A stretch of 64,000 nt of DNA from Thermotoga caldifontis AZM44c09. Its GTDB lineage: Bacteria > Thermotogota > Thermotogae > Thermotogales > DSM-5069. The stretch is from contig NZ_AP014509.1 in NCBI RefSeq assembly GCF_000828655.1, positions 992,001 through 1,056,000 of the forward strand, read 5' to 3'. Within the stretch, counting starts at the first letter, position 1; every line of letters begins with the position of its first letter. The notes below the pieces were generated by a model. It did no database searches, had not been told where the DNA came from, and saw only the letters and a list, made by a program, of their open reading frames with translations. The position numbers were made by a program, and so were the translations under genes. This document shows positions 1 to 64,000 of the stretch, piece after piece.

Positions 1-1182
1 TTCTCTCCGCAACAAATGGTAAGCTTTCAGCGCTTTCTCCTCGTTCGCCTCGCTCATGAACTTGTTCAATTCTCCTACGAGCTCGAATATCTGTGCCACA
101 GCCTTCGGAGTGTTGAAATCGTCGTCCAGCGCTTCGATGAACCTCTGTCTCTGCTCGCTCATCCACGCGTCGCTTCTGGGTACGGGAATGCTGGAAAACC
201 TCGATTCAAAATTCCTGAAACTTTCCGCGATCCTTCTGGCGGCCTTCGCGCTCGCTTCGAGTGCCTCGACGGAGAAATCTATGGGGCTCCTGTAATGTTT
301 CGACAGAAAGTAGAGTTTCAACCCGTCCGCTCCGAACTTTTTCAGGGCTTCCCTCAGGATGAATATGTTGCCTAAGGATTTGCTCATCTTGTCACCGGAA
401 ACACGAACCAGAGCGTTGTGGAGCCAGTAGCGAACGAACGGTTTTCCCGTCAAGGCTTCACTCTGAGCCTTCTCGTTTTCGTGGTGCGGAAAGATGAGGT
501 CCTCTCCACCCGCGTGGATGTCGAGTGTGGAACCGAGAAGTTTTGTGGACATGATGGTGCACTCTATGTGCCAGCCAGGTCTTCCCTTACCCCATGGGCT
601 GTCCCAGGAAGGTTCGCCGGGTTTCGCCGCCTTCCAGAGTGCAAAGTCCAGAGGGAACCTTTTCTTCTCACTCACCTCGACGCGCGCGCCGGCGATCATT
701 TCGTCCAAGCTCCTGTGTGAAAGTTCCCCGTATCTGGGAAAGCTTTTCACATCGAAATACACATCCCCGTCCACAACGTACGCGTGTCCTTTCCTTATCA
801 ACTGCTCTATGGAGTTCACGATCTCCGGAACGAAGTCGGACGTCTTCGGAGCAAAGTTCGGAGCTCTGACACCGAGCGCGCTCGCGTCCCTCCAGTACTC
901 CTGTATGAAGGTCTCCGCCACGTCTTTGAAATCGACGTTCCATTCATTTGCGCGGTTTATGATCTTGTCATCGATGTCCGTGAAGTTTTGAACCATGATC
1001 ACCCGATAGCCTCTGTATTCGAAATACCTCCTGAGTGCGTCGAAGACGATCATGGGCCTCGCATTACCCACGTGTATGAGTCCGTAGACTGTGGGCCCGC
1101 ACACGTACATTCGCACAACGTTGGGTTCGAGAGTTTCGAACTTTTCAAGGCGGCCACTCAACGTGTTTTTCAAGAACATCAT
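1..1182 (-). CDS. cysS: Cysteinyl-tRNA synthetase, 3' end cut by window
   Basis: Charges tRNA-Cys with cysteine in the cytoplasm (class I synthetase). 394 codons are present; the family is about 460-470 residues, so the C-terminal anticodon-binding end lies outside the window. Visible near the N-terminus are CGPTVYG with the first zinc cysteine and the HIGH-type motif HVGN, then HIECT and [12 protein letters not shown] (remaining zinc ligands) and KMSKS. The ATG at 1182 overlaps the gltX stop as ATGA, so the two synthetase genes are translationally coupled in one operon. A second in-frame ATG follows immediately. Assignment is firm. Confidence 0.96.
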
Positions 1183-2597
1183 TCTACCCCCAGTGCCTTC
1201 TTGATTCTCAGCGCCGTTTCGGCCGGTCCGAGCAGAGTAACGATGTCCACCAGCTCGGGTCCTTCACTCTTACCTGTAAGGGCCTTTCTCAAATTCATGT
1301 AGAAATCCTTTGCGTTCAGCTTCGACGTTTTCACCACTTCGCGGAACACGTTGACCAGCTGCTCCTTAGTTAACTCGTTCTCCTGCTGCAACCTTGAGGC
1401 ACATTCCAGCAGACCTTTCCGTACGGGCTCATCCACTTGCAGAGAGACGTTGGGCCTGACGAAGAAGAAGTCAGCCAAGTCTGTGATCTCTTCGAGGGAA
1501 TGCATGCGATCTCTGACGCACAGGAAAACGTGCGTCAGCCACTCTTTGTTTCTGTAAGACCATCCTCTCGATTCGATGTACGGAATGAGTGTTTCCACGA
1601 TTTTCTCAGGTTCTACCTTTCTTATGTAGTACCCGTTCATCCATCTGAGTTTGCCGGGGTCGAATATGGCTGGGTTCTTGCTCACACGGTCAAGGGAGAA
1701 TTTCCTGATCATTTCCTCCACGGACATGATTTCTTGAGCATCGGGTGGGGACCAACCCAGGAGCGCAAGATAATTCACCAGCGCTTCCGGTAAGTACCCT
1801 CGGGCTCTGAACTCTTCCACGGACGTGGCACCGTGCCGTTTGCTGAGTTTCTTACCGTCTGGCCCGAGGATCATCGACACGTGTCCTATCTGTGGCGGTT
1901 CGACTCCAAACGCTTCGTAGATGGCGAGTTGCTTGACCGTGTTCGGCAGATGGTCGTCTCCCCTTATCACGTGCGTGATCCTCATGAGCATGTCGTCAAC
2001 GACGCACGCGAAGTTGTAGGTGGGCATGCCGTTGCTCCGTAACAGGGCGAAATCACCCACCGAACCTTCGCCGAACACGACCTGGCCTTTTATCAGATCG
2101 TTATGGACGATCGTTTTCCTCGGCATCGAGAAGTAGATGGCTGGTTGCAGGCCTCTCTCTTCGTACTCTCTCATCCTCTCTCTTGTGGCGAACTGTTCGA
2201 ACATCTCTCTGGTGTAGTGGGGCGGCAGGTTTTTGCTCAGCAGTTCCTCTCTGAGTTTCTCTATCTCTTCGGGATACGCATAAACTTTGTACGCCTTGTC
2301 CTCCCTGACCAGCTTTTCAGCGTACTCTCTGTAGATGTGGAGTCTCTCGCTCTGTCTGTACGGACCGTACGGTCCACCCACGTCGGGACCTTCGTCCCAG
2401 TGAATGCCGAGCCAGCGGAGTGACTCCATCAGTTTCTCTTCGAAAATGCGTTCCGAGCGGGCTATGTCCGTGTCTTCGATCCTCAGAACAAAGACGCCGT
2501 TGAAATGCCTCGCGAACAGGTAGTTGAAAAGCGCCGTTCGTGCTCCACCAACGTGCAAAAAACCTGTAGGGCTCGGTGCGAACCTGACTCTCACCAT
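1179..2597 (-). CDS. gltX: Glutamyl-tRNA synthetase
   Basis: Attaches glutamate to tRNA-Glu (class I synthetase, 472 residues, normal length). The N-terminus has the HIGH-type sequence [16 protein letters not shown] and the middle has the KMSKS-type KKLSKRHG. The ATG at 2597 is preceded by AGGAGG at good spacing. It starts 11 bases after the DNA lyase gene ends and its stop overlaps the cysS start. Thermotoga species carry two GluRS paralogues (known); the sequence alone does not tell me whether this copy also mischarges tRNA-Gln. Confidence 0.96.
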
Positions 2598-2608
2598 GCT
2601 TCTTCCTC

Positions 2609-3229
2609 CTACTTCTCAACAGTTCTTTTGACGAAGTACCAGAGGTACAGATCGAACTTACCCAACGTTTCACCGAAAACCTCAGCTTCTTGCTTCAACA
2701 GAGATTCTAACCGCAGATACCTCTGTTTCGTGAGGCTCGATGGCAACGAATCTATCAAGCCATACTCGAGCATGAGTGAGAGCACGTGCCTGTCGAGTAT
2801 GGCCAGTTCCTCGATTCCCACATTCCTCAGAAAATGACTCGCCTCTTTGTATCCTATTCCAACCACATTCTTCACGAGCCATTCGCGCGCCTGCATTGCA
2901 TCCAAAGAAAGCAGAGGCCTCAGCCTGCCCAGGACCCATCTGTTCCTCACTATGTAAGATGCACGGGCTTTCGGGTAACGATGGTGCAGTTTGGTCAGCA
3001 TCTCTGTCAGCTCTTCTTCGCTCATAGTGATGAAACCGTCTCCGATCAGTTCCTGAGCTTTCATGCCTCCGCTCGCACTCCAGTTGGCTGTGAGTATGCA
3101 GAAGCACAGCTCGCTGTAAAGCTGCTCTTCGCTTCCGTTCTCACCAAGTTCTTTGAACTGTTTGAAGCGTTCCTCAACGAGCGGTTTGGCCTCCTGTCTG
3201 ATCGATTCCACAGCCTGAGCGAGTCTTAT
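2609..3229 (-). CDS. ogg: 8-oxoguanine DNA glycosylase/AP lyase (Ogg2-type)
   Basis: Bifunctional base-excision repair enzyme that removes 8-oxoguanine and nicks the abasic site. The helix-hairpin-helix segment NVVGIGYKEASHFLRN holds the catalytic lysine and is followed by the catalytic aspartate in ILDRH. The frame is open to an ATG at 3262, but that ATG lies on the wrong side of a perfect TATAAT (3251-3256). A strong GGAGGTG (3237-3243) sits 7 bases before an ATA at 3229, which gives the N-terminus expected of the family. A GTG at 3211 is the nearest ordinary start but has only a weak ribosome site. Function is secure; the start is not. Confidence 0.9.
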   Translation of the reverse strand: MRLAQAVESIRQEAKPLVEERFKQFKELGENGSEEQLYSELCFCILTANWSASGGMKAQELIGDGFITMSEEELTEMLTKLHHRYPKARASYIVRNRWVLGRLRPLLSLDAMQAREWLVKNVVGIGYKEASHFLRNVGIEELAILDRHVLSLMLEYGLIDSLPSSLTKQRYLRLESLLKQEAEVFGETLGKFDLYLWYFVKRTVEK

Positions 3230-3250
3230 CGCAACACACCTCCAGCTTTC

Positions 3251-3256
3251 ATTATA
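3251..3256 (-). promoter_or_regulatory. -10 box TATAAT upstream of ogg
   Basis: Perfect -10 hexamer on the minus strand, 7 bases upstream of the GGAGGTG ribosome site. A transcript starting at normal distance would begin almost at the ribosome site. No good -35 is seen at 16-18 bp. Confidence 0.5.
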
Positions 3257-3422
3257 GAACATCTCTGATCAGATTCTCGTGCACACCGTCGCACAGCTGT
3301 CGTACATGGTGGATAGAGTTAAGAGTAGTGGTCCCAGCCTTTTGGATCGATACACTTCGTGTCGGGCAAGTTTACATTTCAATGCGGCGAGCGTTTGATA
3401 GGCTCGGGATGGATGAAGGTGT

Positions 3423-3440
3423 TATAATTTTTCAGGAGGT
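3423..3440 (+). promoter_or_regulatory. -10 box and ribosome site of fur
   Basis: TATAAT at 3423-3428 is followed within six bases by AGGAGGT (3434-3440), then ATG at 3447. The leader is therefore only a few bases long before the ribosome site. No convincing -35 or Fur-box palindrome is visible in the 180-bp divergent region with ogg. Confidence 0.55.
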
Positions 3441-3446
3441 TGTAGA

Positions 3447-3842
3447 ATGACGATAAGTCAGATTGCAGAGATGCTCAGAAGTAAAGGCTTGAAAGTTACA
3501 CCACAGAGGGTTGAGATCATAAGATTTCTGCAGACGCACAGAACCCATCCAACGGCACAGCAGATATACGAGCACGTCCTGCGCAAAGTTGGTAGCGTTT
3601 CTTTCACAACGATCTACAACACCGTTCGTGTGCTCGAACAGATGGGTGAGGTGAGGAAGATACCGATCAGCGACACAACGACCGTGTACGACGTCAACAC
3701 TTCGGATCACGGTCATTTCGTTTGTGAGGTCTGTGGAAACATCTACGACATACCTTACGAAGCTTCGTTCCGCGTCCCGGGTGAAGTCAGAAGGACTGAA
3801 CTCATTGTCTACGGTGTTTGCGAAAAATGTTCATCCCAGTGA
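3447..3842 (+). CDS. Fur/PerR-family metal-responsive repressor
   Basis: 131-residue Fur-superfamily regulator. The winged-helix half (residues 1-85) includes KVTPQRVEIIRFL and TIYNTVRVLEQMGEV. The dimerisation half has DHGHFVCEVCG and a C-terminal CEKC, the paired CxxC structural zinc site typical of PerR/Fur/Zur. It is transcribed alone, divergent from ogg and convergent with infB (2-bp gap). Fur, PerR and Zur cannot be told apart by eye; the repair gene next door makes an oxidative (PerR-like) role attractive but unproven. Confidence 0.9.
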   Translation: MTISQIAEMLRSKGLKVTPQRVEIIRFLQTHRTHPTAQQIYEHVLRKVGSVSFTTIYNTVRVLEQMGEVRKIPISDTTTVYDVNTSDHGHFVCEVCGNIYDIPYEASFRVPGEVRRTELIVYGVCEKCSSQ

Positions 3843-3844
3843 GT

Positions 3845-5863
3845 TCAGAGAGTCCGCTTGACTTCCCTGAGCTGGTAGAATTCCAGTTCGTCTCCTTCCT
3901 GGAAGTCTGATCTATTCTTGAACTTTATACCACATTCCTGTGGTGCCTCAACTTGACTGACATCTTCCTTGAAGTGTTTGAGGCTCTCTATTTCGTCTGT
4001 GAACAGCAAAACACCGTTTCTGTACACCCGGACTTTGCTATCGCGCGTGACTTTTCCTTCGAGCATCTGAACGCCCGCAACCTTACCCACTTTCTTTATA
4101 TCGAAGACCTTCTTGATCTCACCTCGGCCAACGAGTTCCTCAACGATCTGCGGTTTCAACATGCCTTCCATCGCAAGTTTGAGGCTCTCGATCAGATCGT
4201 ATATGACTTCGTAGGTCTTCACCTGAACGCCTTCCGCCTCGGCCGCCTTCCTCGCCTGTGACTCTACTTTCACTCTGAATCCAAGGACGATACCATCACA
4301 GGTGGAAGCGAGCATGATGTCACTCTCAGTAACCGGACCCACGGCCGCGTGAACGACGCTCACCTTTATCTCATCTGACTTCAACGATTCAACAGCACTC
4401 TGAACTGCGCTCAAGGAACCTAAGGTGTCCGCCTTCAGAATCAAATTGAGCTCCTTTTTCTCCTTCTCTTCCATCATTTTCAAGAGTTCTTCCAGGGTCA
4501 TTCTCCTTCTGGTGCGTCTCTCTTTCTCGACACGCGCTTTGATCTCTTCGCTCACCTGGCGGGCTGTTTCAAGGTCTTCCACGCTGTAAATCGTGTAACG
4601 CAGATCTGGCAATTCCTCGAATCCAACGATCATCACTGGTTGGGAAGGTTCAGCACTCTTGATGTGCTTACCCTTGTCATCGATCAGGGCTCGGACCTTC
4701 GCGTATATGGGGCCTGAGATCACGTAGTCACCAATTTTCAGAATTCCGTCTTTTACGATCACGTTTGCAACTGGTCCCAGTCCACGCTCAACCTTCGATT
4801 CTATGACGACGCACCTTGCGGGTCCTTTTGGATAGCACTTTATTTCCTTCATTTCCGCTAAGAGCAGTATCATTTCCAGCAGCTCATCGATGCCCTGCCC
4901 GGTTCTCGCAGATATGGGGACGACGATCGTATCGCCACCCCAATCCTCTGGAACAAGGTTCAATTTTGATACGAGCTGTTGCTTCGTCGCTTCGACGTTT
5001 GCGTTTGGCTTGTCTATCTTGTTTATCGCCACTATGACGGGCACGTTCGCTGCCTTCGCGTGGTTGTAAGCCTCGATGGTTTGAGGCATGACACCGTCGT
5101 CCGCCGCGACCACGAGCACGACTATGTCCGTCGCCTGAGCACCCCTGGCCCTCATCTCTGTGAACAGTTCGTGACCAGGCGTGTCAATGAAGGTTATTTT
5201 CTTGCCGTTGTAACTGACCTGGTACGCGCCTATTGACTGGGTTATTCCTCCGGCTTCTTGCTCGGCTATGCGAGTTTTCCTTATTCTGTCCAGAAGCGTT
5301 GTCTTGCCGTGGTCCACGTGTCCCATGACCGTTACGACGGGCGGTCTCGGAACGAGTTCATTCGCGTGCTTGGTGTACAGCTCTTCGAAGTATTTCTCTA
5401 TCTGCTGGAGTTTGCTGATGGACATTTCTGCTTGCTCCGTTTTCTCCTCCCGCTGTATCTTCAGTTTATAACCGTACATCTTCGCGATTTCTCTTGCTGT
5501 TTTTTCGTCCAGTTTCTGGTTGGGTTTGAGCGCCACACCTTTCATGAACATGTCCTGAATCACTTTGTTCAAAGGCACGCCTATCTTCAACGCGAGAGTG
5601 TTCAGCTGGAGCTCTTCCTCCTTCAGGGCAACTTCTTCTCTGACCTCTTCCTCTATCTCCTCTTCCTTTTTCGCCTTCGCAACGGGTTTGGATTTTTCCA
5701 CATCTTCCTCTTCGAAAAGTTCGAGTAAGAGCTTGACCGTCTCTTCATCTATGTAACTCATGTGGTTCTTCACATCGAGTCCGAGCTCCTCGAGCTCCTG
5801 GAGGAGGTCCTTGGCAGACATATTCAGCTTCTTCGCGAGTTCATAGACTCTCAACCTCGGCAC
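3845..5863 (-). CDS. infB: Translation initiation factor IF-2
   Basis: GTPase that brings initiator fMet-tRNA to the 30S subunit. The order is a short N-terminal domain ([13 protein letters not shown]), a Glu/Lys-rich linker, the G domain with GHVDHGKT near residue 182 and NKID, then the C-terminal beta-barrel domains. The frame reaches GTG at 5872, but that codon overlaps the ribosome site GGGGTG; the GTG at 5863 is well spaced and gives the N-terminus MPRLRVYEL, so I use it (672 residues). TATATA/TATAAG sits just upstream, giving a short leader. Confidence 0.95.
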
Positions 5864-6037
5864 TCGTATCACCCCTTTAAGCCTTATATATTTTACAGCA
5901 CGGCGGTGGAGAACGTATCTTCTTCAGAGTATCGTAATCAAGGACGCACCTGTTCAAAATGTGGGTGTCGCGGTCCTGCTGGGAACGCCCCGGATAGGAT
6001 CATTTTTCAGTGTGCTTTCGTCGAAACAGTTCCACTG

Positions 6038-6046
6038 TGGTATAAA
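6038..6046 (+). promoter_or_regulatory. Extended -10 promoter for the SIS gene
   Basis: TGG followed by TATAAA (6038-6046) fits an extended -10 element. It lies about 20 bases before AGGAGG (6067-6072). The rest of the 5864-6082 gap shows no gene; it holds the divergent infB promoter. Confidence 0.5.
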
Positions 6047-6082
6047 ATGGTAGGACATAGTGACAGAGGAGGTTCGATGTGA

Positions 6083-7087
6083 ATGTCAATTTTTGCGCAG
6101 GATTTCTCCGAGCAACCCAAGGCAGTGAGAGAACTACTCACGTTCGCCGAGGAGATCAAAAGAAAAGCGGCCATCCTTCAACCGAAAAGTGTTCTCGTAC
6201 TGGGCATGGGAGCTTCTTATTACGCGGGACTGTACGCTACAGTCTACGCGAACACCATGGGAATGAACTGTAGATGTGAGGAGCTTTCCGAAGTCGTCTG
6301 GTACTGGAGTGAGAATTCTTTCGATCTTTACGACACGATCGTTCTGGTGTCACAATCCGGTGAAACCGCGGAACTGAAGAAGCTCGTTGAAAAGTATCCG
6401 AGGATTCGAAAAAAATCTGTCCTCGTGACCAACAATCCCAACAGTTCCGCGGCGAAGGTTCTTGGCGAAGATAGAGTGTTTTTGATCCACGCCGGTCAGG
6501 AGAGGGCCATGGGCTCTACCAAAACGTTCGTGAACAGCATTGTAACGCTGTTGCTCATACTTTCTCAGTGGGCAGGAAAGCCTTTGAATCCTGATGGACT
6601 GGACGATCATCTTGAAAGTGCACTCGCAGTTGACATCCATGACTACGTTGAGAGTGTCGCGGCGAACGGACAGCTCGTTCTGGTGGGACGTGGTTTCTCC
6701 GTACCGATACTCCGCATGGCGCAGCTCACCCTGGCGGAAGTTGCCAGGTTCAATTGCTCGTGGTACAGCGGAGGAGGTTTTCGCCACGGTGCGATGGAGT
6801 TGATGGTTGGAGGAATCGTTTCGACGTTCATCCATGTTGAGGGAAAAACGTCCCAGATCATGGCAAGGTTCGCCCGGGAACTGTCCCGCTTCGATGGGTT
6901 GTGGCTGATAAGCAACGTTGAAACGATTGTACCGCGGTGCGTTCGCCTCAAGGAGGGACTGACCGAGGAACTGGCACCGATTCCCGCGATCGTTGTTTTC
7001 CAGAGGCTCGCCGATGAACTGGCTCGAAGGAGAGGTTATCCGAGTGGAGTTGGCATGATCGCGACCAAAGTCACGAGCGAGGAATGA
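6083..7087 (+). CDS. Two-SIS-domain aminosugar phosphate isomerase/deaminase-like protein
   Basis: 334 residues with two SIS (sugar isomerase) domains and no glutaminase domain. GMGASYYAG (41-49), SQSGET (90-95) and GSTKTF match the phosphosugar-binding loops of the GlmS isomerase half and of NagB-II/AgaS-type deaminases. A cytoplasmic enzyme acting on glucosamine-6-phosphate or a related sugar phosphate is likely. It stands alone behind its own promoter, with AGGAGG before ATG 6083, so the neighbours do not narrow the substrate. Its 3' end overlaps the convergent radical SAM gene by 17 bases. Confidence 0.8.
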   Translation: MSIFAQDFSEQPKAVRELLTFAEEIKRKAAILQPKSVLVLGMGASYYAGLYATVYANTMGMNCRCEELSEVVWYWSENSFDLYDTIVLVSQSGETAELKKLVEKYPRIRKKSVLVTNNPNSSAAKVLGEDRVFLIHAGQERAMGSTKTFVNSIVTLLLILSQWAGKPLNPDGLDDHLESALAVDIHDYVESVAANGQLVLVGRGFSVPILRMAQLTLAEVARFNCSWYSGGGFRHGAMELMVGGIVSTFIHVEGKTSQIMARFARELSRFDGLWLISNVETIVPRCVRLKEGLTEELAPIPAIVVFQRLADELARRRGYPSGVGMIATKVTSEE

Positions 7088-8429
7088 GGGTTTTTCCGTG
7101 CGCCAGGTCTTTGAGCTTCTGTACCGTTGCTGCGTCCATGCCTGCCTTCCACCAGTAAGGTAAGACCGTGTTGTTCAGTAGCAGAGGATCAACGTCTGAT
7201 GGCAACACTCCTGAACGTGTCAGCTCGATCCAGTCTCTCGTACCAGGAATGGGCGTGTACTCGTTCAGGGAAACCGAGATGGACGCTTTCTTGCAGACTT
7301 CTATCGCGGTCATCACATCCTGCACTGTTTGGCCGGGCATGTTGACCATAATGTAGGCTTGAATCTCGTCCGCTGTGAAACCTGCATTTTTCAGCAGTTC
7401 TGCCGCTCTCAAAATGTCTTCGTCGTACACTTTCCCACCGGTCCTGATCTGCAACGGACCGGAGGTTTCGTATCCGAGTTTGATGGTGACGAAATTCGCT
7501 CGCTTCAACAGCTGGGCAAGTTCTTCGTCTATCAACCTCGCGTGTATTCCGTTGGGGAGGTGGTAGTTAACTCCAAGATCCAGTTCGATGAGCTCTCTCA
7601 GCAGTGGTTTGAAGTGATTCTCTTTGTCTATGAGGGCGGCATCGTCGAAGAACACGACGTCTTTCACGTTGAACATGCGAACGTACTTCTGTACCATTTC
7701 GACGATCCTGTGAACACTTCTGTGTATCCATTTGCCGTACAATTTTGGGGTCAGACAGTAACTGCAGTTGTACACGCATCCGAGTGACGTGAAGAAAACG
7801 AGATAACCCACCCTCTGGTACAGTTCGTACGCTGGATCGAACCTTTCGAACCAATCGTTGAGATCGGTGTTGAAACTTCCATCGAACAGCTCGAAGAGCA
7901 ATTCGTTCAGTTTCGAGACGTCTTCGGTGTATATCACGTCGGCTCCACTGTGAAGCTTCGCGTGGTCCGGATAGATACGCGCGTACGTTCCGCCGAGGAC
8001 TACCGGTACATTCGGGAACATGCCTTTGATGATCTCTATCGTCTGGCGCACACCGGGCCACCAGTAGGTCATGGAGGACGTCACGAAAAACGCGTCTGGA
8101 TTTTCGATCTGTTTCAGTTTGTGTACGAAAAACTCTTCGGGTGCCCCGTAGCGCTTGTACTTCCTTGGAACAAAGGACAGTTCAGGCGGTTTCGAAACTT
8201 CCACGGTGTGGAACTTTCCTGTGCCGTATCGCTTGTCGGGCTTCGGCTTGACGAACCTGGCAAGATCCGGATCGTGTCTGTTCAGAAGGTCTATGAGGAC
8301 AACGTCGAACCCGTAACTCAGGAGTACGGCTCCAACGTAGAGCAACCCGACAGGTTTGAGCCAGAAATCGTACGCGGCAAAATCGCAGATCCAGGGATTG
8401 ATCAGAACGATCTTCTTTTTTCTTGCCAG
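7071..8429 (-). CDS. B12-binding-type radical SAM protein
   Basis: The iron-sulfur motif in SLGCVYNCSYCLTP (CxxxCxxC) marks a radical SAM enzyme; the preceding ~200 residues look like a B12-binding (Rossmann) domain, as in methylthiotransferase- and methyltransferase-like enzymes. The substrate is unknown. The first NTG codon in frame is TTG 8345, but the frame stays open upstream and encodes KKIVLINPWICDFAAYDFWLK, which is the conserved start of this domain. A CTG at 8427-8429 would give MARKKKIVLINPW, so I extend to it. It overlaps the end of coaX by 28 bases, suggesting coupled translation. Confidence 0.78.
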   Translation of the reverse strand: MARKKKIVLINPWICDFAAYDFWLKPVGLLYVGAVLLSYGFDVVLIDLLNRHDPDLARFVKPKPDKRYGTGKFHTVEVSKPPELSFVPRKYKRYGAPEEFFVHKLKQIENPDAFFVTSSMTYWWPGVRQTIEIIKGMFPNVPVVLGGTYARIYPDHAKLHSGADVIYTEDVSKLNELLFELFDGSFNTDLNDWFERFDPAYELYQRVGYLVFFTSLGCVYNCSYCLTPKLYGKWIHRSVHRIVEMVQKYVRMFNVKDVVFFDDAALIDKENHFKPLLRELIELDLGVNYHLPNGIHARLIDEELAQLLKRANFVTIKLGYETSGPLQIRTGGKVYDEDILRAAELLKNAGFTADEIQAYIMVNMPGQTVQDVMTAIEVCKKASISVSLNEYTPIPGTRDWIELTRSGVLPSDVDPLLLNNTVLPYWWKAGMDAATVQKLKDLAHGKTLIPRS

Positions 8430-9166
8430 AACTTGAACATCCCCTTCAGCGTTAGATCTGGATCCAACACGTCGTGCTCCACGAGCTTCTCCAGAACCTT
8501 ACTCTGGCCACCCGTGAGAAACACCACGAACGGTTCTTTGTAGTAAGCCTTTATCTCTTTCACCAAACCGTTCAGGGCATTCGCGGTGCCTTTCACAACA
8601 CCAATTCTAATGTTTTCTGAGGTGTCCTTTCCCACGCAGTTCGTGGGTGCGTACAGATCGACCTGGGGCAGTTTCGCGGTTTTCTCGAACAAGCTGTGGG
8701 CTGCGGTCATGAGACCGGGCATGATCACTCCACCTTCGTAGTTACCATCTTTCACCACATCTATGGTGATCGCTGTTCCTGCATCTATCACCAGCGAGTT
8801 GGGATGTTCACGCACGACCGCGAAGACGTTTGCCACTCTGTCGGCACCTATCTCCGAGGGATTTTTCACGTTCCATTTCACTGTGGATGCGCTGGTTGCA
8901 TCCACCCACGTGCATTCCACCCTGAAATATTTCTCCACGAGCCTCTGAAAGACGTAGTTCAACGAAGGCACGACCGAGGCGATCACGGCACCCTGAAACT
9001 GTGGGATAACTCCGAGCTGTTTTTCGAGCAGAACCGATACCATCGCGAAGAGCTCGTCTTCTGTCTGGGATCTCTGTGTGGAAAACCTCCACTTGTGAAA
9101 GGTTGCACCATCCTCGGTGATACCTGCCACCGTCTGGGTGTTCCCTATGTCGAAGAGAATGAGCAT
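8402..9166 (-). CDS. coaX: Type III pantothenate kinase
   Basis: Phosphorylates pantothenate, the first step of coenzyme A synthesis (ASKHA fold, 254 residues). The N-terminal DIGNT phosphate loop, GADRVAN and IDAGTAITID are all present. The frame extends upstream to 9304, but ATG 9166 is preceded by GGAGGTG and gives the family N-terminus MLILFDIGNT. It shares a short divergent promoter region with the DUF554 gene and is translationally linked to the radical SAM gene downstream. Confidence 0.95.
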   Translation of the reverse strand: MLILFDIGNTQTVAGITEDGATFHKWRFSTQRSQTEDELFAMVSVLLEKQLGVIPQFQGAVIASVVPSLNYVFQRLVEKYFRVECTWVDATSASTVKWNVKNPSEIGADRVANVFAVVREHPNSLVIDAGTAITIDVVKDGNYEGGVIMPGLMTAAHSLFEKTAKLPQVDLYAPTNCVGKDTSENIRIGVVKGTANALNGLVKEIKAYYKEPFVVFLTGGQSKVLEKLVEHDVLDPDLTLKGMFKFWQEKRRSF

Positions 9167-9186
9167 CGCTCCACCTCCAACGGTTA

Positions 9187-9206
9187 TATAATAAACGAAG
9201 GAGGTG
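9187..9206 (+). promoter_or_regulatory. -10 box and ribosome site of the DUF554 gene
   Basis: TATAAT at 9187-9192 is followed by GAAGGAGGTG ending at 9206. The ribosome site overlaps the GTG at 9204, so that GTG cannot be served by it. The same AT-rich patch read on the other strand can supply the -10 of coaX. Confidence 0.5.
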
Positions 9207-9887
9207 CTTCGAATCCATCCCTCCGTGCTCATCAACGCCGTTTGCGTGTTTGCGGGTTCTTCCATAGGAATGGCACTGGGTAAGGCCGTTTCCGAGAGGT
9301 TCAAGAAAATCCTCTTTCAAGCTGTCGGGTTGACGACGATCGGTGTCGGTATCAAAATGACGCTGGACACCTCGAGCTTCATAATTGTTCTACTCTCGCT
9401 GGCCTTCGGGGCGATCCTTGGTGAAATGATAGACATCGAGGAAAAGCTTTCAAGGGTCGGCAGGTTTTCGAAAGATTCAACGAGGTTTGCAAAGGGTTTC
9501 GTCGCTGCCACGACCCTGTTCCTCGTGGGCCCCATGACGATCGTCGGCTCCATAAGGGCAGGTCTTTTGAACGACGGCACACTGATCTACGTGAAGTCTG
9601 TTCTGGATTTCATCTCCTCCATCGTACTGGCTTCGCTGTATGGCATCGGAGTGTTCGTTACAGGTGTGGTTGTGCTGGTCGTACAGGGGAGCATGGTTCT
9701 GCTGGCTTCTCAGCTCTCGTTCCTGACGCAGCAAAGTTATCTTGCGAATTTCACGGGCGTGGGCGGGCTGATAGTCTTCGCCATCGGCCTCAGGCTCCTC
9801 GAACTGAGGGATATAAAGGTGGGCAACCTTTTGCCCGCACTGGTTCTTTCTCCATTCATAGATTTCATAGCAAGATTTTTCAAATGA
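9204..9887 (+). CDS. DUF554 family membrane protein
   Basis: Polytopic protein of about 225 residues with roughly six or seven hydrophobic segments, matching the DUF554 (YdfK/YqgA-like) family, whose function is unknown. Recognisable are VLINAVCVFAGSSIGMALG at the start and the GPMTIVGSIRAG segment. The longest start is GTG 9204, but the only strong ribosome site overlaps it. Spacing instead points to ATC at 9213; GTG 9225 is 20 bases from the site. It is the first gene of the long plus-strand run ending at rpsT. Confidence 0.8.
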   Translation: MLRIHPSVLINAVCVFAGSSIGMALGKAVSERFKKILFQAVGLTTIGVGIKMTLDTSSFIIVLLSLAFGAILGEMIDIEEKLSRVGRFSKDSTRFAKGFVAATTLFLVGPMTIVGSIRAGLLNDGTLIYVKSVLDFISSIVLASLYGIGVFVTGVVVLVVQGSMVLLASQLSFLTQQSYLANFTGVGGLIVFAIGLRLLELRDIKVGNLLPALVLSPFIDFIARFFK

Positions 9888-9900
9888 GAGGAGAGTACGA

Positions 9901-12900
9901 ATGAAGAAGTGGGAAGAGGCCTTCTTGCACATAAGTATCATAGTTATCGCACTTCTGGCCAACAGGAGTATCACTTACGAATTCAGTGTTCCAAAGTATG
10001 CGTTCGCCGCTTTGTTCGCACTGATCATGGCATTTTTGCTCGTGTTCGAATGGGCTAAGAAGGGAAAGTTCGAACTCACAGTTTATCTTTCGTTCGCGAA
10101 CGTTCTGTGGCTCGTTTTTGCCGGCTTCGCCTTACTCTCAACAGTTTACGTGCTTCGCAACAACCCTTATTATTTCAGATACTCCATCGATATAGCGCTG
10201 TACACGCTCCTGACGGCCTTCATGGCACTGTACTTTTCGAACAGGGTCAGCGACAAGAGAACGGTGACGAGGCTTCTCCTCACGTTTCTGGCTTCGGGTA
10301 TGGTCATAGCGATAGACAGTCTGCTCAATTTCTACACCGGAACGAGCATATTCTTTGGCAGGATCGGTGTGTCTTTCGACAGGACCACGATAAGGGCGAG
10401 TGTTGGTAACGTCATCTTCGTGACGAACTATTTGGGAATGCTGCTGCCGGTGAGCCTTTATTTCATGTTGTCCGACGATTACGGATGGGAGAACGCGAAG
10501 AAGAAAGAATACGTGATGGTGAAGGTATTCTCTCTGATTTATTTCCTTCTGTCACTGGTCGTGATCACGGTGGGACAGACGAGGTCTGAGTACATCGCAC
10601 TGGCGATCATGCTCTCCCTCTTCTCTGGTTTTTACCTCATCTATCGCAAGGGAAAAGAGAAACAAGCAACTTTCCTCTCAGAGCAACTCAAGCGTTTCAA
10701 CAGAATCATCTTCGTCCTGCTCGTTGTGCTATCGATCGCTGTGTTGGTCGTGTACAACACGAAGAATCCTTTGACCGGTGAGGGGCAAATTTCATTGGTC
10801 GAGAGGTTTGCCCCGCAAATTTTCGCATCGAACGCGGAAGAACGATTGCTTGCCTGGCTTTCTTCGATAGAACAGTGGAAAGAAAGCAAGCTGATCGGTA
10901 CAGGTATAGGCACCTATCAGATCCTCGCAATAGAAGAGCTCGCCAAGGTGATGGAGAAGCATCCGCGCTTTCTCTACGTGTGGAACAATTTCAAGCGCAC
11001 GCACAACGATTACTTCCAGGTGCTCGGTGAGATGGGAATTCTTGGTTTCAGTACGGTAGTGATCCTCGCAGTTCTTTTGGGTCTGTACGCCCTGAACAGG
11101 TTCAGAAAATTGCAAAGATTAGATGATTTTCTTTTGTTCCTTTCGATGAGCGTTGGATTTGTCGGCTTCATGATTCAAAGTTTCTTCAGCTTTCCTGCCC
11201 ACCTGTTGCCCAACTCTTTGCTCGCCATATTCTATGCATCTGTCGCGACGGGAGTTTATTTCAATTCCGATGAGAGCAGCTTCCTTTCTTGGAAAGTGAC
11301 GCTCCGGGGTTTGAAACTCTCACTGGCACTCGTGATCGTGATGTTCACCGTGATCTCAACGACGTATTTGAAATGGAACTATTTCGTGTCCGAAGTTTAC
11401 TTCAAGAGTGGAAGCAGTTCCTACAATCTGATTGCGAGCTTAGACGTCGAGAAGAGTACACTGGAACAGCTCGAGAAGGACATAATGGCCAGGCTGAGAG
11501 AGCTTGAAGATCTGTCTGGCCAGTTCGTGAGTCTGAGACCTGAGAATTTCAAGATCGAAAACCTCGACCCTGTGGAGGTTGAGAAAAGAAGGATAAACCA
11601 GATCGTTTCGATAAGGAAGAGTCTTGAAAGTGACCTCGAAAAGGTGAGAAACAGGCTGAGCCAAGTTCAGCAGTTACAGTCGCAGCACTTGAAGCTGGCA
11701 AAGGAGAACCTCTTGAAATCTGTCTCGATGAACCACACTTACGGCAAATCTCACTTCTACCTGGCCTCGCTGTGCTTGAGGGGGGACAGGGTCAGCCTGC
11801 TGTCGAACGCGCTGCGCCAGGGGAAAACCTCTGTCCTCACACAGAACTTCGACGATTATCAGAGGGTCATAGCACCACAGTTCAAAAGCTCGGATCTACT
11901 CTTCTTGATGGAACTGAAGAAGCTTTACCCAGACTCGGTCAGCGAAGACACACTGGCGAACATGCAAGTCTTGCTGGACTCCTGTGCGCTGTTCAAGACA
12001 TCGTTGCTGAGTTTCAACGAGAGAAACACGTACAAAGCCCTCGCATCGAGGTATGCGATCCTCGCGAGCGCTGTGAGACAGCTCACGCAACAGCTGAGCT
12101 ATTTGCAGCAAAATGAAGAGGCCAGAACTTTTCTGAACAGGCTCGACGAGCTGTACGTGAGGTACAGGAATGAGTTCGTCCACTGGGCCATGGGAACGGT
12201 GTACCGTCTGCCTGGTTCCTGGAGCAGATATCCAGAGTGGAAAAATCCTGACACCGTGAGAGCCGCGCGGGGAGAGGACATCTACAGACTGCTGGCAGTT
12301 CAAATGTTGAGCATCGAACCTCTCGTCAGTGATGTAACGATCGACTTTCTTTCAAACCTTGCGCATAGAGAGGTCTGGGCGTGCGAAGCCATGGCGGCGA
12401 AAGGTGTGTGGGCCGTTCCCGATGGGGTGGCACCAGTTCTGCTGGCTTCGATCCTGGCTCTGAGAGAGCAAGATCCTGCTCGTGCCGAGCAACTCTTGAA
12501 GACGATGAAAGAAGAATACAAATCAAGTTACGATCGCATAACGAACGAACTTCAACGTTTGGACCTTAAAGTCGAGATAGAAAAATACCTTTCGGCGGTG
12601 TCGAGTGCGATCACACAGGTTTTAACGAAGGAAGACGTTCCGGTTGTGAGGGTACAGGCGATACAATCGATCGTCAAGGGTCTTGCGAACCAGATTGAGG
12701 ATCAGCTCAGATCGGCAAACTGGAAGTCGGTCATAAGCGACGAACTGACGGCACTGAGAAATGGAGATGCCACTAAGGTACACAGTCTGATCTCGAACCT
12801 ACCGGGTGCTCTGCTCAACGAACTGCAGAGACTCATCGCTGGTACGGTGAAAGACCAGAGCAGATTGAATAGAATCTTTCAGGAGATAACGGCGGTGCTG

Positions 12901-12987
12901 AACGACGTACCATTTAACCTGAAGCTCTGGGAGAGATATTCAAGATTCGTGGCGTTTTACAGCGTTCTTGAGGAGGTGAGCCAATGA
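9901..12987 (+). CDS. O-antigen ligase/polymerase-like membrane protein with long helical C-terminus
   Basis: 1028 residues. The first ~460 form about a dozen transmembrane helices and include [14 protein letters not shown], the conserved loop of the Wzy_C/O-antigen ligase family, so a role in joining or polymerising surface glycans is likely. The remaining ~550 residues are hydrophilic and helix-rich with coiled-coil stretches (for example 490-590), far longer than in typical ligases. GAGGAGA precedes ATG 9901. The stop overlaps the hslV start as ATGA, so it is cotranscribed with the protease genes. The role of the tail is unknown. Confidence 0.72.
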
Positions 12988-13514
12988 GATGGAGATCGAC
13001 GACGATACTCGTTGTCTCGAGGAACGGTAAGACTGTCATGGCCGGAGACGGTCAGGTGACGTACGGCAACACGGTGCTCAAGCACGGGGCGAAGAAGATA
13101 AGGAAGATCGCGGACGGTCAGGTTCTCGCCGGCTTTGCAGGTTCAGTGGCCGATGCCATGGCACTCTTCGATCGGTTCGAGTCGAAACTGAGAGAGTGGG
13201 GGAACAATCTGATCAAAGCGGCCGTTGAACTGGCGAAGGACTGGAGGACCGATAGAGTTCTGAGAAGGCTGGAGGCGCTCCTGCTTGTGGCGGACAAGAA
13301 CAACGTGCTTATAATATCTGGTACGGGGGAAGTCGTTCAACCCGATGACAACGTTGCGGCCATAGGGTCCGGTGCGCCTTACGCACTTGCGGCGGCGCGA
13401 GCGCTGATCCGAAACACCGATCTCGACGCGAGGACCATAGCTGAAAAGGCGATGCAGATCGCGAGCGAGATTTGCATATACACCAACAGCAACATAACGA
13501 TAGAAGAACTGTAG
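12984..13514 (+). CDS. hslV: ATP-dependent protease subunit HslV
   Basis: Proteasome-like peptidase of the HslUV complex (176 residues). TTILVV followed by GDGQVTYGN and [14 protein letters not shown] is diagnostic. The catalytic N-terminal residue is normally Thr after removal of Met; here the gene encodes MRWRS before TT, so either a short propeptide is removed or Ser5 acts as nucleophile, as reported for Bacillus CodW. It overlaps the preceding gene and sits 14 bases before hslU. Confidence 0.95.
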
Positions 13515-13528
13515 AGGAGTGGGATGAA

Positions 13529-14917
13529 ATGACCAATTTCGATGAACTGACGCCGAAGCAGATAGTCGCCGAACTCGACAAGTACATAGTGGGCCAGTAT
13601 CAGGCCAAGCGGGCCGTTGCGATAGCCATAAGGAATCGCATAAGACGTCAGAAATTGCCAGAGAGATGGCAGAAGGAAGTGTTGCCCAAGAACATTCTCA
13701 TGATAGGACCAACGGGTGTCGGAAAAACGGAAATTGCGAGGAGACTGGCACAGTTGTCCGGTTCGCCCTTTCTCAAGGTTGAGGCGACCAGGTTCACCGA
13801 GATAGGATACGTTGGTAAGAACGTTGAGTCCATGATAAGGGACCTCGTTGAAATAAGTGTGAACATGGTCAAAAAAGAAATGATGGAGCAAGTCAAAGAA
13901 AAGGCCGAAGCCATGGTGGAGGAACGCATCCTGGACGCACTCGTGCCGGACAGCAAGAAGCCCCAATCTTTGGGACTGATGGGACTTTTCGGCATGCAGC
14001 AACAGCCACAGCCGAGCATCGAAGAAAGGAGGTTGATCAAGCAGAAGCGGGAAGAGATGAGACAGAGACTCAGGAGCGGAGAACTCGAAAACGAAGTGAT
14101 CGAAATCGAAATCGAAAAAGAGGCGACGCCATTCATGGGAATCGTGGGATCAGCGGAACTGGAAGATCTTGGAATAGATCTGGGTAACATGCTCGGCAGC
14201 ATCCTGCCGAAGACGAAACAGAAAAGGAGGCTCACGGTTTCCGAAGCGCGCAAGGTGCTGCTACCTATCGAAGCTGAAAAGCTCATCGATACCGACAAAG
14301 CTGTTCAGGAAGCGCTCGACAGGGCGCAAAACAGGGGTATCATATTCATAGACGAGCTCGACAAAATAGCGATCAAATCTTCGGGTGTGGGTCCTGACGT
14401 CTCCAGACAGGGTGTTCAGAGAGACCTCCTGCCCATCGTCGAAGGAACGACGGTCATGACCAAGTACGGACCGGTCAGGACGGATTACATACTCTTCATA
14501 GGTTCCGGCGCTTTCCACATGAGCAAGCCGTCCGACCTGATACCGGAGCTCCAGGGAAGATTCCCGATCAGGGTTGAACTTTCGCCGCTGAGTCAGAAGG
14601 ATTTCGTGAGAATACTCACCGAGCCGGAAAATGCGATCACGAAACAGTATCAGGCTTTGCTCGCGACCGAAGGGGTCGAACTGATCTTCACCGAGGACGG
14701 TGTCGAAGAGATCGCCAGGATCGCTTACGAACTCAACCAGAGGCTCGAGAACATAGGCGCTCGAAGATTGTACACGGTTGTGGAGAAGGTCCTCGAAGAT
14801 GTGTCCTTTGAAGCTCCAGACATACCGGAAAAGAGGATCGTCATCGATGCGAAGTATGTGAGAGACAAGATCGGAGCCATAGCATCGGACGAAGATCTGA
14901 GTTCCTACATACTGTGA
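13529..14917 (+). CDS. hslU: HslU unfoldase ATPase
   Basis: AAA+ ATPase that unfolds substrates and feeds them to HslV (462 residues, normal length). Walker A GPTGVGKT lies at about 60-67 and Walker [10 protein letters not shown] follows the family-specific I domain. The C-terminal [12 protein letters not shown] is the tail that inserts into HslV. An upstream frame reaches 13472, but ATG 13529 has GAGGAG and starts with the conserved [13 protein letters not shown]. Confidence 0.96.
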
Positions 14918-14927
14918 GGGGGTTCGT

Positions 14928-16175
14928 GTGAAAAGCAAGGTCCGCGAGGCGATACTGGCTTACCTGTTCCTCGTGCCATCGTTCTTGATCCTGGGCACCT
15001 TCGTCTTCTGGCCCGTCGGTTTTTCGTTCGTTCTGAGCTTCTTCAGGTGGGACTTCAAGAACATGAGAAGTCCCGTCTTCGCTGGGCTCGAAAATTACAG
15101 AGAGATCTTCAGGTTCTTCCCTGCGATGGAACACAGTTTTACGGAGGCTCTCCTCTGGACGCTCTTTCTCATCTTCGTTTCTGTAGCTTTCGTCGTCTCT
15201 ATCTACGGTATCGCTTTTAAGAAAAGAATTTCGTGGATTCTTTTGATATCGACCGTCCTGCTGTATTTCAGTGATTTGTCCTTGCTCCGGACCCTTCTTC
15301 TGTTCGTTTGCCTTTCCCTTTTTACCATCCTCGTCTTGAGGACACGAAAAGATCTGTCTCGGCACGTTGCAGGAATGGTTGCGATCATCACAGCTTTACT
15401 CGTACTGATGTTCGCTCTCGACAGACGCTTCTACACCGTCATCGATTTCTTGCTCGAAGGACGTGACAGGAACCTTTTCGTGAAAGCGATGTTCAACACA
15501 CTCTACTACGTGGTGCTCAGTGTGCCCATCACCATAGGCCTCGCTCTGGGCATCGCGTTGCTTTTGAATTCCAACGTGAAATTTCGTGCCTTTTTCAGAA
15601 CCGCATACTTCGTTCCTTTCGTCACTTCTGTGGTCGCGATATCGCTGGTGTGGCGCTGGATCTTCGATGACGCTTATGGTTTGCTGAACTATTTTCTGTC
15701 GTTTTTCAACGTTCAAAAGATTGCATGGCTCAAAGACGAGCGCTGGACCATCCCCACGGTGGCCATCGTGTCCATCTGGAGGACGGTCGGATACGACGCC
15801 GTGATCTTTCTGGCTGGCTTGCAAAATATAGATCGCTCTTATTATGAAGCGGCCGATGTCGACGGTGCGAACAGCAGGCAGAAGTTCTTTTACATAACGT
15901 GGCCGTTACTCAGTCCCACGACTTTCTTCCTGCTGATCGTTTCGTTGATAAATGCGTTCAAGGTCTTCACCGAGGTGTACGTGCTCTACAGTGGCTTACC
16001 TGGACCGTACAACAACAGTGGACTGACGATGGTTTACTACGTCTTCGACAGGTTCTACGTGCAGCAGAGAATGGGTATAGCGTGTGCGGCCGCGTACATC
16101 CTGTTCGCCATAATCTTAGTTTTCACCCTGATCCAGTTCAGGGTTGGCAGAAGCGTCGTGGAGTACGTGTCATGA
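14928..16175 (+). CDS. ABC sugar-type permease, MalF-like, with extra membrane segments
   Basis: 415 residues; the C-terminal ~250 are a MalF-type importer permease with the EAA loop (YYEAADVDGANSRQKF...PLLSP). Family members are usually near 300 residues; the extra ~110 sit between the first helix and the core and contain three or four additional hydrophobic helices. GTG 14928 follows GAGGGGG. It is paired with the next permease gene, but no binding protein or ATPase gene is in the window, so the substrate is unknown. Confidence 0.85.
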   Translation: MKSKVREAILAYLFLVPSFLILGTFVFWPVGFSFVLSFFRWDFKNMRSPVFAGLENYREIFRFFPAMEHSFTEALLWTLFLIFVSVAFVVSIYGIAFKKRISWILLISTVLLYFSDLSLLRTLLLFVCLSLFTILVLRTRKDLSRHVAGMVAIITALLVLMFALDRRFYTVIDFLLEGRDRNLFVKAMFNTLYYVVLSVPITIGLALGIALLLNSNVKFRAFFRTAYFVPFVTSVVAISLVWRWIFDDAYGLLNYFLSFFNVQKIAWLKDERWTIPTVAIVSIWRTVGYDAVIFLAGLQNIDRSYYEAADVDGANSRQKFFYITWPLLSPTTFFLLIVSLINAFKVFTEVYVLYSGLPGPYNNSGLTMVYYVFDRFYVQQRMGIACAAAYILFAIILVFTLIQFRVGRSVVEYVS

Positions 16176-16185
16176 GGTGAAAAGA

Positions 16186-18420
16186 ATGCGTCGTCTTCTC
16201 GGCAATTTCTTGGTTTACACGTTGCTCTCGATAGGGGCCGTGGTCATGCTGATGCCGTTCGCGTGGATGGTGTCCACTTCGTTCAAGACGCGCAGTGAGG
16301 TGGAGCGCTGGCCTCCCATCTGGACGAGCAAAAACTTTTCAAGAACGTGGCATCTGAAGACGAGTGTGTCACGTGGTTCTGTGGGAGGGCTCGACTGGAA
16401 AGGCTTAACCTTGAGGGAAGCGCTCGTGCTCGTTCAACGCGAAGCCGAGCAAAACGTGTTGAGAATCCTGATAGATGATGATCCGGTCTACAGGGGCACG
16501 CTGACGGTTTCCTTTCCACCGAACGCGAAATTGCTCAGTGGACGGCTGGATGCTGCCAGTTTCGAAAAATTCTTGGAAGAGCTGAGAGAACTGACAACAC
16601 AAAAAGATGTGCTGCAGCTCATCGATGAAACCAGCGATGCGGAAACGTTCTTCAGCAGGTTCTTTGCCATGTACCTGCACGGTACGAACGCCTTGCTGGA
16701 CCGGAGAAACTACGTTGAACTCGTTGAAAACGCTGCGAACTCTTCCCTGCAACAGATAGAGGTTCTGTCGCGCTACACGACGAGGGTTCCTGAGGAGTAC
16801 AGGGATGAATTTTCCAGATTCATGGAGTCCGTGAGAAAGGCGTGCACGGATGTCGTGAGTTATGTGACGATCTTCAAGAAGGGTAGAACATCCATACTCG
16901 ATTCGAACGAGGTGAAAAATCTTACTCACGTGTTGAAAGATTGGATCGCCCAGCTCGATACCGACAAGCTGAGCGAAGCTCTCAGGGACAATCCGGTGAT
17001 TCGATTGTACGAACAGAGGGTACTCGCTTCAACTAAGAACGTTCTGAACGTGCTCGAAACGTATTCTTTCGTGAACGATTACTTTCAGTCGGTCCAGACA
17101 CAACCCGTTGGCTCAGCCATCGTGAAATTCAGGTTCATGAACGAAAAGGAGAGGAAGAATGAATTGTTGGTCATGCTCGATCGATTGAACATACCGGACG
17201 AGTTAAAGAAGATCGCTGTTGAGGAACTGAACTATTCTCTCAATGGCCTTGCCGAAAGGGTTGAAAAGAGAGTCGATGAGAAACTTTACTCAGAACTCGA
17301 GACGCAACATCTTGACAACGTGAGGCTCTACGTGCAACAGATGAAACAGTTAACCTCGCAGCTTTTGAACTTGCTGAATCCGAGAAATGTGCGAATCAAA
17401 TATTTTGAAGATCTTGACCAGCTCAAAACTTGGTTGCAGTCGGAAGGTAGTTCTGCAGCGTGGGTGATTCTGGGCAAGATCGAGCAACTCTCTTCCTTCC
17501 TCGAAGAAGACGAATTTTTCAAAATACTGCTCAAAGTCTCCGACGAAGTAGAGAGCGTGAGCCAGATAAGATCTGCCCTGGCCAGGGTTCAGAGCTTGAT
17601 GAAAATCGTTCAGGCTCCCGATTTCGTTAAAGAAGTTAGGCTCAAGCAGAACCAGACGATCGAGTTCGTTCTTGACGATGTTCATCCGGTGTATCTCGAA
17701 GACGAACGGTACGCCGTGCGCGTCGACTATTCTTCCCGCGAAGTCCTGGGCAACATTTTCCATAACTACGTTGCTGCCTGGAAGAGCGCACCGTTCGGTA
17801 TTTACTACGTGAACACCGTCTTGGTGTCAACAGTGACGACCATCGCGGAAGTGGTTCTGTGCGCCATGGCTGCGTACGCGTTCGCGCTGATGAATTTTCC
17901 AGGGAAGAACCTGATCTTCGGTTTGTTCTTGAGCACGATGATGATCCCCGGGGAAGTTCTACTCGTACCGAACTTCATAACCATCTCCAAGCTGGGCTGG
18001 ATCGACACGTATTACGCGCTCATAATACCCTGGATCGTCAGCGTCTTCGCGATCTTCCTGTTGAGACAGCACTTCCTCACGCTCCCAAGAGAACTCCAGG
18101 ACGCGGCCAAGATAGATGGTTGTTCTCACTGGAGGTTCCTCTGGACCGTTGTCGTTCCTCTGTCGAAACCAGCGATCGTAACTTCAGCTCTACTGAAGTT
18201 CGTGGGTAGCTGGAACGCGTTTCTGTGGGTCCTCATCGTGACGAACAAAGACAGATTCAGGACCTTGCCGGTGGGTCTTCAGACCTTCAGCACGGACGTT
18301 GGAACCGTCTACAACATGCTCATGGCTGCCGCGACGTTCTCGATCCTGCCGATATTGATCCTGTTCCTGTTCACCCAGCGCTACTTCGTTCAGGGTATCG
18401 CCAGGACGGGTCTGAAGTGA
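16186..18420 (+). CDS. ABC sugar-type permease, MalG-like, with a ~470-residue loop insertion
   Basis: 744 residues against about 280 for the family. A first helix (~8-28) ends in the conserved SFKTRSEV, then about 470 hydrophilic, mainly helical residues intervene, and the permease core resumes at residue ~523 with the EAA loop (ELQDAAKIDGCSHWRF) and a normal C-terminus. By topology the insertion should lie outside the membrane on the substrate-binding-protein side. ATG 16186 is used; GTG 16177 is possible. It is coupled to the MalF-like gene 10 bases upstream. Confidence 0.83.
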   Translation: MRRLLGNFLVYTLLSIGAVVMLMPFAWMVSTSFKTRSEVERWPPIWTSKNFSRTWHLKTSVSRGSVGGLDWKGLTLREALVLVQREAEQNVLRILIDDDPVYRGTLTVSFPPNAKLLSGRLDAASFEKFLEELRELTTQKDVLQLIDETSDAETFFSRFFAMYLHGTNALLDRRNYVELVENAANSSLQQIEVLSRYTTRVPEEYRDEFSRFMESVRKACTDVVSYVTIFKKGRTSILDSNEVKNLTHVLKDWIAQLDTDKLSEALRDNPVIRLYEQRVLASTKNVLNVLETYSFVNDYFQSVQTQPVGSAIVKFRFMNEKERKNELLVMLDRLNIPDELKKIAVEELNYSLNGLAERVEKRVDEKLYSELETQHLDNVRLYVQQMKQLTSQLLNLLNPRNVRIKYFEDLDQLKTWLQSEGSSAAWVILGKIEQLSSFLEEDEFFKILLKVSDEVESVSQIRSALARVQSLMKIVQAPDFVKEVRLKQNQTIEFVLDDVHPVYLEDERYAVRVDYSSREVLGNIFHNYVAAWKSAPFGIYYVNTVLVSTVTTIAEVVLCAMAAYAFALMNFPGKNLIFGLFLSTMMIPGEVLLVPNFITISKLGWIDTYYALIIPWIVSVFAIFLLRQHFLTLPRELQDAAKIDGCSHWRFLWTVVVPLSKPAIVTSALLKFVGSWNAFLWVLIVTNKDRFRTLPVGLQTFSTDVGTVYNMLMAAATFSILPILILFLFTQRYFVQGIARTGLK

Positions 18421-18430
18421 GGCGATAGAA

Positions 18431-18640
18431 GTGAGAGCCCGAAGGCGGCAGAAGAACTATCTTCGGTACGTGGTACTGGCGTCGCTCTTCGTGATCGCGT
18501 TTCTGTGGTTGGGAGCTTACGTTCATTTCGTTACCGAGTTGAAGAAGAACGTAGAACTCAGAGCGACGGAAAAGCAACTCTCGTCACAGGTGGAAGAGTT
18601 ACTCGAAGAAGTGGAAAGGTTGAGGAGGAAGGTTAGATGA
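18431..18640 (+). CDS. Small FtsB/DivIC-like membrane protein
   Basis: 69 residues: a basic N-terminus, one transmembrane helix (~12-33) and a Glu/Lys-rich coiled coil (36-69). This is the layout of septum proteins FtsB/DivIC, which link FtsL and FtsQ/DivIB, but it is shorter and lacks the C-terminal part. Start is GTG 18431. Its end overlaps the methyltransferase start as ATGA. The division role is inference from shape only. Confidence 0.6.
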   Translation: MRARRRQKNYLRYVVLASLFVIAFLWLGAYVHFVTELKKNVELRATEKQLSSQVEELLEEVERLRRKVR

Positions 18641-19407
18641 TCTTCGTGACCACCTCGCACAAGCCGACGAAGGAGCAGGTGCTCAGGGCACTGATGCTTT
18701 CACAGGAGCTGAATCTACCTTACATTTCTCGAAGGAAATGTCCCAACCTGCTGGAAGCGGTTGGAGACGATTACTGTTACGTCGTCGAAATTGACAGAAT
18801 CGTTGTGAAATACAAGGGAGGTTCGCTGTTTTTTCACCCGTCCACGGCGAAAGTGAGGATGAGGAACGTCAAAAAGGGATTGAAGGATCACCTCATCGAG
18901 TGTCTCCAGCTGCAGGGAGACGAACTCATCTTAGACACGACGTTTGGTCTCGGTGCTGAGGCGATACTCATGGCTGGTTTTCTGAAAGAAGGTAAGGTCG
19001 TTGGACTGGAAGCCTCAACACCGATATACATAGTTGTCAGGGAAGGCTTGAAGAGTTACAGGGACAAAGAAGACTGGGTGAACGTCGCAATGAAAAAGAT
19101 CGAGATCATCCACATCGATTTCAGAAGGTATCTATCCCAGTGCCCCGATGGTTCGTTCGATATCGTGTACTGCGACCCGATGTTCGAAAATCCTGTCTAT
19201 GAATCCTCTTCCATGAACCCTCTGAGACCGTTCGCCGTCTATGATAGTGTGACTGAAGGGGACGTAAGAGAAATGCTGCGCGTGGCCAGAAAAAGGGTGG
19301 TTCTGAAGGCGCACGCGTTCGACTCGATGTTCGAGAGGATCAAGGTGGACAGGATAACTGGCAGCAGGAAGAGCCAGGTTCTGTACGGAGTGATCGAGAA
19401 GAGATGA
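18637..19407 (+). CDS. RsmJ-like SAM-dependent methyltransferase
   Basis: 256 residues with a class I methyltransferase fold: DTTFGLGAEA (SAM loop), a following acidic strand VVGLEAS, and YCDPMFENP as the catalytic region. The DxTxGLGxDA plus DPMF pair resembles the RsmJ family (16S rRNA guanine-N2 methylation), so an rRNA target is plausible. It overlaps the genes on both sides, leading straight into miaA, another RNA-modification gene. Confidence 0.72.
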   Translation: MIFVTTSHKPTKEQVLRALMLSQELNLPYISRRKCPNLLEAVGDDYCYVVEIDRIVVKYKGGSLFFHPSTAKVRMRNVKKGLKDHLIECLQLQGDELILDTTFGLGAEAILMAGFLKEGKVVGLEASTPIYIVVREGLKSYRDKEDWVNVAMKKIEIIHIDFRRYLSQCPDGSFDIVYCDPMFENPVYESSSMNPLRPFAVYDSVTEGDVREMLRVARKRVVLKAHAFDSMFERIKVDRITGSRKSQVLYGVIEKR

Positions 19408-20312
19408 TAATACTCGCCGGGCCAACCGGTGTCGGCAAAACGGATCTGGCCATCGAAGTTGCGGTCCGACTCGGTGCAGAAATAGTTTCCGTTGACTCCA
19501 GGCAGATCTACAAACACATGGACATCGGCACAGCCAAGCCTACCCTTCAACAGAGGCAAGTTGTACCGCACCATCTGATAGACATAGTCTATCCCGATGA
19601 GTACTACAGCGTGTACAATTTCAGAACGGATGCCGTCAGGGCGATCGAAGAGATCAAAAAGAAAGGCCGACTCCCCCTTCTGGTTGGGGGAACAGGCCTT
19701 TATATAGACTCTCTCGTGAGAGGTATATTCGAAGGGGCACCGCGGGACGAATCCATCAGACAAAATTTGCTGGAAAAGGAACTGAAAGAACCGGGTTCTT
19801 TGAGAAAAATGCTCGAAAAGATCGATCCCGAAGCGGCGAGCAAGATTCATGTGAACGACTTGAAGCGCACGATCAGAGCGCTCGAAGTCTGGCTTCAAAC
19901 CGGACGCACGATTTCAGAACTTCAGCGAAACGCGAAGCCCGCTGGAAATTTCAGGATAGTGATTCTGACGAGAGATCGCGGAGAACTTTATGATAGAATC
20001 AACTTGAGGGTTGAAAAGATGATAAAAGATGGGCTCATAGACGAGGTTAAGTCCCTGCTGGAGATGGGGTACTCGAAGGATTTGAACGCTTTCAAGACCA
20101 TAGGTTATCAGGAGGTCATTGAGTATCTGGAGGGCCGGGAGAGTTTTGAAAGAACAGTGGAGAAGATCAAGCGTAATACCAGACATTTTGCGAGGAGACA
20201 GCTCATATGGTTCAGAAAGTATCGAGATTCGATCTGGCTCGATGCGAACGATGAAAGCGTCCTCGAGAAGATTGTCAAGATTGTGGAGGAGGACGCACAA
20301 AAGAATCTGTGA
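19404..20312 (+). CDS. miaA: tRNA dimethylallyltransferase
   Basis: Adds an isopentenyl group to A37 of tRNAs reading codons that start with U. 302 residues with the P-loop GPTGVGKT at 6-13, then SVDSRQIYKHMDIGTAKP and YYSVYNF, all typical of MiaA. ATG 19404 overlaps the previous stop. The miaA-hfq-hflX order is widely conserved. Confidence 0.96.
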   Translation: MIILAGPTGVGKTDLAIEVAVRLGAEIVSVDSRQIYKHMDIGTAKPTLQQRQVVPHHLIDIVYPDEYYSVYNFRTDAVRAIEEIKKKGRLPLLVGGTGLYIDSLVRGIFEGAPRDESIRQNLLEKELKEPGSLRKMLEKIDPEAASKIHVNDLKRTIRALEVWLQTGRTISELQRNAKPAGNFRIVILTRDRGELYDRINLRVEKMIKDGLIDEVKSLLEMGYSKDLNAFKTIGYQEVIEYLEGRESFERTVEKIKRNTRHFARRQLIWFRKYRDSIWLDANDESVLEKIVKIVEEDAQKNL

Positions 20313-20333
20313 TATCGCTGGGGGGTCTGGAGG

Positions 20334-20612
20334 ATGGCAGAAAAATTCAATCTTCAGGACAGGTTTCTGAACACCCTGCGCACGAACAAGATCGAGGTCA
20401 AGGTGTACCTGGTGAACGGATTTCAAACCAAAGGGATCATTCGTTCCTTCGACAGTTACACGATCCTTCTCGAGAACGAGAATCAGCAGAGTCTCATTTA
20501 CAAGCACGCCATAAGCACTATAATGCCCACTTCGTTCGTCAAACTCGTGAAGACCGAACAGAAGGAAAAGGAGGAAGCCCAGCAGAGTCAATCAGATGGG
20601 TCGGACGATTGA
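20334..20612 (+). CDS. hfq: RNA chaperone Hfq
   Basis: 92-residue Sm-like protein that pairs small RNAs with mRNAs. Sm1 (NLQDRFLNTLRTN...VKVYLVNGFQTKGIIRSFD) and Sm2 (QSLIYKHAISTIMP, with the YKHA-IS-I signature) are complete; the acidic Gln/Asp tail is short. GGGGGG lies before ATG 20334. The last 17 bases overlap hflX. Confidence 0.95.
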   Translation: MAEKFNLQDRFLNTLRTNKIEVKVYLVNGFQTKGIIRSFDSYTILLENENQQSLIYKHAISTIMPTSFVKLVKTEQKEKEEAQQSQSDGSDD

Positions 20613-21867
20613 AGCCACAGCGTTGAAGAAGGTCCTGGTACTGACAATAGAGAGTGAAGAAACTTCCTGCGAAGAGTTGGCAGGCCTTTTGGCAAATCTC
20701 GATGCAGAGGTTGTCGAAGTGGTCAGGCAGCGGCGCGAGTATCCTGACTCGCGCTTTTATCTTGGTCGTGGAAAAGTAGAATCCCTGGTGGGGAAGATCG
20801 CTGAGCTGGGTATCGATTACGTTGTGGTGGATGATGAGATCAGTCCACTCCAGGCGAAAAACCTTGAGAACACCCTCAAGGTGCCCGTCAAGGATAGAAC
20901 CCAGGTGATTCTGGACGTCTTCGCTCGCCACGCGACGACTAAGGAAGGAAAGCTTCAGGTCGAGCTCGCACAGTTGCAATACGAGTTGCCGAGGTTGGTG
21001 GGAGAAGGTAGAAGCCTTTCGAGGCTCGGTGGAGGCGTTGGAACGAGAGGACCGGGTGAACCGAAGCTGGAAGAGAGAAGAAGACAGATACGCGAAAGGA
21101 TAAACATGCTGAGAAAAGAACTGAACGAACTGAAGAAAGACAGGGATCAGCAGCGAAAGCTCCGTTCAGACAGCGAACTTGCAACAGTGTCCATCGTTGG
21201 CTACACGAACGCCGGGAAATCGTGTTTGCTCGCCGCCCTGTCTTCAGATCCTTCCATAACCGTCAGTTCAAAGCTGTTCAGCACGCTGGCACCTGTGGTG
21301 AGGCGTGTAAAGTTGCCGGACGGGCGTGTCGCGCTCTTCAAAGATACCGTGGGCTTCATCAGGAAGGTGCCGCATACCATCGTAGAGGCTTTCAAATCAA
21401 CCCTGGAGGAAATCTGCTATTCTGATGTTATAATCTTGCTCGTCGATGCTACAGATCCCGAATACGCAGAAAAAATAAGAGTCGCCGAAGAGGTTCTCAG
21501 TGAGCTCCATGCTGACGCGATCCCACGCCTTCTGGTCTTCAACAAAATCGATCTGCTCACTGAAGAGAAAATCGAGCTTCTGTCGGACGTGTATCCATCT
21601 GCGATGTTCGTGAGCGCTCTGAAAAGAATAGGGATCGACGCGCTTCTCAACGAGGTCTGCCGAATGCTGGAAAAAAGCGAAGTTGAAGAAGAATTCTTCG
21701 TTGGGCTGGATCACCTGCACACACTGGAGAAATTCCGCGAGAAGGTAGCGATCAAAAAGAGCGTTTTCACCGACGAAGGATTGATCGTCAGAGTGAAGGC
21801 TCGTGAGAGCGTTCTGAAAAAGCTGGCAATATTACTCAACGGAGGGATGAAGACGTGCGAAAGTTGA
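20596..21867 (+). CDS. hflX: Ribosome-associated GTPase HflX
   Basis: 423-residue Obg-HflX GTPase that rescues or splits stalled ribosomes. The N-terminal subdomain ends with the glycine-rich linker GGGVGTRGPGEPKLEERRR, followed by a coiled coil and the G domain with GYTNAGKS, DTVGFIRKVPH and NKID. The ATG lies inside the hfq end in another frame, so translation is probably coupled to hfq. Confidence 0.95.
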   Translation: MGRTIEATALKKVLVLTIESEETSCEELAGLLANLDAEVVEVVRQRREYPDSRFYLGRGKVESLVGKIAELGIDYVVVDDEISPLQAKNLENTLKVPVKDRTQVILDVFARHATTKEGKLQVELAQLQYELPRLVGEGRSLSRLGGGVGTRGPGEPKLEERRRQIRERINMLRKELNELKKDRDQQRKLRSDSELATVSIVGYTNAGKSCLLAALSSDPSITVSSKLFSTLAPVVRRVKLPDGRVALFKDTVGFIRKVPHTIVEAFKSTLEEICYSDVIILLVDATDPEYAEKIRVAEEVLSELHADAIPRLLVFNKIDLLTEEKIELLSDVYPSAMFVSALKRIGIDALLNEVCRMLEKSEVEEEFFVGLDHLHTLEKFREKVAIKKSVFTDEGLIVRVKARESVLKKLAILLNGGMKTCES

Positions 21868-22829
21868 CATCGTGGTTGCTGATTCTCTCGTCGGCTCTGC
21901 TACTGGCCTCGTTCGTCTCGCCAGTCGGTGGCCAGCTGGTCATTACGTCGAGCTTTGGGGAATTCAGAGGAACAGGAAACAGAGGACCACACTTTCACAT
22001 GGGCAGCGATTTTTCGACGCAGATGCGCTCCGGTGTCCCAATACTCGCGGCTGCGGATGGCTGGCTGGTAAGGATCGAAATCGATGAGGATGATATCTAC
22101 GGGAACGTCGTTGTGTTGCAGCACGAGAATGGTTTCAGGACACTGTACGCCCATCTGAGTGGCTTCGCCGAGCAGATCAAAGACGTGGTGAACAGCGTTG
22201 TGAGCGAGTTCGGAAAGAGAAGGATCGTGGTGGAATTCCCGGAAAGAAGCATATGGTTCAAGGCTGGAGAGGCCATTGGTTATTCGGGCCAGACGGGTGA
22301 GGCGGCGCAACCTCACTGCCATTTCGAGATCAGGAACAGCGATGAAACAATCTGTTATAACCCTTCAGATATGTTGAGCGTACCGAAGCCCGCAGATGCC
22401 AGATTCACGGTGAGAGGGCTCATCATAGACGGTGAAAGGTTCGATTACGTTGAAAACAGGGTTTACAGGTTTCGGGGTCCCTGGCCAAAGATCGCGGTCG
22501 ATGCCGTCACGAGCGTGGGAAGGAATGTCATAGGACTCAGATCACTGAAGTTGTACTTCGACAAGGATCTGGTGTATCATATTGATCTCGGTGAAATACG
22601 TCTGGACGAGTTCAACAACGTATGGGCTGTGTACACAGAGAATTCTGTCGCCGATGGGTACAGATACAGCGCCTATTACAAGCTTTATCCGGACAGAGTC
22701 AGCAGCGTCGTAAAGTTCAACAAATTTCCAGAGCTCGGGCAGCTACCTTCGAGGACGAATGTCAGTATAGTGTGCGAAGACGTGTGGGGAAACGAGTATG
22801 AGCTGAAATTCGTTCTGGAAAGAAGGTAG
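21855..22829 (+). CDS. M23 (LytM-type) zinc peptidase, exported
   Basis: 324 residues with an N-terminal signal segment (~4-24) and a LytM/M23 domain: HFHMGSDF gives the HxxxD half and HCHFEI the HxH half of the zinc site. It should act on cell-wall peptides outside the membrane. The C-terminal ~150 residues form a beta-rich domain I do not recognise. GTG 21855 overlaps hflX by 13 bases; a 5-base gap separates it from the next gene. Confidence 0.85.
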   Translation: MRKLTSWLLILSSALLLASFVSPVGGQLVITSSFGEFRGTGNRGPHFHMGSDFSTQMRSGVPILAAADGWLVRIEIDEDDIYGNVVVLQHENGFRTLYAHLSGFAEQIKDVVNSVVSEFGKRRIVVEFPERSIWFKAGEAIGYSGQTGEAAQPHCHFEIRNSDETICYNPSDMLSVPKPADARFTVRGLIIDGERFDYVENRVYRFRGPWPKIAVDAVTSVGRNVIGLRSLKLYFDKDLVYHIDLGEIRLDEFNNVWAVYTENSVADGYRYSAYYKLYPDRVSSVVKFNKFPELGQLPSRTNVSIVCEDVWGNEYELKFVLERR

Positions 22830-22834
22830 AAACG

Positions 22835-23167
22835 ATGTGGTTCTTCAAGCGCAAGAAGGCGAAGAACCTCGCGGTTGATCCCTTTTACAGAGAAGGCAAC
22901 ACTCTGGTGGCGTACTTCAAGTGCACGAAGTGCGGCGAATACTTCCGCAGCCATTTGCGCATGGGTTACGATTTCATAAATGATTACGACAATCCATCCA
23001 CGCCGTACAGACTTGATAAAATCTACGTTGGCTCGAAGTGTCCCAACAAGTTACACTTGACCGCTGCGTTCAGCTCGAGTTACAGGGTCAGGTCGTTCAG
23101 TCTCGAGGGTGGAGAATTCGTAACAAGAGAAGAATATGAACAGCACACAAAGGAGGCGGAGAAATGA
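22835..23167 (+). CDS. Small zinc-ribbon-like protein of unknown function
   Basis: 110 residues, cytoplasmic by appearance. CTKCGEYF and a later GSKCPNKLH (CxxC ... CxxxxH) could bind one metal ion. It starts 5 bases after the M23 peptidase and its stop overlaps the metK start. I do not recognise a named family. Confidence 0.65.
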
Positions 23168-24354
23168 AGAGACTGTTCACCAGTGAGAGCGTGACGGAAG
23201 GTCACCCCGACAAGCTGGCAGACCAAATATCGGACGCGATCCTGGATGCCATTCTGGAACAGGATCCCAACGCGAGAGTGGCCGTTGAGACACTCGTGAC
23301 CACTGGTCTGGCTGTCGTTGCGGGAGAAGTCACGACCGAAGCCTACGTTGATATACAAGATATCGTTCGCCGAACGATCCTCGATATCGGTTACACCAGG
23401 GCGAAGTACGGTTTCGACGGAGAAACGTGCGGTGTACTGACGTCGATTCACAATCAGTCCCCAGACATAGCCATAGGAGTGAACAGAGCTCTGGAAGCGA
23501 GGGAAAAGAACCATCTCGACGACGAGTACGACAAGATCGGAGCAGGAGATCAGGGCATGATGTTCGGATACGCTACCAACGAAACGCCCGAATATATGCC
23601 CTTACCGATAATGCTCGCCCACAAACTCGCGATGAGACTCGCAGAGGTTCGTAAGAAGAAGATCGTACCGTTCCTCAGACCTGACGGAAAGACTCAGGTC
23701 ACGATCGAATACGACGAGAACTGGAAACCAGTGAGGGTCGATACGATCTTGATCTCTGCCCAGCACGAACCGGATGTGACGATCCAAGAGCTCAGGGAAG
23801 CTTTGATAGAGCACGTCATAAAGCCCACCATTCCTGAGCAGTACTGGTCGAACGACGTGAAGATCCTTGTGAACCCAACCGGCAGGTTCGTGCTCGGAGG
23901 ACCTTCGGCGGATACGGGTCTCACCGGTCGCAAGATCATAGTGGACACCTACGGCGGATGGGTGCCCCACGGAGGCGGAGCGTTCAGCGGGAAAGACCCA
24001 ACCAAGGTGGACAGATCAGCCCATTACATGGCTCGCTATGTCGCAAAGAACGTTGTCGCTGCGGGTCTCGCAGACCGCTTCATGATACAGGTTGCGTACG
24101 CCATAGGCAAGGCCAGGCCCGTTTCTTTGATGATAGAAACCTTCGGAACCGCCAAGGTCGATGAGGAGAAGTTGAAGAAAGCCATAATCGAGCTGTTCGA
24201 TTTCCGACCGCTGGCGATCATTGAGAGGTTGAACCTGAGACGCCCCATTTACAGGAAGACCGCGGCCTACGGACACTTCGGCAGGAACGATCCTGATTTC
24301 ACCTGGGAAAGGCTCGATGCCGTTGATGAGCTCAGGAGATACTTCAACATGTGA
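23164..24354 (+). CDS. metK: S-adenosylmethionine synthetase
   Basis: Makes SAM from methionine and ATP (396 residues). [31 protein letters not shown] and [16 protein letters not shown] are the family signatures. The ATG overlaps the previous stop (ATGA). No SAM riboswitch precedes it, which is expected inside an operon. The SAM supply fits the methyltransferase and radical SAM genes nearby but they need not be linked. Confidence 0.97.
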
Positions 24355-24368
24355 AGGAGGGAGGAGCC

Positions 24369-24656
24369 TTGGCAAAAAAGGTCAACAAATCTGCTTTGAA
24401 GCGCGTCAGACAATCCGAGGAAAGAAGGTTGAGGAACAAATCTTACAAGACAAGAATGAAGAATGCTGTGAAGGCCGTGATGGAAGCCATCAAGGCGGGC
24501 GAGGACAGAGATAAAATCATGCAGCTTGTGAGAGAAGCAATCTCTGCTATAGATAAAGCTGCATCCAAGGGCGCCATTCACAAGAATCAAGCCGCTCGAA
24601 GAAAGTCCCGCCTCATGAATTTTGTCAACAAGAGTCTCCAAACGGTTCAAGGTTGA
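24369..24656 (+). CDS. rpsT: Ribosomal protein S20
   Basis: 95-residue basic protein of the 30S body. AKKVNKSALKRVRQSEERR...NKSYKTRMKNAVKA and the C-terminal AARRKSRLMNF are typical. The start is TTG 24369 behind GGAGGGAGGAG; an in-frame ATG at 24351 lies inside metK and lacks a ribosome site. Last gene before a terminator. Confidence 0.95.
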   Translation: MAKKVNKSALKRVRQSEERRLRNKSYKTRMKNAVKAVMEAIKAGEDRDKIMQLVREAISAIDKAASKGAIHKNQAARRKSRLMNFVNKSLQTVQG

Positions 24657-24694
24657 AAAGTCCGAAAAACTTAAGGGGTTTTTGCTCGTTTGTT

Positions 24695-24727
24695 CCAGCA
24701 CCTGTAAGATCGGGTGCTGGTTTTGCT
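24695..24727 (+). terminator. Intrinsic terminator after rpsT
   Basis: CCAGCACC (24695-24702) pairs with GGTGCTGG (24713-24720) around a 10-base loop and is followed by TTTTGCTTT. It closes the long plus-strand run that begins at 9204. Confidence 0.85.
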
Positions 24728-24731
24728 TTGA

Positions 24732-24740
24732 TGATAGAAT
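24732..24740 (+). promoter_or_regulatory. Extended -10 promoter (TGATAGAAT) for the CPBP-clpC run
   Basis: TGA plus TAGAAT directly after the terminator, about 20 bases before GTG 24760, restarts transcription for the next gene group. Confidence 0.4.
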
Positions 24741-24759
24741 TTTAATTGGTGAAACGTAC

Positions 24760-25323
24760 GTGAGAGACCTCGTGCTGTTTCTAATATTTATAGCTGTGCT
24801 GTTTTCTGGGCCAATCGTAGTTGGATCGACCTACTCGGTGTGGGTAGCCACGCTGTGGTACGTTGCGCTTCTATCCCTGAGTTTGATGCTGATGAAACTG
24901 GAGCATCTTGGTTTTCTCTTCACTTACAGACGCGGTCTCATTCTGAGAAGCGTGCTGTATTTGCTGTTGCTCTACGGTCTACTCGCTCTGATTGGTCTGC
25001 TCTTTCCGCAGCAATACGAAACGGTTCAAAAGCTGAGCCTGGATCCCATGATGGTGGTGTTACTCGTGGCGCTCGCCCCACTCGCCGAAGAAGTAGCGTT
25101 TCGAGGTTACACGCAGTCAATTTTCAAGAGGAAGCTCGGCACGAACGGAGCCATAATAGTCACATCGTTGTTGTTTTCTCTGTTTCACCCGATCTCCGTG
25201 TTTCCACAGGTGTTCGTAACATCGTTGTTGCTCGGAACGATAAAGGAAGTTCACGGATCGTTAGTACCTTGTGTTTTAGTTCACTGTCTAAATAATGTGG
25301 TGGCACTCGTGGTCTCACTGTGA
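24760..25323 (+). CDS. CPBP family intramembrane protease
   Basis: 187 residues, almost all membrane-spanning. The CAAX-protease/bacteriocin-processing (CPBP) motifs are in order: EEVAFRG, then LLFSLFH, then a late HCLNN. The frame runs back to 24622 through the terminator, so GTG 24760, after both terminator and promoter, is used. It stands 21 bases before clpC. Substrate unknown; such proteins process or protect against peptides and prenylated proteins. Confidence 0.8.
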   Translation: MRDLVLFLIFIAVLFSGPIVVGSTYSVWVATLWYVALLSLSLMLMKLEHLGFLFTYRRGLILRSVLYLLLLYGLLALIGLLFPQQYETVQKLSLDPMMVVLLVALAPLAEEVAFRGYTQSIFKRKLGTNGAIIVTSLLFSLFHPISVFPQVFVTSLLLGTIKEVHGSLVPCVLVHCLNNVVALVVSL

Positions 25324-25344
25324 AACGAGAAAGGAGTGATTCGA

Positions 25345-27798
25345 ATGTTTGATAAATTTTCAGAAAGTTCCGCGAGATTGATCGTTGAAGCACAGAAGGA
25401 AGCCATAGAGATGGGACACTCGTACGTCGGAACCGAACACATACTGCTCGCGATACTGAAGCAGGATTCTCCGCTGAGCGAATCGCTCAGTGAAATGGGT
25501 GTCACTTACGCACGTGCCAAGAATGAGATCATATCGATGGTCGGAATGGGTATGCGAGGTTACTCCAGCTCTCCTCAGATGACGCCGAGAGCCAAACGTG
25601 TCATCGAGCTCGCTTACGAGGAAGCGAAGTATCTTGGTAGCGATAAGATACAGCCTGAGCACATACTCCTGGGGATCATCAGAGAGGGAGAAGGAATCGC
25701 CGTTCACGTGCTCAGGAAGATGGGTGTGGACCTCGGGACACTCAGGAGGATCGTGGTCGAAAACTCTCAGCAGCGTGAATCGGATTACGACGTCGACAGG
25801 ACTTCCGACAATCCTTCGGTCAGGCACCTGGAAGGTTTTGGAATAGACCTCACGGCGCTCGCTATGAAGAACCAGCTCGATCCTGTCATAGGAAGGGAAG
25901 AAGAAATAGAGCGTGTGATGCAGGTGCTGGTTCGAAGAAAGAAGAACAATCCTGTACTCATCGGCGAACCGGGCATCGGTAAAACTGCGATCGTGGAAGG
26001 GTTGGCGCAGAGGATCGTCGCTGGAGAGGTTCCCGAACCGCTCAAACACAAAACGATATTCTCTCTCGACGTTGCAGCCCTCGTGGCTGGCACGAAATAC
26101 AGGGGCGAATTCGAGAAGAGGATGAAGAAACTGCTGCAGGTGGTCAGTCGTGATCCGAACATCATTCTGTTCATAGATGAAATCCACACGATAGTCGGCG
26201 CCGGTTCGGCTGAGGGTGCGGTCGATGCGGCGAACATACTCAAACCTGCTCTCGCGAGAGGTGAGATCAAGTGCATCGGAGCGACGACTCCGGACGAGTA
26301 CAGAAAGTACATCGAAAAGGATGCCGCTTTAGAAAGGCGCTTCCAGAAGATCTACATAAGAGAACCGAGCGCTGAGGAAACCCTCGAAATTCTCAAAGGT
26401 TTGAGGCACAAGTACGAGTCCCATCACAGGGTAAAATACACCGATTCCGCGCTCGAAGCGGCCGTGTACCTTTCGAAACGGTACATCACGGATCATTTCC
26501 TGCCGGACAAGGCCATCGATGTGATAGATGAAGCTGGCGCGAGGGCACGTTTAAAGAGTTTTGTTCTGCCACCAGAGATTCAGCTTTTGAAAGCACAACT
26601 GGAACAGATCAAGAACGACAAGGAACTCGCCGTGCTCAATCAGGATTACGAAAAGGCTGCCGAGCTGAAGGAGCAGGAGAGGACCATTTCGGCCCAGCTG
26701 AACGAGAAATATCAGCAGTGGAGAAAATCTGTCGAATCATCGATAATAACCGTCGACGTCGATCAGATCGCTGAGGTCGTGTCGAGCTGGACAGGCATAC
26801 CACTGATGAAGATTGAAGAGAGCGAGAGCGAGAAACTGTTGAACCTTGAAAAGGCGTTGCACCAGCGCATCGTCGGTCAGGATGAGGCTATAAAGGCTAT
26901 AGCCAGGGCGATAAGGCGCGCACGCAGCGGTTTGAAGGACCCGAGGCGCCCCATAGGTGTGTTCCTGTTCCTCGGTCCGACCGGTGTGGGTAAAACGGAA
27001 TTGACGAAGGTGCTGGCAGCGTACCTGTTCGGTGACGAAAAGGCCTTGATCAGGTTCGACATGAGCGAGTACATGGAACGCTTCTCGGTCTCCAGATTGA
27101 TCGGAGCACCTCCAGGCTACGTCGGTTACGAAGAGGGTGGAACGCTCACGGAAAAAGTCAGGCGCAGACCGTTCTCGGTCATACTGTTCGACGAGATCGA
27201 GAAAGCGCATCCAGACGTGTTCAACATCTTGCTCCAGATCATGGACGACGGCCGGCTGACGGATTCCCAGGGTCGAGAAGTTGATTTCAAGAACACGATC
27301 ATAGTGATGACGAGCAACATTGGAGGAACGCTGATAAACAAGTCCAAGAGGACGCTGGGCTTCGTCTCACAGGAAGACGCGCAACGCGACTACGAAGAGA
27401 TGAAGGCACTCGTTCTCGACGAAGTCAAGAAGACCTTCAGGCCAGAATTTCTCAACAGGATAGACGAGATCGTTGTGTTCCATCCGCTGACGAAGGAGGA
27501 TGTGTCCAAGATCATCGACATACTCCTGTCGGACCTGCGTGAGAGACTGAAATCCAAGAACCTGGACATCGTTCTGACCAAATCGGCACGGGAGTTCCTG
27601 ATCGAGAAAGGATTCGACCCTGTTTACGGTGCGAGACCTTTGAAGCGAGCGATCCAGCAGTACCTGGAAGATCCGCTCGCTGAGGAGATACTCAGGGGCA
27701 AGTTCGATCCCGGTGACGTGATCGTTTGTGCACGCGGCAGAGACGGATTGAGATTCACGAAGAAACGGCAAACCAAAGCAGGAGTCCTGCAGGGATGA
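25345..27798 (+). CDS. clpC: ClpC AAA+ unfoldase
   Basis: 817-residue Hsp100 protein that feeds proteins to ClpP. Double Clp-N repeat (1-145), first ATPase with GEPGIGKT at 207-214, UVR-type middle segment (LNQDYEKAAELKEQE, ~430-450), second ATPase with GPTGVGKT at 544-551, and a C-terminal D2-small domain. ATG 25345 behind AAAGGAG is preferred to the longer start at 25336. In Firmicutes clpC follows ctsR-mcsA-mcsB; none is present here. Confidence 0.96.
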   Translation: MFDKFSESSARLIVEAQKEAIEMGHSYVGTEHILLAILKQDSPLSESLSEMGVTYARAKNEIISMVGMGMRGYSSSPQMTPRAKRVIELAYEEAKYLGSDKIQPEHILLGIIREGEGIAVHVLRKMGVDLGTLRRIVVENSQQRESDYDVDRTSDNPSVRHLEGFGIDLTALAMKNQLDPVIGREEEIERVMQVLVRRKKNNPVLIGEPGIGKTAIVEGLAQRIVAGEVPEPLKHKTIFSLDVAALVAGTKYRGEFEKRMKKLLQVVSRDPNIILFIDEIHTIVGAGSAEGAVDAANILKPALARGEIKCIGATTPDEYRKYIEKDAALERRFQKIYIREPSAEETLEILKGLRHKYESHHRVKYTDSALEAAVYLSKRYITDHFLPDKAIDVIDEAGARARLKSFVLPPEIQLLKAQLEQIKNDKELAVLNQDYEKAAELKEQERTISAQLNEKYQQWRKSVESSIITVDVDQIAEVVSSWTGIPLMKIEESESEKLLNLEKALHQRIVGQDEAIKAIARAIRRARSGLKDPRRPIGVFLFLGPTGVGKTELTKVLAAYLFGDEKALIRFDMSEYMERFSVSRLIGAPPGYVGYEEGGTLTEKVRRRPFSVILFDEIEKAHPDVFNILLQIMDDGRLTDSQGREVDFKNTIIVMTSNIGGTLINKSKRTLGFVSQEDAQRDYEEMKALVLDEVKKTFRPEFLNRIDEIVVFHPLTKEDVSKIIDILLSDLRERLKSKNLDIVLTKSAREFLIEKGFDPVYGARPLKRAIQQYLEDPLAEEILRGKFDPGDVIVCARGRDGLRFTKKRQTKAGVLQG

Positions 27799-29129
27799 AA
27801 AAGGGCGGTTACTTCGTCTGTGAAAGCTGCGGCTACGAATCGGTGAAATGGTTTGGAAGATGTCCAAGTTGTGGCGCATGGAACACGGCACGAGAGGTCG
27901 TGATCTCACAGAATGAACGGAGGAAAGATGTGCCACAACCTGCCGTACTCAAATCGCTGAAAAAAGAACAGAAACACGAAAGGATCCAGACCGGTTTTTC
28001 CGAACTCGACGAAGCGCTGAACGGGGGTCTGATGGCAGGTCAGGTGGTCTTGCTCGGTGGGGAGCCAGGCGTCGGCAAAAGTAGCCTGGCTCTCCAAATT
28101 TGTGGCCATCTTGCGAAGAGGTTCAAAGTTTTGTACATCACGGCAGAAGAATCACCTGAGCAGGTCGCTTACAGATCGGAAAGGTTTGGGTTTCAATCGG
28201 AAGACAACATCGTTGTTTTGAGTGAGAACGATCCTGAGCAGGTTTTGAACGTTCTGGACAGTTCTTACAAATTCCTCGTCGTGGACTCGCTTCAAGCCAT
28301 GTATTCGGAGCGGCTGGGCTCCTATCCAGGTAGCGTCGCCCAGGTCCGTACGGCCGCTTCCCTGATCACGGAACGCTGTAAAGTTCTGTCGATCCCGGCC
28401 CTGCTCATCGCGCACATAACGAAGACTGGAGAGATAGCGGGCCCAAAGATGGTGGAACATTTGGTCGACACGGTGATCTACTTCGAAGGAGAAACGAACA
28501 CAGATTTCAGGGTCATCAGGATCGTCAAGAACAGGTTCGGTCCTTCGGGTGAAATGTGCATCTTCGAGATGACCGAGTCTGGCCTGAAACAGATCGATGA
28601 ATCGCTCTTGATAGATGTGGAAGAACCACCGGCTGGAAACTGTCTGAGCTGCGTGATCGAAGGTTCAAAGCCTCTTGTTGTACAGTTGCAGGCACTCGTT
28701 TCGAAAACCAGATCGGTCTCACCCAGGCGCGTGAGCAACGGTTACGATCTGACCAGGTTGTTGATGCTGATCGCCATCCTCGAACGACAGGCACATCTTC
28801 CACTGGAGAGTCGAGACGTGTACGTGAACGTCATGGGAGGGTTGAAGATAACCGACACGGCGGCCGATCTTGCCGTTGCCTGCGCCATAGTTTCTTCTCT
28901 GACGGAGATCTCACTCGGCAGGACTGCCGCGTTCGGTGAGGTCAGTCTGGATGGTAGGATAAGGCCTGTTCACAGGATCAGGAACCGGCTGGATGCCCTG
29001 AACAAGATCGAACTGGACAGGATACTTCTGCCGAACGCTTCTGAGGCGGGCGAAAGGTGCTGTGTCTCTTTGAGAGACGTTAGATCCTTGATGAACGTTC
29101 TGGGAGTGAGGAAGGTTGATAGCGACTGA
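27795..29129 (+). CDS. radA: DNA repair ATPase RadA
   Basis: 444-residue RecA-related branch-migration protein. N-terminal C4 zinc finger (CESCG...CPSCG, residues 9-26), Walker A GGEPGVGKSS near 88-97, the RadA-specific KNRFGPSGE and a C-terminal Lon-like domain. ATG 27795 overlaps the clpC stop; the upstream frame inside clpC is a shadow. Confidence 0.96.
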   Translation: MKKGGYFVCESCGYESVKWFGRCPSCGAWNTAREVVISQNERRKDVPQPAVLKSLKKEQKHERIQTGFSELDEALNGGLMAGQVVLLGGEPGVGKSSLALQICGHLAKRFKVLYITAEESPEQVAYRSERFGFQSEDNIVVLSENDPEQVLNVLDSSYKFLVVDSLQAMYSERLGSYPGSVAQVRTAASLITERCKVLSIPALLIAHITKTGEIAGPKMVEHLVDTVIYFEGETNTDFRVIRIVKNRFGPSGEMCIFEMTESGLKQIDESLLIDVEEPPAGNCLSCVIEGSKPLVVQLQALVSKTRSVSPRRVSNGYDLTRLLMLIAILERQAHLPLESRDVYVNVMGGLKITDTAADLAVACAIVSSLTEISLGRTAAFGEVSLDGRIRPVHRIRNRLDALNKIELDRILLPNASEAGERCCVSLRDVRSLMNVLGVRKVDSD

Positions 29130-30192
29130 ACTTCTCAACAAAATAGCTCTGCTGTCTCCTGGAACCAGGCTCAGAAAAGCGTTGGACGATATAAGGGCGG
29201 CGAACCTTGGAGCGCTCATACTTTTCGTGGACGATCTGTCGAAACACAGGAGCATCATTCAGGGTGGATTCGAGGTGAACTGCAGTTTCACGCCTGAAAG
29301 GTTGTACGAGCTCGCCAAAATGGATGGTGCGATAGTGGTTTCCGAAGATGTATCGAGGATCCTTCTGGCGAACGCGCACCTGGTGCCTGACCCAACGATT
29401 CCCACAACGGAGACGGGCACCCGCCACAGAACGGCCGAGAGAGTCGCGAAACAGACAAACTGCATGGTCGTCGCGATATCGAAGCGCAGGAACGTTGTGA
29501 CCGTTTACTACGGGCCCTACAAGTACGCGTTGAGTGACGCCAGGTTACTCATGGCGAGAGTTTCTCAGGCCCTGAACGCGATGGAAAGGTATCGGACCAG
29601 CCTGGACAGGCTGCTGTCTTCCATTGATTCCGCAGAGCTACAAGCTGGCGTTTCCATCCACGATGTTGCTAGAGCGATTGAAAAAGCCGTAGCGATGCTG
29701 AAGATCTATGAAGAAGTGTATCCGTACATGGTCGAGCTCGGTGAAGAAGCCAGTTTGATCTGGGCCCAATTCAGCGAGTTGCTCACAGACGTTGAGGAGA
29801 CAGTGATCCTGCTGGTGATGGATTACAGCACGGTGGAGCTGGATCCAGACCAAGCCAAGGAAACGATTGAAAGGCTGAAGCAGGACAAGAACCTCACCGA
29901 GATGAAAATCATCAAGGAACTCGGGCTTAACGTTCAGACAAGCGCACAGGCTGGAGAAATCCTGGTTCATCCAAAAGGTTACAGATTTTTGAAAGGCGTG
30001 GTGAGAATACCCCTGAACGTGTCGCAGAACCTCGTGAAAACGTTCAAGAATCTCAGGAACCTGAGAGAAGCAGACGTGGAGGTACTGAAGTCTGTGGATG
30101 GGATCGGAGAAAAAAGGGCGTTGGCAATCGCGTCGAGTCTTGGTATGATAAAAGGAAGGGAAGGAACCAGAGGCGAGAAAAGGACAGGATAG
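29116..30192 (+). CDS. disA: Diadenylate cyclase DisA (DNA integrity scanning)
   Basis: Makes c-di-AMP and is tuned by branched DNA. The DAC domain shows MDGAIVV (DGA at 70-72) and GTRHRTAER (101-109); a helical spine follows and a helix-hairpin-helix pair lies at the end (VDGIGEKRALAIASSLG). 358 residues, normal length. TTG 29116 lies 13 bases inside radA, so the two repair genes are coupled. Confidence 0.95.
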   Translation: MIATELLNKIALLSPGTRLRKALDDIRAANLGALILFVDDLSKHRSIIQGGFEVNCSFTPERLYELAKMDGAIVVSEDVSRILLANAHLVPDPTIPTTETGTRHRTAERVAKQTNCMVVAISKRRNVVTVYYGPYKYALSDARLLMARVSQALNAMERYRTSLDRLLSSIDSAELQAGVSIHDVARAIEKAVAMLKIYEEVYPYMVELGEEASLIWAQFSELLTDVEETVILLVMDYSTVELDPDQAKETIERLKQDKNLTEMKIIKELGLNVQTSAQAGEILVHPKGYRFLKGVVRIPLNVSQNLVKTFKNLRNLREADVEVLKSVDGIGEKRALAIASSLGMIKGREGTRGEKRTG

Positions 30193-30210
30193 AAAAAGGA
30201 GGAGTGCGAG

Positions 30211-30345
30211 ATGAAGAGAACCTACCAACCGAATCGGAGGAAGAGGAAAAAAACGCACGGCTTTCTCGTGAGGTCTCGGACTGCCTCCGGAAGGAAAGTG
30301 CTCGCCCGCAGAAGGGCGAAAGGCAGATGGAGACTGGCGGTTTGA
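30211..30345 (+). CDS. rpmH: Ribosomal protein L34
   Basis: 44-residue, very basic large-subunit protein beginning [18 protein letters not shown] and ending [20 protein letters not shown] lies 8 bases before ATG 30211. The gene is wholly inside a second open frame that continues into rnpA. Confidence 0.96.
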
Positions 30346-30698
30346 ATCTTTACTCTTTCCCCCGCCAAGAAAGGCTCAGGCTGAAGCGAGATTTCGACAG
30401 GGTTTTCCGAGAGGGATTGTCGTTGCAAAGCGATTTTTTCACGGTAATATACCTGAAGAACGGCTTGGATTTCAACAGAATAGCGATCGTTGTGAGAAAA
30501 AAACTTGGCAAAGCCCACGACAGGAACAGGATAAAGCGCTGGATCAGGGAAAGCTACAGGCAGATGAAACCGGAACTTCCCAGAGGTTACGATATCGTGG
30601 TGATCCCGCGGAAAACCCTGTCCGAAATTCTCGACAGAATCGATTATCACGTGATAAGAAACGAACTTGGAGAGCTGTTGAAGAGGATCGGCGCATGA
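30327..30698 (+). CDS. rnpA: RNase P protein component
   Basis: Protein cofactor of RNase P, which trims tRNA 5' ends. RNR-type basic helix [20 protein letters not shown] and GYDIVVIPR are clear. ATG 30327, 19 bases before the rpmH stop, gives 123 residues, close to the usual length. However, the same frame is open back to GTG 30204, seven bases before the rpmH ATG; that start would give 164 residues with a hydrophilic extension encoded across all of rpmH, as described in Thermus. Confidence 0.93.
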
Positions 30699-30934
30699 GA
30701 AAGCTCGTAGTGAGCTGTATAAGGTTCTATCAAAAGTACATCTCTCCGCTGAAACCTCCCACGTGCAGGTTCACTCCGACCTGCTCGACTTATGCTATTG
30801 AAGCGATCGAGAAATTTGGAGTGATCAAAGGATTAATCCTTGCCGGCTGGCGAATACTCAGGTGTAACCCTTTGAGTGCAGGTGGAGAAGATCCGGTACC
30901 GGACAAATTCACACTGAGGAGGAGATCGACTTGA
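30695..30934 (+). CDS. yidD: Membrane protein insertion efficiency factor YidD
   Basis: 79 residues with the YidD signature [20 protein letters not shown] and the later [15 protein letters not shown]. It lies between rnpA and yidC with four-base overlaps on both sides, the conserved order. Confidence 0.95.
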
Positions 30935-32262
30935 AGAAGCTTCTCATCGCCTTGATTCTGACCTTTGCTCTTTCTGTCACGTTCTCCCAGAACGAGATAA
31001 AAGTTACGTACCTGCCGGGTGGGATAAAGGTTCAGACCCGTTTCGCAGAGTACGAGTTCGATCAGAACGGAAACCTTGCGAACGTGTATCTCACGGTGGA
31101 GCGAAGAGTTCACGTCTTCGAGAGGGACAATGACGGTTTTGACCTCTTGAGCGAGGATGGTACTGCCCTCATTGCTGCTGCTGAGGCACAACTCTTCGGC
31201 CAGCAGACTGGTACGAACGTGTACAGAGGTGATCTTGTCCTCACCTATGACTATGGTGATGTGAAAAGAAGCTACGTGTTTCGAAACGTTCCAGAGTACG
31301 TCATCGAGGTGAAGATAGAGACCAAAAGGCCCCTGATCGTTCACTTACCGCGTGTCTGGTTCGCCGACAACGACAGAACGGTTAAAGATTACTTCATATC
31401 TCTCGCCCCGAAGACAAGAACGCTGAGTTTGGTGAAGACAAACTCGCAGAAGATCGTTTCTAACACCGTCCGAATCGAGACTGATACCACCCTGATCTTC
31501 CACATGGGACCGTACAAGAGGGTGTTCCTCAGCAAACTCTTTCCTGAGGATTACGATGAGCTCGTTGCTGTCATCAAAACCATCCCGGGTTCTTCTGTGT
31601 GGTACGACCCAGTTTTTTATCCGCTCGTGTGGTTCTTCTGGTGGCTGTTCCGGCTCACGAAGAACTTCGGCTGGGCGATCATCCTGTTCACTGTCGTTGT
31701 GAGGTTTGCACTTTACCCACTTTACCATGCTCAGACCAAGTCGATGATAAAGATGCGCAAGTTACAGCCGAAGATAGAAATGATACGCAAGAAGTACAAG
31801 GACCCAGCCAAACAACAGGAAGAACTTCTGAAGGCGTACAGAGAAGAAGGGGTGAACCCCGCGAGCGGTTGTCTCATGCTCGTCGTACAGCTTCCGATAT
31901 TCTTCCTGCTCTACGCCGTCATACGTTATTTCCAGGAGGAAATAGCGTTCAACGGCCGATTCCTGATCTGGCCCGATCTGTCTAAGGGAGGGTTCTCGGC
32001 CAACGCGATCTTCATATTGATCACGATCGTGGCGAGTTACTACAACACGCTCATCACGAGTCAGGATACCAGATCGGCCTGGCAGGGGATCATCATGTCT
32101 GTGGCGTTCACGTTGCTGTTCGTGGGACTGCCGAGCGGTCTGTTCCTTTACTTCACAACCAACACCGTGATTCAGTTCCTCGTGACTTATTACATATACA
32201 AGCGTTACAAGATCAAAGGAATAAGTACGCGCGAACTTCTTGGTTTGCGACCCAAGGGGTGA
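30931..32262 (+). CDS. yidC: Membrane protein insertase YidC
   Basis: 443 residues: an N-terminal signal-anchor, a large outside P1-type domain (~25-220) and the conserved five-helix insertase core from ~225 (including [20 protein letters not shown]). Inserts membrane proteins alone or with Sec. TTG 30931 overlaps the yidD stop. Confidence 0.96.
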
Positions 32263-32268
32263 GCAGGG

Positions 32269-32916
32269 GTGAAAACGGTTAAAATCAGTGCGCCAACGGT
32301 TGAAGAAGCCTTGCGGAAGGCGATAGAGTGTTACGATCTTCGAGAAGGCGAGTACGAGTACACCGTGATAGAAAAAGGGTCGAAGGGACTGTTCGGTCTG
32401 TTCGCTAAGAACGCGGAGATAGAGATCAGCTTCAAGGCCGATTACTTCGTTCGGAAGCTCCAAGAGTTTCTCACGAACATCCTGAGCGTCTGTGGGAACG
32501 TGAACGTTAAGGTGTCCTGTTCGAACAGAAGGTTTCTGGTCGAGCTCGAGGGAGAGGACATCGGCAAGCTCATAGGCAAACACGGTAAGACCCTCGCGGC
32601 ACTTCAACACATCGCAATGATCTATTTGAACAGGATGAGCGATACCAAGCTTCTGGTTTCGATAGACGCAGGCGAGTACAAGAAGAAGCGAAAGAAGAAC
32701 CTGGAAAATGTTATCAAACAGGCGATACAGCGGGTGAAACTCACCAAGGGAAAAGTGGTACTCGATCCCATGTTCGCGTTCGAGCGCAGGATAGTCCACG
32801 AGATGGTGAAACAACACAGGAACTTGAAAAGTTACTCGATCGGTGTTGAGCCGTATCGAAAAGTGGTCATCGAGTACAGTTCTAACGGAAAAGACGAAGA
32901 TTCACAGAGCGATTAA
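32269..32916 (+). CDS. khpB: RNA-binding protein KhpB (Jag)
   Basis: 215 residues: Jag-N domain (1-50), a KH domain containing GKLIGKHGKTLAALQ, and a C-terminal R3H domain (ERRIVHEMVKQHRNLKSYSIG). Partner of KhpA in RNA binding and cell-shape control in other bacteria. It is the customary gene after yidC. Start is GTG 32269. Its TAA overlaps the stop of the convergent next gene. Confidence 0.93.
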   Translation: MKTVKISAPTVEEALRKAIECYDLREGEYEYTVIEKGSKGLFGLFAKNAEIEISFKADYFVRKLQEFLTNILSVCGNVNVKVSCSNRRFLVELEGEDIGKLIGKHGKTLAALQHIAMIYLNRMSDTKLLVSIDAGEYKKKRKKNLENVIKQAIQRVKLTKGKVVLDPMFAFERRIVHEMVKQHRNLKSYSIGVEPYRKVVIEYSSNGKDEDSQSD

Positions 32917-33509
32917 GCTTTCTTCCAGGCATCCAGGGCCGCGTTTGCGGCAGCAGCCAAAACGTCTCGTTCTAACTCCGCGCTTCCGATGATGCTCTTT
33001 TCTTTTTCGTGCGAAAGCCTGGTGACGTGGCAGACGACGAAGTCTTTACCGGCCAGGTTTATGATCCTCACATCGTCGACCGAGAAAACGTCGCTGGACA
33101 GATCCTCCACGGCTTTCAGAACCGCTGAGGCCGCTATTCTCAATTTCTGCAGACTCGTCTTCGGCCCTTCGGCGGTACCTTCATACACTTCGTCGTCGTG
33201 CCTGATGAGGACCGTGACTTTCAAATTCTTTCCAGCTTCTTCCGCTTTGAGCGATTCAAGTCTGTAATCATCGATTTGCTGGTATTCCTGATTCAGCTGA
33301 GCCACACTCACGATTTTCCTATCGATCCTCAAACCCGTGGATGCGAGGATCGCTGTTTCCACATCTCGAACGATCTGTTTGGGGTTCTTCGCGGAATCTG
33401 CGACCACGTGGATCTCCCTTATGCCTTCACTGTCTGCAACCACCCTGGCGGCGATGATTCCGGCGATCTGTGTGATTATGCTCTCAAGTTTCTTTGGATC
33501 CACCGACAC
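32913..33509 (-). CDS. Conserved-looking protein of unknown function
   Basis: 198 residues, soluble, alpha/beta. The middle holds IREIHVVADSAKNPKQIVRDVE and RKIVSVAQLNQEY, which look like a conserved core, but I do not recognise a named family. GTG 33509 is preceded by GGGGGG and an extended -10 (TGCTAAAAT, minus strand 33531-33539). It is transcribed alone, divergent from livJ, and meets khpB tail to tail. Confidence 0.65.
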   Translation of the reverse strand: MSVDPKKLESIITQIAGIIAARVVADSEGIREIHVVADSAKNPKQIVRDVETAILASTGLRIDRKIVSVAQLNQEYQQIDDYRLESLKAEEAGKNLKVTVLIRHDDEVYEGTAEGPKTSLQKLRIAASAVLKAVEDLSSDVFSVDDVRIINLAGKDFVVCHVTRLSHEKEKSIIGSAELERDVLAAAANAALDAWKKA

Positions 33510-33606
33510 CAGTTTCCCCCCACATTTCTAATTTTAGCATAAGACTTTTATGTCAGTCTGCCGAAAATGTGTTTTAAGCTCCTTGGAACAACACCACGCC
33601 CTCTTA

Positions 33607-33615
33607 TGCTATAAT
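33607..33615 (+). promoter_or_regulatory. Extended -10 promoter of the liv operon
   Basis: TGC plus TATAAT (33607-33615) lies about 30 bases before GGAGG (33646-33650) and GTG 33658. The TGn and the perfect hexamer compensate for a poor -35. Confidence 0.6.
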
Positions 33616-33657
33616 ATCGCCAAACAATCCCGCAAACTCTTCCATGGAGGTGGTGTT

Positions 33658-34785
33658 GTGCGTAGGTACGTTTCACTCGTTGTATTGTTGATTTCCGCCG
33701 CACTCATCTTTGCCGCTGAGATCACGGAAGTCAGGATCGGTGCAGGTTGGGAGATGACTGGTCCCATCGCAGGGTTCGGGCAGATGTCCTGGGACGGTGT
33801 GAAACTGGCGATGAAGCTCAGGCCGACCGTGAAGATTCAGGGCAAGGAAATACCTGTCAACGTCATTCTGCTCGACAACAAGGGTGACAAAGCCGAAGCC
33901 GCGAACGTTGCGAGAAGGCTCATCGATGTCGAGAAGGTATGCGTGATACTCGGCCCCTGCACCAGCTCGTGTGCGCTCGCAGCAGGTGCCATAGCCGAGC
34001 AGAAACAGGTGCCCCTGGTGACCAACACCGCAACGAACCCTCTGGTGACACAGAACAGACGTTTCATTTTCAGAGCATGCTTCGTTGACACACTCCAGGG
34101 GGAGCTTCTCGCCAAATTCGCGTGGGAAAATCTGAAAGCTCGTAACGTCGCCATCATGGTCGATGTCGCCCAGGATTACGTCGTGGGTCTGGCGAACTAC
34201 TTCAAACGCGCGTTTGCAAAGTACGGTGGTAAATTCTTTGAAGCTTACTACAACACGGGAGATCAGGACTTCTCAGCCCAGCTCACCTACGTTCTCTCCA
34301 GAAATCCAGATCTCATATTCATGCCTGGCTATTACGCTGAAATCGCGCTCATGTGCAAGCAGGCCAGGGAACTCGGTTTCACGGGTAACTTCCTCGCGGG
34401 TGATGGGGCGGACGCGCCAGAACTCTTACAGATTGGAGGTAAATTCGTCGAAGGTTTGTGCTACACCACGTACTTCCACCAGGATGCCGATCTTTCTCCA
34501 AAGACGAAGCCGTTCGTGGAAGCCTACGTGAAGGAGTATGGAAGAAGACCAGACGCTTTTGGAGCACTCGCGTTCGATGCATACAACCTGGTGCTCGATG
34601 CGATAGAGAGGGCACAGTCTGTGGACCCAGTGGCGATAAGAGACGCGCTGGCAGCCACCCAGAACTTTGAAGGTGTCGCCGGTACGATCAGCTACCCACC
34701 CGATTCCGGTGATCCCATCAAACCGGCGGTCATAATCCAGATAAGGAATGGAAAACCGGAACTGCTCACTGTGGTGAGACCGTAA
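33658..34785 (+). CDS. livJ: Branched-chain amino acid-type ABC substrate-binding protein
   Basis: 375-residue periplasmic receptor of the type I (LivJ) fold. A signal peptide of about 20 residues (cleavage near FAA/EITE, no lipobox) precedes IGAGWEMTGPIAGFG and the characteristic DNKGDKAEAANVARRLI. GTG 33658 has GGAGG at ideal spacing; the frame upstream crosses the promoter and is ignored. First gene of livJHMGF. The ligand could be a branched-chain amino acid, another amino acid or an amide. Confidence 0.9.
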   Translation: MRRYVSLVVLLISAALIFAAEITEVRIGAGWEMTGPIAGFGQMSWDGVKLAMKLRPTVKIQGKEIPVNVILLDNKGDKAEAANVARRLIDVEKVCVILGPCTSSCALAAGAIAEQKQVPLVTNTATNPLVTQNRRFIFRACFVDTLQGELLAKFAWENLKARNVAIMVDVAQDYVVGLANYFKRAFAKYGGKFFEAYYNTGDQDFSAQLTYVLSRNPDLIFMPGYYAEIALMCKQARELGFTGNFLAGDGADAPELLQIGGKFVEGLCYTTYFHQDADLSPKTKPFVEAYVKEYGRRPDAFGALAFDAYNLVLDAIERAQSVDPVAIRDALAATQNFEGVAGTISYPPDSGDPIKPAVIIQIRNGKPELLTVVRP

Positions 34786-34790
34786 AGGTG

Positions 34791-34810
34791 AGCCCCCCAC
34801 ATGGGGGGCT
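34791..34810 (+). promoter_or_regulatory. Strong hairpin between livJ and livH
   Basis: AGCCCCCC (34791-34798) and GGGGGGCT (34803-34810) form an 8-bp GC-rich stem with an ACAT loop, five bases after the livJ stop. What follows (TTCAGC) is a poor U-tract, so partial termination or mRNA 3'-end protection, giving more LivJ than permease, is more likely than full termination. Confidence 0.65.
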
Positions 34811-34832
34811 TTCAGCTTGAGGGGGTGGCAGG

Positions 34833-35741
34833 TTGAGACTGACGGACTTTTTCCAGCACCTTGTCAACGCTCTGTCACTCGGAGGAATCTACGCGCTCAT
34901 CGCCATCGGTTACACGATGGTGTATGGAATTCTCAGGCTCATCAACTTCGCACACGGTGACATATTCACTTACGGAATTTATTTCGCCTTCTACGGTGTT
35001 TCACTTTTTCTCCTTCCCTGGTGGGTCGCGTTCATTCTTTCTATCTTTCTTACAGCATTTCTGGGAGCACTCGTGGAAAGAATAGCTTACAGGCCTTTGA
35101 GAGACGCCCCGAGGATCTCCGCGCTCATAACGGCCATAGGTGTGTCTTTCTTCTTGCAGAACTTTGCCACGGTCGTTTTTGGGGGCCGGGCAAAATCTTT
35201 CAACCCACAGACAGGAATGTATCCGACCTTCTTTCTGAACGTTTTGAACATAGCAGGTGTGAAACTGAGGGTTCTTTCTCTGATCACACTTGGCACAATC
35301 GCTGTGTCTTTGTTGGTCCTCGTGTGGATCGTCTACAGAACGAAAGTTGGTATGGCGATGAGGGCGATATCGAAAGACATACCGACCACACGCCTGATGG
35401 GTGTGAACGCTGACAGAATCATAACCTTCACCTTCATGATAGGTTCTGCTTTGGCCGCCGTGGGAGGACTTCTCTGGGCCATGACCTACCCGCAGGTTTA
35501 TCCTTTCACCGGTGTGATACCGGGTTTGAAGGCCTTCATCGCAGCCGTGGTGGGGGGCATAGGGAGCATTCAGGGAGCGATGGTCGGTGGCTTCGTGCTC
35601 GGTATCAGTGAGATCATGATCGTTGCTTTCCTCCCCTCCATAGCAGGGTACAGGGACGCGATCGCTTACGCCATCCTCCTCTTCGTGTTGCTCGTGAGAC
35701 CGAGCGGTATATTTGGAGTGGAAGTTTCCGAAAAGGTGTGA
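34833..35741 (+). CDS. livH: Branched-chain-type ABC permease LivH
   Basis: 302-residue inner-membrane permease with about eight helices, LINFAHGDIF near the start and the GMAMRAISKD cytoplasmic loop that meets the ATPase. TTG 34833 lies behind GGGGGTGGCAGG. Second gene of the importer. Confidence 0.93.
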   Translation: MRLTDFFQHLVNALSLGGIYALIAIGYTMVYGILRLINFAHGDIFTYGIYFAFYGVSLFLLPWWVAFILSIFLTAFLGALVERIAYRPLRDAPRISALITAIGVSFFLQNFATVVFGGRAKSFNPQTGMYPTFFLNVLNIAGVKLRVLSLITLGTIAVSLLVLVWIVYRTKVGMAMRAISKDIPTTRLMGVNADRIITFTFMIGSALAAVGGLLWAMTYPQVYPFTGVIPGLKAFIAAVVGGIGSIQGAMVGGFVLGISEIMIVAFLPSIAGYRDAIAYAILLFVLLVRPSGIFGVEVSEKV

Positions 35742-35747
35742 TAGCGT

Positions 35748-36809
35748 ATGGAAGTGAGGCTGTCAGTGAGAACCAAGATCGTTCTGACTTTGATTCTGAT
35801 CTTCGCCATCGGCGCGTTGCTCGTGCTGGCGAACCACAAAGCGAGCGACTACGTGGTTCTGATTTTGAATTTGATGGCGATCAACATCATCTTTGCCGTG
35901 TCGCTCAACCTCATCAACGGGATCACGGGTATATTCTCCCTCGGCCACGCCGGTTTCATCGCCATCGGTGCTTACACCTCGGTGCTTCTGACTTTGCCCG
36001 TCCAGCAGAAAGAGATGAGCTATCTCATAAAGCCTGTCATTCCTCCGTTCGACAGGATCCAGTTGCCGTTCTTACCGTCTGTTCTGATCGCGGGTCTGGC
36101 TGCCGCAGCGTTCGGATACGTCGTTGCCGCGCCGTCTCTCAGATTGATTGGAGATTACCTCGCGATAGCGACTTTAGGCCTGGGTGAGACCATACGCATC
36201 ATCGCGAACAACGCCTGGTCCATCACCAACGGTGCACTCGGTCTGAAAGGAATTCCACAGTACACCAACCTTTACTGGTCCTGGGCATGGGCTCTGGTGA
36301 CGGTGTGTTTCATTGTGAGCCTCGTGAAGAGTTCGTACGGAAGGGCGTTGAAAGCGATCAGGGAGGATGTCATCGCTGCGAAGGCGATGGGTATAAACGT
36401 TTTCTCACATCAAGTCATGAGTTTTGTCGTGGGCTCGTTTTTTGCGGGTGTTGGGGGTGCGCTGTGGGCACATTTGATAACGACCATAGACCCAAAATCC
36501 TTCACCTTCACCAAAACGTTCGAGATACTCATCATGGTCGTCCTCGGTGGGCTCGGGAGCATAAGTGGTTCGATCATCGGTGCGGCCATCTACACCGTGG
36601 GGCTGGAATTCCTCCGAATTCTGGAAAGCCCGTTCAAGATCTGGTTCATCAAGTTTCCAGGGATACCGGGTATGAGGATGGTAGTGCTCGCGGTCATATT
36701 GATAGTGCTCATGCTCTTCTGGCAGAGAGGCATCATGGGTAGAAGCGAGCTCAGCTGGGAGATGTTCTTTTCGCTGTTCTCGAGATTGAAGCGAGGTGGC
36801 AGAAAATGA
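35748..36809 (+). CDS. livM: Branched-chain-type ABC permease LivM
   Basis: 353 residues, about nine helices. NLINGITGIFSLGHAGFIAIGAY-type N-terminal sequence and the GRALKAIREDVIAAKAMGIN loop are typical of LivM, which pairs with LivH. Overlaps livG by four bases. Confidence 0.93.
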   Translation: MEVRLSVRTKIVLTLILIFAIGALLVLANHKASDYVVLILNLMAINIIFAVSLNLINGITGIFSLGHAGFIAIGAYTSVLLTLPVQQKEMSYLIKPVIPPFDRIQLPFLPSVLIAGLAAAAFGYVVAAPSLRLIGDYLAIATLGLGETIRIIANNAWSITNGALGLKGIPQYTNLYWSWAWALVTVCFIVSLVKSSYGRALKAIREDVIAAKAMGINVFSHQVMSFVVGSFFAGVGGALWAHLITTIDPKSFTFTKTFEILIMVVLGGLGSISGSIIGAAIYTVGLEFLRILESPFKIWFIKFPGIPGMRMVVLAVILIVLMLFWQRGIMGRSELSWEMFFSLFSRLKRGGRK

Positions 36810-37588
36810 GCGGAGTCATACTCGAACTCAAGAACGTCACGAAACGTTTTGGCGGTTTGACGGCCGTCGACAGGTTCACCGGATACGTTAAGAATGGGGA
36901 ACTGCTCGGTCTCATAGGACCGAACGGGGCGGGAAAAACCACACTGTTCAATCTGATCACCGGTATGTACGAACCGGATGAAGGTGAGATCCTCTTTTCA
37001 GGTCACAGGTTGAATGGATTAAAACCCCATCAGGTGACGCGACTCGGTATAGCCAGGACCTTTCAGAATATAAGGTTGTTCTCCGATATGAGTGTTCTCG
37101 AGAACGTCATGGTGGCGCAGCATTGCAAGCTCCGCAGCACGCTTTCGATGTTCGGTTTCGTCTTCAAGACCCCGTCCGCCCTCAAGTTTGAGAGACAGGT
37201 CAGGATGCGGTCCGAAAAGCTTTTGGAAAAGGTGGGTTTGTTACACCTCGCCAGCGAAAAAGCGAGCGCCCTTCCTTACGGTTTGCAACGTAAACTGGAA
37301 ATAGCGCGGGCACTCGCCACGGAACCGAAACTCCTTTTGCTCGACGAACCTGCGGCGGGTATGAACCCACAGGAAACGTCCGAGCTGATGGTGTTCATAA
37401 AGACGATAAGGGACGAGTTCAACCTCAGCATAATCGTGATAGAGCACGACATGAAGGTCATCATGGGTATATGTGAGAGGATCTACGTCATGGATTACGG
37501 CAAACTCATCGCGGAAGGGACGCCGAAAGAGATACAGTCAAACCCCTTGGTCATCAAGGCGTACCTGGGCGAGGAGGTGCTCGTATGA
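36806..37588 (+). CDS. livG: Branched-chain-type ABC ATPase LivG
   Basis: 260-residue nucleotide-binding subunit. GPNGAGKTTLFN (Walker A), LPYGLQRKLEIARAL (signature in the LivG form) and LLLDEPAAGMN (Walker B). Overlaps its neighbours by four bases on both sides. Confidence 0.94.
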   Translation: MSGVILELKNVTKRFGGLTAVDRFTGYVKNGELLGLIGPNGAGKTTLFNLITGMYEPDEGEILFSGHRLNGLKPHQVTRLGIARTFQNIRLFSDMSVLENVMVAQHCKLRSTLSMFGFVFKTPSALKFERQVRMRSEKLLEKVGLLHLASEKASALPYGLQRKLEIARALATEPKLLLLDEPAAGMNPQETSELMVFIKTIRDEFNLSIIVIEHDMKVIMGICERIYVMDYGKLIAEGTPKEIQSNPLVIKAYLGEEVLV

Positions 37589-38304
37589 ACGATGTGGTCC
37601 TGTCTGTCGAAAACCTCCACGTTCATTACGGAAACATCCATGCGGTGAAGGGCATCTCCTTGCACGTGAAAAAGGGTCAGATCGTGACGCTCATCGGTGC
37701 CAATGGAGCCGGTAAGAGTACGACGTTGAAGGCCATCATGAACTTAGTGAAGAAGAGTTCGGGCAAGGTGATCTTCAACGGAAACGATATAACGAAACTT
37801 CCCACGCACGAAATAGTGCTGGCGGGAATAAGTCTGGTTCCGGAAGGACGACGGATCTTCCCAAACCTTACCGTCTACGAAAATCTCATGATGGCTGCCT
37901 ATTCACGGAAGAACAAAGACGAGATCGAGAAGGATCTGGAATTTGTCTTCTCTCTGTTTCCGAGGTTGAAGGAACGACTGAAACAGCCAGGTGGTACGCT
38001 GTCCGGCGGGGAGCAACAGATGCTCGCGCTCGCGAGAGGCTTGATGAGCCGTCCAAAACTCCTCATGCTCGATGAACCTTCGCTCGGTCTGGCGCCGCTG
38101 CTCGTCAAAGAAGTGTTCGACGTTATAAAAAAGATACGGGAAGAGGGTGTCACGGTTCTGTTGATCGAACAGAACGCACTGGGCGCACTGAAGATCGCAG
38201 ATTACGGATACGTGCTCGAAACGGGTCGCATTGTTCTCGAAGATGAGGCTGTGAAACTTTTGAACAACGAAGGGGTCAAGAAAGCTTACCTGGGCATCGC
38301 ATGA
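37585..38304 (+). CDS. livF: Branched-chain-type ABC ATPase LivF
   Basis: 239-residue second ATPase of the importer: GANGAGKSTTLKAI, LSGGEQQMLALARGL and LMLDEPSLGLAPLL. Completes livJHMGF. The chemoreceptor gene begins 12 bases later. Confidence 0.94.
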   Translation: MNDVVLSVENLHVHYGNIHAVKGISLHVKKGQIVTLIGANGAGKSTTLKAIMNLVKKSSGKVIFNGNDITKLPTHEIVLAGISLVPEGRRIFPNLTVYENLMMAAYSRKNKDEIEKDLEFVFSLFPRLKERLKQPGGTLSGGEQQMLALARGLMSRPKLLMLDEPSLGLAPLLVKEVFDVIKKIREEGVTVLLIEQNALGALKIADYGYVLETGRIVLEDEAVKLLNNEGVKKAYLGIA

Positions 38305-38316
38305 GGAGGCGATCTC

Positions 38317-40281
38317 ATGCCCCACAGAAAGAGCATAGCTGTGAAGATGTTTCTCCTCCTGCTGCCGATCATCGCTGGACTTCTCATCGTTGGAAACGTG
38401 CTCTCCTACTTCAGAATCAAAACGACCGTGAACCAGCTGAGCGGGTCGAACCTGGAGGACTTGGCCCGTTCTTACGCGCTCATACTGTCTTCGAAAGTGG
38501 GATCATACAGGAACGCGGCGATCTCTCTCGCCAACACGCCGATGCTGCGTCCCGCGCTGAAGCTCGCTTTGCAGATGGCGGGCAGAGTCATCACGAACGT
38601 TCTCGGCACAGAGAAGGAAAAACTGCCCAGCGAAGTGCTCAAATGTTTTGTGGTGTTTCCGGAAGGAAGTTTCTTCACCGAGGCAATGGAAGGTGAGGAA
38701 ATATTTGTCTCGCGAGAACTCGTTGAGTGTGTGACAGACCAGACGAAGATCGTGGTGAAAAAGATAGACGTTTTACACTCCGAACCTGTCGTGTTGTTTT
38801 CTGCTCCGATAGTGGAAGGCGGAAAGGTTCTCGCAGCCGCTGGTGTGGCCGTCGAACTATCGTGGCTGGACAGAGCGATCGCAGATTTACCTTCGAAGAA
38901 CCTCAACATTGTGTTGACCGATCCGCAGGGTTCGATCCTCTCGCACAGCAGTCAACCCGAATTGAGATTCACCGCACTGTCGAAACTTGGCTTGCAGGCG
39001 TCAAAAAAGCTGAGCAAGCAGAGGTCCGTCTCTGAAGATGTGTATCTGTTGAGCACGGACGTACCGAACACAGACTGGCAGTTGCATCTCGTCGCACCCG
39101 CCGCGCTGATAGACGCGCCCGCGAACTCGCTCAGATTGTTCGTGCTCGTCACAGTCTCACTGGTCCTCGCAGTCTCTTCATTGATCGTGTGGTTGATTGC
39201 CAGTCGTCTCAGTTCTCGGGTGAGACAGTTGCTGCCGGTCTTTGAGGCTCTGAAAGGCGGTGATCTGACGAGGCACAGTCCCCACCTCGGGGAGGACGAA
39301 ATTGGAAAACTGTCGCAGCATCTGAACGATGTGATCAGAAGCTTGAAAGAACTGGTGAATGTTTCAAAGGACTCCGCCGAACTGGTTTCTCAGACGGCGG
39401 AACAAGTTCGTGACTTCAGCGCCCGTGAGAAGGATCAGATCCAGCACCTGCAACGGATATTCAACGCCGTGGGGTCGAACATAAAGAACGTGGCAGCCAC
39501 CTTCGAGGAAGTGAACGCATCGATGGAGGAACTCGGTGCTTCCGTGAGGGATCTGGCTGAGAAAGCGGGTCAGTTGCTGGAAGATGCGACGCGCATGAAA
39601 CAGAGTATATCGGATGGCAACGAATTGATAGTCGATGTGTCGAGGCAGGTTCAGACCGCTTTCGAACTGTCCTCGAGAGCACAGGCCGACATAGACGAGC
39701 TGAAAGCTATTTCTGAAAGGATAGGGCAAATAACGGAGGTTATAAGCAACATCTCTGAGCAAACGAATCTGCTGGCACTGAACGCGTCCATCGAAGCGGC
39801 CAGAGCCGGTGAGGCGGGAAGAGGTTTCGCCGTTGTGGCCGAGGAGATCAGAAAACTCGCCAGCCAGACGAAAGGTTCTGTGCAACAGATCAATGAACTG
39901 CTCGCGAACACGAACAGGACCATCCTCACCGTGGTTCAGTCGGTTTCATCGCTGCGTCAAGCGGTGTTGCACGTCCACAACAGGCAGAAGGAACTTTCAG
40001 ATCTTTTAGAGCAGATCTGGCACAAACTGCAGAGGACCGTCGAGACCTTCCAGCTCGTGGCCGAAACGATCCGCCAGCACGGGGTTTCCGCCGAAGAGGT
40101 TTCACGCGCTTCGAACAACGCGTTCGAAGCCGTTGCGAGAATAAGCGAGGAAGCATCGAAAACGCAGGAGCTGGTGGACGAACGTCAAAAAGCCGTGCAA
40201 CATCTGGAAAGAGCGGTGGAAGAACTGATAAAATCTATTTTGCAACTCAGACAAAAACTTGACTCTTTCGTGACGGGGTGA
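38317..40281 (+). CDS. Methyl-accepting chemotaxis protein
   Basis: 654-residue transmembrane receptor: helix 10-31, an outside sensor domain of ~240 residues (Cache-like by size and position), helix 272-296, HAMP ~297-350, and a coiled-coil signalling domain with the CheA/CheW-contacting tip [20 protein letters not shown] at 481-500. It sits directly after the liv ATPases, so it probably reports on the same nutrient, either directly or through LivJ. Confidence 0.92.
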
Positions 40282-40286
40282 TGGGT

Positions 40287-41150
40287 ATGAAGAAGATCAA
40301 GATCGTTCTGGACAGCACTTCCGATGTACCCAGAGGTTGGATTGAAAAGTTCGACCTTGCGGTGATCCCTCTGCACGTGACGTGGCCGGACGGTAGTCAG
40401 GAAGACGATACCAGGGATCTGAAAGAGATTCAAGACTTTTACGAACGTATATCCAAAGCGAAAGATCTTCCTAAGAGTTCTCAACCCTCCGTGGGTGAGT
40501 TTCTCGATCTTTACAGGAAGTTGAAAAACGAAGGCTACGAGGAGATCATCGTCATGACGATCTCCACAGCATTGTCTGGAACTTACGATTCTGCCCTGCA
40601 GGCTGCAAAACAGTTCGATCTACCCGTGCAGGTGATAGACACCAAACTCGCCTCCGCGGCGATGCCGTTGCCTGCCAGGAGGGCGAGAGAACTCGAAAAG
40701 GAAGGTAAAACGACGGAAGAAATCGTGAAGATCATCGAGGATGATCTGAAGAAAGGCCGGTACAAGGCGATCTTCTATGTTTCGAATTTCGATTTTCTCG
40801 TGAAAGGAGGCAGGGTGACGAAGCTTCAGGGATTCTTCGGCACCTTGCTGAACATACACGTCGGCGTTTTCATAAACGAAGAAGGTAAACTGATCCCGTT
40901 CGAGAAGGCACGTGGACAGAAGAGGGCTCAGGAGATGCTCATCAAAAAAGCCCTGAGCATGGTACCGGCCGGCAAGAAGGTTCGCTTGCTCATGGTGGAT
41001 GCGAACGAGCGTGAGAGCGCCAAAACGCTGCTGGAGATGCTCAAGCAACATTACGAGGTGCTCGATGCCGAGTTCACAGAAATGGGTAAGGTCATCACCA
41101 CGCACGTTGGTCCCGGCACGGCGGGTTTCGGTATGGAGGTCATCGAATGA
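40287..41150 (+). CDS. DegV family lipid-binding protein
   Basis: About 288 residues. DSTSDVP, SSQPSVGEF and MTISTALSGTYDSA mark the DegV fold, which binds fatty acids for the fatty-acid kinase system (known for FakB). The C-terminal GPGTAGFG is typical. Possible starts are GTG 40278, ATG 40281 and ATG 40287; the last has the best spacing from GGGGTG. Why it sits between a chemoreceptor and a binding-protein-like gene is unclear. Confidence 0.9.
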   Translation: MKKIKIVLDSTSDVPRGWIEKFDLAVIPLHVTWPDGSQEDDTRDLKEIQDFYERISKAKDLPKSSQPSVGEFLDLYRKLKNEGYEEIIVMTISTALSGTYDSALQAAKQFDLPVQVIDTKLASAAMPLPARRARELEKEGKTTEEIVKIIEDDLKKGRYKAIFYVSNFDFLVKGGRVTKLQGFFGTLLNIHVGVFINEEGKLIPFEKARGQKRAQEMLIKKALSMVPAGKKVRLLMVDANERESAKTLLEMLKQHYEVLDAEFTEMGKVITTHVGPGTAGFGMEVIE

Positions 41151-42133
41151 AACTCGCCGCGTTTCTTTTTGTCGCGGCGCTCGTGCTGATCGTTCTGCTG
41201 GCTTGGATGGAACTCGGTAGACCCTTTTTGCTCGTTCTGGACGATGGGAAAACGAACTTTCTACAGGGTGTGGAGAGCTACTTGAAGGACCACAACCTTC
41301 GCTACGACGTCGTGACGGTGAGGATAGACGTGGACCAAGCAGAACTCGAATCCGTCCTGAGAAAGTACCAGAACAGTTACGCGGTTGGGCCGAGATTGAG
41401 TTCGGAAGCTCAGCGTCTGATCCCTCTGCTCGAAAAGTTCAAAATCTTTGCAATAGCGCCACTCGTCACTTCTTACCGTGTCGTGGGGAAAAGTTCGTAT
41501 CTGATGACACTCTCCCCCACGGACGAGGAACAGGGCAGGCAGATCGCAGAGAAATTGAGAGTTGAAGGATGCCAGAGGGTTCTTCTCGTCGCAGACAAGT
41601 TGAATCCTGTTCACAGCGAAACGATCGAAGAGAGCTTGAAAAGGTACCTATCTGTGGAACATTTCGAGACTCGCCAAATCGAGTCCATAGACGAGCTCCT
41701 TGACGAAGATTTCGACCGTTACGATGGCCTCGTGTTTGCGCTCGATGGGCGGAAGGCTGGAATCGTAGCCCAGCTGGCTCGAAAGAAAGGTTTCTCCGGA
41801 ACGCTTTTAGGTAGCGATTACGCGTTCACCGACGATTTAATCATGGCGGGCGGTCCGGCCGTTGAGGGAATGATCCTGTGCTGCCTCTTCGATTATGAAA
41901 CCATGTTGCGTTCAGGGATATCTGATATGCAGGTGGCCGGATCGTACGATGCGACCATGATCATCGCAGATCTGAAGCGCAACAGAGTATCCCAGCACGA
42001 AGCGGCCAGTTATCTCAGAGGAAGAACTTTCGAAGGGGTCACGGGACGGTTCTCCGTGAACTTCGATCTTTCCGCATCGAGAAATCTAACGTTTGTGAGG
42101 GTGACGGATGGAAGATTTGAAATCGAAAGGTGA
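41147..42133 (+). CDS. Membrane-anchored periplasmic-binding-like protein
   Basis: 328 residues. An uncleaved-looking N-terminal helix (~3-22) anchors a type I periplasmic-binding fold: SYAVGPRLSSEAQRLIPLL, RVLLVADKLNPVH and the C-terminal FEGVTGRFSVNFD resemble LivJ-type receptors. No transporter genes follow it; the next gene, 4 bases on, is an HD-GYP protein. I infer a sensory rather than a transport role. ATG 41147 overlaps the degV stop. Confidence 0.72.
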   Translation: MKLAAFLFVAALVLIVLLAWMELGRPFLLVLDDGKTNFLQGVESYLKDHNLRYDVVTVRIDVDQAELESVLRKYQNSYAVGPRLSSEAQRLIPLLEKFKIFAIAPLVTSYRVVGKSSYLMTLSPTDEEQGRQIAEKLRVEGCQRVLLVADKLNPVHSETIEESLKRYLSVEHFETRQIESIDELLDEDFDRYDGLVFALDGRKAGIVAQLARKKGFSGTLLGSDYAFTDDLIMAGGPAVEGMILCCLFDYETMLRSGISDMQVAGSYDATMIIADLKRNRVSQHEAASYLRGRTFEGVTGRFSVNFDLSASRNLTFVRVTDGRFEIER

Positions 42134-42137
42134 AGCG

Positions 42138-43667
42138 ATGAGCCTGAAACAGATGATGATCCGTTTCAAAAGGTACGGCGGATTGCTGGTCTTCATATTG
42201 ATCGCCAGCTTCCTTATTGGTCTTTACCCCTTAACAAGGCAGATAAATTCGTACTACTCGAAAAGCTATATGAGGCTTCTGAAGAGTTTCCTCGATGAAG
42301 TGACCAGGGATGCCGTCGAATCCGGTCAGCCATCCTTCGGCATGGTTGTCAGACGGTTGAGCGAAGGGCTCGTCGATCTCGCGACGGGTGTCGATCTATC
42401 CGGCCTTCTCAGTTACGAAAAGTTACCCTCGATCGTGCCAGAACCGCGCGGTCTTTTCGTGAACGGTAACAGCACCAAGATCCTGATCGATGGTGGCTCG
42501 CACATCCTGCTGATCGAAATACCTGTGTCGCTGCTCGACAGGATGCTCTCGGCCGAAATGGCTTACGTTTTCTTGATGGCATCGGATGGAACGATAGTGG
42601 CCTGTAACAATCTGAACTTTCAGGGAATGAGGATCAGCACAAGAAAAGGCTTCGTCAGGATGAACGGTACAACGGGTTTTGTCGAATCAGAACCTCTGGA
42701 GCATTTGAGCGGTTTCGTTGCCTCCTTCATTCCCCTCAGAACCTATTTCACGATCCTTCTTCCTTATCTGCTGGTGGCGATAGCGGCTCTGTGCGGTGCC
42801 GCTGTCTGGCTGAGCCTCGCCTACAGTTTCGAGAATCGACTCGTCGTGGGTGTGAACATGGTTCTGGACAACATCAACCAGAGTCTGACGAAACTTGACA
42901 AAACGGACGAAGTTTTCTACGTCCCTCTGGAAACCAGGATCGCCGAGTTGAACCAGTTGCAGGCGGGGATCCAGAAGCTCATCGAAGCCCAGAAAGCTTC
43001 CTGGCACGAGCTTCACGCCATGATGCAGAGTTTGCAGGACACCGTGAACGAACTTGAAGAGACTCAGAGAACTCTGCAGGAAAGGAACACACAGATCATC
43101 GCCACGCTTGCCGAGGCTATAGAAATCAAAGATGCGAACACACTCGGTCATTCGGACCGCGTCGTGACGCTGGCACTGGAACTCGCGAAGGAAATCGGGT
43201 TGAAGGATCCCGCGGATCTGGAAGCGATAAAGTTCGGAGCGTTGCTCCACGACATCGGCAAGATAGGTATACCCGAGTACATCCTCAACAAGCCTGGCAG
43301 GTTGACCAGACAGGAATATGAGGTCATGAAATTGCACCCAATCTACGGTGAGAAGATCATCAGAAAGATATCTGGCTGGGATCTGGTCGCCGACATAGTG
43401 AGACACCACCATGAAAACTTCGACGGCACCGGTTATCCGGATGGGTTGAAGGGCAGTCAGATCAGTTTGAGGACGCAGATAGTCAGCATCGTGGATGTTT
43501 TCTGCGCCCTGATCGAAGAGAGGCCGTACAGACCCGCGATGAGCCTGGAAGAAGCTTTGAAATTGATGCAAACGGAGATGGTGAGCACCAAGTTCGATCC
43601 AGAGCTCTTCGAGGCGTTCAAGAGGGTACTCGAAAAGTTCCCACGCATCTGCATCGCTGGTTCGTGA
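42138..43667 (+). CDS. Membrane HD-GYP domain protein (c-di-GMP phosphodiesterase type)
   Basis: 509 residues: helix ~14-32, outside sensor region, helix ~203-229, coiled coil, then an HD-GYP domain with LLHDIGKIGIP (HD at 371-372), RHHHENFDGTGYPDGL and LKLHPIYGEKI. HD-GYP enzymes hydrolyse c-di-GMP. ATG 42138 follows AAAGGTG, 4 bases after the binding-like gene; a longer frame starts at 42108. Together these two genes look like a ligand sensor and its output. Confidence 0.88.
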   Translation: MSLKQMMIRFKRYGGLLVFILIASFLIGLYPLTRQINSYYSKSYMRLLKSFLDEVTRDAVESGQPSFGMVVRRLSEGLVDLATGVDLSGLLSYEKLPSIVPEPRGLFVNGNSTKILIDGGSHILLIEIPVSLLDRMLSAEMAYVFLMASDGTIVACNNLNFQGMRISTRKGFVRMNGTTGFVESEPLEHLSGFVASFIPLRTYFTILLPYLLVAIAALCGAAVWLSLAYSFENRLVVGVNMVLDNINQSLTKLDKTDEVFYVPLETRIAELNQLQAGIQKLIEAQKASWHELHAMMQSLQDTVNELEETQRTLQERNTQIIATLAEAIEIKDANTLGHSDRVVTLALELAKEIGLKDPADLEAIKFGALLHDIGKIGIPEYILNKPGRLTRQEYEVMKLHPIYGEKIIRKISGWDLVADIVRHHHENFDGTGYPDGLKGSQISLRTQIVSIVDVFCALIEERPYRPAMSLEEALKLMQTEMVSTKFDPELFEAFKRVLEKFPRICIAGS

Positions 43668-43710
43668 GTTCCTGCCGCAGTAATCTGAATCCGCAACCGC
43701 TTACGGTGTT

Positions 43711-43741
43711 TTGAGATTTTGAAGCTTGAGCTTGCTATAAT
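43711..43741 (+). promoter_or_regulatory. Promoter before the nucleosidase-like gene
   Basis: TTGAGA (43711-43716) and, 19 bases on, extended -10 TGC-TATAAT (43733-43741). The leader is short: the ribosome site GGGTGAT lies within the next 15 bases. Confidence 0.55.
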
Positions 43742-43757
43742 TTTTCTGGGTGATTCC

Positions 43758-47068
<3,311 letters not shown>

Positions 47069-47074
47069 GTTCGA

Positions 47075-48469
47075 TCACTCCCACAGCACCAGCATTCTGT
47101 AGAAGAGCTGTGCGTAGATCCTCGCAAGCGTCAGCAAATCTTCCAGCGCGATCCTCTCGTCCGGCTGGTGCTCTGTTCCTTCCCTACCTGGTAGTAACGG
47201 CCCGAACGCGACACCACAGGGAACGGCGCGCGCGTAAGTTCCTCCTCCCATCGTCAAGAGTGTGGCTGGCTGGCCCGTCATCTCGGTGTACACTTCACTC
47301 AAGATCCTGATCAGTTCACTGTCGGGAGAGACGAAGAGTGGAAGTAAATGGTGTTCCCCCTCAACTTTCAAAGGTTTCAACGCTTCTTTGATCTGTTTCG
47401 CCATCATGGCTTCGGAATAGTAAATGGGATACCTTATGTTGATCGTCGCCTCTATCTTTTCATCGTTCATACGCACGGTGCCGAGGTTCACGGTCAGATC
47501 TCCCACGATGCAGTCTCTTCCCGCAATCCTGAGGGAATAGCCATCCGTCTGGTAACCTATTTTGCTCGCGAGTGTGCGCACGAAGATTTTCACATCTTCG
47601 TTGATATCGATATCTTTGAGAAAATCTATCAGTGCCGCGATGGCGTTGATACCTTTCTCAGGCGTTGATCCGTGCGCGGATTTGCCGAAGGTGCGAACGA
47701 TGAGCCTGTCGTTCTCGATGGACCATTCGATGCGCGCACCGTTCTTCGCGCGGAAGTTCTTCAGTTTCTCCAGCAACTCGTCGCTCACCGGTGAAAGCTC
47801 TGCCGTCGCGCTCTGTGGCACCACGTTCGCCGCATCGCCACCTTCCAGTCTTGTGATCTTCACTCTTCCCGGAGCAGAGAGGTTCCTCTCCGCCGTGATC
47901 CTGTAAGTTATGATGCCTTTCTCGGCATATATGATCGGAAACGACGCGTCTGGGGTGACGGCGTAGATGGGTTTTTCCTCTTTTTGGAAGTAGTGTTTCA
48001 CACATTCCCAGCCCGACTCTTCATCGGTTCCCAAAATGATCCTCGCCCTGTTTTTGATGGGAACGTTCGCTTCCTTGACCGCCTTGAGCGCGTAGATCAC
48101 CGCGACGGTGGGCCCTTTGTTGTCCGCCGCACCGCGCCCCCACAGATAGCCATCCTTGATGATCCCGCCGTAAGGATCCACACTCCAGCCTTCCCCTTCC
48201 GGTACCACATCCAGGTGTCCGAGGACGGCGAAGAGTTTTCCAGAATCACCGTACTCTATGTGACCAGCGTAACCATCGACGTTCTTGACACGAAATCCAA
48301 GTTTTTCACCCAGTTTCAGCGCGTATTCCAGCGCCTGTGCCACACCCTCACCGAACGGTTTGCCGGGGACCGGATCAGACTGAACGGATCTGATCTTCAC
48401 TAAGTTGGCAGCTTCCCTGAACATTTCTTCCTTCAGAGAAAGCACAATTCTGTCGATCGTTTCGTTCAT
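47075..48469 (-). CDS. M20 family dipeptidase (PepV-like)
   Basis: 464-residue zinc peptidase. GHLDVVPEGEGW (first metal His and the DVVP site), WGRGAADNKGP, DEESGWE and a C-terminal GGGTYAR are typical of PepV. It should release amino acids from dipeptides in the cytoplasm. ATG 48469 has GGAGG eight bases upstream; the longer GTG start at 48478 touches that site and is rejected. Confidence 0.9.
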   Translation of the reverse strand: MNETIDRIVLSLKEEMFREAANLVKIRSVQSDPVPGKPFGEGVAQALEYALKLGEKLGFRVKNVDGYAGHIEYGDSGKLFAVLGHLDVVPEGEGWSVDPYGGIIKDGYLWGRGAADNKGPTVAVIYALKAVKEANVPIKNRARIILGTDEESGWECVKHYFQKEEKPIYAVTPDASFPIIYAEKGIITYRITAERNLSAPGRVKITRLEGGDAANVVPQSATAELSPVSDELLEKLKNFRAKNGARIEWSIENDRLIVRTFGKSAHGSTPEKGINAIAALIDFLKDIDINEDVKIFVRTLASKIGYQTDGYSLRIAGRDCIVGDLTVNLGTVRMNDEKIEATINIRYPIYYSEAMMAKQIKEALKPLKVEGEHHLLPLFVSPDSELIRILSEVYTEMTGQPATLLTMGGGTYARAVPCGVAFGPLLPGREGTEHQPDERIALEDLLTLARIYAQLFYRMLVLWE

Positions 48470-48499
48470 CGCACGCACCTCCAGAAAAGATGATACCAG

Positions 48500-49240
48500 T
48501 TAACCTAAAAGAACATCAAGCATGGTCATGAGACTGAATCCAACCAGCAACCAGTACGTCGTGAGCCGTTCTTCACCTTTGAGATGCGTTTCTGGGATGA
48601 CCTCGTCGCTTATCACGAAGACCATGGCTCCAGCCGCGAGCGCGAGCAAATAGGGCAACAGGCTCCTCGCGAAGCTTATCAAGAGTACCCCAACGAGGCC
48701 TCCGAAAGCTTCGACCAAGCCTGTGAAAAGCGTGATGGAGAAGATGGACTTCTTTCTGTAGTTCGCACTCATGAGAGAGGCTGCCACGGCGGCACCTTCA
48801 GGGATGTTCTGAAGGCCTATCGCGATCGCGATCGTCAGCGCGTGAGGTGTGAACCCGCCGACACCGACGGCCATACCTTCGGGAAGGTTGTGGATGGTTA
48901 TCGCGATGATGAAAAGCCAGATCGTCTTCAAACGTTTCGCATCGAAGCCTTCATGTCCCTTGGTGAAGTGCTCGTGTGGCAGTATCTTATCCATCACGTC
49001 GACGAGTACTCCACCCAGAATGAAACCGATCACGAAGCGCACGATACCGCCGGACTCTATGGAGGGCACGACGAGACTGAAAGCACTCGCCGCGAGCATC
49101 ACACCCGCAGCGAAACCTAAGAACGCGTCGATCAACTTCTGAGAAGCGGTCTTGTTGAACAGCAAAAATGGTATCGCGCCGAGTGCGGTGCTGACCCCGG
49201 CGACGCTGCTGTAAATCAGTCCGCGCCAGAAACCCGTCAT
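48500..49240 (-). CDS. ZIP family metal transporter
   Basis: 246 residues, about eight helices. HNLPEGMAVGVG and QNIPEGAAVAAS carry the metal-site residues of helices IV and V; a His/Glu-containing loop (ILPHEHFTKGHEG) precedes them. Probably imports Zn or Fe. ATG 49240 overlaps the stop of the IscU-like gene, which ties a metal transporter to the Fe-S genes; iron is an attractive but unproven substrate. Confidence 0.87.
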   Translation of the reverse strand: MTGFWRGLIYSSVAGVSTALGAIPFLLFNKTASQKLIDAFLGFAAGVMLAASAFSLVVPSIESGGIVRFVIGFILGGVLVDVMDKILPHEHFTKGHEGFDAKRLKTIWLFIIAITIHNLPEGMAVGVGGFTPHALTIAIAIGLQNIPEGAAVAASLMSANYRKKSIFSITLFTGLVEAFGGLVGVLLISFARSLLPYLLALAAGAMVFVISDEVIPETHLKGEERLTTYWLLVGFSLMTMLDVLLG

Positions 49241-49587
49241 TCTACCTTCGTGATGGCCTTCTTGACGGCTTCGATGGGTGCGTTGATGCACGTGAAGTTC
49301 TTGTCGTGAAATTCCATCTCATCCCTGACGTGCTCTTCGTTGAGAAGCTTCACATCGTTTATGTGTTTTCCATCCACCAGTCTGCAAACTGCCTCGGAAG
49401 CGGCGATCACCCTCGGGCAACCCACGGCCTTGAAGGCGACGTCCTTCACGATGTAATTCTCGATCTTCAGAAATATGCGGACCCTGTCGCCGTGCTCGGG
49501 ATACACGACCTCGGCCGTGTGGGTGTACTCTATGTCCTTGCAGTATCTTGGGTACATGAAAAGTTGCTTGAACTTTTCGGAATACAT
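49237..49587 (-). CDS. IscU-like protein with a Cys-to-His change
   Basis: 116 residues of the NifU_N/IscU fold. The second and third scaffold positions keep cysteine (Cys57 in AVGCPRVIAASE, Cys100 in NFTCINAP), but the first reads EHGD (His32) where IscU has ACGD, and the His before the last Cys is missing. It could still bind a cluster with altered ligands or serve another role such as sulfur relay. It lies 12 bases after the second desulfurase, with the ZIP transporter overlapping its end. Confidence 0.78.
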   Translation of the reverse strand: MYSEKFKQLFMYPRYCKDIEYTHTAEVVYPEHGDRVRIFLKIENYIVKDVAFKAVGCPRVIAASEAVCRLVDGKHINDVKLLNEEHVRDEMEFHDKNFTCINAPIEAVKKAITKVE

Positions 49588-49599
49588 CGAATCCTCCCC

Positions 49600-50730
49600 T
49601 CAGGACATGCTTCGTAGCCTGCTGATCTCTCTCTGCAAGACCTCCAAGAAATAATCTATCTCATCTTCACTGTTATCGTAACCCAGGCTGATCCTGATCG
49701 CTCCATCGACGATCCAGTCCTCGAGTCCCATCGCCTCCAGCACGTGAGATCTGCCTTTACCATGGTGTGAAGCGCACGCAGAGGCCGTGGAGACAGATAT
49801 TCCACACATGTCCAGTGCGGTCGCGAGAGATTCTCCATGGATCCCTTTGAAGGACACGTTGATGTGCGAGAAAATCGTGTTGGAACCGTTTATGTGATGA
49901 TCTGGAATGGAATCGATCGCATCGATGATCTTCTCTTTGAGCCTTTTCATCTTTTCAGACCACGCTTCATAATTCTTCTCTATGAGCTCGAGTGCCACAG
50001 CCATGCCGTGCGCACCTGGCACGTTCTCTGTACCACTTCTCAAACCTCTTTCGTGCCCGCCACCGTACATGATGGGTTCGATCTTGATACTTCTGGACAC
50101 GTAGAGGAAACCACATCCTTTGGGCGCATAGAACTTGTGTCCGGACGCGGACAGCATGTCAACGAGTCTGGCATCGATCCTGATCTTCCCGATCGCCTGA
50201 ACCGCGTCGCTGTGGAGCACTATTCCATGTTCACGCGCTATCTTTGAGATTTCGTCGATGGGTTGAATGACGCCCGTTTCGTTGTTGACCCACATGATCG
50301 ATGCGAGGACCGTGTTCTTGCGTATCGCCTTTCGAAAATCGTCCGGCGTCACGTAGCCTTCCTCAGTTGGCTTCAGGTAGGTTACTTCGTAGCCTTCCTT
50401 CTCGAGCTGTTTAGCCACTTCGAGCACTGCGGGATGTTCGATCTGCGTGGTGATGATGTGTCCACCGTTCGGAAAGTTAGCCCTCAAAAACCCGCGTATC
50501 GCGATGTTGTCGGACTCAGTTCCACCCGAGGTGAAATAGATCTCGTCCGGCTCAACGTTCAGATGCTTCGCTATCTTTGTCCTCGCTTCTTCGTAGAATC
50601 TCCTGGCTTCGTACCCATGAGAGTGCGTGCTGGAGGCGTTTCCATAAAACTGTGTGAAGAGCTTCATCACTTCCTGGGCAACCTCGTCGAACACGCGCGT
50701 CGTCGCGGCGTGATCGAGATAGACCCTCAT
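49600..50730 (-). CDS. Cysteine desulfurase, canonical
   Basis: 376-residue PLP enzyme that takes sulfur from cysteine. DHAATT at the start, NNETG (149-153), HSDAVQA with the conserved Gln, the PLP lysine in SASGHKF (Lys199) and the persulfide-forming Cys319 in ASACASHHGKG are all intact. It lies between the two IscU-type genes (6 and 12-base gaps), giving an alternating desulfurase/scaffold layout. Confidence 0.93.
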   Translation of the reverse strand: MRVYLDHAATTRVFDEVAQEVMKLFTQFYGNASSTHSHGYEARRFYEEARTKIAKHLNVEPDEIYFTSGGTESDNIAIRGFLRANFPNGGHIITTQIEHPAVLEVAKQLEKEGYEVTYLKPTEEGYVTPDDFRKAIRKNTVLASIMWVNNETGVIQPIDEISKIAREHGIVLHSDAVQAIGKIRIDARLVDMLSASGHKFYAPKGCGFLYVSRSIKIEPIMYGGGHERGLRSGTENVPGAHGMAVALELIEKNYEAWSEKMKRLKEKIIDAIDSIPDHHINGSNTIFSHINVSFKGIHGESLATALDMCGISVSTASACASHHGKGRSHVLEAMGLEDWIVDGAIRISLGYDNSEDEIDYFLEVLQREISRLRSMS

Positions 50731-50736
50731 GACTGC

Positions 50737-51117
50737 TCACTTCCTGACAAACGATTCTTCGTACGCGCTGATGGCCTTCCTGAGCGTGTCTATCGCTAAA
50801 TTGCTGCAGTGATACTTCACAGGTGGCAATCCTCCGAGCCTCTCAACGATGTCTTTCCACGTGATCTTCTTGGCTTCCTCTAAGGTGAGGCCCTTAACAA
50901 CTTCCGTCATCATGGACGCGGTGGCGATGTTAGCGGCACAGCCGTAAGATTCGAACTTTATGTCTACGATCCTGTTGTCCTCTATCTTCAGATACACTGT
51001 CATCATGTCTCCACAGGCGACACTACCTTCCGTGGCTTCAGCGTCTGGATTTTCTATGCGTCCAAGGTTCCTCGGATTTTTAAAATGATCCAGAACGAGT
51101 TCTGTGTATTTCAGCAT
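50737..51117 (-). CDS. IscU/NifU-type Fe-S scaffold
   Basis: 126 residues with all three scaffold cysteines: Cys35 in VACGDMM, Cys60 in SYGCAANIATAS and Cys104 in KYHCSNLA, plus the conserved Asp37. Fe-S clusters are built here from desulfurase sulfur. It sits 6 bases after the atypical desulfurase and 6 before the canonical one. Confidence 0.93.
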   Translation of the reverse strand: MLKYTELVLDHFKNPRNLGRIENPDAEATEGSVACGDMMTVYLKIEDNRIVDIKFESYGCAANIATASMMTEVVKGLTLEEAKKITWKDIVERLGGLPPVKYHCSNLAIDTLRKAISAYEESFVRK

Positions 51118-51123
51118 GCCTCA

Positions 51124-52296
51124 TCACCTCCCGGCTTTGAGAGGGCTGATGCTCCTCAACCACTGGACGACCTTCTTCAACTTCTCGATCGCGTAGTCGA
51201 GTTCCTCTTTGCTCGTGAACCTGCTGAAGGTGAAGCGGATCGAACCGTGAGCACGCTCGTGATCGCCACCTATGGCCAGGATCGCGTAGTTGGGCTCGAG
51301 CGATTCCGAAGCGCAGGCCGAGCCGGTGGCAACTTCCACGCCTTCAAGGCTCAGTCCCAGGCTGATCGCCTCGCCCTCGATGAAGGAGAAGCTGAAGTTC
51401 ACGTTGTACGGCGTTCTCTTCTCTCCCCTTGGTCCGTTCAGGATCACGTGATCGATCTCGTTTTCAACCCTTTCGATGAAATATTCCTGAAGCTCTCTCA
51501 GTTTCCTGTACGATTCTTCCATCTGCTCGAACGCGAGTTCCGCCGCTTTCTTCATGCCCATGATCGCGGGCACGTTCTCTCCACCGGGCCTGCGTTTGTC
51601 GAAGGATTCCGCACCGTACATGATCGGTTCTATCTTCACACCCTTTCGAACGTACAGAAAGCCGACACCCTTGGGACCGTGAAACTTGTGGCCACTGACG
51701 CTCATCAGGTCCAGCTTCAACTTTTGAACATCGATCGGCATCTTGGCGTACATCTCCGCGGCGTCGGTGTGGAAGTAGATCCTGTGGTCCTGCTTAGAAA
51801 GGATCTCTCCGATTTCTTCCAGCGGCATGATGGATCCCACGAAGTGTCCGACCGCTATGACGCTCACCAGTATCGTGGTTGGTCTTATCGCTTTTTCAAA
51901 CTCGTCGAGCTTCAGGATTCCTTCGCTGTCCACCGGTACTATCGTCACTTCGAAACCTTCTTTTTTCAAAGCCTCCGCGATGCTCATCACAGAGCCGTGT
52001 TCGAGCGCAGATATGATGATGTGATTGCCCTTCTTTCTGCTCGCCCGTGCAACACCGAGCAAGGCGAGGTTGTTGGCTTCGGTGGCACCGGAGGTGAAGA
52101 CGATCTCTTCACCCGACGACGCGTTGATAGTTTTCGCAAAGAATTCTCTCGCCTCGGTGAGTTCGTCGTAGATCTCCTGCGCAGATTCGTACAGACCGTC
52201 CGGCCTGGCGAACTTCTCGAGCATGTATTCGTTGATCTTTTGGACCACTTCCGGCAGAACCTTCGTGGTTCTGCAGTTATCGAGAAAAACTTTCAT
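51124..52296 (-). CDS. Cysteine desulfurase-like protein with altered active-site motifs
   Basis: 390 residues of the NifS/IscS fold. The PLP lysine (SGHKFHGPKG, Lys204) and active cysteine (GSACAS, Cys328) remain. The usual DHAATT reads DNCRTT (6-11), the NNETG stretch reads GHFVG (150-154), and the Gln of DAVQA is Glu (DAAEM). The altered Asn and Gln normally contact the PLP ring, so activity or substrate may differ. It starts 14 bases after the phosphorylase gene and is first of the desulfurase/scaffold block. Confidence 0.85.
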   Translation of the reverse strand: MKVFLDNCRTTKVLPEVVQKINEYMLEKFARPDGLYESAQEIYDELTEAREFFAKTINASSGEEIVFTSGATEANNLALLGVARASRKKGNHIIISALEHGSVMSIAEALKKEGFEVTIVPVDSEGILKLDEFEKAIRPTTILVSVIAVGHFVGSIMPLEEIGEILSKQDHRIYFHTDAAEMYAKMPIDVQKLKLDLMSVSGHKFHGPKGVGFLYVRKGVKIEPIMYGAESFDKRRPGGENVPAIMGMKKAAELAFEQMEESYRKLRELQEYFIERVENEIDHVILNGPRGEKRTPYNVNFSFSFIEGEAISLGLSLEGVEVATGSACASESLEPNYAILAIGGDHERAHGSIRFTFSRFTSKEELDYAIEKLKKVVQWLRSISPLKAGR

Positions 52297-52310
52297 TTTC
52301 TCCCTCCTTT

Positions 52311-53129
52311 TCAGAGCCTTTTGACCACCCCGAGGATGATCCGCGCGATCTTCTTACCGGTTTCTTCCGCAACCCTGAGCACCTCTTCAGCTGTGAGAGG
52401 TTTCAGATCCTCGGGCACCGCACGATCCGTGATCGCGGAGATGCCGAGTACCTTCATACCTGCGTGTTTGGCGACGATGACTTCAGGCACCGTAGACATA
52501 CCGACTGCGTCCGCGCCGAGCCTTCTGAACATGCGCAGTTCGGCTGCCGTTTCGAAATTCGGTCCGGCCACGGCCACGTAGACACCCTCGTAGACTTCTA
52601 TCTTCTCTTCCTCGGCCACTTCCTTGGCCAGGGCTATGAGTTTTCTATCGTAAGGCTCACTCATGTCGGGGAACCTCGGTCCCCACTCGTCCACGTTCTT
52701 TCCTCTGAGCGGGTTGTCACCCATGAAGTTTATGTGATCGACTATGATCATCGGCCTGCCAACTTCGAAGAGGGGGTTCAATCCTCCCGCCGCGTTCGTC
52801 AAAAAGAGGTACTTCACTCCGAGAAGCTGCATCACGCGGATCGGGAACGTCACGTCCTGCATCGAGTGTCCCTCGTAGTAATGGAACCTTCCGTTCATCA
52901 GGACGGCATCCTTTCCTGAAAGTTTTCCAAAGATGAGCTCACCCTTGTGCCCCGGTGCCGTGGCGACGGGAAAACCAGGAATGTCTGCGTATTTGATAAC
53001 CTGAGGGGATTCGATGACTTCTGCTATCTTCCCGAGCCCCGAGCCGAGCACGATACCGATCGTTGGTGAAACGGAAATCCTTTCCTTGAGAAACTCCACG
53101 GCTTTCTTTACCCTTTCCACGTAATCCAT
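52311..53129 (-). CDS. Purine nucleoside phosphorylase
   Basis: 272 residues, trimeric PNP type: GIVLGSGLG phosphate loop, NGRFHYYEG, TNAAGGLN, and VAGPNFETAAELRM with the purine-site Glu. Cleaves (deoxy)inosine/guanosine with phosphate. It lies 14 bases from both neighbours, inside the Fe-S operon, which has no obvious metabolic reason. Confidence 0.93.
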   Translation of the reverse strand: MDYVERVKKAVEFLKERISVSPTIGIVLGSGLGKIAEVIESPQVIKYADIPGFPVATAPGHKGELIFGKLSGKDAVLMNGRFHYYEGHSMQDVTFPIRVMQLLGVKYLFLTNAAGGLNPLFEVGRPMIIVDHINFMGDNPLRGKNVDEWGPRFPDMSEPYDRKLIALAKEVAEEEKIEVYEGVYVAVAGPNFETAAELRMFRRLGADAVGMSTVPEVIVAKHAGMKVLGISAITDRAVPEDLKPLTAEEVLRVAEETGKKIARIILGVVKRL

Positions 53130-53143
53130 CCTCTACACCCCCA

Positions 53144-54103
53144 TCAATCCAGAAGTCCTTTTATGATGAGCTCCGTTGCCTCATCCTCACTCAGACCTTT
53201 GCTCATGAGTGTCTCGAGCTGCTTCGCGTTCACCCTGCCTATGGAAGCTTCGTGCGTGAGCTCCGCTCTGTCACTGAAGACTTTCAGTATCGGTACGGTG
53301 CTCACTTCCACGCCAGAGCCCTTGGTGATCTCCTCACACCGTACGTGCCCCTTGGAATAGTCTCCCCTACCGTAAGCTTCGTTCACCACGCGCGCCCTCG
53401 CCCTGTCCAGGGCAACGACAGTCGTGCTCACCATGCCGCGAGATTCGACGCCGACGAGATCGATCTTTTCGTGGATGTCCACCACATCGTCGCCACTCGC
53501 ACGCACGCGTGCCGACACGTCTGCAACGGCTCGATCCTTGAGTTCCACGGAAAAGTCCAGTCTCATTTTTCCAACGCGTGTTCTCGTGAGCGCGAACCTG
53601 TTGACGTAAAGCCCGTTCTGTTCGACAATTACCCTCGAAACTGTGATCAGGTTAACTGTGCCCGCATCCGAATGGTAATGTTCATCCGAATACGACATCT
53701 TCGCGTTCTTCCCGACCGTTACGTTCATGAGTGCATCGTGTGTGAACTCCTCAGTCCATGGAAAGACGCAGTGGGCCACGAAGTGCGCCTCGGCGTCGTC
53801 CTGGACCGTGATGTCGAAGATCACCCTCTGGTATCCTTTGCGTTCCAGATAACCCGTGCACACGTGGATCGGGAACGCCAGCTTTGTCCCTCTCTTTATG
53901 ATCATCTTCGCGTGCACACCGTTCTCGATGGTTTTCGGCACGAGTTCCACTCCTGGAACGTTGTTCAGTCCCACCACTCTGTCACCGCTTATGATTATCG
54001 AGGCGATCCTTTTGTCCAGAAACTTCGAAACATCACCGCCGACCTTCTCGTACGCCTTGACGAGCGCTTCGAACTCGGTCCTTCTATCGATATCGACTTG
54101 CAT
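53144..54103 (-). CDS. sufB: SufB/SufD-type Fe-S assembly protein, single copy
   Basis: 319 residues, shorter than E. coli SufB or SufD. The beta-helix core ends with GHVRCEEITKG (Cys256) and ELTHEASIGR (His284, Glu285). Cys256 and Glu285 have the same 29-residue spacing as Cys405 and Glu434 of E. coli SufB (recalled), so this one protein keeps the sulfur-accepting and cluster-binding residues. With SufC 4 bases upstream and no second SufB/D gene, it fits the minimal SufBC-type (SMS) system found in archaea and deep-branching bacteria. Confidence 0.9.
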   Translation of the reverse strand: MQVDIDRRTEFEALVKAYEKVGGDVSKFLDKRIASIIISGDRVVGLNNVPGVELVPKTIENGVHAKMIIKRGTKLAFPIHVCTGYLERKGYQRVIFDITVQDDAEAHFVAHCVFPWTEEFTHDALMNVTVGKNAKMSYSDEHYHSDAGTVNLITVSRVIVEQNGLYVNRFALTRTRVGKMRLDFSVELKDRAVADVSARVRASGDDVVDIHEKIDLVGVESRGMVSTTVVALDRARARVVNEAYGRGDYSKGHVRCEEITKGSGVEVSTVPILKVFSDRAELTHEASIGRVNAKQLETLMSKGLSEDEATELIIKGLLD

Positions 54104-54107
54104 ACCA

Positions 54108-54830
54108 TCACTTCCTCACAGGTATGTTGGTGTGGTCGCACACGTCACAGAAATTCTTGTAGTATTTTGCGACCTTCTCAGGCGAGCCACTGTAAATGAT
54201 CTTTCCGTCACACAGAACGTGTGCGATATTCGCTACAGACATCATCTCTTCACGGTGCGTGATCATTATCAGAGAACCACCCTGCTCGACGATCCTCCGG
54301 GCTACGTTTTTTATCATGTCCAGTGAGAGCACGTCTATGCCAGAATCTGGCTCGTCCAGGATGGCGTACCTTGGCCTGAGCAAGAGTATCGAAGCCAGTT
54401 CGACGCGCTTCCTCTCTCCACCGCTCAGCAGTTCGTCGACCATCCTGTTCAGATAGAGATTCGCAGACAGACCCACAAGATGCAAAACCTCTTCGAGCTC
54501 GGCCTGTGTGAGCTTCAACTTTCCACCCAGGGTGAGGTACTGTCTCACCGTCAGGCCACGGAACCTGACCGGTTCCTGCCACATCAAATGTATTCCCAGC
54601 TTCGCCCTTTCCGTCACACCGAGATCGGTGATGTCTCTATCGTCGAGGAGGACCTTTCCCTCCGTCGGTCTGTAGCCCTCCAGGCCCATGATCAGGTACG
54701 CGAGGGAAGACTTGCCGGCCCCGTTGGGTCCCAGAATGATGTGGATTTCTCGATCGTTGAAGGTCAGGTCGATGTTTTTGAGGATGAGCTTCGAATCCCT
54801 TGCCAGACTCACGTTCTGTAGTCGGAGCAT
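54108..54830 (-). CDS. sufC: SufC ATPase
   Basis: 240-residue ABC-type ATPase of the Suf complex, soluble. GPNGAGKSSLAYLIMG, the Q-loop WQEPVRF, LSGGERKRVELASILL and LDEPDSGIDV are all present. First gene of the minus-strand run; the 74-base gap before it holds two small palindromes. Confidence 0.95.
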   Translation of the reverse strand: MLRLQNVSLARDSKLILKNIDLTFNDREIHIILGPNGAGKSSLAYLIMGLEGYRPTEGKVLLDDRDITDLGVTERAKLGIHLMWQEPVRFRGLTVRQYLTLGGKLKLTQAELEEVLHLVGLSANLYLNRMVDELLSGGERKRVELASILLLRPRYAILDEPDSGIDVLSLDMIKNVARRIVEQGGSLIMITHREEMMSVANIAHVLCDGKIIYSGSPEKVAKYYKNFCDVCDHTNIPVRK

Positions 54831-54842
54831 TCTTCACACCCC

Positions 54843-54878
54843 ATTAAAATTTTAATCTCCAGCCTTTACAATATATTG
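54843..54878 (-). promoter_or_regulatory. Two AT-rich palindromes in the sufC leader
   Basis: ATTAAAATTTTAAT (54843-54856) and CAATATATTG (54869-54878) are perfect palindromes. The second contains TATATT, a possible -10 for sufC, so the first would lie in the leader or at the start site. They are candidate operator sites for a repressor. Confidence 0.4.
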
Positions 54879-54904
54879 GACCTTTTAAGTCGGTATTGTT
54901 GCCT

Positions 54905-55933
54905 TCAGTCCAGATAGATGTGTGGGCCTTCCTGTCTGAAATCGCCCCTGAAGGTTTTCTCGTCCAGGGAAAGGTGCGCGTCCAGATCGTGGTAGATGAA
55001 GGCGCCCGTTCCAGCAGCGAAGTGAACGCTCTGGTTTATCCCAAGACTGCTCTCGCCCATACAGCCTATCATGAGCTGAACGCCCGCCGACTGTGCCAGA
55101 TGAACTATGGCGAGCGCGTCGCTGATACCAGATTTCATCAGCTTGATGTTTATCATGTCCACAGCTTCCTCCTTGATCAATCTCAACGCGTCGTATTTGG
55201 TGAACACCGATTCGTCCGCGGCCACGGGATAAGGACTGTGGAAGCGAACGAGCTTCAAACCTTCCACGTTGTACCTGTTCACCGGTTGCTCGTACACAAC
55301 GACGTCCACTTTTTCGGAATAGAGTGCCCGGGCGAACTCGATCGCATCCTTCGGGCTGAACGCCTGATTCGCATCCACAATGAACACTGCCTCAGGTGCG
55401 ATCTTCCTGGATTCCACGACTCTCTGAACGTCTTCTTCGAAGTTCCTGCCGACCTTTATCTTGATCGTTCTGAAGCCTTCTTCGTAAATCCTCTTCACCT
55501 TTCTGAGCGTGCTCTCCAGGTCCATTATGCCCACCGTCAGATCGGTCTCGATGTGGTTCTTGGCACCGCCGAAGAACTGGTAAGGCCTGATCCCGATCCT
55601 TTTACAGAAAGCGTCGATTATCGCGAATTCCACCGCTGCCCTGATCGCAGGCGTCGCTCTCAGCTGCTGGAGTCGTGAGAAGAGCTTCCCGTAGCTTTCC
55701 ACGTGTTCTCCAACGACCATCTCCTGCACAGTTTTTTCGGCCTGCATCATGATCTCCACCGTCTCGCCTGAGATCACGAAGAGTGTTGAGGCCTCCCCAA
55801 GTCCGACCGTTCCATCTTCGAGTTCCAGCCGTACTTCGATGTTTTCCTGATCCTCGTGCGTGCCCAGCGAGATAGTGAAAGGCTCGAAGTATCTGTAGTA
55901 AGTCTTTTCAAACTTCACAGATTTGATTCGCAC
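54905..55933 (-). CDS. Enolase-superfamily epimerase/racemase (dipeptide epimerase or DgcA-like)
   Basis: 342 residues, MLE subgroup. Catalytic lysines in TIKIKVG (158, 160) and NIKLMKSG (264), metal ligands Asp187 (VDANQ), Glu215 (YEQPV) and Asp240 (ADES). Two roles are known for such sequences: L-Ala-D/L-Glu epimerase in peptidoglycan recycling, and DgcA, which racemises N-acetyl-D-glutamate. The partner gene, whose end it overlaps by 19 bases, favours the DgcA role. Confidence 0.88.
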   Translation of the reverse strand: MRIKSVKFEKTYYRYFEPFTISLGTHEDQENIEVRLELEDGTVGLGEASTLFVISGETVEIMMQAEKTVQEMVVGEHVESYGKLFSRLQQLRATPAIRAAVEFAIIDAFCKRIGIRPYQFFGGAKNHIETDLTVGIMDLESTLRKVKRIYEEGFRTIKIKVGRNFEEDVQRVVESRKIAPEAVFIVDANQAFSPKDAIEFARALYSEKVDVVVYEQPVNRYNVEGLKLVRFHSPYPVAADESVFTKYDALRLIKEEAVDMINIKLMKSGISDALAIVHLAQSAGVQLMIGCMGESSLGINQSVHFAAGTGAFIYHDLDAHLSLDEKTFRGDFRQEGPHIYLD

Positions 55934-56952
55934 ACCATCGCCTCCATTCTTTCAAGGATTTTCTGTATCTGCTCCTCATCGAAGGGATTAAAAACCGGAT
56001 AAAGTGCATGTTTGAAATTTTCATCCAGGCACGAGATGCCCAGTATTTTCGTGTTCACGAACTTCTGAATCAATTCGATCTCTGCATCAAGGTCCGGTTT
56101 CATGTCGATGTGCTCGAAGTACTCGAAGCGTTTTCTTTTTGGATCGTGCACGAGCACGCTCATCTGGGGCATCGAACCGTAAATCAAGCCGAGCGTTACC
56201 TGCCCGTACGCTGGATGCCTCAGCGCACCCTGACCCTCGATGAAGATGAAACGTCTGCCTTCAGATTCGAGTTTCAAAATCAGTCTTTCAACCACACCGG
56301 GTATGAAATCCGCAGGCAAAGCATCGATGGCGACACCCTCGTCCGCTCCGAGCATGATACCCGTCTGACCGGTGGCGAGGAACGCGGCCGGCAGGCCCTT
56401 TTTCAGCGCAAGCTCGTAGAGCTGAACTGCGGTAGTTCTCTTGCCCGTCGCACAATCTGTCCCGAGGACCGCTATCCTCACGGTTTCACTCTTGAAGATG
56501 TCTCCTCGAAAGATCGAAAGTTCCCCTCTGTAATGTCGCACATCGATGATCCTCACGTTCTTTTCGTTCGCGGCAGACTTGAATGGTTCGGTTTCGCTCA
56601 GCTTCGTGTGCAGGCCTGAAACTACATCCATGCCCAGATGGATCGCATCGAGCACGTGCTTTCTCATGATGGGCGGAAGGTGACCTCCAACGCTCGCGAT
56701 ACCGATCACGAGAACCCTCGCACCGAGTCTCTGTGCGTCTTCCATGCTGTCCACGACGGGAACGTCGTACCGAACAGGTCTGATGAAGTCCGAGGCCTTC
56801 TTTCCAGCGTGCTCTGCCACAACGCAGACCGGTACGAGGACTCTGCTGTGCCTGAGAAGTCCATGGGCAGTCTTGGCGAGTGTGGTCTCGAATTGCCCCC
56901 ACGCGAGCACGGCGGCGGGAGTACCAGGTTCAAAGAAATCAGTTATCCTCAT
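55915..56952 (-). CDS. DUF1611 P-loop protein (DgcN-like)
   Basis: 345 residues of the DUF1611 family. The C-terminal half has a P-loop GTDCATGKRT (164-173), an acidic FIEGQGALRHPAYG stretch and a short phosphate-binding region. DgcN, characterised in marine bacteria (recalled), N-acetylates D-glutamate before DgcA racemises it. Together with the next gene this would turn D-glutamate into N-acetyl-L-glutamate. Promoter not clear; AAGGGGTGA lies before ATG 56952. Confidence 0.8.
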   Translation of the reverse strand: MRITDFFEPGTPAAVLAWGQFETTLAKTAHGLLRHSRVLVPVCVVAEHAGKKASDFIRPVRYDVPVVDSMEDAQRLGARVLVIGIASVGGHLPPIMRKHVLDAIHLGMDVVSGLHTKLSETEPFKSAANEKNVRIIDVRHYRGELSIFRGDIFKSETVRIAVLGTDCATGKRTTAVQLYELALKKGLPAAFLATGQTGIMLGADEGVAIDALPADFIPGVVERLILKLESEGRRFIFIEGQGALRHPAYGQVTLGLIYGSMPQMSVLVHDPKRKRFEYFEHIDMKPDLDAEIELIQKFVNTKILGISCLDENFKHALYPVFNPFDEEQIQKILERMEAMVCESNL

Positions 56953-57022
56953 CGGGTCACCCCTTCGTGAGTTCTACAATAGAATCATATCAGAACCGAT
57001 AAATGATTTTGGAGGAGGAAGC

Positions 57023-57673
57023 GTGGAAGGTTTCGTGATTGAAACGTTCGGAAAATTCGCCAAACTGCGCACCGAGAAAGGTGACATCGTCGTCAAGGTG
57101 AAGGGACAGCCCCCGGAAGTGGGCAAGTTCGTTCGCATAAGCGATCAGCCGGTGCTGGAAAAGTTCTACCTCGCAGAAAAAGTCTTACAGCTGGAAGGTG
57201 ACTCACCACCACTTTCCGCACTCGAACCGATTCTGAGGGTGATCGGGAAGGCCAGGTTCGATGAAGACGTAGTTTTTCTTTCCCGGACCGCTCAGGCTGT
57301 GGAAGCCAGAATCGGCAAGCTCGATAGAAATTTCTACCGTTCGCTCGCGAAGTACTACGAAACGGCCGAAGATGAAACTTTTGGACTCTGGCTCTTCACC
57401 CTCTCCAATCCTTACATCTTCCAAAGCCTGCCAGAAAGAGAGGCCCCCGTTCACGTCTACATCGACAGATCCCGGCACACCTTCAGGATAGACTTCGTGA
57501 AGGATTCAAGATTAGCGGTGATAGAAGGAAAGGTCTGGCAGGATCAGCTCGTGCTGTCCTTTTCACAGATGTTTCCAACAGACAGGATGGAAGAATTGAG
57601 GGAAAGGCTTTCCAGGCATTTTTCACTCGTGAGGTTCATTCTGGGAGCTGGTATCGATGGACTGTACGCGTGA
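57023..57673 (+). CDS. FliK/YlqG-like protein paired with an FlhB C-terminal homologue
   Basis: 216 residues, no signal peptide. An N-terminal small barrel-like segment (GFVIETFGKFAKLRTEKGD) and a C-terminal region (PVHVYIDRSRHTFRIDF ... RLSRHFSLVRFILG) that resembles the hook-length-control domain of FliK. The family call is tentative and rests partly on the next gene. GGAGGAGG lies before GTG 57023; the longer upstream frame lies over the dgcN start and is ignored. Confidence 0.55.
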   Translation: MEGFVIETFGKFAKLRTEKGDIVVKVKGQPPEVGKFVRISDQPVLEKFYLAEKVLQLEGDSPPLSALEPILRVIGKARFDEDVVFLSRTAQAVEARIGKLDRNFYRSLAKYYETAEDETFGLWLFTLSNPYIFQSLPEREAPVHVYIDRSRHTFRIDFVKDSRLAVIEGKVWQDQLVLSFSQMFPTDRMEELRERLSRHFSLVRFILGAGIDGLYA

Positions 57674-57908
57674 ACTGGCGGTGGCTCTCGGCTACGATCC
57701 GGACAGGTTCGATGCCCCTTTCGTCATAGCGAAAGGGAAAGGTGAGATAGCGAGGAAGATCATCGAGGAGGCAAAGAAGCACAACGTACCGATCGTCCGT
57801 TCGCCGGAGCTTGTCAGAAAACTCTACGAGCTCGAAGTCCTTCAACAGATACCCGAAGAACTTTTCGTGGCCGTTGCCGAGATTTTAGTCTTCGTTCGAA
57901 ACCTATGA
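57657..57908 (+). CDS. FlhB C-terminal domain homologue (FlhX/YlqH-like)
   Basis: 83 residues matching only the cytoplasmic tail of FlhB/EscU: ELAVALGYDPDRFDAPFVIAKGKG then AKKHNVPIVRSPELVRKLYE, and EELFVAVAEILVFV. The NPTH autocleavage site and the membrane part are absent. It overlaps the FliK-like gene by 17 bases, the same pairing as ylqG-ylqH in Bacillus (recalled). May modulate the flagellar export switch. Confidence 0.82.
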   Translation: MDCTRELAVALGYDPDRFDAPFVIAKGKGEIARKIIEEAKKHNVPIVRSPELVRKLYELEVLQQIPEELFVAVAEILVFVRNL

Positions 57909-58727
57909 GCCGGCCTTCCTTTTTTCGAGCAGCTGTTTCAGATCCTGCAGTTTTTGCGCAGTTTCACGCAGTATCCGTTCGTTGTGCTCGAGCCTGTTCA
58001 CCAGCTTCGAAAGCTGGTTTTTCAGTTTCGTGTTTCTTATGCTCTTTTCGTCGAACCTGTGCGTGTTGATGATGTCCTCTATGGCCTTTGTGATCCTTTC
58101 TTCGGATTGGTCCCTCCGCCTCCAGCTCAAACCGATCAGGAAGAGAACGATCGCCAGCCCGATGACCAGATAACTCTGCAGTCGGGAATCTCTGTAAGGT
58201 ATTCCTACAAAAATTCTGAAGCCGAACCGCTGACTCGTTCTTTGCTTGAAGAGATACACCCTGCCTTCGTACTTCACCAATGACCCGCTCGACAGATCTG
58301 GAAGGACCAGCTCTACGTTTTTCCCAACCATGGACTTCTTCGAAGCGTCCAGCACCGTGTTGGATGGATCGCACACGTAGTACTCGAACCCTTCGGGGTT
58401 GAGGTTCAGCGTGAAAGTGGCAGTTTTCACATCGTTGCCTCTCCTCACCGCCACGACGATCCGTTTCAATTCTTTATCGAAACCCACGTACCCACCGAGC
58501 TTTTTCGCTATCTCGGCGTAACGATCGAGGTTCGGCGAATCTGCTTTTTCCAGTGCCTGTTCTGCGAGACTCTCTACGTGGAGTTCCAGCCACCTCAGAC
58601 AGGCTTCGACGTACTGTTCCTGCAGCCTTTTCAGCTCGATGCCCCAATCGTGGAATCGGAAGATCAACACGGCGAAGGCGACGAACAGGAATGCGAGGAG
58701 CAGTGAACGGATCAATCTTCCAGCCAT
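57903..58727 (-). CDS. Two-helix sensor-like membrane protein without output domain
   Basis: 274 residues: helix ~7-25, an outside domain of ~150 residues with a Cache-like strand pattern (YVCDPSNTVLDASKKSMVGKNVEL), helix ~187-203, then about 70 residues of charged coiled coil. This is the layout of a chemoreceptor or kinase sensor half, but translation stops after the coil. It overlaps the acetyltransferase by 16 bases at its start and the FlhB-like gene by 6 at its end. Confidence 0.65.
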   Translation of the reverse strand: MAGRLIRSLLLAFLFVAFAVLIFRFHDWGIELKRLQEQYVEACLRWLELHVESLAEQALEKADSPNLDRYAEIAKKLGGYVGFDKELKRIVVAVRRGNDVKTATFTLNLNPEGFEYYVCDPSNTVLDASKKSMVGKNVELVLPDLSSGSLVKYEGRVYLFKQRTSQRFGFRIFVGIPYRDSRLQSYLVIGLAIVLFLIGLSWRRRDQSEERITKAIEDIINTHRFDEKSIRNTKLKNQLSKLVNRLEHNERILRETAQKLQDLKQLLEKRKAGS

Positions 58728-59221
58728 TTCCCCATCACCAGCAGGTCGAAGTATTGACCGTCCATGCAGATCGCCTTCTTCTTCCTCCCCTCGATTTCGA
58801 AACCAAACTTTTTGTAGAGCCTTATGGCCCTCTCGTTGTGTTCCATGACTTCGAGCTGGATCTTTTTGAAACCCTTCTGTTTGGCGATCCGCAGCGCCTC
58901 ACTGATCAGCGCGCTGCCGATACCCTTCCCCCAGTAAGGTTTCCTCACGCTGATACCCAGCTCCGCCTTGTGAAGGATTTTCCTCCTCGAGCTTCCGGCG
59001 AGCGTTATCATTCCAACGATCTCTCCCTGGTACTCCGCAACTAAGAAAATGCGTCGATCGTCCGTGAGGTAGATGCTTATGTAGCGACGCGCCTCGAAGA
59101 CGTCCTCAACCTCATCCGGGTAAGTGAGCAGGAACGGAGATTCACTCGTCACGGCCTTCTTGAAGGCTACGAGCTGCGGTGCGTCCGAGAGCCTGACCCA
59201 CCTGATCGTTACACCTTCCAC
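58712..59221 (-). CDS. GNAT family N-acetyltransferase
   Basis: 169 residues. ELGISVRKPYWGKGIGSALISEAL is the acetyl-CoA loop (R/QxxGxG/A) and LEVMEHNERAIRLYKKFGFEIEGRKKKA is the standard C-terminal part; closest in style to RimJ/PaiA-like acetyltransferases. Substrate unknown. GTG 59221 directly follows the mutL stop and has GGGAGGG upstream. Confidence 0.87.
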   Translation of the reverse strand: MEGVTIRWVRLSDAPQLVAFKKAVTSESPFLLTYPDEVEDVFEARRYISIYLTDDRRIFLVAEYQGEIVGMITLAGSSRRKILHKAELGISVRKPYWGKGIGSALISEALRIAKQKGFKKIQLEVMEHNERAIRLYKKFGFEIEGRKKKAICMDGQYFDLLVMGKWLED

Positions 59222-60871
59222 TCAATCCCTCCCGAAGAACCTGTCCAGGTCCTTGAAACTCATCGAGAACATCAACGGCCTTCCGTGCGGACAGGTGCTG
59301 TGACCTTCGTTTATGGTTCTCTTCGCCAGTTCGATCATCTCGGCTTCGCTCAATCTGTCTCTGGTCCGGACGGACCTCTTGCAGGCATGGTCAGCCAGAA
59401 TCTTCTTGACGGTTTCCCTCATTCCCTGAAGATCGATGAGCTTCAGTTCATCGATGCTGTCTCTGAGGAATTCCTCCACTTCGCTCAGTTCCATCCACTT
59501 TGGTATCTGTTTAACAGCGAGTTCCTGTCCGTTCGCTTCCAGCTCGAATCCAAGGTCTCTCAAAACCTGAGAAGACGCGAGCATCGCTGAGTCAGATTCT
59601 TTCATTTTGATTCTCATCTCCACCAGTAACGTCTTACCCTTTCTTTCTGAAAGCGAGTTCATGATCTGTTCGAAGACGATTCGCTCGTGGGCAGCGTGGA
59701 AGTCTAAGATCAAAAGATCTTCCTTTCTTTCGAACAGTACGTACCTCCCCCTCACGACTCCCACGACCCTGAACGGCTCCTCTTCCAGCAGTTTTTCCTC
59801 GATTTGCCCGGGCCGTTCGACGCGTGGAGCAGGTCTGTAGAACTCGACAGGCTCAGCAACGCGCACTTTTTCGTGAACATGCACCTGCCTCACGATGGGT
59901 CTGGAGAGGAACCCTTTCAGGCTGTCCCTGACGAATCTGAAAACATCCTCTTCGTTGATGAACCTGATCTCGAGCTTCTGCGGATGCACGTTCACATCGA
60001 TCTCTTTTGGACTTATCGACAGGTTCAGCACCGCGAACGGATGTTTCCCCTTCTCCAGCACATCCGAAAAGGCCGCATAGACAGCGTTCGTGAGGAGCTG
60101 GTTCGTCACGAACCTGTCGTTCACAAAACAGACGATCGTGCCTCTACTCTGAACGGGGCTCAAACTCAAACAGCCTTTCAGCTTCATGTTCCCGTGCTCG
60201 GACTCGAAGATTCTCAGATTCTGTGCTGGAATGTCAGGAAAGATCGCCTTGATTCTTTCAAGAAGGTCGGACGGAGGTAGATCGTAGCGGAGCTGCTGTT
60301 CTCTGACGAGCACGAAGTGCACGTTCAGCTTCGAAAGACAGAATTTTTCAAACATCTCCGTCGCCATTCGGGACTCTATCGCTGCCGATTTCAGAAACTT
60401 TCTTCTCGCCGGGACGTTGAAGAAAAGATCCCTCACGATCACGATCGTGCCCACATCCGCATGTACGGGCCTGCTGTAAACCAGATTGCCAGCCACGACC
60501 TCTATCTCGTGACCAATGGGAGAAGAAGCGGTGCGGGATATCACTTTCATCTTGGAGACGGAACTTATCGAGTGCAGGGCTTCTCCACGAAAACCGAAAG
60601 ACGAGAGATCGGACAGATCGGAAAAACTGCTGATCTTACTCGTCGTGTGTGGAAGAAAGCAAACCTTTAAATCTTCCTCATCCATGCCTTCACCGTCGTC
60701 TCTCACCTTGACTTCGCTCTTTCCACCGTTCAACAGTTCGACAACGATCTTCTTCGCTCCAGCATCGAGCGCATTTTCGATCAGTTCTTTAACGACCGAA
60801 TGAACACCGGTCACGACCTCACCGGCAGCGATCTTGGAAACGACAGAATCGTCTAACCGTTTTATCTTCAT
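59222..60871 (-). CDS. mutL: DNA mismatch repair protein MutL, endonuclease type
   Basis: 549 residues. N-terminal GHKL ATPase with IAAGEVV, ELIENALDAGA, DDGEGM and GFRGEAL; C-terminal metal-dependent nicking site with DFHAAHERIVFE (the DQHA(x)2E(x)4E motif with Phe for Gln), ACKRSVR and CPHGRP. So this MutL probably nicks DNA itself, as in bacteria lacking MutH. ATG 60871 behind GAGGTGAAGGA is used; the frame upstream antisense to the transporter gene is a shadow. Confidence 0.95.
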   Translation of the reverse strand: MKIKRLDDSVVSKIAAGEVVTGVHSVVKELIENALDAGAKKIVVELLNGGKSEVKVRDDGEGMDEEDLKVCFLPHTTSKISSFSDLSDLSSFGFRGEALHSISSVSKMKVISRTASSPIGHEIEVVAGNLVYSRPVHADVGTIVIVRDLFFNVPARRKFLKSAAIESRMATEMFEKFCLSKLNVHFVLVREQQLRYDLPPSDLLERIKAIFPDIPAQNLRIFESEHGNMKLKGCLSLSPVQSRGTIVCFVNDRFVTNQLLTNAVYAAFSDVLEKGKHPFAVLNLSISPKEIDVNVHPQKLEIRFINEEDVFRFVRDSLKGFLSRPIVRQVHVHEKVRVAEPVEFYRPAPRVERPGQIEEKLLEEEPFRVVGVVRGRYVLFERKEDLLILDFHAAHERIVFEQIMNSLSERKGKTLLVEMRIKMKESDSAMLASSQVLRDLGFELEANGQELAVKQIPKWMELSEVEEFLRDSIDELKLIDLQGMRETVKKILADHACKRSVRTRDRLSEAEMIELAKRTINEGHSTCPHGRPLMFSMSFKDLDRFFGRD

Positions 60872-60890
60872 TCCTTCACCTCTAAGTTTA

Positions 60891-60896
60891 TATAAT
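60891..60896 (+). promoter_or_regulatory. -10 box between mutL and the MFS gene
   Basis: TATAAT at 60891-60896 serves the plus-strand transporter gene; the same AT patch read backwards (TATATAAAC) can serve mutL. The divergent spacer is only 52 bases. Confidence 0.5.
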
Positions 60897-60923
60897 AAGC
60901 CAAGACGAAAGGGGGATGGTTGA

Positions 60924-62111
60924 GTGAGCCAGCGAGTCAGGTCGGCGATGGCGTTCATCGTTCTCATGGGTTTCGTCAGCCTGTTCTCCGACATAGTGTA
61001 CGAAGGTGCGCGCGGTGTGGCGGGACCTTTCTTGCTCGAACTCGGTGCGAGTGCCGCGGTGGTCGCATTCACCGCTGGTTTTGGGGAACTCGTGGGTTAC
61101 GTACTGAGACTGTTCAGTGGTTATCTCGCCGACAGAACGAAGCGACCATGGTTGTTCACTCTGGTGGGTTACAGCTTCAACCTCTTCGCGATCCCGCTGC
61201 TCGCGTTCGTGTGGGACTGGAGGATAGCGATGTTGCTGATGATCCTCGAACGAACCGGAAAAGCCATAAGGAAACCCGCCAGGGACAGCATGGTTTCCTA
61301 CGCCGCCAAGCAAGTGGGTCCCGGGTTCGGTTTCGGAATCGAAGAGGCGCTCGACCAGATAGGTGCCGTGAGTGGGCCTCTGATACTCTCGCTGATCTTG
61401 AGTTTCAAGTCGGGTGAATTGCTCGAACGTTACCATTTCGGCTTTTCGATCCTGTGGATACCTGCCAGCATTTCCATGATCCTGCTCATCGTCGGCAGGT
61501 TTCTCTTCCCGAGGCCCATCGAGTTTGAAAAGGAACCCACAGGCAGGTCCCAGCAGTCTTCCAGGCTCGGTTTCGAAGCTGTGCTCTATCTCGTCGCGGT
61601 TGGCCTGCTGGCGGCAGGTTTCGTGGACTTTCCATTGATGTCCTACCACATGGCCAAACAGGAACTCTTCGTCAGTGCCGTCGTGCCACTGCTCTACTCC
61701 GTCGCTATGGGCGTCGATGCCGCATCGGCGATCTTCTTCGGAAGACTTTACGATAGGCTCGGCATAACGGCACTCATAGCCTCCACGGCGGTTGGATCGC
61801 TCGCAGCCCCACTGACGTTCCTCGCAAAGGGAAAGTTGTGGGTAGTCCTTGGTGTGAGCCTCTGGGGGATCAGCATGGGAGCTCAGGAATCGGTGATGAA
61901 GGCGGTCATCGCGAAGATCATCCCTCCGGAGAAGAGAGGGTTCGCTTACGGTCTTCTGAATTCTGTCTTTGGTGTTTCCTGGTTCGCGGGCAGTTTCGCC
62001 ATGGGACTTCTGTATCAGAGCTCTCTCGGCTTGATGGTATCGCTGTCTCTGTTACTTCAGCTTGGGAGCGTTGCGGTCATGTACGTGCTCAAAGCCCGCG
62101 CGGCGGTTTGA
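60924..62111 (+). CDS. MFS transporter
   Basis: 395 residues with twelve predicted helices in two halves. The helix 2-3 loop GYLADRTKRPW and the ERTGKAIRKPARDSMVS segment are major-facilitator features; this subgroup is found widely in thermophiles, with unknown substrate. GGGGGATGG precedes GTG 60924. It overlaps the convergent glycosyltransferase gene by 23 bases. Confidence 0.87.
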   Translation: MSQRVRSAMAFIVLMGFVSLFSDIVYEGARGVAGPFLLELGASAAVVAFTAGFGELVGYVLRLFSGYLADRTKRPWLFTLVGYSFNLFAIPLLAFVWDWRIAMLLMILERTGKAIRKPARDSMVSYAAKQVGPGFGFGIEEALDQIGAVSGPLILSLILSFKSGELLERYHFGFSILWIPASISMILLIVGRFLFPRPIEFEKEPTGRSQQSSRLGFEAVLYLVAVGLLAAGFVDFPLMSYHMAKQELFVSAVVPLLYSVAMGVDAASAIFFGRLYDRLGITALIASTAVGSLAAPLTFLAKGKLWVVLGVSLWGISMGAQESVMKAVIAKIIPPEKRGFAYGLLNSVFGVSWFAGSFAMGLLYQSSLGLMVSLSLLLQLGSVAVMYVLKARAAV

Positions 62112-62808
62112 CGATGTACCAGAGAAGTTTGGCAACATCTCTGGGCACGTTCTTCTTCTGGCGTGGTGATTGAAGGTATCTGTACAGCCATTCGAGTTTG
62201 AGATCCTGAAAGATCTTCGGGGCTCTCCTTTTGTAACCCGAGATCACGTCGAACGAGCCGCCCACGCCCATCGCGAAAATTGCAGGGACTTTCTGAAAGT
62301 GTTTGTGTATCCATGTTTCCTGTTTTGGAACACCCATGCCGACGAACAACAGATCGGCTCTGGAAGATGAAATGAGTTCTATCGGGCCGTCTCCGTTGAA
62401 ATAACCGTGGTGGTAACCGGCTATTATGCTGCCGTAAGTTTTTTCCAGATTCTTCGCCGCCTTTTCGACGACCTCCGGTTTGCTTCCCAGTAGAAAAACC
62501 TTCAGTTTCTCTTTCGCTGCGACCTCGCAGAGACGGAGCATCATGTCTATGCCCGTGACGCGTTCGGACGTTTTCCTGTGGAACCTTTTTATCGCGAGGA
62601 TCACGCCGAACCCATCAGGAAGGATGAGGTCAGCGCTGCGAACGACCTTTCTGTACTCCGGACTCTCTATCGTTGTGACGACGATGGTGGCGTTCGCGGT
62701 GACGACGAAAGTTTTCTTCCTCTGGAGGACCCTGTCTCTGATCTCCGAGAACATTTCGTCAAAGGTCCCTACGCTCACTGGCAGGCCGAAGATTTCTACC
62801 TTTTCCAA
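62089..62808 (-). CDS. WecG/TagA/CpsF family glycosyltransferase
   Basis: 239 residues of glycosyltransferase family 26: TANATIVV, LILPDGFGVILA, GIDMMLRLCE, FLLGS, GMGVPKQETWI and GGSFDVISGYKRRAP. Transfers an aminosugar such as ManNAc(A) to a lipid-linked glycan. TTG 62808 has GGAGG seven bases upstream and gives MEKVEIFGLPV; the longer frame to 62826 is rejected. A link to the O-antigen-ligase-like protein at 9901 is possible. Confidence 0.9.
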   Translation of the reverse strand: MEKVEIFGLPVSVGTFDEMFSEIRDRVLQRKKTFVVTANATIVVTTIESPEYRKVVRSADLILPDGFGVILAIKRFHRKTSERVTGIDMMLRLCEVAAKEKLKVFLLGSKPEVVEKAAKNLEKTYGSIIAGYHHGYFNGDGPIELISSSRADLLFVGMGVPKQETWIHKHFQKVPAIFAMGVGGSFDVISGYKRRAPKIFQDLKLEWLYRYLQSPRQKKNVPRDVAKLLWYIVKPPRGL

Positions 62809-62821
62809 GGGGAAACCTCCA

Positions 62822-62850
62822 AACAAAATTTAAGGCCGGTGTACCCGGCC
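62822..62850 (-). terminator. Terminator downstream of tRNA-Leu
   Basis: On the minus strand GGCCGG and CCGGCC (plus coordinates 62845-62850 and 62834-62839) flank GTACA and are followed by TTAAATTTT. The U-tract is weak, so read-through into the glycosyltransferase gene, whose ribosome site follows at once, is possible. Confidence 0.65.
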
Positions 62851-62853
62851 TCC

Positions 62854-62941
62854 TGGTGCCGAGGGCGGGACTTGAACCCGCACGGGTGGAAACCCACATG
62901 ATCCTGAGTCATGCGCGTCTGCCATTTCCGCCACCTCGGCA
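62854..62941 (-). tRNA. tRNA-Leu (CAG)
   Basis: Class II tRNA. TGCCGAG pairs with CTCGGCA and is followed by an encoded CCA (62854-62856). The anticodon stem CATGA/TCATG encloses CTCAGGA, anticodon CAG. The long variable arm TGGGTTTCCACCC and GGTTCAAGTCCC T-arm are intact. Confidence 0.95.
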
Positions 62942-62955
62942 CGCTGCCGTAAATA

Positions 62956-62984
62956 ATATTACCACATACCGCCGGCCAGTTCAA
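62956..62984 (-). promoter_or_regulatory. Promoter of tRNA-Leu
   Basis: Minus strand TTGAAC (62979-62984) and TAATAT (62956-62961) are 17 bases apart, with the mature tRNA starting 14 bases after the -10. Confidence 0.65.
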
Positions 62985-63028
62985 GAGTCTTCAGCCAGGT
63001 CATGGATACAGAACTGGTACAGAAATGA

Positions 63029-63069
63029 AATGATCGTGTCATTGATATGGTGTTCTATATTACTATAAC
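63029..63069 (+). promoter_or_regulatory. Promoter with overlapping inverted repeat before the last gene
   Basis: TTGATA (63042-63047) and TATAAC (63064-63069) are 16 bases apart. AATGA-TCGTG-TCATT (63029-63043) is a perfect inverted repeat that overlaps the -35, a possible operator. Confidence 0.45.
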
Positions 63070-63091
63070 AATATGATACGGAGGTGACAGG

Positions 63092-64000
63092 ATGTCTCTC
63101 ATCCTTCAATCCAGGCTCGTAAGAATGGCTTTGATACTGGCAGCGCTCGGGGTTCTCGGCTGGTTGACGCCTTTCGCCCCACTCAAATTCATGGTTGCGC
63201 TCGCATCGGTTGTGATCCTCGCTATTTCTATGAAAGTGTACATCAGGCGCGTTGCAGGACTCACAGTACTTTCGATCGTCTTATTCCTCGTGCCCATGAC
63301 GGTGAACCTTTATTCGAAGGTCATTCTCGGTGCGCTCGAAAGCCTGAGCATCTGGCCGTACGTGTCGATCGGCGCAGAGCGTGAACCGAACGAGACACTA
63401 ACGCTGCAATCCAACGTATCGATCGCGATCCATGGGAGTGTGGAAGTGACACTGGTCGGGGGAAAATCCGTTGAGCTTCCAGCGGAGCTGAAGGTAAAAA
63501 CTGAGAAAGACCGACTGGAAATCTCGGGCGGTGAGAGCTCTCGAAAGTACATCATGAAGATCGGTACGGATGGGCTCAGAACGCTCTTCATCGATGCTTC
63601 CTCGATCTCGCTGAAAGGTGAAGGGTCCATGGACGAGCTTCAGATCGAAGGTACAGCGATAAACGTGGTTGCGAGCGTTCAAAGCAAAAAGTTGTTCATC
63701 AAGGGAACAGGTGTCAACGTGGACTCGATCCTTTCCGGTGAGAGTTTACGCATCGATGGAACGGGATTGAACCTGAAAGGTACGCTCTCGTTCGATCAGG
63801 TAAAGATCGATGGAACGGGCATATCGATGAAACTGGAATTGAGTGATTGTGAGCAGGTGTTCATCGATGGTACGGGCATCAACGGTGAAGTGAAGGTGGC
63901 TGGTACGAGAGACACCAAACTGGTGCTGAGCGGAACGGGTGGAACTGTGAAGCTGCAGAACACGATAGGAGACAGGTTGAACGTGCAGAGTTCGAACGTT
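63092..64000 (+). CDS. Membrane-anchored repeat protein, 3' end cut by window
   Basis: 303 codons present, no stop before the edge. Three hydrophobic helices fill residues ~10-85, followed by a beta-rich region with a repeated I-(D/K/E)-GTG-(I/L/V)-N-type unit about every 20 residues (IEGTAIN, IKGTGVN, IDGTGLN, IDGTGIS, IDGTGIN, LSGTGGT). The spacing suggests a right-handed beta-helix or DUF2807-like adhesin fold exposed at the surface. GGAGGTGA precedes ATG 63092. No named family recognised. Confidence 0.7.
   Translation, partial: MSLILQSRLVRMALILAALGVLGWLTPFAPLKFMVALASVVILAISMKVYIRRVAGLTVLSIVLFLVPMTVNLYSKVILGALESLSIWPYVSIGAEREPNETLTLQSNVSIAIHGSVEVTLVGGKSVELPAELKVKTEKDRLEISGGESSRKYIMKIGTDGLRTLFIDASSISLKGEGSMDELQIEGTAINVVASVQSKKLFIKGTGVNVDSILSGESLRIDGTGLNLKGTLSFDQVKIDGTGISMKLELSDCEQVFIDGTGINGEVKVAGTRDTKLVLSGTGGTVKLQNTIGDRLNVQSSNV

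Follow-up and report, generated by a model that had tools for sequence, protein, structure and literature searches.

The nearest precedent for the protein analysed here is the IscS of Archaeoglobus fulgidus (IscS2; PDB 4eb5, 4eb7, 4hvk, 4r5f), which is described as devoid of desulfurase activity, as supplying a Cys that ligates the IscU-bound [2Fe-2S] cluster, and as having Asp in place of the PLP Lys (PMC7585200); the title of entry 4r5f names D199K. For Methanosarcina acetivorans, an IscS1 lacking PLP-site residues and an IscU3 with a Cys-to-His exchange have been reported (PMC7585200; PMC12442378).

The roles of individual residues (E. coli IscS numbering) have been described in several enzymes of this type. 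The DndA equivalents of T76, H104, D180, S203, H205 and K206 are listed as strictly conserved anchors of PLP, and binding of the cysteine carboxylate is presumed for the counterparts of N155, Q183 and R354 (PMC3343029). In the Thermococcus enzyme ToCDS, Asn and Arg are reported to hold the carboxylate of alanine (PMC5426080). Gln183 of E. coli IscS is described as bonding the PLP phenolate oxygen; according to the same account, the Q183E variant no longer produces sulfide but still accumulates ketimine and quinonoid forms, and R354K retains full activity (PMC9978102). The crystal structure of the E. coli IscS-IscU complex is reported to show IscU in contact with Glu309-Ala316, Glu347 and the C-terminal helix 379-391 of IscS; loss of the C-terminal end of IscS is said there to abolish IscU binding, and IscU K103E to disrupt the complex (PMC2854127).

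The window, i.e. the whole analysed stretch of 64,000 nucleotides of the genome of the thermophile Thermotoga caldifontis AZM44c09, encodes an IscS-lineage protein of 390 aa, here called S2, on the minus strand at positions 51124..52296 (ATG start). S2 matches Pfam PF00266 (aminotransferase class V) with 253.8 bits, and its best equivalog model, TIGR03402, scores 409.5 bits against a cut-off of 530.75, a threshold that its canonical neighbour S1 (434.0) does not reach either. An earlier note on this DNA had read Lys204 and Cys328 as retained, NNETG as GHFVG, the Gln of DAVQA as Glu, and DHAATT as DNCRTT. All of this was confirmed in the ORF, in which DNCRTT occupies positions 6-11, GHFVG 150-154 and TDAAE 177-181, and in a MAFFT alignment with E. 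coli IscS, which pairs A11 with R9, N155 with H151, Q183 with E181, K206 with K204, and C328 with C328. An alignment shift as the source of the motif changes was excluded, as three alignments agree and none restores the motifs.

The note further held that the changed positions normally hold or contact PLP, which is correct only in part. The substrate-carboxylate/O3' side (Asn155, Gln183) is changed, together with Thr243 and the N-terminal Ala11, but the six PLP-anchoring residues, T72, H100, D178, S201, H203 and K204 in the numbering of S2, are all kept. S2 may thus be summarized as a protein with the PLP anchors, Arg354 and Cys328 in place and a replaced substrate side (R9, H151, E181, G239). 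Several changes had escaped the note, namely Thr243 to Gly239, G233/E236 to A229/F232, N35 to R31, and, in the Cys loop, S323A and S336N; D79 to N75 and E156 to F152 are further replacements. The Cys328 loop has the same length as in E. coli IscS (type I loop).

The same changes were followed through an S2 set of 16 proteins from four Thermotogota families, with identity from 97% to about 34%, and through 51 canonical proteins, i.e. 16 S1 and 35 other Lys-bearing relatives (the latter were picked for Lys, therefore their Lys count is uninformative). A11, N155, Q183 and T243 are replaced in 16/16 S2. N155, Q183 and T243 are present in 51/51 comparison proteins, and not one of the 16 S2 has any of them; the A11 column contains Ala in 48 and Ser in 2 of the 50 comparison rows with a letter. 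As the substitutions are fixed in 16/16 orthologues, with the canonical state in 51/51 comparison rows, they are not due to chance. Arg9 and His151 are likewise fixed in 16/16, T243 is replaced by Gly (12) or Ala (4), and Q183 by Glu (13), Met, Thr or Val (1 each). T76, H104, D180, S203, H205, K206, C328 and R354 are kept in every S2. Among the 53 columns conserved in at least 95% of the 51 comparison rows, S2 fully keeps 27 and wholly replaces 12, and the chance of all eight kept residues falling among the 27 kept columns, calculated post hoc, is 0.0025. The Lys-less IscS group has lost K206, H205 and R354 in 10/10 rows. One KSB1 Lys-less IscS (L064:7998-9155) also has His at Asn155, hence N155H has apparently evolved on more than one occasion.

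Since the PLP contacts are kept, S2 is expected to retain binding of PLP and, probably, of an amino acid, although two of the three carboxylate contacts are changed; His151 and Arg9 could replace the lost substrate contacts. The strict retention of K206, H104 and R354, three residues of which the Lys-less group has lost K206 and R354 together with H205, is the main argument against a purely passive docking role. The strict Lys, His104 and R354 also keep alive two rival readings, in which S2 is an enzyme of altered specificity or one of gated activity.

S2 is no decaying gene. It is intact in 16 genomes and is under strong purifying selection: dN/dS equals 0.037-0.048 in the three pairs with a finite S2 dS (0.056-0.099 for S1), which excludes a pseudogene, and in 10/10 comparisons with the T. 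caldifontis genome the dN of S2 is lower than that of S1.

Such selection would also suit a working PLP enzyme with a changed substrate or reaction specificity, whose Cys328 would pass sulfur to the neighbouring IscU protein, U1. Arg9, His151 and Glu181 would then accept another substrate, e.g. a cysteine derivative with a second acidic group. The invariance of the catalytic PLP residues, Arg354 and Cys328, the coordinated replacement of 12 near-invariant columns and the fixation of Arg9 and His151 agree with this proposal. However, position 181 is not fixed, and the f4/f7 members lack R236 of the Thr243 loop, so that no fixed new pocket is seen in S2 beyond R9/H151. Moreover, no genes of a new pathway were recognised in the cassette described below. 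The selenium version, raised in the earlier note with selenocysteine as a candidate substrate, is weakened by the genome, which holds no match to selD (TIGR00476) over the curated cut-off, and a selenocysteine lyase is therefore unlikely. Altogether, we regard a changed specificity as rather unlikely.

The other of these rivals is an ordinary cysteine desulfurase in which the changes compensate one another, active perhaps only with U1 or S1 bound. The core for PLP and cysteine chemistry is complete in S2, and the predicted fold is that of known enzymes. An AF2 model (16 rows; pLDDT 80.4, pTM 0.84) matches NFS1 with Z 45.8, E. coli IscS with 44.6 and A. fulgidus IscS with 43.9 (the range against E. 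coli IscS and human NFS1 structures is 44.4-45.8), but its confidence is low at residues 1-10, 226-239 and 324-350, therefore it says nothing on the geometry of the pocket. Gating as such has a parallel in human NFS1, described as active only within its complex (PMC9978102). On the other hand, none of the 51 Lys-bearing comparison proteins has N155, Q183 or T243 changed, and the Q183E exchange, which is the change at E181, is by itself sufficient to kill the reported activity of E. coli IscS (PMC9978102). The latter supports a loss of activity in S2, and we consider a gated ordinary desulfurase unlikely.

The genes around S2 form a minus-strand run with gaps of 4-14 bases. It consists of genes for an SmsC/SufC-type ATPase (54108..54830), an SmsB/SufB-D-type scaffold (53144..54103), a purine nucleoside phosphorylase-family protein (52311..53129), S2, U1 (50737..51117), S1 (49600..50730) and U2 (49237..49587). 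At its end lies a gene for a ZIP-family metal transporter (48500..49291). The start listed for this ORF falls within U2, and the actual start may be situated further inside. U1 is an IscU with the ligands Cys37, Asp39, Cys63, His105 and Cys106, and Lys103. S1, a type I cysteine desulfurase, has a canonical active site and lacks E309, E347 and the C-terminal helix. U2 is an altered IscU, in which Asp39, Cys63 and Cys106 are kept, Cys37 is changed to His, and His105 and Lys103 are lost. The canonical paralogue which the earlier note had placed beside S2 is thus indeed canonical, but it is separated from S2 by the intact IscU gene. A scan for promoters and terminators gave no clear excess over shuffled sequences (6 vs 4.3 and 7 vs 7.2, respectively). 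The phosphorylase-family gene precedes S2 in 11/11 genomes of family f1, even where SmsCB are not nearby (L045).

The host genome (2.01 Mb, single contig) has nine matches to the aminotransferase class V family (Pfam), among which S1 and S2 are the only recognisable cysteine desulfurases. The third-best PF00266 match (L003) was rejected as a desulfurase, since its sequence, judged by eye, is that of an alanine/serine-glyoxylate-type aminotransferase. The only two NifU_N proteins (Pfam) are U1 and U2. As these four are the sole recognised desulfurase and IscU genes of the genome, the MIS-type supply rests on the cassette. No Hsc genes occur within the gene run, which thus presents an IscS-like and IscU-like pair without the Isc chaperones, as in MIS.

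Wherever S2 is present (16 genomes), U1 comes directly after it. In G045 and throughout family f1 the S1-U2 pair stands after S2-U1, although G005 has it on another contig; in G047 the two pairs are located on different contigs, from which it follows that S2-U1 and S1-U2 are modules. Contigs end after or inside S1 in G057 and G051, and in front of U1 in G048. G054 has S2-U1 without S1 nearby and U2 on another contig; S1 was not found in this assembly, which is 71% complete. U2 (at least 147 bits) was detected in 15 of the 103 Thermotogota genomes, 14 of them shared with the 16 that carry S2, and all three mismatches (G048, G051, G057) fall at contig ends. The two pairs are therefore co-inherited, although these genomes belong to related lineages and the co-occurrence counts are not independent. 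We found no description of an S2-U1-S1-U2 cassette in the literature searched, which includes only a minority of subscription journals.

The cassette also shows some variation. In the f4/f7 genomes U1 has a C-terminal extension; that of L135:3003-3638 matches FeS_assembly_P (PF01883, 42.6 bits), and in L051, L052, L055 and L134 it was observed as longer ORFs. In both f7 genomes U1 is adjoined by a short protein which, by eye, we take to be of the Rrf2/IscR type (L134:3414-3830 and L055:3146-3541, both on the minus strand), and in L134 a pair of genes, presumably nucleotidyltransferase-like and HEPN-like, is inserted before S1.

The four proteins are altered in a crosswise manner. Cys37, Asp39, Cys63, Lys103, His105 and Cys106 are kept in 17/17 U1. 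In U2, Asp39, Cys63 and Cys106 are kept in 14/14, but Cys37 is replaced by His (11) or Asp (3), His105 is absent from all 14, and Lys103 is found in only 3. With U1 intact and U2 altered, S2 altered and S1 intact, either pair combines an intact protein with an altered one, so that IscS and IscU proteins occur here in a new and conserved set.

The residues used for IscU docking follow the same division. E309 is present in 16/16 S2 and 0/16 S1, E347 in 15/16 and 1/16, and S384 in 16/16 and 5/16, respectively; S1 mostly ends before the last helix. In S2, the region around Cys328 (320-356 in E. coli numbering) has 23 invariant sites out of 37, compared with 54 of 339 elsewhere in the protein (Fisher 5e-9, the sites not being independent), whereas in S1 it does not stand out from the remainder (10/37 vs 93/333). 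The Cys328 loop is the most conserved region of S2, and not of S1. S2 is thus most constrained where U1 would meet it, and S1 over the catalytic body. This contrast in docking may, however, only reflect that S1 is a NifS-type enzyme which docks in another way.

These data also bear on the proposal that S2 pairs obligatorily with S1 in a heterodimer, shapes or regulates the S1 site in trans and has no separate role with U1. The loop carrying Thr243 reaches across the dimer, and its positions Gly233, Glu236 and Thr243 are all replaced in S2; furthermore, S1 and S2 co-occur across genomes, mostly within one cassette. Nevertheless, in G047 the partner of S2 on its contig is U1 and not S1, and the docking residues as well as the highly conserved Cys loop are kept, which makes a regulator without a role on U1 very unlikely.

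S2 (at least 600 bits) was found in 16 of the 103 Thermotogota genomes, belonging to families f1 (11/11 genomes), f4, f6 and f7; the highest score below these, 441 bits, belongs to a canonical protein (G068). All 16 S2 form one clade with SH-aLRT 98 (all columns), and the S1 of those genomes group with SH-aLRT 99. Against all rows and with the 18 trait columns excluded, the S2 branch retains a support of 87/60, and a single origin of S2 is likely from these alignments. S2 falls into one half of the tree with clostridial-type IscS, and S1 into the other with Thermotoga NifS-like proteins, which excludes S2 as a recent tandem duplicate of S1. One genome (G006) carries two more homologues, one split into overlapping frames (L057:4606-5442 and 5285-5839) and one canonical (L056:5211-6362).

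Outside Thermotogota, the depth scans covered two phyla with a profile that favours S2's own members. No S2-like protein above 459 bits was found in 398 genomes from the phylum of the Eubacterium record, in which all six matches are canonical, nor at E <= 1e-130 in 50 genomes from the phylum of the Atribacteria record. The closest named relative in a contig scan with exact 8-mers of S2, which does not reach even the f4 members, is a Pseudothermotoga MAG with 87% identity to S2.

Based on these observations, we tentatively favour, at somewhat less than even chances, the view that S2 is a PLP-binding protein, inefficient alone, which acts as the docking and Cys-loop partner of U1, with S1 as the sulfur source. 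S2 would descend from an IscS formerly located in front of IscU; it would still bind PLP but would have ceased to work efficiently as a cysteine desulfurase on its own, with little or no sulfide released. It would dock the intact scaffold U1 as its dedicated partner, with the loop Cys328 carrying persulfide or ligating the cluster as it forms. S1, as the one canonical desulfurase of the cell, would supply the sulfur, either as sulfide or as persulfide relayed to Cys328 of S2, perhaps inside an S1-S2 heterodimer. As to the dependence of S2 on its paralogue, suggested in the earlier note, the genomic context favours it, and the interpretation given in the note is partly supported overall.

A further-reaching version of the preferred view, which we hold to be somewhat unlikely, treats S1 and S2 as one IscS split in two, with U1 and U2 divided in parallel. 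S1 would perform the PLP chemistry and have no dock, and S2 would provide the dock and the Cys loop, holding PLP mainly as a structural part; U1 would build the cluster, and U2 would be a modified scaffold that perhaps carries sulfur or iron. All four proteins would thus work as one machine, possibly through an S1-S2 heterodimer relaying persulfide to U1. The presence of S2, with its PLP anchor and Cys328 kept and its substrate pocket rebuilt, beside the ordinary S1 suggests that the building of Fe-S clusters is divided here between two proteins where one usually suffices. S1 and S2 offer a natural experiment to tell the parts of IscS required for PLP chemistry from those required for assembling clusters on IscU. 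If the split holds, sulfur release, docking and handover, which are fused in IscS, become separately assayable, and the archaeal non-desulfurase IscS is no longer an isolated oddity.

IscS-like proteins without the PLP Lys were also encountered elsewhere. Among 50 loci from the 8-mer contig scan (L062-L111), 41 lack it, 8 have it, and in one the site is not covered. The substitutes are mostly Asp, but also Asn, Gln, Pro, Ser and Glu, and the hosts include Lokiarchaeota, Thorarchaeota, Sifarchaeum, ANME-2, Desulfobacterales, Chloroflexi and KSB1. IscU was present in the flank examined for 37 of the 41 Lys-less loci, and the lokiarchaeal one is closest to A. fulgidus IscS2 (467 bits). Judging from these sequences, IscS proteins without desulfurase function may be much more widespread than the two published archaeal cases.

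Compared with A. fulgidus IscS, S2 likewise belongs to the IscS lineage, has an altered PLP site, keeps the loop Cys and is encoded directly before iscU. Unlike it, S2 keeps the Lys (16/16), His205 and Arg354 and changes Ala11 to Arg and Asn155 to His; the archaeal Lys-less rows related to A. fulgidus IscS stand apart from S2 in the tree. As the Lys is lost in that group and kept in S2, S2 is not a member of it. The cassette resembles MIS (MisS and MisU) and IscS1/IscU3 of M. acetivorans in being composed of minimal IscS-IscU pairs. However, the altered IscS of M. acetivorans has lost the Lys, unlike S2, and the published accounts cited above, as far as they treat these proteins, do not describe one four-gene cassette.

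With E. coli IscS and human NFS1, S2 shares the fold, the PLP anchors, Lys, Arg354, the Cys328 loop, E309 and E347; it differs from both in Asn155, Gln183, Thr243, Ala11 and eight further near-invariant columns, all replaced in S2. The nearest intact relatives by score among the searched phyla are clostridial-type IscS proteins (L143-L148, 455-459 bits to the S2 profile), which share the C-terminal pattern of S2 around E. coli 345-356, but have fully canonical active sites (6/6). Finally, the Thermotoga maritima NifS-like protein (PDB 1ecx/1eg5) has the same type I desulfurase fold (Z 42.1, 35% identity), whereas the rows taken as its relatives (f2 genomes) differ from S2 in having a canonical pocket and lie in the S1 half of the tree.
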